The notes under the pieces were generated by a model. The model was not told the DNA's origin. It made no database searches and saw nothing but the letters and a program-made list of their open reading frames with translations. A DNA stretch of 38,053 nt from an uncultured Planctomycetaceae bacterium. Its GTDB lineage: Bacteria; Planctomycetota; Planctomycetia; Gemmatales; Gemmataceae. This document shows positions 1-38,053 of this stretch, one piece after another; position 1 is the stretch's first letter, and each line of letters opens with the position of its first letter. A program made the position numbers and the translations under genes. The stretch lies in contig CAIWHS010000046.1 in the NCBI GenBank assembly GCA_903912515.1, positions 1 through 38,053 on the forward strand, given 5' to 3'.

Positions 1-198
1 ACTCACTTGGGCTTATCTTCAAAGGATGTTTTATCTGGTGCAAACTGGCTAACAACCCGATATTTTGCCGAATGGAATGCCCAAAATCTCACCACCACAC
101 AGGCTGGAATAAACCTTGCTAAATTAGTGGTTGAAGACGCGGAAATTGGCCATTTCAATCAGCTTTTCCAAACTCAACGCCCAGCATCGCTCATGTAA
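1..198 (+). CDS. Possible 3' end of an upstream plus-strand gene (partial, product unknown)
   Basis: The frame THLGLSSKDVLSGANWLTTRYFAEWNAQNLTTTQAGINLAKLVVEDAEIGHF... is open from the window edge to TAA at 196-198. Composition is protein-like. It overlaps the convergent toroid gene end by 25 nt. Confidence 0.35.
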   Translation, partial: THLGLSSKDVLSGANWLTTRYFAEWNAQNLTTTQAGINLAKLVVEDAEIGHFNQLFQTQRPASLM

Positions 199-1739
199 AG
201 TGGCAGGTGCCTGTAATAAACTTCCAAGGTCAAAAGGGCCAAGGAAGTCGTCATCAACCTGCCCCCTTCCTTCACTCCATGAGAATTGCCTTCCGGATTC
301 CAGCTTCCAGCCATACCGACTGGAGCACCTTTTGCCGACTTGGGCCCGCCAACCTGTTTATCAATCAGATAATCGCGAATCCCGCCACGCCCGTTGCGAT
401 TTGGGCCAAGGTTCCAAATATCCCAGCATTCATCCTGCTGCCCCATATGATGCATGGCTTGCGTTGCATAATATAGGTAGTAAATGTCACTATTTTTCGA
501 TGGTGAATTTTCAATGATTATCTTGGCCCCCTTCCGCAAGGCCTCATTATTTGGGCGTGTCCCAAGGTAAAGCCGGCATAACATTCCCGCTGCTGTCATC
601 GCAGGAGAGGTACCCTTGCCATCCTGATAACCGTAGCCCCCGTTTGCTTTGTCTAAACATTGGTCCAAAAAATGCTCAACCAGCTTATATCGCTCCGCTG
701 GCACACGTACGCCGGCCATTTGTGCGCTTTTCAGGGCCATGAACATCCAACCTGTGACTGACATATCCCCTTCTTGCTTGGGGGTGTACCGCCAGCCTCC
801 ACCTTTGGGATCCTGAAATTCGATCACATAAGATATGGCCCTTTGGGCTGAAGCTCTCAATTGGGGGTCACCGGTTAAACCGCAAGCCTCGCAAACCGCA
901 ATGGTTGCCAATGAATGAGCGTAGGCGTTCTCGTTGAACGCCCCAGACCGCTTATTCTGGTTCAGCATCAGAAAATTCAGCGCACGCTGCACCACAGCCG
1001 AGTGGTCCACCCGGGCCTTGCGGCCCCCGTCCATGGCCTCCTCAACCTTCTCGCTATTGGGTCGATGGGTTATTCCTGCTGCCAAAAACGGCAATACACC
1101 CAGTGCCGCGCCTGCCACATCGTTTTTAGTATTTCCCTGTAACTTGTCTATCGACCAAGAGCCATCCTTGTTCTGCGTGCCAGCAAGCCAACGCAACCCT
1201 CGCGCTACAGCGGCCTCGGATACCTCGCTGCCGCCCCCTTGGGTTAACGCCACCTTCTTGCCACCGCCAGATCGACCAACAATCCCCCCCGCGCTTTGAA
1301 CTCCTCCCAACCCGGCGGATTTGTCCGCCCCCAAGGCGTTACCGATGTCGCCCATCGCCTCAGGGCCCTGAAAAACCCCGGCCTCTAAGCCGGGCGGCGG
1401 CGGAATTGATGCATCATTCAATACCGTGGGAGCTTCATTCATTGTCCCTGTTGGTTCATTTTCCTTCAACGGGGCTACAACATCGTCCTTCATTTCCTCA
1501 GGCATGGGGTCCATGCCACCGATTTCTTTATCAGGATCGCCTACATCCTCAAAAAAGTCTGTCTTTTTTTCTTCAATTTTTTGGGCCACAGTCGCCTCAA
1601 GCCCAAGGTTCCCTACTTGATCCTCAGGAATGGGGCTGGGAACCAGGATTAAAATTGACAACAAAAACCCATGCATAACCAAGCTAACGCACCCGGCAAT
1701 TGCGGCTGGAAGGTAATGGTTTTGCATGTTAGGTGTCAC
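174..1739 (-). CDS. N-terminally anchored prenyltransferase/squalene-oxidase-repeat (alpha/alpha toroid) protein with TonB-like TM segment
   Basis: 521 aa. Start is GTG at 1739 or ATG at 1727. N-terminal TM AAIAGCVSLVMHGFLLSILILVP, acidic/proline-containing linker, then repeats such as GLRWLAGTQNKDGSWSIDK, ALNFLMLNQNKRSGAFNE, AISYVIEFQDPKGGGWRYTP and CLDKANGGYGYQDGKGTSPAMTAAG. Confidence 0.85.
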   Translation of the reverse strand: MTPNMQNHYLPAAIAGCVSLVMHGFLLSILILVPSPIPEDQVGNLGLEATVAQKIEEKKTDFFEDVGDPDKEIGGMDPMPEEMKDDVVAPLKENEPTGTMNEAPTVLNDASIPPPPGLEAGVFQGPEAMGDIGNALGADKSAGLGGVQSAGGIVGRSGGGKKVALTQGGGSEVSEAAVARGLRWLAGTQNKDGSWSIDKLQGNTKNDVAGAALGVLPFLAAGITHRPNSEKVEEAMDGGRKARVDHSAVVQRALNFLMLNQNKRSGAFNENAYAHSLATIAVCEACGLTGDPQLRASAQRAISYVIEFQDPKGGGWRYTPKQEGDMSVTGWMFMALKSAQMAGVRVPAERYKLVEHFLDQCLDKANGGYGYQDGKGTSPAMTAAGMLCRLYLGTRPNNEALRKGAKIIIENSPSKNSDIYYLYYATQAMHHMGQQDECWDIWNLGPNRNGRGGIRDYLIDKQVGGPKSAKGAPVGMAGSWNPEGNSHGVKEGGRLMTTSLALLTLEVYYRHLPLYMSDAGR

Positions 1740-1850
1740 CCAATTTGCTCGGTTTCAACCTTCTGACATTTAGGACACAGCTCGGGGAAGCTGTTGTTTA
1801 ATTCTAACCTCAATTCATTCAGCAGGAAAACGATGTTCCTTTTCCCCATG
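1736..1850 (-). CDS. Possible CPxC microprotein between the membrane protein and the toroid gene
   Basis: ATG at 1850 gives MGKRNIVFLLNELRLELNNSFPELCPKCQKVETEQIG. It overlaps the end of the upstream gene, and its TGA overlaps the GTG start of the toroid gene (GTGA). Confidence 0.3.
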
Positions 1851-3002
1851 ATTAAAACCCTTGCCAGTTCGGCCCGAAATGGCCTTAAAATCCTGCAAAT
1901 CGCCGTCCAAGTTCCCCAAATCAGTCCCTTCAAACCGGTGCTGTCTTCTTACTTTTTCCAGCCGTGCGCGCACGCGCTTGTCGCTCGAACCCATCCACCA
2001 AGTCATTCCCCAAACCAAAGCCAAAGCCAAGGCAAAACATCCTAAAATAATTGACAGCAAATCCCGTGGCCAAGTCCCCATATCAGCCAATGGCTTGGGA
2101 GGCTCAACTAGCCCCACCAATTCAGGACCAACCAAAAGGGGGCATTCCCTCTCCACCGGTTTACCCCCAACAGTTTTTGCCGCCTGGTACCGATAGGCTT
2201 TCAGAAAATACCCGGAAAAACGAACAGGGCGCTGCAAATTCTCCGCAGGTGCCAAATTTCCCCCCAATCTGGCCGTGATAACACAAACAGGGTTGGCACC
2301 GTAAAGGTCCTGAAAAACCCAAGATTCATAAAGCTCTCCAACCCCTTGCTTCACGGCTTCTGGCAAAGGCTCCAGCTTGCGAATACGCCGAACAACTCCT
2401 TCCCCACGCACAACCTGCCCTCGCAATCGGGCCGGACGGTTCATCAGGTCCCCGCGATGCATGTTTGTGTTGGCACCTCCAGCTTGCCAAAAGGCATCAA
2501 AATCAACGCGCCCTGCTTGAACAACCGCCTGCAAATAGGCACCGTAATCCGCTTCTCCAATTGGCTCCCGGTCGCGCACTTGGTCCAGTAAAAAATCACC
2601 TAACGGCATAACCCGCCCAGGATCAACAATCTGATACACCCCATATTGGTGGCCCAAATCCAAAAAACTGAGACAAGACAATAACGCTCCGTCGCCAATC
2701 GCCACTTGGGCTGCCGCTTGACCATGAACTGAGCCCAATAATATAGGCGAAACCAAACCGGGCGGGGCTTGAAGGTGCCAAACTGAAAAACCGTTTTCCC
2801 CACCCGAGGCTAATAAATTTAGTGAGCCAATTGCCCCAATCCGCCCTTCCCCAAAAGGGGCGGCAAGCAACAAGCTGGCCAGATGGCAAGGCTCGGGCCG
2901 AACCAGCCCTTCCTGCACACGGGCAACTGGATTTGCAAACACAAAGAATGGCAAAAGGAGAATAAAAAACAAGAACAGGCCCTGTTTGACGGCTTTCGCC
3001 AT
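1815..3002 (-). CDS. Hypothetical membrane-anchored protein (signal/TM at N-terminus, TM near C-terminus) of the Exb gene string
   Basis: ORF with likely start MAKAVKQGLFLFFILLLPFFVFANPVARVQEG at 3002, 1 nt after the upstream ExbD stop. C-terminal TM DLLSIILGCFALALALVWGMTWWMG. Confidence 0.75.
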   Translation of the reverse strand: MAKAVKQGLFLFFILLLPFFVFANPVARVQEGLVRPEPCHLASLLLAAPFGEGRIGAIGSLNLLASGGENGFSVWHLQAPPGLVSPILLGSVHGQAAAQVAIGDGALLSCLSFLDLGHQYGVYQIVDPGRVMPLGDFLLDQVRDREPIGEADYGAYLQAVVQAGRVDFDAFWQAGGANTNMHRGDLMNRPARLRGQVVRGEGVVRRIRKLEPLPEAVKQGVGELYESWVFQDLYGANPVCVITARLGGNLAPAENLQRPVRFSGYFLKAYRYQAAKTVGGKPVERECPLLVGPELVGLVEPPKPLADMGTWPRDLLSIILGCFALALALVWGMTWWMGSSDKRVRARLEKVRRQHRFEGTDLGNLDGDLQDFKAISGRTGKGFNHGEKEHRFPAE

Positions 3003-3003
3003 T

Positions 3004-3897
3004 TCACCGCCCTGCCTGATCAATTGGTTTTTGAAGGGCAATAACTGCTTTGCTAGGATCATCCGCTACCCGGTGGGCAGTAGCCCGGCAGGCATCAATG
3101 ACCAAAACCACCATCTCCCACTTGATTCCCGATGATGCCTGTAGCTTAATATTGATCCCCGCCCGACTTTTCGCTGCAGTTTTATCGTCACCAAAATGTG
3201 CCAAGAATGGGAGATTTAATTTGGCAACTAATTCCCTGTTAATCAAGTCACCCACTTTGGCATGATTACGCAAGTCCTCTTCAGGAATCACCAAGCTATC
3301 CCCTGCGCCTGAACCACTAATTTCTACCCGGCGAAGGTCACCATCCTCATTCGAGCGCAAAACCAAAGTTAAATTGGCTTCAAACTTGGGCGGGGTATCA
3401 CCTGCAGGAGGTGGCTCCTTACTTTGAGTGGCCGTTTGCTTATCGTCGGTTGGTGGCAAACTGAACGGGATCTCTGTCTCTTCGCCAGATGGAGACCGAA
3501 ATGTCATGATGAAAAAAAACAACAGTTGAAAAGTCATATCAAGCATAGGCGTGATCGGGATCACCGGATCGGGTAAGGAAGGTATCACCGCCCGGTGCTT
3601 CCTTTTTGCAAAATGGCCGTCACCAGCGAAATTGGTCCAGTCATTTTTGTTGGAAATACCACCCGCCGCAGCTTCCACAGGCACCGCAACCGAACCGGAA
3701 GAAACCTGCGCTGCAGGAGTTGCAACTGCCGCCACTACTTGGTTTTGCGGTGTTTCTCCCAAAGATTCAATCGTCAAAATTTCCAAACCACGTTGCTCTG
3801 CCAAGGCCCGAACTGCATCAGGGGAGTCGCCATCTAGAAAGCCCTCGATGGTGCGTCCCGAACGCGGATCAACTGCGGTGATCTTGAACCTTTCCAT
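3004..3897 (-). CDS. ExbD/TolR family protein with GspF-like N-terminal domain
   Basis: 297 aa. N-terminus MERFKITAVDPRSGRTIEGFLDGDSPDAVRALAEQRGLEILTIES. ExbD core VIPITPMLDMTFQLLFFFIMTFRSPSGEETEIPFSLP. Confidence 0.9.
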   Translation of the reverse strand: MERFKITAVDPRSGRTIEGFLDGDSPDAVRALAEQRGLEILTIESLGETPQNQVVAAVATPAAQVSSGSVAVPVEAAAGGISNKNDWTNFAGDGHFAKRKHRAVIPSLPDPVIPITPMLDMTFQLLFFFIMTFRSPSGEETEIPFSLPPTDDKQTATQSKEPPPAGDTPPKFEANLTLVLRSNEDGDLRRVEISGSGAGDSLVIPEEDLRNHAKVGDLINRELVAKLNLPFLAHFGDDKTAAKSRAGINIKLQASSGIKWEMVVLVIDACRATAHRVADDPSKAVIALQKPIDQAGR

Positions 3898-3942
3898 CTA
3901 CCGTTTCCCCGGCCTAAAGACCTTGAGCTGATTCAATCGCAA

Positions 3943-4623
3943 CTAGCGAGCAGCAGGTAACATCACGCCGTAATAAAGGTTAGTGAACTGGTTGCGTCTG
4001 CAAACTTCTGCCATTTGATGAACATCTTGGTATTCCACATCCTTGTCCGCCCTAATTCTTACCCGGCGCTCCACCTTCTGCCCCTTGGCATCTTTGGGTA
4101 AATCCTGCTGGGTCACCCGCAACCAATTCCCCACATCGACAAACCGATCCGGGTTAGGCCTTCTGCCTACCCCCTTGCGCAAGGTCATGGGATTAGGCTC
4201 GGTCAAAGTGACTACCATCGATTCGCCAGGTTTAAAATTGGCATCGGCCAACATCACTTGGCTACCGTCCTCCTTGAAAAGATTAAACAACCTCTCCGCG
4301 CGAAAATACCTTCCATCACCCAAAGTGGCTCGCAGCTCGCCCAATTCCTTTTCAGTTTTTTTCACCCATCGCCCACCGCTTTGGCTGAAAAACTGCTTCA
4401 CCGTACCGTCCCAGCCAATCAGGTTCAGAACAATCGGTTGGTCTGCGGTTTTGGAAGCGGGACGGGCCTCTTGGTTGACCGGAACCTGAATCTCCTGCTT
4501 GACCTGATCGGTGACAAAACGCACACAGATGATGAAAAACATGAGTAATTGCATCACCAAATCAAGTAACGGAGTCAGGTTGGGTTCTGCCACATCATTG
4601 CCACCACCCGAACCGGCGCTCAT
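3943..4623 (-). CDS. ExbD/TolR family protein
   Basis: MSAGSGGGNDVAEPNLTPLLDLVMQLLMFFIICVRFVTDQVKQEIQVP. GGAGAG ribosome-binding site upstream of ATG at 4623. Confidence 0.9.
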   Translation of the reverse strand: MSAGSGGGNDVAEPNLTPLLDLVMQLLMFFIICVRFVTDQVKQEIQVPVNQEARPASKTADQPIVLNLIGWDGTVKQFFSQSGGRWVKKTEKELGELRATLGDGRYFRAERLFNLFKEDGSQVMLADANFKPGESMVVTLTEPNPMTLRKGVGRRPNPDRFVDVGNWLRVTQQDLPKDAKGQKVERRVRIRADKDVEYQDVHQMAEVCRRNQFTNLYYGVMLPAAR

Positions 4624-4642
4624 GGCGATCTCTCCGGAAAAG

Positions 4643-5521
4643 TTAGCGGCCACTCGGGGGAATTTGACCGGAAACACCAGAAGCAGGCGTTGTGCCAGAT
4701 GCTTTGCGCATGGCGCTATATACTTGGGTAAGCAGGTCCATAGCCGTGTTGTTAACCTCCACCGTCAATTGGATCAATCGCTTGCTAAAAAAAGTGAAAA
4801 AGAAAATGGCTGGAACCGCCACGCCCACACCCATGAGTGTCACTACCAAGGCATGGGAAATATCACCCGCCAAAGACTTCGTGTCGACATTTCCAGAACT
4901 AGTACCCAATTTTTGAAAGCTATTGATCATCCCATAAACGGTACCGACAAGTCCTAAAAGCGGGCCCAACTGCCCTATAACTGCCATGAAAGAAATGATC
5001 AATTCTTTGCCAGCCCTGAACTCCTCAACTTTTCGGCTCATCGCCTCCGATGCTTCATCCAGTCCGTACTGCAATTTTGGCAAACCAGCCGATAGCGCCC
5101 TGGCCAAAAGGGATGGATTCTCAGCCAAAAGGGCCTGCGCTTGGCTAAACTGCCGCGCATTTACCTGCTTGGAAAACTCCTCAACCAATTCGGCCGGAGT
5201 CGCCGCGCTAAGTCGCAACTCCATTAAAAGAAATACCGACAAAGCCACCATGCTGATGGAAATCACCCCCATCAACAAACTCCAACCCACCCCAGCCGAT
5301 TCAAAGGCGTGAGCTATGAAACTCTTCGAAGATTTGTCGCCCCCATCTGCGGGAGCGGATATTTCGGGTGTGCTGGCATCCTGAGCATGCACCTGGCTCA
5401 CCAGAGGATCAACGGTCAAAAGGGCCAGAATGGCTAAGAGCGGACAAAAAACAAAAAGCCTAACAAATTTCCCGCTAAAAAAACTCCATCCGCCCTTCTG
5501 TTCGCAGGATAGCATCATCAT
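4643..5521 (-). CDS. MotA/TolQ/ExbB proton channel family protein
   Basis: 292 aa. N-terminal signal/TM segment, then GVISISMVALSVFLLMELRL ... FMAVIGQLGPLLGLVGTVYGMINSFQKLG ... ISHALVVTLMGVGVAVPAIFFFTFF. Confidence 0.93.
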   Translation of the reverse strand: MMMLSCEQKGGWSFFSGKFVRLFVFCPLLAILALLTVDPLVSQVHAQDASTPEISAPADGGDKSSKSFIAHAFESAGVGWSLLMGVISISMVALSVFLLMELRLSAATPAELVEEFSKQVNARQFSQAQALLAENPSLLARALSAGLPKLQYGLDEASEAMSRKVEEFRAGKELIISFMAVIGQLGPLLGLVGTVYGMINSFQKLGTSSGNVDTKSLAGDISHALVVTLMGVGVAVPAIFFFTFFSKRLIQLTVEVNNTAMDLLTQVYSAMRKASGTTPASGVSGQIPPSGR

Positions 5522-5762
5522 CCCCGGCCCTCAATTTGGTTGACCTGCATCCACGTGGGACCATGCTGCCAACAAGTTTGGCAACCAAGCATGCCATGGG
5601 ACCAAATTCCAGAGACCGGCTTTCCCAAAAGGAAACCGCATCTCAAAAAATTATAGGGTCGAATGCGAATTCAACCTATTCTGGGGCTCGAGTCAAGCGA
5701 CATGGTTCAAAAACTGCCAAAGCAGCAAAAGTGGGGTAACCGAGCCAAGAAAAGAAATTCCC

Positions 5763-6701
5763 CTAAACGCAGGCCAGCCGCTTGCGGAAATGCTCCAAAG
5801 TCCTTGCCAAACCGTCTCGCCTTGAAACTTTGGGCTCCCATCCCAAAATCTGACGGGCACGCGTTATGTCTGGTTGGCGAATCTTGGGGTCATCTTGGGG
5901 TAGTGGCTTGAAATCAAGCTTGCTTTTCGACCCGGACAGCTCCAATATTTCCTCAGCAAATTGCAAAATGGTGATCTCGGAAGGGTTACCGATATTCACC
6001 GGGAAAGGCGTGTCAGATTCCATCAAACGCACAATTCCGTCCACCAAATCTGAAACATGGCAGAAACTTCTGGTTTGTTTCCCGTCTCCATAAATGGTTA
6101 ATGGGTCGCCCCGCAGTGCCTGCCCCATGAAATTAGGCAACACCCGCCCATCATCAAGTCGCATTCGGTCGCCATAAGTATTGAAAATCCGAACAATACG
6201 AGTTTCCATGCCGTGGTGACGGTGATAGGCCATCACCATCGCCTCTGCAAAACGCTTGGCCTCATCGTAAACCCCGCGAACCCCGATGGGGTTCACATTG
6301 CCCCAATAGTCTTCTCGTTGCGGATGGATTTCCGGGTCCCCATAAACTTCCGAGGTACTCGCAAGCAAGAAACGAGCTCCTTTGGCCCTGGCCAAACCAA
6401 GCATATTGTGGGTGCCAAGCGATCCAACCTTCAAAGTTTGAATGGGTAGTAGAAGGTAATCCACAGGGCTGGCTGGTGATGCAAAATGTAGAATGCGATC
6501 TATTTTTTCATCCAAGAAAAGCGGCGTTGAAACATCGTGTTCGATAAACCGAAAGTCTGTTCGCCCCACCAAATGTTCGATATTGTCCTTTTGGCCAGTT
6601 ATGAAGTTGTCGACAGCCAAAACCCGATTGCCTTCTGCCAAATAGCGATCACACAGGTGTGATCCAACAAAACCTGCGCCACCAGATATAAGAATATTCA
6701 T
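5763..6701 (-). CDS. UDP-glucuronate decarboxylase-like SDR (NAD-dependent sugar epimerase/dehydratase family)
   Basis: [44 protein letters not shown] ... [44 protein letters not shown]. Confidence 0.92.
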
Positions 6702-6772
6702 CTAGGTCGGTTCCAAAAATTAAGAAGTGGACTCTATCTAAAAAAGCTACAATTCAATTATGCTCTATAATT

Positions 6773-6895
6773 AATAAACGAATTGAATTGTGGGATGGGG
6801 CCAACTTTTTTCCTTAAAGATTAGTAATCTTTCAACTGTTCCCTATTCCTCACAACCAATAAATAACCAAATGGGTTAGAATAAACGAATTGAAT
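6773..6895. repeat. Direct repeat AATAAACGAATTGAAT x2 plus inverted copy in the intergenic region
   Basis: Identical 16-mers at 6773-6788 and 6880-6895. caattcaatt at 6750-6759 is the exact inverted complement of aattgaattg at 6781-6790. Confidence 0.85.
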
Positions 6896-6976
6896 GCTTT
6901 TAAAGGGTTCAATTAGTAACCGGTAAAACAGCCAACAGCAAAAATAGCCAAAGATTGCAAAAAAAGGATTACTTCT

Positions 6977-7435
6977 ATGCCAGCGGCCAACTCATCAAGA
7001 GCCAAGGTTTTGATTGCCGATGATAACCCACCAGGTGCCGAACTCCTAGAAGCCTATCTAGCCGATCAGCCCTATGAAACCAAAGTTGCATTTAATGGTG
7101 ACGAGGCTTTGGATATCGCCAAAACTTGGAAACCAGACTTGGTTCTTTTGGATGTGATGATGCCGCGTATTAGTGGCTTTGAAGTTTGCGCAAAATTGCG
7201 GGAAGACCCTACCACCCGAGAAATCGGGGTGATTATGGTCACCGCGTTGGACCAACCAGGCGATATTGACCGTGCGGTACAATCGGGCACCGATGACCTT
7301 TTAACAAAGCCCGTTTCCAAGGCGGATCTCATGGCCCGCTTGGCAACCCTGCTAGATGTGGTCCGCAAGGGCCCCACAAGTGCCATGGAACGCTCTTTGC
7401 GCTATATCCAAAGCGTAGAAAGAGCTGGAGCCTGA
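6977..7435 (+). CDS. Stand-alone response regulator (CheY-like receiver)
   Basis: VLIADDNPPGAELLEAYL, VLLDVMMPRISGFEV, MVTAL, LLTKP: the receiver Asp pair, phosphoacceptor Asp, Thr and Lys are present. AAGGA upstream of ATG. Confidence 0.92.
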   Translation: MPAANSSRAKVLIADDNPPGAELLEAYLADQPYETKVAFNGDEALDIAKTWKPDLVLLDVMMPRISGFEVCAKLREDPTTREIGVIMVTALDQPGDIDRAVQSGTDDLLTKPVSKADLMARLATLLDVVRKGPTSAMERSLRYIQSVERAGA

Positions 7436-7438
7436 TTC

Positions 7439-8719
7439 ATGCAAAATACATCTAAGGTTAATTCCCCCCGGCCTGATTGGTTGGAAGGGAGCAGGGTGAT
7501 TTTGTCACCTGGTAAATCACGGCTTTTTTACAACCGACACCCTTGGGTTTTTCCCGGAGCAATTGCCAGCATTGTCGGTTCGCCCGCCGATGGATCCGTG
7601 GTTGCTCTGCTTTCGCACACCAACAAATTTGTCGGCTGGGGCATCTTCAACAGCAAAAGCAAAGTTCGGGTTAGAGTTTACAGCTGGAATCCGCAAGAAA
7701 AACCCGGTGAAAGCCTTTTCCGAATTCGAATTCGGGAAGCAATCCTTCTCCGCCAAAATCTGGGCATGCTGGATAACAAATCGGGTTGCCGTTTAATTAG
7801 CAGCGAAGGGGATTTTCTTTCCGGCCTCACGGTGGATCAATATGCCGGGTGGCTGGTAATGCAGGTCTCTTCCTTGGGAATGGGCCAACGCGAAGAATTG
7901 TTGGCAAAGCTGCTTGTTGAAGAATCCAAAGGCATTATCGCCCCAAAGGGCATCGTTGTTCGCCACGAAAAAAGTATGAGTCGCCTCGAAGGGATGGAGG
8001 GCGAAGACAAAACCATTTGGGGAGAACCACCGCCAGAACAGCTCGAATACATGGAAGAAGGAATAAAGCTTTTGGTCCAACCACTTACAGGACAAAAAAC
8101 TGGGGCCTACCTCGACCAGCGAGCGAACCGTCGCGAAGTCGGCCGTTTTGCCGCTGGTAAAACTATGCTCGATGCTTTTTGCTACGCAGGCGGTTTCGGC
8201 CTTCAAGCAGCCAAGCAGGGCGCAATTTCGGTTGTTGGCATCGATCAATCTGAAATAGCACTCGGATTAGCCAAAAAACATGCCGAATTGAACGGCTTGG
8301 CCGATCGCATGACTTGGACTCGGGCCGATGTGTTCGAAGAACTTGCCCGCCGGGAAGAAGCTGGAGAATCTTACGGCGTGGTAGTCCTAGACCCCCCAAA
8401 ATTCGCCCAAGCCAAAACCGCTGTCGAAGAAGCACTTCGCGGCTACCGCAGGCTTTACACCTTGGGAATGCGCCTCACCGAATCCAACGGCATTTTAGTT
8501 GTCTGTTGCTGCACCGGCCTCATCACTTGGGATATGCTCGAAAATCTGGTTGAACAAGTTGGAGCCGAGGAGCGCCGCAACATCCGCATCTTGCAAAAAT
8601 TAGGCCCATCTCCCGACCATCCAGTGGCAGCAAGTTGCCGGGAATCGGCTTACCTAAAGTGCCTGGTGCTGCATTTGGGGGAAAAATCAGCTCCACGGCC
8701 CAGTTTTTCCCCTGGATAA
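7439..8719 (+). CDS. Class I SAM-dependent rRNA methyltransferase, RlmI-like (PUA + methyltransferase)
   Basis: GKSRLFYNRHPWVFPGAI ... TGQKTGAYLDQRANRREVGRFAAGKTMLDAFCYAGGFGLQAAKQGA ... VVVLDPPKFAQ. Confidence 0.92.
   Translation: MQNTSKVNSPRPDWLEGSRVILSPGKSRLFYNRHPWVFPGAIASIVGSPADGSVVALLSHTNKFVGWGIFNSKSKVRVRVYSWNPQEKPGESLFRIRIREAILLRQNLGMLDNKSGCRLISSEGDFLSGLTVDQYAGWLVMQVSSLGMGQREELLAKLLVEESKGIIAPKGIVVRHEKSMSRLEGMEGEDKTIWGEPPPEQLEYMEEGIKLLVQPLTGQKTGAYLDQRANRREVGRFAAGKTMLDAFCYAGGFGLQAAKQGAISVVGIDQSEIALGLAKKHAELNGLADRMTWTRADVFEELARREEAGESYGVVVLDPPKFAQAKTAVEEALRGYRRLYTLGMRLTESNGILVVCCCTGLITWDMLENLVEQVGAEERRNIRILQKLGPSPDHPVAASCRESAYLKCLVLHLGEKSAPRPSFSPG
7720..7735. repeat. 16-bp perfect palindrome CCGAATTCGAATTCGG inside rlmI-like gene
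   Basis: Sequence equals its own reverse complement. Confidence 0.9.
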
Positions 8720-8838
8720 TAAACCACAAACTTAACTATTGCCTGTCCACCGAAACTCATGCGATTATAGGGCGGTACTAGATTAGGCTGGTTAATCAGA
8801 TAATAAGAAGGCTTTTTCCCTTTTGGAGTTTTGCCGTC

Positions 8839-9807
8839 ATGACTCTCCTATTTTCCAGAAAGCTAACCCGTTTGGTTGCTGGCTCAACCTTGGCATTGGG
8901 ACTCATCCTTACCCAACAATCGGTCAGGGCTGTTGAACCAGACGCCATGGTCCCTCCCGACTCAGAATTTGTCATGGCTGCGCGTCCCAGACAATTGCTG
9001 GAAAGCCCTTTCCTGAAGGCTCAAGGCTGGGATATTCTGCTCAAAACCGTGCTCGCCACCAACGACACAGTGCAAACTATTCTTGAAACAACCGGCATAG
9101 ACCCATTTAAAGATATCGAGTCACTCCAATTAGCTTCCAAGGGCCAAGGTCCAGAAGCAGACTTCATGATCGTCGTCCGCGGCAAACTGAATCCCAAAAA
9201 AATCTCCAAAGCTGTGGAAGAGCAAGGTGAAAATAGCGGCGCCCCAGTCAAGAAATTTAAGGAAAATGGCGTCACATTGTGGGAATTGAAAACTCCAGGC
9301 CCCTCCATCTTTATTGGATTTCAGGAAAACAAAGCTGTTGTTGCCACCAATAAAAAGGAAAACCTTATCACTTGTCTCACGAATGGTTTTCAGGAATCGG
9401 TCAACTCCGACCTGAAAACCGCTCTGGAAAAAGTGGACGGCAAAGAAGCGGTTTGGGCCGCTGGTGTCATTACCGAACAAGCCCGCAAAGGTATGGACCG
9501 CCAAGACGACCTGAAGCCTTTGGCCGATAAAATGGAAAGTTGGGCGGTAAGCTTCGACATGGTGGACACCATGAAGTTCGCTATCGACCTCTACGCCAAA
9601 GATGCCGCAACTGCACGCGCCCTGAAGGATCTTACCGAAAATAAGTTCCTGCCATTCCTTAAGGAACGCCCTGCAAGAGGGGGAGATTCCGAAATCAAAC
9701 GCCGTGATGCGATGATGAAACAACTGAAACTTGAAACCAAGGGTAAATCAGTTTCAGCCCGCATGACGGTAGATGCAGAAATGCTGAAGAGTTTGCTACC
9801 TCAGTGA
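8839..9807 (+). CDS. Secreted hypothetical protein
   Basis: 322 aa with N-terminal signal MTLLFSRKLTRLVAGSTLALGLILTQQSVRAVEP. No family recognised with confidence. Confidence 0.8.
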   Translation: MTLLFSRKLTRLVAGSTLALGLILTQQSVRAVEPDAMVPPDSEFVMAARPRQLLESPFLKAQGWDILLKTVLATNDTVQTILETTGIDPFKDIESLQLASKGQGPEADFMIVVRGKLNPKKISKAVEEQGENSGAPVKKFKENGVTLWELKTPGPSIFIGFQENKAVVATNKKENLITCLTNGFQESVNSDLKTALEKVDGKEAVWAAGVITEQARKGMDRQDDLKPLADKMESWAVSFDMVDTMKFAIDLYAKDAATARALKDLTENKFLPFLKERPARGGDSEIKRRDAMMKQLKLETKGKSVSARMTVDAEMLKSLLPQ

Positions 9808-9828
9808 CCTGAATTTCTTGCTGGCCTT

Positions 9829-9872
9829 AGAAAGGGCAAAGGCCGGGAATCTCCCTGGCCTTCGCCCTTTCT
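9829..9872. terminator. Strong hairpin between convergent genes (likely bidirectional terminator)
   Basis: AGAAAGGGC-A-AAGGCC ... GGCCTT-C-GCCCTTTCT: 15 paired bases with one mismatch, plus an inner GGGA/TCCC. Confidence 0.7.
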
Positions 9873-9893
9873 GGTTTGGAATTTAGAGCCATA

Positions 9894-11813
9894 TCAGCCA
9901 CTTTGTTCGGCTAGCCAAGCTGGCAAATCAATACTCCACCCATCCCCCCCGGCCAACAGCACCACAACCTCGTCTGGCCCCATTCCGGCTGAAACTGCCA
10001 CTACCGATCCAGGAAGCGCCAGTGTGCCCAAAGGCTTACCTTTGGCAATGGAATAAACCAATAACTCCTCCGTGCCACAAGAGGCAACAAGGTAGTTCCC
10101 CTGAGAGCTAAAACCCAAAACCGTTAAAGGCATCTCTGTAATATTTAGCAGCGTTTTTGGCTCTCCACTCCCAACATCGAACATGACCAATCCACCTTCC
10201 GGGCCCGACATGGCAAGTTTTCCACCATCCGGATGCCACGCCAAACGCCAAAATCCTCTGGCCAGCTTCCATACCGATTTCCCTGTGTTTGCATTCAAAA
10301 CCAGTAAGCTACCCTCCCCGGCCTTGCTGGCCAGGGTGTTAACCCCGCAAATTGCCAAAATCTGCCCACAGGCTGAAAAAGCCAGATCTTGCGGGGATGC
10401 CCCCTCCAAAGGATCTGGTACAAGGGAAAAAGGAGCTAGCGATTCCCCATCAACTAAAACAATGTCTTGGGCTTGGGAACTGCCAATTGCCAACTTTTTA
10501 CCATCTGACGAAATTGCCAAAAGTTCGCCATCACCAGGGCCAGATGCAAAACCTCCCACAATCCTCAACCCGGGCTCACCTTCGCTACTTTTCCATAGCC
10601 GAACATGCGCCGGAGTGTTTTGTGCGGTTGCCAAAGAACTCCCATTGGGGTTTACCGCCAAAGCATGAACTGGACCACTAAAGTCTGCCACATGCTGGGC
10701 TTGGTGGGACCCCTTCCAGCCTGCCAAACCTTTGGTTGCCTGCCAACGCTGAACTCCCCCTTCCGGCGAAAGACAATACAAATCACCATTCCTTAAACAG
10801 CTTATGGAAGGCCTGGGGCGCACCCCAGAATTTATAATCCGGCCTTCACCACTGATTTCCCGTTTCCAATCCACTGACAATAAGCGACCATCTTGAAGGC
10901 TTATTGCAGCCAAAGCCCCTGATGGACTTAATGAAATATGCCTTGGCTCGGCTCCCAATAAACTGGGAGCCCTCTCCCTCCGCCAGGCCCCCACTTCCCA
11001 CACATTCCAAGAGGGTAAATTATCCCCTGCAAGAAGCCATTTCCCATCCGGTGAAAAAGCAAGGCAAGTCACCAAGGCCGCATGGTTGTTTAAAAGGATG
11101 ACCGCGCTTCCATCTTCATTACGCCAAACCCGCACAGTCCCGTCCCAACCCGCCGAATAAATATAACGGCCTAACGGATCAAAACCCAAAGCCACCACCC
11201 TACCCTTATGGCCAAGGCACGAATAAATTGGCGAAGGTTCACCAACCTTTAAATGATGGATCTCCAAAGATTCATCCGCAACCAGCAGCCGCTTTTCAAG
11301 ATTATCCCATGCCAAAACACTTATGGCCCTATTTTTAACCTCACCAGAATTATCACCAAGCTGGGAAGCCTCCCAACATTGGATCAATTCCCCACTAAGC
11401 GCATCCCATACCCTAACCGCCCCATCATCATGGCCGCTGGCAACTAGGGGCAAAGTTGGGTGGCCCGCTGTCGCGGTGATCCAAGCCCCTGTATCCATCC
11501 ACCAGCGTGGGTCTGTTTTTCCAATAGCCCACACACCTAATTCATTCGCACTGGAAAGAATTACCAACCCTTGGGCCGGGCACAGCGAGGCACAACCAGC
11601 CAACTGATCCAGCAGAAGGGGCTTGCCCGCCTCCCACTTTCCTCCTACTTGCTTGGCAGCCCTAAGGTTCCCTTGTTCATCCAGACATATCAGGGCCCCT
11701 TCACCAACAAACCCCAAAGCCAGGGGCTCACCTTCCATGCGCATCAGGGCCCCGGCAAAACGCAGGCACCGTAATGGACCATTTTCTCCCACCGTGTCGC
11801 CTTCAAAGTCCAC
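9894..11813 (-). CDS. WD40 repeat protein (beta-propeller)
   Basis: 639 aa. Repeats include LPLVASGHDDGAVRVWDALSGELI, RYIYSAGWDGTVRVWRNEDGSAV, LAFSPDGKWLLAGDNLPSWNVWEV. Confidence 0.85.
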   Translation of the reverse strand: MDFEGDTVGENGPLRCLRFAGALMRMEGEPLALGFVGEGALICLDEQGNLRAAKQVGGKWEAGKPLLLDQLAGCASLCPAQGLVILSSANELGVWAIGKTDPRWWMDTGAWITATAGHPTLPLVASGHDDGAVRVWDALSGELIQCWEASQLGDNSGEVKNRAISVLAWDNLEKRLLVADESLEIHHLKVGEPSPIYSCLGHKGRVVALGFDPLGRYIYSAGWDGTVRVWRNEDGSAVILLNNHAALVTCLAFSPDGKWLLAGDNLPSWNVWEVGAWRRERAPSLLGAEPRHISLSPSGALAAISLQDGRLLSVDWKREISGEGRIINSGVRPRPSISCLRNGDLYCLSPEGGVQRWQATKGLAGWKGSHQAQHVADFSGPVHALAVNPNGSSLATAQNTPAHVRLWKSSEGEPGLRIVGGFASGPGDGELLAISSDGKKLAIGSSQAQDIVLVDGESLAPFSLVPDPLEGASPQDLAFSACGQILAICGVNTLASKAGEGSLLVLNANTGKSVWKLARGFWRLAWHPDGGKLAMSGPEGGLVMFDVGSGEPKTLLNITEMPLTVLGFSSQGNYLVASCGTEELLVYSIAKGKPLGTLALPGSVVAVSAGMGPDEVVVLLAGGDGWSIDLPAWLAEQSG

Positions 11814-11977
11814 GGCGCTTCCCCCTTTATAATCTTGCGTTTCGCCCCAGCATCACCATGACAACCACTAGGCCAAACCGATAGGCCCAAGCCAATTCAC
11901 GTTGTACTATAGCAATTTGTCAGTGCGATGGTTTCCCAACCAACCCCCATCTTCTCACCCAAACCTAAGCAATAACC

Positions 11978-12949
11978 ATGCCTGCAATCAATAACCCTCC
12001 AACCAGTTTCTTCACCGAACAGGACTTGGTCGCCTGGCTACGCAGCCTACCCAAGCCAAACCCAAGCATTTGGCCAGTGGGGATCGGTGACGACGCCGCA
12101 ATTCTTCACCCCAGTCCAAACGATGAATTGGTAATTTCCACCGATATGCTGCTTGAGGGAAGCTGCTTTTTAATTGCCCAAGCTGGGCCCCTTCGAGTTG
12201 GTCGAAAAGCACTGGCCGTGAACCTAAGCGACCTCGCAGCCATGGCGGCCCGCCCTTTAGGCTGCTTTTTGTCACTAGCACTTCCAAAATCGGGTGATAA
12301 GTCAATTGCCCAAAAGGTTATTCAGGGTTTGCTGGAAAAAGCTGCGCAATTTAATTGCCCGCTATTAGGCGGTGATACCAATTCTTGGAATGGTCCTCTG
12401 GCAATTTCTGTCACCGTGATAGGAACCACCCTCAAAGGAAAGGCCGTACGCCGCAATGGTGCCAAACTAGGCGATTGGCTTCTAGTCACAGGCCAATTGG
12501 GGGGCAGCATTTTGGGACACCACCTCGATTTCACAGCAAGAATCACAGAAGCACTAATTATTGCCGATATGGTTCAAATTCATGCAATGATGGACATTAG
12601 CGATGGCCTCGCCAGAGATACGCGCACCTTATGCGAGGCTAGCGGATTGGGTGGCTGCCTTCATGCCGATCACATCCCCATCAGTTCAGCCGCCCACCAA
12701 CTGCAGGCCATCGCAGCCTTGGGAATAGCCGGTAGCACCCCTCTTGAACACGCATTGGGCGATGGCGAAGATTACGAATTACTAATGGCCGTCAGCCCGG
12801 CCGATGGCCAAAAACTGCTTAGCAGCCAACCCCTGCAAAGCACTTCCATCACCAAAGTGGGCGAATGTGTTGCAGAAGGCTTTTGGTTACTCGAAAACAA
12901 CAAACGCAACCTACTTCAAAACCAAGGCTGGCAACATAATTGGGCTTAA
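11978..12949 (+). CDS. thiL: Thiamine-monophosphate kinase
   Basis: GIGDDAAIL, ISTDMLLEGSCF, VGRKALAVNLSDLAAMAARPLGCFLSLALP, MDISDGLARD, GDGEDYELLM. Confidence 0.93.
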   Translation: MPAINNPPTSFFTEQDLVAWLRSLPKPNPSIWPVGIGDDAAILHPSPNDELVISTDMLLEGSCFLIAQAGPLRVGRKALAVNLSDLAAMAARPLGCFLSLALPKSGDKSIAQKVIQGLLEKAAQFNCPLLGGDTNSWNGPLAISVTVIGTTLKGKAVRRNGAKLGDWLLVTGQLGGSILGHHLDFTARITEALIIADMVQIHAMMDISDGLARDTRTLCEASGLGGCLHADHIPISSAAHQLQAIAALGIAGSTPLEHALGDGEDYELLMAVSPADGQKLLSSQPLQSTSITKVGECVAEGFWLLENNKRNLLQNQGWQHNWA

Positions 12950-12986
12950 GTTCACAAAACCAAACCCTTCGAAAAAACCAACAACT

Positions 12987-14528
12987 CTAACAAGCCTGAG
13001 CCCACAACTTCCTGTCTAAGGTTCGGTAACCGATAGCCTCCATCAGATGGCCCGGAGTAATCAAATCACAGGGCTCCAAATCAGCGATTGTCCTGGCTAC
13101 CCGCAAAATCCGATCATGGGCCCTGGCAGAAAGGCCCAACTCTGTCATGGCAGTTTCCATTATCCGGCGGCAGTCTTGATCCAGCACACAATGCTTGCGC
13201 AGCAATTTGCTCCCCATTCTGCCATTATTCCGCACCATATCATCACCAAATCGGTCAGCCTGAATGGCACGCGCCTGATCCACTTGAGCCCGCATGGTGG
13301 CACTACATGTACCCTCTTGCCTGCTCGATAGTTCCTGAAAGGGAACATTAGGCACCTCCAAATGCAAGTCAATGCGGTCCAAAAGCGGCCCGCTAATCTT
13401 GGCCATGTATTTTTCAATCTGTTGCGGGCTACATTTGCAAGGGTGTCTGCTATCCCCCAAATACCCGCACGGACATGGATTCATGCTGGTTACAAGCACA
13501 AACTGAGCCGGAAAAGTGGTAGACCTCAGGGCCCGGGAAATTGTCACTCGACCTTCTTCCAAAGGCTGTCTCAACACCTCAAGGCTGCGGCGGTTGAATT
13601 CTGGCAACTCATCGAGAAAAAGCACGCCGTTGTGCGCCATGCTGATTTCGCCTGGTGATGGCGGATTTCCCCCCCCCACCATGCCCGCATCCGATATGGT
13701 GTGATGCGGCGACCGAAAAGGCCGGGTGGTCAATAAACTTTGCCCAGGCGCCAACCGTCCCATGGCGCTGTATATCCGGGTGGTTTCCAAACTTTCACCA
13801 GGAGTCAGCTCTGGAAAAATGGTCGCCAATCGTTGGGCTAACATGGTTTTTCCGGTACCCGGAGAACCTATCATTAAAACATTGTGTGCCCCCGCCGCCG
13901 CCACCGTCAGCGCCCGCTTCGCATGCTCCTGCCCCCGAACATCCGCAAAATCGCTTGAATAATTATTCATCGGCGCATCCAGCCCCATCAAACCACTAGG
14001 CACAGTTTCAAAAGGCAAACTGCCTCCCAATACTCCAACAGCCTCGCTAAGGGAAGAAACTCCCGCCACCCTTAAAGAATCCACCACTGCAGCCTCTCGG
14101 CCATTTTCCCGCGGCAACAAAATTCGGCCCACACCGTCCCGGGCTGCCGCCATTGCCACCGACAAAGCCCCTCGCACCGGTCGAATCGAGCCGTCCAAGG
14201 CCAACTCGCCCAGACATGTCACCCCTTCCAGACTCTCAGGTGGCAGTTGGCGGGTTGCAACCAAAATCCCAAGAGCTATGGGAAGGTCAAAGGCCCCTGC
14301 CTCTTTCCGTTGGTCAGCTGGCGCCAAATTAATCACTACGACGCCGCGCGGACGCTGAAATCCAAGATTGGCAAGCGCCCGCTCAATGCGGTGAACACTT
14401 TCCTTCACCGCTTGTTCTGGCAATCCAACTAAAATGGTTTTGGGTATCCCGGGGGTGACATCCACCTCAACTTCAACCGGAAAAGCCTCAATCCCCGAAA
14501 GACCATAGGAACGAAGTCGCGCAAGCAT
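12987..14528 (-). CDS. YifB/ComM family Mg-chelatase-like AAA+ ATPase
   Basis: MLARLRSYGLSGIEAFPVEVEVDVTPGIPKTILVGLPEQAVKESVHRIERAL ... MIGSPGTGKTMLAQRL ... TSMNPCPCGYLGD. Confidence 0.94.
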   Translation of the reverse strand: MLARLRSYGLSGIEAFPVEVEVDVTPGIPKTILVGLPEQAVKESVHRIERALANLGFQRPRGVVVINLAPADQRKEAGAFDLPIALGILVATRQLPPESLEGVTCLGELALDGSIRPVRGALSVAMAAARDGVGRILLPRENGREAAVVDSLRVAGVSSLSEAVGVLGGSLPFETVPSGLMGLDAPMNNYSSDFADVRGQEHAKRALTVAAAGAHNVLMIGSPGTGKTMLAQRLATIFPELTPGESLETTRIYSAMGRLAPGQSLLTTRPFRSPHHTISDAGMVGGGNPPSPGEISMAHNGVLFLDELPEFNRRSLEVLRQPLEEGRVTISRALRSTTFPAQFVLVTSMNPCPCGYLGDSRHPCKCSPQQIEKYMAKISGPLLDRIDLHLEVPNVPFQELSSRQEGTCSATMRAQVDQARAIQADRFGDDMVRNNGRMGSKLLRKHCVLDQDCRRIMETAMTELGLSARAHDRILRVARTIADLEPCDLITPGHLMEAIGYRTLDRKLWAQAC

Positions 14529-14659
14529 GGGTTGACTCCAAAGCAATCGGCGCCAAATCAGGATGGCCTGGGAAACCATCTGTTCTTTTGTTCACTATGG
14601 CAATATGCAAAATCCCAACACACTTGGCAAGTGGAAATACTGGAAATTTGTTCAGTACT

Positions 14660-15355
14660 CTATTCTTTTGGACGGGAACCTAAAACGGCAACATAAAGAG
14701 GACAATCGGGCCGGACAGGATTTCCCTGGCGGTAATTGGTCAATATTTCCCTAGAACGGCCTGCCAGCATGCGCCTCACCTCACGCCGCATGCCCTTCAA
14801 CCTAGGAATGGCCATCTGATCATAGGCGGTGGTTTGATGCCTCATCCAAGCGATAACAGCAGCTTCTGCCCTGCGCTCGACCGGAATTTGCTTCGTGCGC
14901 GCAACAGTTCCACTGCCAACAGGGGTTGCGTGGACTGTAACCAGCACCGATAGCCGTTTTCCTAATTCATCATGGACAGGATGAAAGTCCAAGAATGTCA
15001 GAACCGCCTGCGCAAACTCACCCTCATAAGCAACCTGAACCTTTTCCCGCCGAGCTTTGTCCGATTCCTTCTTGCGCGCAAATGCAGGGGCAGCCCGCTC
15101 CTTTTCAAGGTCCAAACGAATGGCTGCCAAGGTCGCTCGGGGTGCATACATGCCCCTCGAAAAAACTTTTCTGCCGCGTTTTTCTGATATGGCCCAATAT
15201 TTTCCAGCGGCTTTCACCCTGCGCGTCAAAGCCGCATCGCCAGGCTCCAAGAGCTCCCAATCAGTGGGAGCCTCGTGGACAGTGCCATTCGCCAACCTAA
15301 TGGTTCTAGGCTTGGGGCCGGGTGATCCAGCCAACTGATGAAGATCCGGGCTCAT
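14660..15355 (-). CDS. DUF2293-type protein
   Basis: VTVHATPVGSGTVARTKQIPVERRAEAAVIAWMRHQTTAYDQMAIPRLKGMRREVRRMLAGRSREIL matches the remembered DUF2293 signature. Confidence 0.75.
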   Translation of the reverse strand: MSPDLHQLAGSPGPKPRTIRLANGTVHEAPTDWELLEPGDAALTRRVKAAGKYWAISEKRGRKVFSRGMYAPRATLAAIRLDLEKERAAPAFARKKESDKARREKVQVAYEGEFAQAVLTFLDFHPVHDELGKRLSVLVTVHATPVGSGTVARTKQIPVERRAEAAVIAWMRHQTTAYDQMAIPRLKGMRREVRRMLAGRSREILTNYRQGNPVRPDCPLYVAVLGSRPKE

Positions 15356-15392
15356 CCTTGAGTCACCGCAAAAATACCAAATGGTTTAAAAA

Positions 15393-15779
15393 TCAGGCTT
15401 GGGGAGGACTTTGCGACAAACCCCTATCTACCGCCTCCAACAAGCGCTCCATAGGAAACGGCTTGCGGATGTAGTCAACAACCCCCAATAACTCGGCGTA
15501 AGCCTTATGACGGGCCCCCTCGTTGGCTGTAATCATGATGAACGGAGGGGCGTCCTTGCGGTCCTTGTAATGCTCAAGAACAGGGTATCCACCCATTCTC
15601 GGCATCATCATGTCCAAAATGACTAAATCAGGACGAATACGATCCACCAACTCGCGCGCCTGTTTTCCATCTCTGGCCTGAATCACTTGGTGACCCTTGT
15701 GCTCAAGCATAATTTTGATGCCGTCACTCAGTTCGGCATCATCATCAACAACCAAAATGGTTTTGGGCGCTTGGGTCAT
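15393..15779 (-). CDS. Stand-alone response regulator (CheY-like receiver)
   Basis: ILVVDDDAELSDGIKIMLEHKGHQVIQARDGKQA ... LVILDMMMPRMGGYPVL ... MITANEG ... IRKPF. Confidence 0.93.
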   Translation of the reverse strand: MTQAPKTILVVDDDAELSDGIKIMLEHKGHQVIQARDGKQARELVDRIRPDLVILDMMMPRMGGYPVLEHYKDRKDAPPFIMITANEGARHKAYAELLGVVDYIRKPFPMERLLEAVDRGLSQSPPQA

Positions 15780-15926
15780 GAGGTCCTTCCAGAACAGTGC
15801 CCGTTCTTCGGGTGTTTTGTCGGCGCTTTAGCCGATTATTCGACTCCAGACAATTCAGTCGTCCGGGTTTGGCAGGAGGCTCTATACTACCATTTCAATA
15901 GCGGCATCACAAGCAGTAACCGGGGC

Positions 15927-16853
15927 ATGGAGGCGCTGGTGGCAACTCGGGTAAACCTGGTCGTTTTGGCAAGTGGCAGCACTGGCAATGCAATTGCAAT
16001 CACAGGCCCAGGCGGCTGGTTTCTCATCGACCTAGGTCTCCAAGTGGCCGATTTGCGCCGCCGCATGGCTATTTCAGAGCTCAACCCCGCCGAATGCCGT
16101 GGGTGCCTCCTCACGCACACGCACGGCGACCACTGGCGCGATTCCTCGCTGGGCTGGCTGGCCTCGCGCCAAATCCCCCTTTGGCTTCACGCCGCCCACC
16201 TTGCAGACCTTCGCCGCCAGTCCCGTGCAGTCCATACCCTCGAGGCAGCAACCGCCGTTCGACTTTTCCAACCCAACACAACCTTTTCTCCAATTTCCGG
16301 AGTTGAGGTCCTACCGGCCGAAATCTCACACGACAGCCACCCGACTTTCGGCTTCCGGATAATCGTGCGTGACCTACGAGATTCGCGGTCCAATGAAGCC
16401 CGCATCGGCTATTTTTCAGACCTAGGCCAGTGGAATAAAAGCCACAATCATCTGCTGGAAGACCTGCATCTTCTCGCCCTCGAATTCAATCACCACATCC
16501 CCTTGCTAGATGTTTCACCACGGCCCGATTTTCTCAAAAGACGCATTTCTGGCCCAAAAGGCCATTTGTCTAACCAACAGGCCGGGCAGGTTGTTTCCTC
16601 TATTAAGTCAGCACCAAAGGGGCAAACTTTGGTACTCCTTCACCTCAGCAAGGAATGCAACACCCAGGAACATGCTTTGTCAGAGGCCAAATCCGCATCA
16701 AATGCTAATGGTAAAATTGAAAAAATCGAGGTGGCCCTGCAAAATGAACCACTTCCCCCAATCCCCCTGAAAACAGATTCAGGCACCGCCATGATCCAGA
16801 CCGATGACGATTTTGGACCACTTTTTCAATCCCTTAGGAGCCGCGCCCTATGA
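15927..16853 (+). CDS. MBL-fold metallo-hydrolase (YycJ-like)
   Basis: LVVLASGSTGNAIAITGPGGWFLIDLGLQVADLRRRM ... LLTHTHGDHWRDS ... IGYFSDLG ... LALEFNHHIPLL. ATG at 15927 preferred over the longer ORF start. Confidence 0.88.
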   Translation: MEALVATRVNLVVLASGSTGNAIAITGPGGWFLIDLGLQVADLRRRMAISELNPAECRGCLLTHTHGDHWRDSSLGWLASRQIPLWLHAAHLADLRRQSRAVHTLEAATAVRLFQPNTTFSPISGVEVLPAEISHDSHPTFGFRIIVRDLRDSRSNEARIGYFSDLGQWNKSHNHLLEDLHLLALEFNHHIPLLDVSPRPDFLKRRISGPKGHLSNQQAGQVVSSIKSAPKGQTLVLLHLSKECNTQEHALSEAKSASNANGKIEKIEVALQNEPLPPIPLKTDSGTAMIQTDDDFGPLFQSLRSRAL

Positions 16854-17035
16854 AGACACCCGAACAACTCCTTGCCAAACTCTACGAACTCCGAAAAGAT
16901 TTTCAGGACGAAGACCCCAATCCCGAGTACGAGGCTTTGCACCACGCCTTCATGTTTATCAGCTACAACATCGAAGGGTTCAAAAAATATGTTCGTGAAG
17001 AAGCAGAGAAAGAGGCCGCAAAGGGCAATCGATAA
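16850..17035 (+). CDS. Small conserved-looking hypothetical protein
   Basis: 61 aa (MKTPEQLLAKLYELRKDFQDEDPNPEYEALHHAFMFISYNIEGFKKYV...). ATGA overlap with the upstream MBL gene implies translational coupling. Confidence 0.75.
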   Translation: MKTPEQLLAKLYELRKDFQDEDPNPEYEALHHAFMFISYNIEGFKKYVREEAEKEAAKGNR

Positions 17036-17055
17036 TAAATCCCGCAATGCGGCAA

Positions 17056-18807
17056 TCAGGTATCAATGATTTCCAAATCCGGCAACACTTCCAAAGTAGC
17101 GTTGGTCAAGTATCTCCGGGCTCCAGCAAAGGTCTTAAACCGCTTCACCCGCCTCAAAATTTCACCGCAATGGTCTAAACGCGTTCGAGAAACCGCCTCA
17201 CGCACTGTGGGCATCACTGCGGGTGTCATGCTCAGCTTGGTGATTCCCATTCCTAACAGCGGAAGCAGGCACCTGGGCCGGCCGGCCATTTCCCCGCAGA
17301 CCGTCACTGGCTTGCCAGCCTGGAGGCAAGCCTTCACCACATGGTGAAGTAAACGAAAAACAGCAGGGTTGAAAGGCTCGCACAGATGCGCCACCTGCGG
17401 GTTGTCCCGGTCGGCGGCCATGAAATACTGAATCAGGTCGTTAGTGCCAATGCTGACAAAATCCGACTCCGCCAACAACTGCCTGATTGTGAAGGCGGCA
17501 CTTGGAACCTCCACCAATATTCCCAAGGGCACACTGTCCACATGGGGAACCCCCCTGCGTGCCAGATCCACCATGCAACGCCTCACCTCCCGGCGCAAAT
17601 GGCGAACCTCCTCAAGGTGACTGATCATTGGAAATAAAATTTGTATCTGGCCATGAATCCCAGCACGCAAAATGGCGCGAACCTGCGTTCGGAAAAATTC
17701 AGGGTGCTTCCGAATCATGCGAATGCTTCGAAAACCCATGAATGGGTTGGCCTCTTGATGCGTTCCAAGCCAAGGAACCTGTTTGTCGCCACCAAGGTCC
17801 AAGGTTCTGACTACCACTTTCCGGCCTGGGGATGACTCAATCACTTCCCGATAAACCCGAACCTGCTCCTCTTCGTCAGGAACGGTAGGGTGAGTAAGGA
17901 AAAGATACTCTGTACGGTAAAGTCCAACCCCTGCTGCCCCGCTAGCGACAGCCATCCTGGCATCGGCGGCGTTATTCACATTGGCCAAAAGCTCGATATC
18001 CCGTCCATCTGCAGTGATGGACTTTCTGTCGCGGTTTTCAACCAAACGACCGAAAATCGAGGCATATTCCCTTGCCATCTTGCGGTAAGCGCCCAAAGCC
18101 TCAGGGCCAGGATCCGCAAGAACCAGACCTTCCCGGGCATCAACCACCAACAATCCGCCACCGTGAACATTTTTCAACAGATTACGCAGACCGGTGATAG
18201 CTGGAATTCCAAGAGACCGCGCCAAAATGGCCCCATGGCCGGTCGATCCACCCGATTCGGTGATGATCGCGCAAAACCTGCCTTTTTCCAGCCAACGCCC
18301 CGCCATGCTGGGCAATATTTCCTGACTCACCAAAACCAGTGGGTCATCACCCTCGGGGGGGGCGGGCTGCTCATCACTCAAATGGCTCAGCAAACGGTTA
18401 AAAACATCATGCACATCCGCCAAGCGCTCTTGTAGTACCGGATCCTGAATTCGGCTAAACATCAGGGAAAATTCCTGCCGGGTCAGCTCCACCGCACTCT
18501 CGGCACTGATCGTTTTTTCAACTATCAGCGATTTCACTTTGGTCAGCAAAATAGGATCTTCAACCAACAGCGCATGGGCGCGAAAAATGGCCCCGCTTTC
18601 TTTCCCTAACTGCTTTTCAGTTTGGTATGCAAGCGTTTTCAACTCAACCAGCGAAACGGCACAAGCGTGGTCAAATTTCCTTTGTTCCAACTCCACTTCA
18701 GAGGGGTCGGAAATGCTTCGGTTGACAGGCGGGGCAGAACGTGACTGAACAACGAAGGCGTGGCCAACAGCCACCCCCGGAGCCAGTGCTATCCCCTTCC
18801 ATTTCAT
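17056..18807 (-). CDS. ptsI: Phosphoenolpyruvate-protein phosphotransferase (PTS enzyme I)
   Basis: MKWKGIALAPGVAVGHAFV, GGSTGHGAILARSLGIPAITGL, GVGLYRTEYLFL, VRTLDLGGDK, GTNDLIQY, VCGEMAGRP. Confidence 0.94.
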   Translation of the reverse strand: MKWKGIALAPGVAVGHAFVVQSRSAPPVNRSISDPSEVELEQRKFDHACAVSLVELKTLAYQTEKQLGKESGAIFRAHALLVEDPILLTKVKSLIVEKTISAESAVELTRQEFSLMFSRIQDPVLQERLADVHDVFNRLLSHLSDEQPAPPEGDDPLVLVSQEILPSMAGRWLEKGRFCAIITESGGSTGHGAILARSLGIPAITGLRNLLKNVHGGGLLVVDAREGLVLADPGPEALGAYRKMAREYASIFGRLVENRDRKSITADGRDIELLANVNNAADARMAVASGAAGVGLYRTEYLFLTHPTVPDEEEQVRVYREVIESSPGRKVVVRTLDLGGDKQVPWLGTHQEANPFMGFRSIRMIRKHPEFFRTQVRAILRAGIHGQIQILFPMISHLEEVRHLRREVRRCMVDLARRGVPHVDSVPLGILVEVPSAAFTIRQLLAESDFVSIGTNDLIQYFMAADRDNPQVAHLCEPFNPAVFRLLHHVVKACLQAGKPVTVCGEMAGRPRCLLPLLGMGITKLSMTPAVMPTVREAVSRTRLDHCGEILRRVKRFKTFAGARRYLTNATLEVLPDLEIIDT

Positions 18808-19070
18808 GTATTCACACCAAAAATCAAAAAATGATCGCCACGCTCAATGCACGATACTCTTGCACAAAACATAGCACACTTAATTTAGTCTTTTCTATCA
18901 AATGTGGTTAAAAGCTCCTAGACACTTACTGATAAAAAAGGCAAAATTGACCTTTACACCAGAAATAAAAATTGGCATTGCCCTCTCCAATCGGTTGGCC
19001 ACCCATCGGGGGATCGGGTGTCCAGCTATTCGCGCGCCACAGGCGCTTCAGGTCCACGGGGGATTTTCCA

Positions 19071-19688
19071 ATGCATCGCTTCATGAGCGGACGCCTTTTG
19101 CTGGTCTTGGGAGCAGGGTTGCTCACTTTCGCCCAAATTCATGCCGGGGAAAATGACAAGGAATCAGAAAAGGCTGGCAAGCCACCTGCCAAATCATCAT
19201 TTTTTTCTATGCCAACCATGCCTTGGTCTAAAGCTAAAGCCAGCGAAGAAGACCACAAGGATGGCGAGCCAGCTAACCGTAAACCTGGTAAAAGTCGCGA
19301 CTCCGATATGGACGCCTACGAAAAACTTGAAATCAGTGCCACCGATCGCAAAGCTGCGCTTCAGGAACAGTCCGACCTTCGACTGCGTGAAGAACAAGAC
19401 TATTTCCGTCGCTTGGAAGTCTGCGATCGATTGATGCAAGAAGCTTTGCGTAACGGCGATATCGAGACACTGCGCAAAATCGAGCAACAACAAGACAAAA
19501 TTCAAGAAATATACAACGGACGCACAGCTTTCATCCGTTTACCCGAAGGCTCTCGCCGCGATCTGGCAATCCTGCAGGACAAGCTTCCTGCACAAAAGAC
19601 TGCCGCCGCCGGCAATCTGCTTAAAAATCCGGCCAATTCACCCAAAGATGCCAAGACCCAAACTGCCAGCCTGCGCGAGGGTCGCTAA
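19071..19688 (+). CDS. Secreted charged/coiled-coil hypothetical protein
   Basis: ATG at 19071: MHRFMSGRLLLVLGAGLLTFAQIHAGENDKESEKAGK signal peptide, then a Lys/Glu-rich helical region. Confidence 0.75.
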   Translation: MHRFMSGRLLLVLGAGLLTFAQIHAGENDKESEKAGKPPAKSSFFSMPTMPWSKAKASEEDHKDGEPANRKPGKSRDSDMDAYEKLEISATDRKAALQEQSDLRLREEQDYFRRLEVCDRLMQEALRNGDIETLRKIEQQQDKIQEIYNGRTAFIRLPEGSRRDLAILQDKLPAQKTAAAGNLLKNPANSPKDAKTQTASLREGR

Positions 19689-19689
19689 A

Positions 19690-19998
19690 ATGGATAATTC
19701 ACCCAAGCAATCCATCGCCTGCTTTTGGACAATTGCCCTCGCGGTCTGCTGCCTGCAAGGCTGCGTCCCCATGCAGCTTTGCTCAACTAAACAAAATGGC
19801 AAATCTGCAAAAGGCGACTGCTGCGAATCCTGCCAAAAACAAAAAATTGGCAATGCGGCGGCCCAGAAAATGTACGCCCCGGCACCTTCGGTCTCCTTGG
19901 ATCGCAAGGTGATGCCTGATCAGGTCACGGCCGACAATTACCAAAAACTTCTCAAAAACCTTGAAGAAGAAGTGGGACAGGGCACGGGAAACCCTTAA
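19690..19998 (+). CDS. Cys-rich predicted lipoprotein
   Basis: MDNSPKQSIACFWTIALAVCCLQGCVPMQLC: lipobox-like LQGC, followed by GDCCESCQKQK. Starts 1 nt after the upstream stop. Confidence 0.65.
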   Translation: MDNSPKQSIACFWTIALAVCCLQGCVPMQLCSTKQNGKSAKGDCCESCQKQKIGNAAAQKMYAPAPSVSLDRKVMPDQVTADNYQKLLKNLEEEVGQGTGNP

Positions 19999-20777
19999 AG
20001 GCTCGTTTTGCCCAAGCCTTCCTGGTAATCGATAACCCATCTGGGCACGCTTTCAGCGTTAACCCGGATGGGTCTTTTTTCACCCAAAATCAATCCCAAA
20101 TACATCAATAATCGCCCCATTTCCAAACCGGCTATCTCACATCCATCAAAAATCTTCATCCCTAACCCAGCCCTAAAATAAACGGGAAAAGAGTCTTCCC
20201 CTATCACCGGCATCACCTTCGCCCCCCTCTTGGCAAGGCCCAACCGAAGATTTTCGCGCCCACACGGAATTACCACCATGGTAGGATCAGCTCGATCCAA
20301 AATAGGCTCGCCCCTGTGGTCCGAAAAAACCACCCAAGGCAACCACACCTTCCGTCCAAGAGATGATATTTCCACACCGCACAGATAAATATTCAGCCCC
20401 AAACCCGACAAAACCAGCCAGCTACACACGAATGCACCAACAACAGAAACCAAAATCCCCAATCCAAAAATCAATGGACTAATGGCAACACCCAATTGAA
20501 TTAATCCGGCCAAAAGCAGCACAACAACCATCCAAACCAGCAAAGAAAACAGTACCCAGAGCGGCCAAAAGCTGAACCACCGCGACGCTGCCCTCAATCG
20601 TGTGGGACCGGCCGCAAGAACCTTTTCAGGGTCTTCCAGCAAAGTTGTGATCGCCTTTAACCGCATGGGATCGCGTTGCAATAGGCTGTCCATCCGCCGA
20701 AAAATCCAGCGAAAGGCCACAAAAAGATAGTAAACAAGATGGATTTCCAATGAAAAACGCCACCACAAATAGACCAT
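19995..20777 (-). CDS. Integral membrane hypothetical protein
   Basis: ATG at 20777 (TTG possible at 20786). TM segments WPLWVLFSLLVWMVVVLLLAGLIQLGVAI and IFGLGILVSVVGAFVCSWLVLSGLGLNIYL. Confidence 0.7.
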   Translation of the reverse strand: MVYLWWRFSLEIHLVYYLFVAFRWIFRRMDSLLQRDPMRLKAITTLLEDPEKVLAAGPTRLRAASRWFSFWPLWVLFSLLVWMVVVLLLAGLIQLGVAISPLIFGLGILVSVVGAFVCSWLVLSGLGLNIYLCGVEISSLGRKVWLPWVVFSDHRGEPILDRADPTMVVIPCGRENLRLGLAKRGAKVMPVIGEDSFPVYFRAGLGMKIFDGCEIAGLEMGRLLMYLGLILGEKRPIRVNAESVPRWVIDYQEGLGKTSL

Positions 20778-20790
20778 ATTGCCCAATGCA

Positions 20791-20822
20791 AAAAGGCGTC
20801 CCGTTCAATCGGGACGCCTTTT
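20791..20822 (-). terminator. Intrinsic terminator hairpin downstream of the sigma factor gene
   Basis: AAAAGGCGTCCCG-TTCAAT-CGGGACGCCTTTT, a perfect 13-bp stem with T-run. Confidence 0.9.
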
Positions 20823-20859
20823 AAAGGTTTTATATCAAGGGTGTCATTTCACGCCAAAA

Positions 20860-22485
20860 TCACATGGTGTCCATTTCGGCAAACTCTGCCAATCGTTGGC
20901 TGCGAACTGGTTGGCGCAGTTTCAAAAGACCACGAGCCTCAATTTGCCGGATGCGCTCACGGGTGATCCCGTAAGCTCGCGCAACTTCTTCAAGTGTGCG
21001 AGGCTGACCGTCTTTCAGGCCAAAGCGCAACTCGATCACTTCGCGTTCGCGGGGTGTGAGCGATCGCAACACCTCAGAGATACGATCGCGCAACAAGTGC
21101 TGGTCAACAGCATGGCCAGGATTGACAGCCGAACGGTCATCCAAGAAGTCTTCCAGAGCGCGCTCGCCATCGCCACCAAGAGGCTCATGTAGTGACACAG
21201 GGTGACGCGAAACAATTCGCAAAGACTGGGTTTCTTCAGCACTCACGCCCAGAATCGCTGCAATCTCTTCCACCGAGGGCTCACGCCCCTCTTTGGCAGC
21301 AAGCTCCGCACGCACTCGCTCAACGGCAGCCAAAGTTCCAACCTGATGGCACGGAACCCGAATCGTCCGGGCATGGTCGGCCAATGCACGGGTGATGCCC
21401 TGACGAATCCACCAAGTGGCGTAAGTGCCAAACTTGTAACCCAAACGGTGTTCGTACTTGTCAACCGCGCGCATCAAACCGCGGTTGCCTTCCTGAATCA
21501 GATCGGAGAATGGAAGGCCCCGGCTGCGGTAGCGCTTGGCGATGGAAACAACCAACCGCAAGTTACCCTCCGCCAATTCGCGACGAGCCTTTTGGTACTC
21601 GCCACGGCGTTGCAAAATAATCTTTGCCAATCGGGATGCATGCTCCGGCAGCAAACGCAAATCCAGGGCCAATTCCTTCAACTCGCGTGCAGCACGGGCG
21701 CGAGCATCTTTTTCTGCGGTGGACCGGCCATTACCCTCACCAATTTTGCTCAGCTCGCCCATCACGCGAGTCTTGGCCCGCATTTCGTCTGACCAGCGGT
21801 CAAGAAGATCAATACGGGGAGAAAACTCCTCAATCAACTTCACTGCCTTGCGCAGGCGGCGCCCAAGGGCCCGCATCATCCGGTTCACCAGCAGAGTGCT
21901 GCCACCGCGCTGAAGTGTTTGAAAGTCCAAGTCAGCAGCAGCAATCAAGCTTTTCAAGGTCTTGATGTTGTGCGGCAGGCGAGCCAAGATTTTTTCGCGG
22001 TTCAGTCCTAGCGTGGTCACCACATCGATACTTGGATCAATTGGGGTTTGACCGGCCAAAACTTTTTCAAAATGCTCGATAACCCGGCCGATTGTACGCC
22101 AAGAAAATAGTGTGGAACGACGATAACGGCCCCGGCGATATTCCAGACGACTGGCTAATGCCAATTCCTGGTCCCGGGTCAGCAACGGAATGGCACCCAT
22201 TTGCCGCAAGTAAAGGCCCAGCGCATCATCCGCGCCGTTCGATTCATCCTCAGCCTGCTCCGCTAAAGGCGAAACATCATTGATCGCATTTTCGTCTGGA
22301 AGCGGGAGGTCTGACAAATCGCTCCCTCGAGAGAACGACTCCTCCCAGCCACCCACAGCGTCGGAATCTCGCAGATCCGTCCGATTCATGGCTGAGGCCT
22401 CCTCCTCCAACGACCAATCCCTCGATCCGTTGGAGATTTCCATCCCTGCACCCATTTCAAAATTCTCTCGGGCCATTCCGTGCAC
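20860..22485 (-). CDS. RNA polymerase sigma-70 family factor (RpoD-like)
   Basis: DALGLYLRQMGAIPLLTRDQE (1.2), GLPFSDLIQEGNRGLMRAVDKYEHRLGYKFGTYATWWIRQGITRAL (2), LTPREREVIELRFGLKDGQPRTLEEVARAYGITRERIRQIEARGLLKLR (4.2). Confidence 0.95.
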   Translation of the reverse strand: MHGMARENFEMGAGMEISNGSRDWSLEEEASAMNRTDLRDSDAVGGWEESFSRGSDLSDLPLPDENAINDVSPLAEQAEDESNGADDALGLYLRQMGAIPLLTRDQELALASRLEYRRGRYRRSTLFSWRTIGRVIEHFEKVLAGQTPIDPSIDVVTTLGLNREKILARLPHNIKTLKSLIAAADLDFQTLQRGGSTLLVNRMMRALGRRLRKAVKLIEEFSPRIDLLDRWSDEMRAKTRVMGELSKIGEGNGRSTAEKDARARAARELKELALDLRLLPEHASRLAKIILQRRGEYQKARRELAEGNLRLVVSIAKRYRSRGLPFSDLIQEGNRGLMRAVDKYEHRLGYKFGTYATWWIRQGITRALADHARTIRVPCHQVGTLAAVERVRAELAAKEGREPSVEEIAAILGVSAEETQSLRIVSRHPVSLHEPLGGDGERALEDFLDDRSAVNPGHAVDQHLLRDRISEVLRSLTPREREVIELRFGLKDGQPRTLEEVARAYGITRERIRQIEARGLLKLRQPVRSQRLAEFAEMDTM

Positions 22486-22895
22486 CTTTGCTCCCAGCTT
22501 TCGTTAGTCCAGGAATTCGCCACTTCCACCGCCTGAAGTGATTGGCGAAATTTCCTTCTTAAGTGTTCCCGCAAGCGGAAAACCACGACTCCGAAAAAGC
22601 CTCAGTAATTCCATATAACCCGGGAGAGCCGGCTCAAAAAAAATGAAGGCTTTTTTTACAAACCCAACATTCTTCAGCTAGGCCATGCCGTTAAGATCCG
22701 CAATTTGAACATTGCGCAAACAACCCGCTCTCCTCAATCTTCCGATGGAATCATTATAGGCATAACACGGATATCGTCATCTGCCTTAAAGCAAAAAAAA
22801 GGATGATTTCTTCTAAAGTTTTATTTTCCCAATGCTGCCAAACAACCAACACCAATCAAGACATAATCAATAATCATCTGGTTTTAACCTAAAAT

Positions 22896-24629
22896 TCAAC
22901 CGCCATCCTGCCCTGCTTTTTCCTCATCCTTTTGGCTAGCTCGGGTACCACCACTGGAAAATAACCGCGCATCCACTCTTTGGGCCTTGGTTAAATCAAT
23001 CCCACCACTTAAATCCACTGTCATCTTGTGATCTGTCGTCAACCGCAGTGGTAAACGAACCACAAATCTGCTTCCACGGCCAAGCTCGCTCTTTAAAGTA
23101 ATATCACCACCCATCAAGTGACACAGTTCCCTCACAATTGAAAGGCCTAATCCGGTTCCTGCATGTTCTCGGGTCAATGGATTGCCGCCCTGACGGAATT
23201 TTTCAAAGACCAACTCCTGTTCCTCTTCCGCTATTCCCACACCCGTGTCGCTCACTTCCACCACCAATTTGCCTTCATGAACCCTCGCATCCAAAGAAAC
23301 AGTCCCTCCCCTTGGTGTAAATTTGATAGCATTAGATAGCAAATTCTGCAGTACCTGCTGCAATTTCACCGGATCCTGACGGGCTACGGGCATTCCTTCA
23401 GGCCAATCGCCTTCCAATTCTATCTGCTTGTTCTCCGCCATTGGCCGAAACATCGACAAAACCCCGTCCAAGATGTCCTGCGGATTGAAGTCACTCGGCC
23501 CCAGTTCCATCTTCCCGGATTCAATTTTCGCAAGATCCAAAATATCCTGAACCATTTCCAGCAAACCTTGGCCACTCACCTTGATATTGCTGGTCCAGCG
23601 CTCTTGTTTGTCAGTCAACCCGCCTGTTGATAATAAAACATCAGAAAATCCCAAAATGGCATTCAGCGGAGTGCGCAACTCGTGGCTGATGGTGGCCAAA
23701 AAACTGTCCTTCAGGCGGTTGCTTTCGTAAAGGGCAAGGTTTGCCTGCGCCAATTCATCCACCTTCGAGTCCAGATCAGTGTTGGCCCGCTTCAATTTGT
23801 CCTGCATCGAAACCAGTGACCGAAGCATCCGGTTGAAAGCATGGCTTAAATTCTCAAATTCGTCACCCGTCTGAATTTCACTTCGAACATTCAATTGACC
23901 GGCTGCAATCGCGTCACTCACCTCCTTCAGGTGCTTGACTGGCTTCACAATCACATAACGCACAATCAAGTACGATCCCGCCATGATCATCAAGGCTGTT
24001 GCCAGCGCGGTGCTGATCAAAATCGCCCGGTTGAAATGCACCTGACTCTCCAGCGATTCTGTGGGAACCTTCAATTCAACCTTCACCAATGCCAGCAAAT
24101 CGCCAATAACAAGGTCCGGCCGTGTTTTCCTGTGGCAATTCAGACAGGTTTCCCCGCTGCGAACGGCTCCAAAATAAATATTTGTAGACCTTGAAAGGTT
24201 TAAATAATTCTCCTCGTTCATTTCCGGATTGGATAGAAACGCGCCCAATCGCTCACGGCTCAATTCATCCCCGGGACTGTTTTGTTCCCGTGACGATCCG
24301 GGAACAATCACGCGCTGCTTGTAGCCCCGCAAACCTTCGGGCCAATGCTTCTCAAGCTGATCCCGCATCGACTCAACCAATGCCTGATTGGCTTTGTCAG
24401 CGGTTTCGTTCTCGGCCCTGCAAGATGTGCTGAGCTTCTCTTCCACTACCTGCAAAACCAAAAGCCGGCAGATGCTGGGAACCTGCTCATATGCCAAATA
24501 TTCGGTCTGTGAGGCGTATAGCCAAAAACTGCCGGTCACCAAAAGCAAGATGAATCCACCCAGCAAAAACCGGCATTTCCTCTCCAGGCTGTTTTCACCC
24601 AAAAGCCGCTTGAATCCCCGGTAAGACAT
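22896..24629 (-). CDS. Membrane sensor histidine kinase with Tll0287-like (DUF3365) c-heme domain, HAMP, HisKA, HATPase
   Basis: ATG at 24629. TM FLLGGFILLLVTGSFWLY, heme motif CLNCH (nt 24132-24146), TM/HAMP, ATISHELRTPLNAILGFSDVL, NLLSNAIKFTPRGG, VSDTGVGI, GTGLGLSIVRELCHLMGGDI. Confidence 0.92.
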   Translation of the reverse strand: MSYRGFKRLLGENSLERKCRFLLGGFILLLVTGSFWLYASQTEYLAYEQVPSICRLLVLQVVEEKLSTSCRAENETADKANQALVESMRDQLEKHWPEGLRGYKQRVIVPGSSREQNSPGDELSRERLGAFLSNPEMNEENYLNLSRSTNIYFGAVRSGETCLNCHRKTRPDLVIGDLLALVKVELKVPTESLESQVHFNRAILISTALATALMIMAGSYLIVRYVIVKPVKHLKEVSDAIAAGQLNVRSEIQTGDEFENLSHAFNRMLRSLVSMQDKLKRANTDLDSKVDELAQANLALYESNRLKDSFLATISHELRTPLNAILGFSDVLLSTGGLTDKQERWTSNIKVSGQGLLEMVQDILDLAKIESGKMELGPSDFNPQDILDGVLSMFRPMAENKQIELEGDWPEGMPVARQDPVKLQQVLQNLLSNAIKFTPRGGTVSLDARVHEGKLVVEVSDTGVGIAEEEQELVFEKFRQGGNPLTREHAGTGLGLSIVRELCHLMGGDITLKSELGRGSRFVVRLPLRLTTDHKMTVDLSGGIDLTKAQRVDARLFSSGGTRASQKDEEKAGQDGG

Positions 24630-25585
24630 TAGGCGGGCCCCCTCCGCTGCCTGACTGGTTTTGCCCCTGCATCCTTGGGAGCCTTCTGGCAAACCGGGCA
24701 AAAATGACTTGATCGCCCCGCAACAACAAACCTTTTAACCAAGATTCCGCACCTAAAACAGGCCTCCCCTTCGCGCCCGTAAATGAGCAGGCTATTTTGG
24801 TGGCCTCCGTTCAAATTCTCGCCACCAACATAATCGCGAATGGTTGAGCCCCGGTTTTCAATCGCCTTCCGCATCACACTATCAGCCATTTCAAGCAATT
24901 TGGCCCCCTCGGCCTCATTAAAACTCGATGCCATTCTGCACGGATGAATACCCGCAGCATGTAAGCTTTCATCAGCGTAAATGTTTCCAACACCTGAAAT
25001 GACAGACTGGTCCAAAAGCACAGCCTTAATCAGCCGTTTGGTGCCCGACAATGCCCCAAGCCACCCATCAAGTGGGCAGTCCCAAGGCTCTGGCCCTAAC
25101 CGATGCTTGGCAAAAAACAAATCTACTTCGGCAGAATCCTTCGCATACGCCATCCCCCCAAACCGCCTGATATCCCTAAATCTCAGCTCGCCCGCCTCAA
25201 AATCCCGTCTCAAACCTTCATTCAGCCCGTTTGCTTTTTTCCCCGAAGAAACCAAACCGAACCGCAGGTGAACATGATCCTTGGGAAGCTCATATTCCTT
25301 TCCACGACGCACAAAGGTTAACTGCCCGGTCATTCCCAAATGAGCAATTAAGGCTGACCCACCAGTCCAATCCCAACCTGCCCCCCGTTCTGCCAGGTGC
25401 AGGACAAGCCACTTGGCACGCCGACTCACTTTGGTAAAAATCAGCCCTTCCAAAGCCCGGTCCCACGAATTGGTCCAAGGTAAACGCATTTTTTTCCCAC
25501 TCCACCACACTTCCGTGATGGACTTACCCAAAATCAGGGGCTGAAGATCCCTGGCAACCGTCTCAACTTCGGGCAATTCGGGCAT
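24629..25585 (-). CDS. mutM: Formamidopyrimidine-DNA glycosylase
   Basis: MPELPEVETVARDL start at 25585, SGVGNIYADESLHAAGIHP, zinc finger CFRCGILVKRFVVAGRSSHFCPVCQ. Confidence 0.96.
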   Translation of the reverse strand: MPELPEVETVARDLQPLILGKSITEVWWSGKKMRLPWTNSWDRALEGLIFTKVSRRAKWLVLHLAERGAGWDWTGGSALIAHLGMTGQLTFVRRGKEYELPKDHVHLRFGLVSSGKKANGLNEGLRRDFEAGELRFRDIRRFGGMAYAKDSAEVDLFFAKHRLGPEPWDCPLDGWLGALSGTKRLIKAVLLDQSVISGVGNIYADESLHAAGIHPCRMASSFNEAEGAKLLEMADSVMRKAIENRGSTIRDYVGGENLNGGHQNSLLIYGREGEACFRCGILVKRFVVAGRSSHFCPVCQKAPKDAGAKPVRQRRGPA

Positions 25586-25851
25586 AAAATCCCGGTCTCC
25601 GCTACCGAAAAAAATTTGGCTTAAGCCGAAAAAGGCCCCTAACTTGAGGTCCCCATTTCTCTGCTTCCTTGACCACCCCACTCCGTCAATCTACGGTAAA
25701 CTAGGCAATGAATGTATTCTCCCCAAGGTCAGCCCGAAGATTATCAGGCTTTCTGGGGGAAATTGGATTGGGTTTGGCTAAACCCTTCCTACCATGTTCA
25801 TGAATGGCTTTTCCCATTTGGGTTCGATCAGGTTTGAGTGGAAATTTCCCA

Positions 25852-27078
25852 ATGTCCAAGGCTGTCGCTTCTGTTCCCGACAAGTCAGGCCGATATGGAG
25901 ACTTCGGGGGCAGATATGTCCCCGAAACGCTGGTCGCAGCTCTCGACCAGCTAGAGGCTGCCTACGAGGATGCGATTAAAGATCCTGAGTTCCATAAAAC
26001 CTTCGATCACTACCTCAAGCACTTTGTTGGTCGCCCCACTGCCCTCCATTTCGCCCAAAGGCTAACGGAATTGGCCGGCGGGGCAAAAATCTACCTCAAG
26101 CGCGAAGACCTGAACCACACAGGGGCCCACAAAATAAACACCGCCCTTGGCCAAGCCCTTCTGGCCAAACGCATGGGAAAAACCCGCATCATTGCCGAAA
26201 CTGGAGCGGGCCAGCACGGTGTCGCCAGTGCCACCGCATGTGCCCTCTTGGGCCTCCCGTGCACGGTTTTCATGGGGGAGGAAGATGTCCGCCGCCAAAA
26301 ACTGAATGTTTTTAAAATGAGGGCCATGGGCACCGTTGTTCAACCAGTCACCACTGGAAGCCGAACTTTGAGAGATGCCGTCAACGAGGCCATGCGCAAC
26401 TGGATGGGAACCGTCCAAAACACCCACTACATTCTGGGAAGCGTCGTGGGACCACACCCCTTCCCGCGCATAGTCCGCGATTTTCAATCGGTCATCGGTA
26501 GCGAAACCCGTCAGCAATGCCTCGAACTTTTGGGCAGACTGCCCGATACCGTCATCGCCTGCGTGGGTGGTGGCAGTAACGCCGCTGGCATGTTCTATCC
26601 CTTTGTCGAAGACTCCTCCGTCCAATTGGTGGGTGTCGAAGCGGGTGGCAGGGGGCCATCCAGTGGCAACCACGCCTCAACCCTCAGTTTCGGAAAACCC
26701 GGAGTCCTACACGGCACCTTCAGCTACGTCCTCCAAGACAGCGATGGACAAACCGCCGATGTCCACTCCATCTCGGCTGGCCTCGATTACCCAGGAGTTG
26801 GCCCCGAGCACAGTTATTGGAAAGAAACCGGCCGTGTCACCTACACCGCTTGCGAGGATGGGGCCGCCCTCGAGGGCTTCAACATTTGCTCACGCTTGGA
26901 GGGAATCCTCCCGGCACTCGAAACGTCCCACGCGGTGGTCGAAGCTTTGCGCTTGGCTAAACAAATGCCAAAGGACAAAATTCTGGTTATCTGCTTTTCA
27001 GGCCGTGGCGACAAAGATTGCTACGAGGTCGCCCGCCTTTTGGGACTTGATTTGGAAGGGGACTCAACCCACTCATGA
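25852..27078 (+). CDS. trpB: Tryptophan synthase beta chain
   Basis: [82 protein letters not shown] at 25852. Confidence 0.97.
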
Positions 27079-27905
27079 CACCGCTCGAATCCACCTTCGC
27101 AAACCTTAAGGCCGCCAAGCGCAAAGCGTTCATCCCATTCCTCAGTCTGGGTGACCCAAGTCTTGATGCCACCCGAATCTTCTTGGGCGAACTCGCTGAG
27201 GCAGGAGCCACTGCGATTGAATTAGGTTTTCCCTATTCAGACCCAATCGCCGATGGGGCGGTCATTCAGGCCAGCTACACAAGGGCCATGGCTAACAAAA
27301 ATAGCATGGCCGATTGGCTCCAATTTGCTTCCGGTCTGGGCAACGATTCCAAAATCTCCACAGTTCCTAGGCTGGCAATGCTCAGCTACAGCCTGATTCA
27401 CCCCCAAGGCCTTCAAAATTTCGTCAACAAGGTTAAAATCGCCGGTATTGTCGGCCTCATAGTTCCTGACCTCCCGGTGGATGAATCCACCCACCTCCTC
27501 CAAAGCTGCAAGCAGGCCGGCCTCGATCTGATTCAGCTAGTTACTCCCACCACTCCCCGGGAACGCGCAAAACGCATCCTCGATTCTAGTTCCGGCTTCG
27601 TCTACTGCGTTAGTGTTGCCGGCATCACAGGCGAAAGGCGCGAACTTCCCCAAGAATTACTCGGGCAGTTGGATTGGCTCAGAAGCCAAACCGCCCTGCC
27701 CCTTTGTGTTGGTTTCGGAATCAGCAGACCTGATCAGGTTGAAATGCTGCGAAACCATTGCGATGGTGTCATTGTCGGCAGCGCCTTGGTTCGCCTCTGT
27801 GAAAATGCTGGAAACCAACCCGGCAAACAACCCATAACCGAGGTTGTCAAGAATATTGGCACTCTGGCACGCTCAATGGTGGCTGCACTCAACCCCGCAG
27901 GCTAA
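27075..27905 (+). CDS. trpA: Tryptophan synthase alpha chain
   Basis: [77 protein letters not shown] overlap with trpB. Confidence 0.96.
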
Positions 27906-27911
27906 ATACTC

Positions 27912-28688
27912 ATGCCCGGCGGCAAAAACAGATATTTCAGGCGCCCCGAAAAGCCTGCAAAATCCCAGCCAGTTGCATTACCACGGATTGAGCGAGAGAT
28001 GGGTGTGCCCATCCCGGGTGAAATCCTTCCCCAAGACCAATGGGTTCAAACAGCGCTAAAAAAGCTTCCAGAATCAGGGCACCTTCCCATTCACGACATT
28101 TTTGGCCGCAAGGCCCCATTGGTGGTCGATCTGGGTTGTGGCAATGGCCGGTTTGCCTTGGGCAGCGCCTGGTCTCGCAAGCAAATGGACCATTTGGCCG
28201 CAGACATCCTCCCGGTGGTAATCCGCTACGCCACACGAAGGGGTAACCAGCGTGGGCTTTCCAATTTGCGCTTTCTGGTATGTGATGCCAGTAAATTGGT
28301 CAGCGATTTACTACCCCCAGGTTCCACGGCTGAAATCCATTGCTACCACCCTCAGCCATACGATGATCCGCGTATGCGCGGCCAAAGACTGATCACCCCG
28401 ACTTTTCTCGCCCAATGCGTGCGCGCCTTGGAACCAGGCGGGCAGTTCTTTGTCCAAACAGACCATGCCGGTTACTGGTCTGTCATTCGCGAAATGGTGG
28501 CTCGATTCTTTGATTTCAACGAACGAATCGGCCGCTGGAACGATTCCCCCAAGGGCCGAACCAGACGGGAAATCCATTCACTAAAAAAGAGAATGCCCAT
28601 CTACCGCGGTCAGGGAATTGTTTCCGCACAAATGACCGCCGAAAAAGCAGCGGACCTGGCAAAGGTTATCGAAGCTTCAGAAATTTGA
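27912..28688 (+). CDS. TrmB-like SAM-dependent (tRNA guanine-N7) methyltransferase family protein
   Basis: LVVDLGCGNGRFALGSA, NLRFLVCDASKLV, CYHPQPYDDPRMRGQRLITPTFLAQCVRALEPGGQFFVQTDHAGY. TrmB layout but an altered FPDPWPKKRH motif. Confidence 0.75.
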   Translation: MPGGKNRYFRRPEKPAKSQPVALPRIEREMGVPIPGEILPQDQWVQTALKKLPESGHLPIHDIFGRKAPLVVDLGCGNGRFALGSAWSRKQMDHLAADILPVVIRYATRRGNQRGLSNLRFLVCDASKLVSDLLPPGSTAEIHCYHPQPYDDPRMRGQRLITPTFLAQCVRALEPGGQFFVQTDHAGYWSVIREMVARFFDFNERIGRWNDSPKGRTRREIHSLKKRMPIYRGQGIVSAQMTAEKAADLAKVIEASEI

Positions 28689-28730
28689 TAAGTGTTCGAA
28701 AATGCGCAGGTTAATCGCAGATTGAAATAA

Positions 28731-28795
28731 ATCGGGACAGCGGCTCCCAGCGCAACATGGTCCCCGACGCGAGTTCCATGCGCCGCTGTCCCGAT
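28731..28795. repeat. Long intergenic inverted repeat / structured hairpin
   Basis: ATCGGGACAGCGGC (28731-28744) and GCCGCTGTCCCGAT (28782-28795) are a perfect 14-bp stem. Inner CATGG (28756-28760)/CCATG (28776-28780). Confidence 0.85.
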
Positions 28796-28817
28796 TGTTC
28801 TGTGGCGCACTTTCATT

Positions 28818-29315
28818 TTGCTCCATGAAAACAAAATGCAAAATCGCTTGCCCAAGATTCTAATGCGACTTTGGGAAATCAGGGAAATGGCTAACGATCT
28901 TAACGATTCTGCAGGCGATCATTTAGGCCCAGACCAGGCCAATCAGCCATTCCATAGCCTACGGTTCGTAGTCCACCACCACACCTGGCCGCATCCTCAT
29001 TGGGACTGGATGTTAGAAAAAGTTGGCCAACTCATCACCTTTCGCTCGGCCCCAGACGCACTTCATAAACTTTTGGCAGGAACTCCCATTCCCCTAACGG
29101 CGCTGCCCCCACACAGGCTGCTTTATCTCGACTACCAAGGCCCTGTTTCAAACAATCGTGGTGTCGTCCAAAGGGTGTTTTCCGGCAACCTGACATGGCT
29201 ATCAGCACCCGATGGTGCCTACCAGGTCCAGCTTTCCAGTCCTCACTTCAGTGTAACCTTGCTGATTCATGCCAAAACGGAAAGCCACCTTTGGGAGGCT
29301 TGCCCCATTCCATAA
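28818..29315 (+). CDS. Stand-alone LigD 3'-phosphoesterase-like (DNA polymerase ligase N-terminal domain) protein
   Basis: RFVVHHHTWPHPHWDWMLE aligns without gaps to the LigD-PE pattern FVVQKHDASRLHYDFRLE; also HRLLYLDYQGPVSNNRGVVQRV. Start uncertain (28818 or 28887). Confidence 0.65.
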   Translation: MLHENKMQNRLPKILMRLWEIREMANDLNDSAGDHLGPDQANQPFHSLRFVVHHHTWPHPHWDWMLEKVGQLITFRSAPDALHKLLAGTPIPLTALPPHRLLYLDYQGPVSNNRGVVQRVFSGNLTWLSAPDGAYQVQLSSPHFSVTLLIHAKTESHLWEACPIP

Positions 29316-29393
29316 TCAAAATTTGGCCTAAAAACCAAAAAGGCCCCCATCAACTGGGAGCCTGTCAAAAGTTGGCCAAGTTATTTCCAAATC

Positions 29394-30149
29394 TCACTTC
29401 CTTGGCTCCGCTCCACCTTCCAGTAAAGGTGCCGGCTCGGGGTCAGCCGATTTCCCACGCACATGGATTTTCCCGTTCTCTATTCCCAAATCAACAATTT
29501 GATAGTCTGCCCGCGCCTGGTCTGCACCAAACCTTAAAACCGCTGTCGGAAACCCCTGATACCGAAACCACGAAACTTCCACTCCAGACTGCCTCAAACT
29601 GTCAGCCACCTGCTCCAAAAGGTGCTGGGCATGAATGGGTAAGGTACCCACACGCATCCCCAAAAACTGCACCACCACGGTATTTGGCTCATCGTCGGCA
29701 AGCCAAAACCTTGATTCCATCGAAACAATGGTCGACCAAGGTCCCTTGCCATACCGAACACCCACCCGAATTCGATCCGGTAATATTTCTACCCGCGGAT
29801 CATCAGCTATTTCCGGCAACAGGTCGCCCTGCAGCCCGGTTCTAAGCTTCCCTTCTTGTAGGTAGGCGTTGACTGAATCCTGATTAAATTGCGCGTACCA
29901 TTCTTTTTCGCTGGCTATGTTCGCAATCAATTCGACCAATTCTGTGGTGAATTCTTGCGATTTCGCAACACGCTCTGGCCCTTCTGGCAACGCAACCCGG
30001 TCATAAAAGCCCGGGGCACGCCTCGCCAACGACCCTAGCCCCGCTGTCACACCCCCCGTCAAAAGGGTAATCAGCAAAGCCGCCAGGATGAAATTGCGCT
30101 GAAGCACACCTAAGCCCCCATCCCGTTTCGCCTTGGCCCTACAGGGCAA
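29394..30149 (-). CDS. Hypothetical protein with N-terminal TM anchor
   Basis: 251 aa. TM FILAALLITLLTGGVTAGLGSLA followed by a soluble domain. Start uncertain. Confidence 0.7.
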   Translation of the reverse strand: MPCRAKAKRDGGLGVLQRNFILAALLITLLTGGVTAGLGSLARRAPGFYDRVALPEGPERVAKSQEFTTELVELIANIASEKEWYAQFNQDSVNAYLQEGKLRTGLQGDLLPEIADDPRVEILPDRIRVGVRYGKGPWSTIVSMESRFWLADDEPNTVVVQFLGMRVGTLPIHAQHLLEQVADSLRQSGVEVSWFRYQGFPTAVLRFGADQARADYQIVDLGIENGKIHVRGKSADPEPAPLLEGGAEPRK

Positions 30150-30309
30150 GGCCTTCAGCCAAGTAGCCTTAGCAGTCCCAACTCCCCTAGGTCAAGCTGG
30201 CTGTTCATGCCTTAACTACACCACTTGACTCCGCCGCTCTAGCCAAGGTATGCGCCCCCTAACCCAAAGCCCCCTACAGCCGGAGGGGATCACCTTTGGA
30301 AGGAGCATC

Positions 30310-31137
30310 ATGGCCGATCAGTTTGAAATGTCGATTCGCTTGTTCCTCGAACCAGAGGAGGAGGCACTCATGCATGCGCCGGTTGCCGCCAAGGTGGAAG
30401 ATTGGCTCGATCGCAGTCAGTCCATTGAAATTTTCTCTACCAATTTAGGCACATCCCCACAACCAGCTCTTGGATCGGATATTTGGTACCAAAACCTCCG
30501 CCTGAAACGGCACGACCGCCACGCCAGATGGCTCGCTCCAATGCTCGAATTCTCAAAGCATCCAGGTGAAAGAGTGCTAGGATTGGGCAGCACTCTCGGC
30601 AGCGACTGGGTTGAATACGCCCGCCAAGGCGCCGAAATGGTCGTTTGCGATTCCGATCCCAACCATATGGAAATCACTCGGGGCCATTTCAAGTCCATGG
30701 GCAAATCTGCCAAATTTGTTCAACTGGCAGGCCCCACAAAAACTATTCCATTGGCGTCCTGCAGCCTTGATGTTGCCGTGGTCAATTGGCTCAACGAAGG
30801 CGAACCGTTGGCACAAGAGCTCTTTGCCGAACTATTTCGCTGCCTGAAACCAGGCGGTAAAGTCATCGCCTTGGCATGGGCGCGCTACAGCGTGCACTGG
30901 CGCCACTGGCTCAAACCATCGGGCGTGTTTCACCAAATCACCAGCGCCGATGGCCGCAAACTCCTCGAACCATTTCAGGAAACAAAAGTGCGCCGTCGCC
31001 ATTTGCGGCGCGGCGATATGCCCGGCCTGCTACGCTGGATTCCAACTCCGCTGGTTGAGCGGGTCATCGGCAGGGTTGTCGTCCTGAAGGGATTCAAACC
31101 CTTGACTGCATCCATTCCTCTGGGCAAAGTGGCTTAA
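30310..31137 (+). CDS. Putative class I SAM-dependent methyltransferase
   Basis: GERVLGLGSTLGSDWVEYARQGAEMVVCDSDPNHMEITRGHF ... SLDVAVVNWLNEGEPLAQELFAELFRCLKPGGKVIALAW. GGAAGGAGC upstream of ATG at 30310. Confidence 0.75.
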   Translation: MADQFEMSIRLFLEPEEEALMHAPVAAKVEDWLDRSQSIEIFSTNLGTSPQPALGSDIWYQNLRLKRHDRHARWLAPMLEFSKHPGERVLGLGSTLGSDWVEYARQGAEMVVCDSDPNHMEITRGHFKSMGKSAKFVQLAGPTKTIPLASCSLDVAVVNWLNEGEPLAQELFAELFRCLKPGGKVIALAWARYSVHWRHWLKPSGVFHQITSADGRKLLEPFQETKVRRRHLRRGDMPGLLRWIPTPLVERVIGRVVVLKGFKPLTASIPLGKVA

Positions 31138-31160
31138 TTGCCCACGCTCAGGGTTTTGCC

Positions 31161-31802
31161 ATGCACCGCCTTTGGACATTAGGCCACAGCACGCTGGCCC
31201 CAGCCGATTTTATTACCCTCATCAAAGACGCTGGCATCGATGCCATCGCCGATGTGCGCAGCATCCCTTTCAGTGGCCGCCAACCCCATTACTCCTCTCC
31301 AAACCTTGGCAACCTGCTCGATTCGGCAGGCATTCGCCATGTCTATTTGGGAGATTTGGTTGGTGGTCGCCCACCAAATCCAAGTCTTTTCAATTCATCC
31401 GGCAGGGCAGACTTCCAGTCCATGGCCAAGACTGAAAGGTTTCTGCGCGGCCTCGATCGAATCATCGATGGCCTGCATCGAATGAGCATAGGCCTCATGT
31501 GTGGCGAGGAAGACCCCCTCCCCTGCCATCGCTGCTTACTGATAGCCCCCGCCCTCGTTGAAAGAGGAATCATCCCCTTCCACTTGCGCAAAGGTGGCAG
31601 GGTTGAAACCCAAGCCGATTTGGAAAACCGAATCTTGGCCGCCGCAGGCATGGAGCCAGCCCAGGGGGACCTATTCCTCCTAGGTGGCAATCAGGGCCCA
31701 AGCCGGGTTGATTTGGCCCGGCAAATACTGGCCGACAAGCACGCCTGGCGCATCGACGAAACCACAAGCGATCACTCAGACCGGAATATGGAAAACCCAT
31801 AA
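31161..31802 (+). CDS. DUF488 domain protein
   Basis: RLWTLGHSTLAPADFITLIKDAGIDAIADVRSIPFSGRQPHYS ... GLMCGEEDPLPCHRCLLIAPAL. Confidence 0.92.
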   Translation: MHRLWTLGHSTLAPADFITLIKDAGIDAIADVRSIPFSGRQPHYSSPNLGNLLDSAGIRHVYLGDLVGGRPPNPSLFNSSGRADFQSMAKTERFLRGLDRIIDGLHRMSIGLMCGEEDPLPCHRCLLIAPALVERGIIPFHLRKGGRVETQADLENRILAAAGMEPAQGDLFLLGGNQGPSRVDLARQILADKHAWRIDETTSDHSDRNMENP

Positions 31803-32930
31803 AGTGCAAACTTGCCGGCCATTCAAAAAAGAATGGCTCTCCAGGCTCCTCACTCCCAATCCACGGGCAAAAGCCCCTGCAAGGCCACCGCTTGTGCCGT
31901 AAATGCCCACCTTCCACCCTCTCGCTACTTGAGCCAATCGGGCTCCAAATTGATGATAAAGCGGCATCAATCCCTTCTCGTTCGATAGTCGCTCACCAAA
32001 GGGTGGGTTGGTCACGATCCACCCCGGCTCCACTCCGGCAAGGTCTATCTCCCGCGCATCCTTGCATTCAGGCCGCATGAATTTCCCAACACCTGCAGCC
32101 TGAAGGGTCTGCCAAGTCAGGTCCAGAACATCTTCCCGCCAGTCCGAAAGAAATACCTTGTTGGGCAACTCCATTAGCATCTGGCGTTTTGCCCTCTCCC
32201 TCAGGGCACTCATCAATTCACGTCGAAACCCCATCCATGATTGAAAGGCGAATTTGCGATTCAAACCCGGTGGCCTAAGCATGGCCCGATGGGCCGCTTC
32301 AATGGGCAATGTGCCTGAACCGCAAAACGGATCACAAAAAGGCAAATTGGAATCCACTCCTGCCGCCATCAATAATCCTGCTGCCATCGCCTCGTTCAAG
32401 GGTGCCTTGGGCTGGATCGGACGGTATCCCCGCTTGTGCAACGATTGGCCCGAACTGTCCAGCGAAAGAGTCATCTCGTTTCCCACCACCCGAAGATGTA
32501 CAGGAATCATTGGTTCATCAGGGTCCACATTGGGCCGCTTGCCGCCTGCCTTCTCACGAAACTGGTCGCATATCGCATCCTTCACTCTTCTGGATGCGAA
32601 TTGCGAATGAGTGATTTCCCCATCTCGCACCGCAGCATCCACAGCAATAGTTTGCTCAACCCGCATATATGAAGACCAGTTCACTTGCCGGGTGGCCTCA
32701 TACAGGGAATCGGTATCGGTAATTTGCGCCCGGTGGATGGGTATCAAAATTCGAACCGCAGTTCTCAGCCAAAGGTTTGCTCGGCAAATACCTTCCTCAT
32801 CCGAACGAAAGCCCACTCCACCGCGTGATAGGGTGGTCGGTCCAAGCCCAAGCCCCTCCAACTCGGCAGATAAAAACCGCTCCAGCCCTATCGCGCAGGG
32901 GGCATAACACTCAGCAGGCCATTGAAACAT
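31776..32930 (-). CDS. THUMP-domain class I SAM-dependent RNA methyltransferase (RlmL-like)
   Basis: MFQWPAECYAPCAIGLERFLSAELEGLGL ... DSSGQSLHKRGYRPIQPKAPLNEAMAAGLL ... FCDPFCGSGTLPIEAAHRA ... IVTNPPFGERL. Confidence 0.92.
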   Translation of the reverse strand: MFQWPAECYAPCAIGLERFLSAELEGLGLGPTTLSRGGVGFRSDEEGICRANLWLRTAVRILIPIHRAQITDTDSLYEATRQVNWSSYMRVEQTIAVDAAVRDGEITHSQFASRRVKDAICDQFREKAGGKRPNVDPDEPMIPVHLRVVGNEMTLSLDSSGQSLHKRGYRPIQPKAPLNEAMAAGLLMAAGVDSNLPFCDPFCGSGTLPIEAAHRAMLRPPGLNRKFAFQSWMGFRRELMSALRERAKRQMLMELPNKVFLSDWREDVLDLTWQTLQAAGVGKFMRPECKDAREIDLAGVEPGWIVTNPPFGERLSNEKGLMPLYHQFGARLAQVARGWKVGIYGTSGGLAGAFARGLGVRSLESHSFLNGRQVCTLWVFHIPV

Positions 32931-33075
32931 CAGGATTTCCCGGGCTATTGAGCAAAACGGCACCAAAAGGGGTGACCAGACTATCGATTTTAACCTGAAT
33001 CCAACAGGATTCGCCCCCTTGCGTTAGAATGGCAGGGTGGTGAAAAATGATTCGTTAGTGGATTGGACCTGGTTT

Positions 33076-33096
33076 CAGGGGTCCGCCTGACCCCTG
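33076..33096 (+). promoter_or_regulatory. Leader hairpin just upstream of der
   Basis: CAGGGGTC-CGCCT-GACCCCTG, a perfect 8-bp stem ending 19 nt before the ATG at 33116 and just before the GGGAGAG Shine-Dalgarno-like sequence. Confidence 0.55.
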
Positions 33097-33115
33097 TGAT
33101 CCGGGAGAGATTATC

Positions 33116-34720
33116 ATGAGCCTTCCATGCGTGGCCATTGTGGGCAGGCCCAATGTGGGCAAATCCTCTTTGTTCAATTCGCTTGCAAAGCGCAGGATCG
33201 CAATTGTTGATCCAACCGCCGGCGTCACCCGCGACCGCCTCAACACTGCGGTAGCTGCCGGCGAAAAATGGTTCGATCTAGTCGACACAGGTGGTGTCGG
33301 TATTGTCGATGCCGATGAACTGTCCGATGATGTCGATCGCCAAATCCGCCTCGCCATGGAACAGGCGCAAGTAATCATTTTCTTGGTTGATGCCCGCGAG
33401 GGTGTCACAGCTCTCGACCTAACCGTGGCTCAACGCGTTCGCGCCCTCGGAAAACCAATCATGCTGGTCGCAAACAAGTGCGACACTCCTCATATCGACC
33501 AGCAATCCGTCGAATTTTTCCGCCTGGGCTTTGGCGAACCTATTTGTATCAGTGCCCAGCACAACCGTAACCGCGACCAGTTGCTGCACCAAATCGGCAA
33601 AATCCTGCCCGAATCTCGCCCCCAACCAGAAGACCCCATTCTAAAGCTGGCCATTGTCGGCCGAAGAAACACAGGTAAAAGCACCTTTATCAACAGCCTG
33701 GCAGGCCAAGAACGGGTCATTGTCAGCGAGGTGGCTGGTACCACGCGCGACAGTGTCGATGTTCGCTTCGAGAAAGATGGCAATACCGTTCTGGCCATTG
33801 ATACCGCCGGCGTCCGCAAACGCCGTAGCGTCAAGGGAAATATCGAGTTTTACAGTCTGGCCCGCGCCCAACGCTCTATCCGCAGAGCAGATGTCGTCAT
33901 GCTCTTCCTCGAACCTAGATTGCGCGTCTCCAAGGTAGACAAACAGCTTGCCGAATACATCCTCGACCACTCCACCCCGGCGGTTTTCGTCGTCAACAAA
34001 TGGGACCTTGTCCGCGACAAAATCACCACCTCCGAATTGGGAGATTACATCCGCAAGGTTTTCCCAAGCCTCGACTTTGTGCCCATAGCGTTCATTACCG
34101 CTAAAATAGGGCGCAATGTCCCAATGCTTATCGACTTGGCTCGCAGCCTGCAAAAACAGGCACTATCCAGGGCGGCAACCAGTGAACTTAACCGGGTGGT
34201 CCGCGAGGCTATTGACACTAACCAGCCACCAAACAGGCTGGGCCGCACACCCCGTTTCTACTACGCCGCCCAAATCGCCGAATCACCTCCCACCATTGTC
34301 CTGCACACCAACGCCTCAGGCATTTTTGATCCACCCTACATCCGCTACCTCGAACGCACCATCCGCGACCGATTGGGCTTTCAGGATGTCCCAATTCGCC
34401 TGATCATCCAGGGCAAGGGCGTTACCAAAGCCAGAAATAAAAGTGCTGAAAATGATGAGGATTTTTACAAAGGAGAGATCTTCCCTTCCAAAACTGCCGT
34501 CCCCCAACCTCGAAAAGGCCAACCAGAAGAGTTGGATGAATTCGAAGAGGAACCCGACGAAGCACTTGCACCACCCCCACGCAAAGCCCGGCCTCCGGAG
34601 GTGGAATCAAATGATGCTGCAAAACCCGTTAAGCGTGGCAAAATGCCAGACCGCAAGGCCCCACCTGGTAAAAGCCGCGCCGGCAAGGGGAAGAAGCCCC
34701 CTTCAACTTGGGATCTCTAA
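33116..34720 (+). CDS. der: Ribosome biogenesis GTPase Der (EngA) with charged C-terminal extension
   Basis: Two G domains: VAIVGRPNVGKSSLFNSL and LAIVGRRNTGKSTFINSLAGQERVIVSEVAGTTRDSVD. VNKWDLV. KH-like C-terminal region followed by a low-complexity tail. Confidence 0.96.
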   Translation: MSLPCVAIVGRPNVGKSSLFNSLAKRRIAIVDPTAGVTRDRLNTAVAAGEKWFDLVDTGGVGIVDADELSDDVDRQIRLAMEQAQVIIFLVDAREGVTALDLTVAQRVRALGKPIMLVANKCDTPHIDQQSVEFFRLGFGEPICISAQHNRNRDQLLHQIGKILPESRPQPEDPILKLAIVGRRNTGKSTFINSLAGQERVIVSEVAGTTRDSVDVRFEKDGNTVLAIDTAGVRKRRSVKGNIEFYSLARAQRSIRRADVVMLFLEPRLRVSKVDKQLAEYILDHSTPAVFVVNKWDLVRDKITTSELGDYIRKVFPSLDFVPIAFITAKIGRNVPMLIDLARSLQKQALSRAATSELNRVVREAIDTNQPPNRLGRTPRFYYAAQIAESPPTIVLHTNASGIFDPPYIRYLERTIRDRLGFQDVPIRLIIQGKGVTKARNKSAENDEDFYKGEIFPSKTAVPQPRKGQPEELDEFEEEPDEALAPPPRKARPPEVESNDAAKPVKRGKMPDRKAPPGKSRAGKGKKPPSTWDL

Positions 34721-34745
34721 TTTCCGCGTCAAGCATATTTAAAAC

Positions 34746-34781
34746 AAAAAAGGCGCAATCCTCATGGGATGCGCCTTTTTT
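34746..34781. terminator. Bidirectional intrinsic terminator between der and yidD
   Basis: AAAAAAGGCGC-A-ATCC-TCATG-GGAT-GCGCCTTTTTT: GC stem with A-run and T-run flanks. Confidence 0.9.
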
Positions 34782-34803
34782 CTCAGTTTCAAATCAAACT
34801 ATT

Positions 34804-35055
34804 TCACGCCGGATCATACCCGCCGGGGCACCCGGGCCTACAACGTAGTATTCGCATAAAACCCCGCAAAACACCTAATCCAAAGCCATATTTCCCAACT
34901 GCGTCCAATAAATACTGGCTACAGGTTGGCTCAAAACGGCAACACGATTGCGGCAACCATGGTTTCAAAAATAAACGGTACCACGCCACCAACAACCAGA
35001 CTAAAAACAATCCCACACGGTTAAAGATTCCCGAAAAAAACCGCAGGGCTTTCAT
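34804..35055 (-). CDS. yidD: Membrane protein insertion efficiency factor YidD
   Basis: WYRLFLKPWLPQSCCRFEPTCSQYLLDAVGKYGFGLGVLRGFMRILRCRPGCPGGYDPA. Confidence 0.95.
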   Translation of the reverse strand: MKALRFFSGIFNRVGLFLVWLLVAWYRLFLKPWLPQSCCRFEPTCSQYLLDAVGKYGFGLGVLRGFMRILRCRPGCPGGYDPA

Positions 35056-35489
35056 TTCAAATCAGGCTTGGGTAATGCCTCATGCTTGGGCAATGCTACA
35101 CGCTTGGCCCTTGCCTCCAGTCGACCAGCAACCTGCTTGGCCAATTTCGGAAGGGTTTCCATCAGCTCGGTTAATGAGGGAATTCCCCCGCGCCTCGAAG
35201 TCAGAACAAAATCTATCCCGATAGGCAATTGCTGCCGCGTAAGCCGAACCGCCTCGCGCAGTAACCGCCGAACCCTGTTGCGCCGACAATTGTTTCCCAC
35301 TAGCCGCTTGCCAATCGAATAGCCAAATCGCGAAAAACCGCTGCAATTCAGCAGGCCATGCACTGCCAACCACCCCTCAGAAGAGCAGCATCGGTTGTCA
35401 AATACAGCGCGAAAATCAGCCCCCTTATGAAGCCTCATCCAAGGCGCAAATCCCTGTCCAGGCCTTTGCCGCCCAACTAACGGTTCCAC
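35052..35489 (-). CDS. rnpA: Ribonuclease P protein component
   Basis: FGYSIGKRLVGNNCRRNRVRRLLREAVRLTRQQLPIGIDFVLTSRRGG. ATGA overlap with yidD. Start may be internal (MRLHKG...). Confidence 0.92.
   Translation of the reverse strand: MEPLVGRQRPGQGFAPWMRLHKGADFRAVFDNRCCSSEGWLAVHGLLNCSGFSRFGYSIGKRLVGNNCRRNRVRRLLREAVRLTRQQLPIGIDFVLTSRRGGIPSLTELMETLPKLAKQVAGRLEARAKRVALPKHEALPKPDLK
35066..35119. repeat. Degenerate 18-nt tandem repeat in rnpA 3' end
   Basis: gcttgggtaatgcctcat / gcttgggcaatgctacac / gcttggcccttgcctcca, encoding a 6-aa periodic tail (LPKHEA-LPKPDL). Confidence 0.6.
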
Positions 35490-36340
35490 GGCAAATCCAC
35501 CCTAGGATTTTGGGGAATAAGCTTTTCCAATTCTTCAACCAGTTCCACACCTCGCCCTTCTCGCACGGCAGGAATGGTGGGCTTTAATTCCAGCAAAAGG
35601 TCGCCACCCGACAGCCCCATTCCCTTCAAACGCATGCGCTGGCCAGAAGAAACACCTGCAGGAACCTTCACCGTCAATTTTTCCAACTGCAGGTTCGGCA
35701 CCTCCACCTTCGATCCCAATGCAGACTCCTTGAGCGAAAGGGGCACATCAAGAATCAAGTTCAACCCTTCCCGTTTGAACCAAGGGTGAGGGGCATAACG
35801 CACCTGAATCAAAAGGTCTCCCCCCGATCGTCCCTGCCCTTTCAACCGTAATTTCTTCCCCTCCTCCATCCCCTTGGGAATGGTCACCTGAATATCTTTT
35901 CCATCCAACTGAAAACTGGGCTTTCCCCCACTCGCAATCGTTTCCAACGCAACATCCAAAATAACCTCGGTGGCCTCCGGTGGTTGAGGCTTCCGGGTGC
36001 GCCCGCCTCGCCCCCCACGGCCACCCATGCCACCGAACATGTTCATCAGATCTTCCATGTCGATGCCGGCACCGCCAGCACCACCACCCGGAAAACCGCC
36101 GCCGCCAAATGGATTTCCCTGCTCACCAGCATGGCCAAACCGGTCATACTGTTGACGCTTTTCCTTGTCAGCCAAAATCGCGAAGGCTTCCTGAACTTCC
36201 TTGAACTTACTCTCCGAACCTTTGTCACCAGGATTACGGTCAGGATGATAATCCCGGGCCAATTTGCGGTAGGCCTTTTTGAGTTCGTCATCCGACGCGG
36301 TTTTGCTCACACCCAAAACTTCATAAGGATCGCGGGGCAT
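35477..36340 (-). CDS. DnaJ-family co-chaperone of CbpA type (J domain + G/F + C-terminal domains, no zinc finger)
   Basis: DPYEVLGVSKTASDDELKKAYRKLARDYHPDRNPGD, Gly/Phe-rich linker, VTIPKGMEEGKKLRLKGQG. No CxxCxGxG repeats. Confidence 0.93.
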   Translation of the reverse strand: MPRDPYEVLGVSKTASDDELKKAYRKLARDYHPDRNPGDKGSESKFKEVQEAFAILADKEKRQQYDRFGHAGEQGNPFGGGGFPGGGAGGAGIDMEDLMNMFGGMGGRGGRGGRTRKPQPPEATEVILDVALETIASGGKPSFQLDGKDIQVTIPKGMEEGKKLRLKGQGRSGGDLLIQVRYAPHPWFKREGLNLILDVPLSLKESALGSKVEVPNLQLEKLTVKVPAGVSSGQRMRLKGMGLSGGDLLLELKPTIPAVREGRGVELVEELEKLIPQNPRVDLPWNR

Positions 36341-36665
36341 TGCTAGTTAAATCCATCAAAAGATTAAAATTAAGCAACAGGTGATATTTTTCGAGAATTA
36401 TCTCTTCTCACCGATTCTAGCCAAAACCAACACCTTCTGCCTCAGACTGTCCTTCAAAATCACAGCCCAACCCCCAAAAAACCAAAAAATGTTAATCTGT
36501 GACGATAAAACCTAGCTAACCCGATGTCCATTTTCACCAAATAACCCATTTTTCTAATTCAACATTAAAGCCAAACATGGTAGTTTGTAATATAGTTGTT
36601 TTGCTTGCGCCCACTCCTCGTCAATATTCTTAGACCCTCTGTCTGCTATTTCAGGGAGATTAATC

Positions 36666-38053
36666 ATGTCCGGCAACAGGTCCAACTTCAAAGCCAAACC
36701 AAATTCCATAACCAACAAACCACCTCGCAAGCTGCACTTGGAAAAATTGGAGGACCGGTTGGCCCCTGCCAGCCTGCCAATCGACCTAGTCAACCATCTC
36801 TCCCACTTGGTTAGCAGTTTGGGAATCACCCAGATCACAGCCCAACCTCCAGCTCCAAGAGAAGTAATCGGATCGGTTCATCTCAAACTAGCCCCCAGTG
36901 GCCTGGTTTGGGATCCAGTCGAAGGAAGCCTTCCCTCCGAGCCTGTCACTGCTCCAATCGATGATCCTTTGGAAGAAAATCCTGCCAATCCCGAAGATCC
37001 AACTGCAACCCAACCCCCCGAAGGCCCTTTCGAACAACCAAATCAAAAACCAGGCATCGATCCCATTCAAGGGATCGGCATCATCAATCCTGCACTCCCA
37101 GGCCTTCCCAATCTTGACAATGTCCCTGAAGCAAATCCCGGCCAAGGCAATGATCCCGCAAATGGATTAAACCCCGGAGCCGGCAATCAACTCCCAGGCG
37201 GCGGCGCAAATCAACCAGGCGCAGGCGGTAACCTACCAGGCGGCGGCGCAAATCAACCAGGCGCAGGCGGTAACCTACCAGGCGGCGGCGCAAATCAACC
37301 AGGCGCAGGCGGTAACCTCCCGGGCGGCGGCGGAATCCTGCCCGGTGGTGGTGCAAACCTCCCAGGTGGCAGTTTTAACCCAGGTTTCAATATCCCAGGG
37401 GGTGGCTATCTCCCCACCAATGGCAATAATCCAATCAATCCCGCCACGGGCAGTCCCTTTTGGCCCAATCCTGGCCCCATGCCCGGTTCGGGAATCAACC
37501 CCGGAGCAGGAAACCCACCCGGTAGCGATCCCAATCCAGGAACAACAACTCCAGGAACCGGCACAGCCCCCTCCGGACCAACTGATGGTTCAGGCACCCC
37601 CTCTAAAAATTTGCAGGTTTCAGGTATCGACCCAGATACCGGATCAAGCAACTCCGACCGTATCACCAAAGCCCAAAGCCCCTCCGTTGTTGGCACCGCA
37701 CCAGCCAACTCCCAAATCACCATCCTCTCAGCCGGCTCGGTGATTGGTCGCGGCACAGCCGATGCCTCGGGAAAATTCAAAGCCCCCATTTTCGTGGCCC
37801 TGGCCGATGGCATTCACACGCTGCAGGTAGCTTGCAACCAAGCCAGCTCGGCCTCGCTTCAGGTGACTATCGACACCAAGGCACCTGCTCCCACCATCTC
37901 CGCCACCCGCTGGGTTCCCGAAAAAGTGAACCTCGAGGTCAAACTCGGCTGGGAAAAAGGAAGTGATACCACCGGTACCATCGCTCTAGATGTCGATCTC
38001 AACCAAAATGGCTCCTACGAGGAAAACGAGCTGGCCTACCGCACCGGCACCGC
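36666..38053 (+). CDS. Large cell-surface/exported protein, partial (runs off window)
   Basis: ATG at 36666 opens a frame with no stop to the window end: MSGNRSNFKAKPNSITNKPPRKLHLEKLEDRLAPA..., a Gly/Pro/Asn low-complexity stalk, then an Ig-like segment (ITILSAGSVIGRGTADASGKFKAPIFVALADGIHTLQVACNQASSASLQVTIDTKAPAPTIS). Confidence 0.85.
   Translation, partial: MSGNRSNFKAKPNSITNKPPRKLHLEKLEDRLAPASLPIDLVNHLSHLVSSLGITQITAQPPAPREVIGSVHLKLAPSGLVWDPVEGSLPSEPVTAPIDDPLEENPANPEDPTATQPPEGPFEQPNQKPGIDPIQGIGIINPALPGLPNLDNVPEANPGQGNDPANGLNPGAGNQLPGGGANQPGAGGNLPGGGANQPGAGGNLPGGGANQPGAGGNLPGGGGILPGGGANLPGGSFNPGFNIPGGGYLPTNGNNPINPATGSPFWPNPGPMPGSGINPGAGNPPGSDPNPGTTTPGTGTAPSGPTDGSGTPSKNLQVSGIDPDTGSSNSDRITKAQSPSVVGTAPANSQITILSAGSVIGRGTADASGKFKAPIFVALADGIHTLQVACNQASSASLQVTIDTKAPAPTISATRWVPEKVNLEVKLGWEKGSDTTGTIALDVDLNQNGSYEENELAYRTGT
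37191..37316 (+). repeat. Three tandem copies of a 42-nt minisatellite (LPGGGANQPGAGGN)
   Basis: CT(C/A)CCAGGCGGCGGCGCAAATCAACCAGGCGCAGGCGGTAAC x3, identical except one synonymous base; degenerate continuation downstream. Confidence 0.95.

Follow-up and report, generated by a model that had tools for sequence, protein, structure and literature searches.

The window, the whole stretch of 38,053 nucleotides analysed here and the entire contig C46 of a draft genome, contains a five-gene operon that probably (we put it at about 0.75) encodes an ion-driven trans-envelope machine, in which a protein with an alpha/alpha-toroid domain would serve as a pmf-driven transducer of the TonB/TolA type. The gene set, the domain layout, the motif in the transmembrane (TM) helix, their conservation, the linkage in three clades and the general absence of TonB and TolB rest on the data presented here, and docking, energisation and force are inferred.

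The genes run head to tail on the minus strand from 5521 to 174 in the order ExbB, ExbD, ExbD, a membrane protein (MP) and the toroid protein, all five as complete ORFs (Table 1). A first-pass annotation had read this region as five tightly packed minus-strand genes, and the ORFs and Pfam matches confirmed that they are real, complete and correctly placed. Orthologue N-termini and the geometry of the junctions suggest that the true starts of the ExbD1, MP and toroid genes are probably the shorter ones given in Table 1, with which, by inference, the gene overlaps become tight, coupled junctions. The toroid gene is complete, with its stop at 174 within the contig; the view downstream is restricted to the 173 bases up to the window end, which leaves the next gene out of sight. 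Just upstream of the operon is a gene of the sugar-nucleotide epimerase/decarboxylase type, a homologue of which was found near the operon in 13 loci by neighbour clustering; it is associated with the operon, and that it is part of the system is not proven. The remaining scanned window holds ordinary housekeeping genes.

Table 1. Positions of the operon genes, their predicted parts and the adjacent upstream gene in the window
Feature	Position	Strand	Length	Evidence and remarks
ExbB/TolQ-type motor subunit	4643..5521	-	292 aa	Pfam MotA_ExbB 2.1e-24
ExbD1	3943..4677, likely start 4623	-	244 aa	Pfam ExbD 2.3e-14; TM aspartate in LTPLLD
ExbD2	3004..3897	-	297 aa	Pfam ExbD 2.8e-7; TM aspartate in ITPMLD
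MP, membrane protein	1815..3062, likely start 3002	-	415 aa	without Pfam family
OB-like beta-barrel domain of MP (predicted), residues 217-317	2112..2414	-		AF2 model; fold search
Toroid protein (putative transducer)	174..1739, likely start 1727	-	521 aa	TM helix, disordered linker and alpha/alpha-toroid
TM helix of toroid protein, residues 6-32	1644..1724	-		AF2 pLDDT ~93; motif S19-x3-H23-x6-L30
S19 to H23 codons (SLVMH)	1671..1685	-		equivalent of TonB Ser16/His20 and TolA Ser18/His22
Disordered linker, residues 42-155	1275..1616	-		acidic, Pro/Gly-containing; pLDDT <50 throughout
Alpha/alpha-toroid domain, presumed periplasmic head, residues 158-510	210..1268	-		pLDDT mostly >90
Sugar-nucleotide epimerase/decarboxylase-type gene	5763..6701	-		just upstream of operon; Pfam

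In an AlphaFold2 (AF2) model built from a profile of 40 sequences (pTM 0.71), the toroid protein follows the three-part plan of TonB and TolA, with a TM helix, a disordered linker and a globular head. The prediction of one N-terminal TM segment followed by a linker and a toroid, made earlier from the sequence, was thus borne out by the model. The linker is about 114 residues long in the window protein, and its median length in homologues is also 114. The N-in topology and the periplasmic location of the head are inferred.

The strongest evidence, overlooked in the first-pass annotation, is a putative Ser-x3-His docking motif in the TM helix of the toroid protein. The docking residues are Ser16/His20 in TonB and Ser18/His22 in TolA, and this Ser-His pair touches TM1 of ExbB/TolQ in the cryo-EM structures of the Ton and Tol systems (PMC12215075). 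The toroid helix has Ser-x3-His as in TonB and TolA, and L30 occupies the Leu position. An alignment of 29 homologues with 34-61% identity to the window toroid showed an invariant Ser and, without exception, His or Asn at +4. A first survey, using an automatic window, detected the motif in 115 of 127 anchored homologues; this window missed at least one true case (L047, with SFFMH). Of 178 distinct homologues in the enlarged set, 161 contained Ser-x3-His/Asn (144 with His and 17 with Asn), and the background control, other membrane helices from the same loci, had the motif in 33 out of 1215 (2.7%). The natural Asn variants are informative because, going by the title of Swayne and Postle (2011) as listed in PMC8928145, a TonB with Asn instead of His20 is reported to work fully in E. 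coli. Leu was present at +11, corresponding to the L of SHLS, in 67 of 107 sequences; the column statistics were conditioned on the motif, and the only independent columns there are Leu +11 and the preceding P-A-W. Counted against a transducer are the secreted (signal-peptide) or lipoprotein-like forms among the 17 homologues without the motif, and the last Ser of SHLS, which is not kept in the toroids and is weakly conserved in TonB too (PMC12215075). A check for a motor box or D-box found a hydrophobic stretch about 24-32 residues past the His in some toroid members, and the AF2 model has no strand there.

The motor subunits meet the sequence criteria for a 5:2 ExbBD/TolQR motor, namely a MotA_ExbB domain with pore threonines and an ExbD with the proton-binding TM aspartate; pentamer-dimer assembly and ion conduction are inferred. 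The window ExbB could be aligned to solved TolQ/ExbB; its best model score is for TolQ, at 67 bits, under the cut-off of 221. Of the 28 homologues, 25-27 retain the pore threonines T194 and T228 (27/28) and Pro237, and Ser88 in TM1 is near invariant among the toroid-linked ExbBs in this survey of 28; in the ExbB that is linked to vWA in the same genome, this position is Gly. Two details were counted against the transducer reading. On the one hand, Trp38 of E. coli ExbB, which contacts TonB/TolA, is Leu in the window ExbB, indicating that the contact with ExbB would not be identical in detail to that of E. coli. On the other hand, the conserved Ser88 lies two residues off E. coli Ser34 in the HMMER register. 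As for covariation between ExbB and toroid, one ExbB TM1 type (SLSW-F) is the partner of three Asn-type toroids; 28 ExbBs are too few for statistics, and the pairing could be explained by common descent. Both window ExbDs retain the TM aspartate, and nearly all other ExbDs have a P-x-x-D type motif. ExbD2 has an N-terminal domain of about 50 residues, which weakly resembles the GspF N-terminus (NCBIfam GspF, E=0.16).

The MP has no Pfam family in the window protein and none common to its members. Its AF2 model contains strands at 217-317, in a part that would be periplasmic, and a helix at 333-375, and OB-fold proteins head the PDB fold search, all with E >0.001 and without a functional clue. 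It had been described as a two-TM protein; its C-terminal helix is indeed a TM segment, and the hydrophobic stretch near its N-terminus may instead be a signal peptide.

The order ExbB-ExbD-ExbD-MP-toroid recurs in relatives of the window from many genera, satisfying a check of gene-order conservation that had been set in advance. As a fixed gene string it holds within the family of the window, and most toroid genes across the phylum lie away from exb genes. Among 180 distinct toroids, 21 had ExbB, ExbD and MP upstream, 7 had ExbB (with or without ExbD) but no MP, 8 had ExbD without ExbB (contig-edge cases such as L042 included) and 9 had the MP only. The other 135 had no exb or MP gene nearby, which was counted against a transducer; these would need a motor encoded elsewhere, or have none. 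The neighbourhoods were surveyed with self-built profiles, which divergent exb genes could escape, and the fetched loci are skewed to relatives of the window, meaning that the linkage fractions are not phylum-wide estimates. On the toroid tree, linkage required 12 state changes, versus 33 when shuffled (minimum 28). The exb-linked toroids occupy three regions of this tree. One is the Gemmatales five-gene set, one comprises giant toroids of about 1100-1250 aa beside ExbB-ExbD with the motif usually in the third TM, and one comprises toroids of about 750 aa beside ExbD. The latter two groupings are only modestly supported (0.63 and 0.74, respectively).

The profile of the toroid family matches 219 of the 248 sampled genomes of the phylum, and at least 577 relatives came up when 85,462 species genomes were scanned, the best 80 of these relatives bearing planctomycete names, save one labelled only 'bacterium'. 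Among the matches listed, the nearest named relatives are Gemmataceae MAGs. The family occurs mostly in genomes without TonB and TolB. Of 57 relatives of the window's genome, 10 have TonB_C and 47 lack it, 21 have a receptor plug domain and none was found to have TolB_N. By profile search, the genome of the window itself has no TonB_C, no plug domain and no TolB_N. In the study of Speth et al. (2012, PMC3422733), only four planctomycete genomes had TonB and TonB-dependent receptors, and Gemmata obscuriglobus was not one of them; the low TonB count found here agrees with that study.

These data bear on the possibility that the motor works with a different TonB or TolA, encoded far from the exb genes, and that the toroid gene is merely a passenger. 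A shared neighbourhood is by itself no proof of interaction; however, TonB_C and TolB_N are missing here and from 47/57 and 57/57 relatives, respectively, the docking motif is in the toroid protein itself, and the order is conserved across genera, which together make a passenger highly improbable. The earlier proposal that the toroid protein stands in for TonB or TolA is supported in these sequence tests by the conserved order, the lack of TonB_C and the Ser-x3-His motif.

The fold itself raises the question of an enzyme. The toroid matches Pfam SQHop_cyclase_C (1.9e-7, over the family cut-off) and has QW-like repeats, and its best Foldseek matches in the PDB are squalene-hopene-type and other class II cyclases, GH76 and prenyltransferase barrels (E 4e-5 to 1e-3). 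The conserved polar residues D325, S327, Y371, Y420, Y423 and Y424 lie at the N-termini of the predicted inner helices or close to them, which suggests a putative binding or catalytic pocket, for which there is no ligand evidence. The toroid could accordingly be a membrane-anchored periplasmic enzyme, active on terpenoids, polysaccharides or glycans, that can do without a motor and shares only an envelope regulon with the exb genes. Such an enzyme would be consistent with a fold that also occurs in cyclases, GH76 mannanases, epimerases and prenyltransferases, with polar residues at the usual active-site place of that fold, with the Pec_lyase match in 23 of 40 members and with the majority of toroid copies lying apart from exb genes. 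However, a simple anchor leaves unexplained why the TM helix retains Ser-x3-His/Asn in about 90% of cases, the DxDD acid motif occurs, at any position, in only 15 of 181 toroids, and linkage to ExbB/ExbD or ExbD is seen in three toroid clades. We regard an anchored enzyme without a motor as distinctly unlikely.

Two specific functions of the head were rejected. DxDD is absent from the window toroid and not consistently present in the family, arguing against a class II terpene cyclase. The protease-inhibitor-like function raised in the first-pass annotation did not hold up: the CGEQ complement-type thioester signature was found in 0 of 181 toroids, although 3 of 40 members had a weak TED_complement match. 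Intermediate between enzyme and transducer, and a sub-case overlapping our preferred reading, is a force transducer with an enzymatic head, in which the motor would move a catalyst through the cell wall. It draws on the evidence for a transducer together with the conserved putative pocket, but with no assignable catalytic motif and no ligand evidence it remains tentative and somewhat unlikely.

The toroid system is a toroid-headed sibling of the proposed vWA-headed transducers, for which SHLS helices, TolQ and two TolR-like genes have been put forward (Williams-Jones et al. 2025, PMC12204202); the same authors expected further such transducer systems to remain undiscovered. Both have a TM helix with the SHLS motif, a disordered linker and a non-TonB head, both have two different ExbD/TolR genes, and both include planctomycetes and lack a known phenotype. 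They differ in the head (toroid versus vWA) and in the partner gene (MP versus a TPR-type gene), and the text of PMC12204202 does not mention toroids. The window's genome has both systems, the vWA-type cluster being on another contig (C5), which rules out that the window cluster, with its alpha/alpha-toroid head, is the known vWA system. With E. coli TonB-ExbB-ExbD, the toroid system shares the motor residues, S-x3-H-x6-L in the TM helix and the disordered linker, but it has no TonB_C, no plug-type receptor in the genome, two ExbDs, an extra MP and a head of about 350 residues. It resembles TolQ-TolR-TolA/Tol-Pal in motor type but lacks a TolA head, and TolB_N is absent from all 57 relatives. 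Compared with squalene-hopene and other class II terpene cyclases and alpha/alpha-toroid enzymes, it has the same fold and QW-like repeats, but it differs from the cyclases in its membrane anchor, linker, SHLS-type TM helix and inconsistent DxDD. No description of a link between toroids and Exb proteins was found in the literature searched, which excluded subscription journals and preprints.

The envelope of Planctomycetota is of the Gram-negative type. For the transducer that we favour, ExbB would form a pentameric channel in which the two ExbDs, possibly as a heterodimer, would be the rotor, with the MP as an accessory subunit. The toroid TM helix would dock on the outer face of ExbB via Ser19/His23 in the manner of TonB/TolA, the disordered linker would cross the periplasm, and the toroid, as the head, would bind a target at the peptidoglycan or outer membrane or pull on it. 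Our favoured guess for this target is a complex for uptake or anchoring at the outer membrane, which in this phylum would substitute for TonB or Tol-Pal. Dextran uptake into the periplasm of the planctomycete Gemmata obscuriglobus is abolished by the protonophore CCCP (0 of 816 cells versus 23% of 1,065; PMC5394234). A connection of the toroid system with this CCCP-sensitive uptake is a hypothesis only, and any pmf-dependent step would give the same result. Going further, toroid-headed transducers might be the main replacement of TonB/TolA across Planctomycetota, with at least one powering pmf-dependent import of whole macromolecules across the outer membrane, of the kind seen for dextran in Gemmata obscuriglobus, which is speculative and rather unlikely. 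Toroid transducers may be a route of energy across the planctomycete envelope, and a phylum-wide family with a TonB-type docking helix offers named genes and residues (S19 and H23) with which the coupling between the pmf and the outer membrane could be tested.

Beyond the operon itself, giant toroid proteins (1066-1219 aa) are encoded in L115, L120, L135, L157 and L172, where their genes adjoin ExbB and, in most cases, ExbD as well. Those examined carry three transmembrane helices at the N-terminus, with the Ser-x3-His docking motif usually in the third (SLLLH, SLVVH). Two or three toroid genes stand in tandem at L198, L163, L184 and L187, without any exb gene close by; most of these toroids have the docking motif. 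The toroid homologues of L158, L105, L137 and L103 lack the motif and have signal-peptide or lipobox-like N-termini, and could be secreted or lipoprotein counterparts.

The same genome has a second motor cluster, encoding a vWA-domain-like protein with a single transmembrane helix, a TPR-like protein, ExbB and two ExbD proteins, which matches the vWA force-transducer system (Williams-Jones et al. 2025). Ser-x3-His is not obvious in the helix of its vWA-domain-like protein.

The extra domain of ExbD2 (about 50 residues, cytoplasmic) weakly resembles the GspF N-terminus, and a similar-looking stretch precedes the toroid in a relative (L045); the two are possibly a common docking module. Immediately 3' of the toroid, several related genomes encode a secreted protein (L090, L055) that is rich in proline, has HEAT-like repeats in its C-terminal part and belongs to no Pfam family; it is possibly a partner spanning the periplasm; the window stops short of this position. 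The sugar-nucleotide epimerase/decarboxylase gene next to exbB in the window has a homologue close to the operon in 13 loci, and may provide a link to envelope polysaccharide.

Coordinates of further features in the window, its genome and related loci
Feature	Location	Position	Strand	Remark
ExbD2 with extra N-terminal domain	window	3004-3897		
Sugar-nucleotide epimerase/decarboxylase gene	window	5763-6701	as exbB	immediately upstream of exbB
Second motor cluster	G000 (window's genome), contig C5 (L041)	2080-5884	minus	
Secreted proline-rich protein	L090	9805-12078		
Secreted proline-rich protein	L055	5585-7588

Follow-up and report, generated by a model that had tools for sequence, protein, structure and literature searches.

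The window, a stretch of 38,053 nucleotides of planctomycete DNA, carries a minus-strand operon in the order exbB-exbD1-exbD2-P415-toroid, in which the gene of the toroid protein comes last and the reading frames of ExbB and ExbD1 and of ExbD2 and P415 overlap. The features of the locus are as follows.

4643..5521, minus strand: ExbB/TolQ-like motor subunit (PF01618, 2.1e-24), with the equivalents of pore residues Thr148 and Thr181 intact
5258..5260, minus strand: ExbB Ser88 (if the start is ATG 5521), aligned with E. coli ExbB Ser34
3943..4677, minus strand: ExbD1 (PF02472, 2.3e-14), with the motor Asp intact (PLLDLVM); the true start may lie inside
3004..3897, minus strand: ExbD2 (PF02472, 2.8e-7), with an N-terminal extension of ~100 residues and the motor Asp intact (PMLDMTF)
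1815..3062, minus strand: P415, a conserved operon partner with a predicted N-terminal hydrophobic segment, OB-like beta domain and long C-terminal transmembrane (TM) helix (AlphaFold2)
174..1727, minus strand: coding sequence of the toroid protein, 517 aa from ATG 1727 (open reading frame, PF13243, orthologue-supported start)
1644..1715, minus strand: N-terminal TM helix, residues 5-28, with a TonB-like S-x3-H core (AlphaFold2; family TM columns)
1683..1685, minus strand: Ser15, equivalent of TonB Ser16 and TolA Ser18 (Ser in every row of the 20-row alignment A1 and in 74/85 TMs aligned without seeding)
1671..1673, minus strand: His19, equivalent of TonB His20 and TolA His22 (His in 129 and Asn in 21 of the 150 motif-bearing anchors)
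1668..1670, minus strand: Gly20 of the toroid protein
1269..1628, minus strand: disordered periplasmic linker, residues 34-153 (pLDDT below 50, AlphaFold2)
210..1268, minus strand: alpha/alpha-toroid domain spanning residues 154-506, where TonB has its C-terminal domain (AlphaFold2, high confidence; Foldseek)

The N-terminal sequence of the 517-residue toroid protein, read on the minus strand from ATG 1727, is MQNHYLPAAIAGCVSLVMHGFLLSILILVPSPIPE. An alternative upstream start, GTG 1739, would add four residues; ATG 1727 is the better choice because the N-terminus of the nearest orthologue, from the same genus (L031), matches there (MQTNYLPAM, compared with MQNHYLPAA in the window) and the similarity between the two proteins stops short of GTG 1739. 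A single TM helix is predicted at residues 5-28, with a pLDDT of ~92 in the block 11-20 (AlphaFold2, 20-row alignment), and the model runs from this helix through a disordered linker to a globular domain in the periplasm, as in transducers. The original prediction placed Ser15 and His19 nearly at the numbering of Ser16 and His20 of E. coli TonB, and both the peptide and its coordinates are correct from ATG 1727. It also drew attention to a Gly following the His and to a proline- and acid-containing linker behind the TM; both are present in the window, but the Gly is incidental in the family (14/150) and such a linker is generic.

The toroid domain is cyclase-like by fold yet, by its catalytic motif, no class II terpene cyclase: the DxDD of those enzymes is missing (absent from 20/20 members of A1). 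Among solved structures, Foldseek matches it best to squalene-hopene cyclases (8paj, target-normalised TM-score 0.63), followed by AprG, GH76 mannanases and C5/C4 thioester domains, and Pfam finds a SQHop_cyclase_C match in the protein (PF13243, 1.9e-7, 30.9 bits against a cut-off of 26.1). Many residues of the domain are invariant in A1, and a [GSA]DxS[VI]xxW motif is invariant in all 20 members. Pfam detected neither TonB_C nor a von Willebrand factor A (vWA) domain in the protein and returned toroid families alone.

Among the accompanying genes, the first ~85 residues of ExbD2 form an N-terminal extension (FKITAVDPRSGRTIEGFLDGDSPDAVRALAEQRGLEILTI) in which Pfam gave no match, and which we take to resemble the N-terminal part of the GspF/PilC proteins of type II secretion. 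P415 likewise belongs to no Pfam family, its OB-fold-like matches all have E values above 0.001, and its C-terminus is predicted to be a 47-residue helix with a basic tail. P415 adjoins exb genes or the toroid gene in many relatives, and the entire exbB-exbD1-exbD2-P415-toroid operon recurs in many Gemmatales genera. Where the operon is split, P415 lies next to exb (G019-G023) or next to the toroid gene (G024, G025), and in G004, G006, G009 and G018 the ExbB-ExbD1-ExbD2 set is located apart from P415 and the toroid gene.

The conservation of the anchor was examined in toroids from 31 relatives, 80 named genome contigs and 102 genomes searched at the level of the order; the 163 non-redundant toroids were divided into 71 that are exb-linked (exb genes within 6 kb) and 92 that are unlinked. 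When 85 unique TMs were aligned without gaps, from random starting positions and with no seeding on S or H, the two most informative columns lay four residues apart and held Ser (74/85) and His (58), Asn (14) or Cys (5); the original prediction had proposed to test, by aligning the N-terminal TMs of orthologues, whether S and H are the most conserved positions. With these two columns masked, nearly all TMs kept their register, the window's and a few others being shifted by four or more residues, and TMs misplaced in the masked alignment were assigned by inspection with the help of the S-x3-[HN] rule. The motif is present in 150 of the 163 toroids (129 S-x3-H, 21 S-x3-N), with the caveat, here and in the counts that follow, that the sequences are related and the counts not independent. 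The exb-linked toroids comprise 65 with S-x3-H, five with S-x3-N and a single one without the motif (L138), which has a broken reading frame and a neighbouring frame that still encodes IVVSLLLHLL. The original prediction had staked itself on S and H being kept in orthologues that keep exb linkage, and this is what the linked toroids show. The unlinked toroids comprise 64 with S-x3-H, 16 with S-x3-N and 12 with neither; apart from L138, all motif-less toroids are unlinked, and the N-termini of these 12 include lipoprotein-like, secreted and G-x3-C types. As a side observation, the toroids L116, L117 and L160, located away from exb, carry lipoprotein-like signal sequences in place of the TonB-like anchor and constitute a natural control group without a motor. 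For comparison, S-x3-H occurs in 2/274 N-terminal TMs of other, exb-distant genes at the same loci, and near other exb genes a single S-x3-H protein of TonB size was found, a genuine TonB (TonB_C, 8.7e-23).

Docking through the SHLS motif is established for TonB and TolA. The full motif (His-x6-Leu-x3-Ser) is not conserved in toroids, the Leu being present in 81/150 and the last Ser in 5/150 of the motif-bearing anchors; the Leu-Ser part is less well conserved in TonB too (PMC12215075). A toroid-domain tree (quick method, SH-aLRT support only) indicates at least 13 changes of anchor state. The idea, formed on 31 genomes, that Asn marks lost exb linkage was rejected, since L092-L094, L243 and L249 are linked yet carry Asn. 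Replacement of the His by Asn is reportedly fully tolerated by E. coli TonB, judging from what Swayne and Postle (2011) state in their title, with which the prevalence of Asn as the usual natural His replacement in toroids agrees. Several loci (L035, L043, L050, L106, L131 and L212) harbor tandem or closely spaced toroid gene pairs in which each member has its own S-x3-[HN] anchor.

In the linker of the window's toroid, LEATVAQ at His+24 resembles the D-box, the ExbD-binding box, and the strict pattern is found once among exb-linked toroids where 1.3 occurrences are expected from shuffles, so that it is not enriched there. Separately, Gemmatales-type toroids (e.g. L106, L133, L033 and L035) share a conserved linker block like DIGxDxxLPTNYNVDR at about His+40 to His+60, which scores 20 bits per sequence where shuffles give 8-11, when kinship among the sequences is ignored, and which is a possible docking site for ExbD or P415.

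In the E. coli cryo-EM structure, TonB Ser16 and His20 contact ExbB Ser34 and Trp38, which are connected to Pro190 in TM3 (PMC12215075). All 60 orthologues in the window's ExbB group outside one sister family, f2, have the equivalents of both Ser34 and Pro190; the Trp38 equivalent is not conserved in planctomycete ExbBs (V/L/I/M/T). Family f2 comprises seven genomes (toroids L039, L040, L046, L052, L053, L055 and L056; ExbBs L071-L077), in which ExbB-ExbD1-ExbD2 is located away from the toroid gene. Its toroids have Asn for His in 7/7 cases, and its cognate ExbBs have Ser34 changed to Tyr and Pro190 to Leu in 7/7 cases. Of the 12 ExbB columns identical in the 60 orthologues and E. coli, only Ser34 and Pro190 are altered in all of f2, and the chance of exactly this pair is 1/66 if two of the 12 columns are hit at random. 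When the 60 columns with at least 93% conservation are considered, six are changed in f2 and both Ser34 and Pro190 are among them, for which the chance is 30/3540. The correlated ExbB change is confined to one lineage and therefore counts as one event. Other lineages with Asn toroids (L092-L094, L243) retain Ser34 and Pro190, so Asn alone requires no ExbB change. In L067, a divergent exb-linked ExbB that does not belong to the group, positions 34 and 190 are Gly and Leu, and its toroid is S-x3-H. Judged from sequence, the ExbB side fits a TonB-like docking of the toroid anchor, by which the toroid may be coupled to the motor.

TonB_C was not detected in the window's genome by a profile search in which positive controls worked; the genome is 93% complete, and a TonB could therefore have been missed. 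Among the 31 genomes, the same domain was found in five and not in 26 (profile search with positive controls). The window's genome also harbors, on another contig (L083; contig C5, 3-5884), a vWA operon of the type described by Williams-Jones et al., which encodes a vWA protein, an ExbB, a pair of ExbDs and a long protein of repeat-like sequence; the TM of its vWA protein reads A-x3-Q where toroids have S-x3-H, and Gly takes the position of Ser34 in its ExbB.

Because the Ser/His anchor is conserved in ~150 relatives, the toroid protein is very probably a TonB-like transducer. Alongside this conservation stand the three-part architecture, the operon, the intact motor residues, the correlated change in the ExbB docking network and the failure to detect a TonB_C protein in the window's genome, and we put at about 0.8 the probability that the protein is a TonB/TolA-like force transducer coupled to the proton motive force (pmf) with an alpha/alpha-toroid output. 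In the proposed mechanism, the N-terminal TM helix would dock on TM1 of the ExbB pentamer via Ser15 and His19, and the ExbB/ExbD1/ExbD2 motor, powered by the proton gradient, would act on the disordered periplasmic linker. Force or a conformational change would then pass to the periplasmic toroid domain, standing in for the TonB C-terminal domain, which would bind some periplasmic, cell-wall or outer-membrane partner; P415 would be a fifth, membrane-anchored component. Several observations weigh against this reading: the correlated ExbB change is a single event, other Asn lineages retain ExbB Ser34, Trp38 is not conserved, the strict D-box pattern is not enriched, 80/92 unlinked toroids keep the motif with no adjacent motor, and the window's genome offers other transducer candidates, such as its vWA operon, and may hold a TonB that was missed.

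It is unlikely, though it deserves to be weighed, that the Ser/His anchor binds ExbB while the toroid is not a pulled lever but an enzyme or binding domain held at the proton channel, or sensing or gating it. The fold is shared with cyclases, glycosidases and thioester domains, the many invariant toroid residues are such as a ligand-binding or catalytic site would have, and it is debated whether the TM contact of TonB carries force or serves as a localiser only (PMC10907165), but the class II terpene cyclase motif is missing and the architecture of TM helix, linker and globular domain is of the transducer type. That the retention of Ser and His reflects something else than ExbB docking, for example TM dimerisation or a contact to some other inner-membrane protein such as P415, is more doubtful still and we consider it highly improbable. 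Such a role would suit the persistence of S-x3-H (64) and S-x3-N (16) among the 92 toroids with no adjacent exb and the presence of TMs in the conserved neighbor P415. It sits poorly with the several MotA/ExbB-family genes in every checked genome with unlinked toroids (5-11 per genome in eight genomes whose toroids are mostly away from exb), with a position that accepts His or Asn as TonB is said to do in the Swayne and Postle title, with the alteration in f2 of the ExbB residues of the same contact, and with the finding that the 12 motif-less toroids are all unlinked. A chance resemblance in a hydrophobic helix is excluded for practical purposes, even for a motif defined by two residues only, because S and H are the top columns of an unseeded TM alignment and S-x3-H occurs in 129/163 toroids against 2/274 background TMs, which upholds the original view that the TonB-like match is hard to dismiss.

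Beyond the window, we favor, with less assurance than the transducer assignment itself, the view that pmf-driven transducers with a cyclase-fold toroid for the TonB C-terminal domain and two unlike ExbDs are widespread in Planctomycetota, that they are a main Exb output in TonB-less Gemmatales lineages, and that the contact network was rewired in one sister family (His to Asn; ExbB Ser to Tyr and Pro to Leu). If this is true, Ton/Tol-type motors drive periplasmic outputs beyond TonB, TolA and vWA proteins in bacteria with no detectable TonB, and a testable role emerges for a large 'squalene cyclase / prenyltransferase repeat' family that annotation makes enzyme-like. The rewiring in f2 would then constitute a natural experiment on Ton coupling. 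Without recourse to E. coli mutants, the natural His to Asn replacements and the correlated ExbB Ser34/Pro190 changes are evidence from evolution that coupling takes place at the contact network observed in recent structures of TonB-ExbBD and TolA-TolQR, and that a protonatable His is dispensable there.

In common with E. coli TonB-ExbBD and TolA-TolQR (PMC12215075), the toroid system has S-x3-H in a single N-terminal TM at near-identical residue numbers, equivalents of ExbB Ser34 and Pro190, the ExbD Asp and a disordered linker; in contrast to them, it has two unlike ExbDs and an additional P415, lacks TonB_C, and keeps neither ExbB Trp38 nor the Leu and final Ser of SHLS. The C-terminal domain shares fold and sequence match with the toroids of squalene-hopene and other class II terpene cyclases (PF13243; PDB 8paj, 3sqc), from which it differs in being a single toroid domain on a TM anchor with [GSA]DxS[VI]xxW instead of DxDD. 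Open-licence papers yielded no relevant report that connects toroid or cyclase proteins with Exb/Tol, and toroid transducers are not mentioned by Williams-Jones et al. (2025, PMC12204202), who described transducers that combine SHLS with a vWA domain and are encoded next to tolQ and a pair of unlike tolR genes, Planctomycetes included. With these vWA transducers (PMC12204202) the toroid system shares an SHLS-type TM helix, a disordered linker, a globular C-terminal domain unrelated to TonB, two dissimilar ExbD/TolR genes in the motor operon and an occurrence in Planctomycetes; it differs in having an alpha/alpha toroid rather than vWA, and P415 where the vWA operons have a TPR gene. The toroid class, of which we found no earlier report in the open-licence literature, is thus of the same kind as the vWA transducers, with another output domain.
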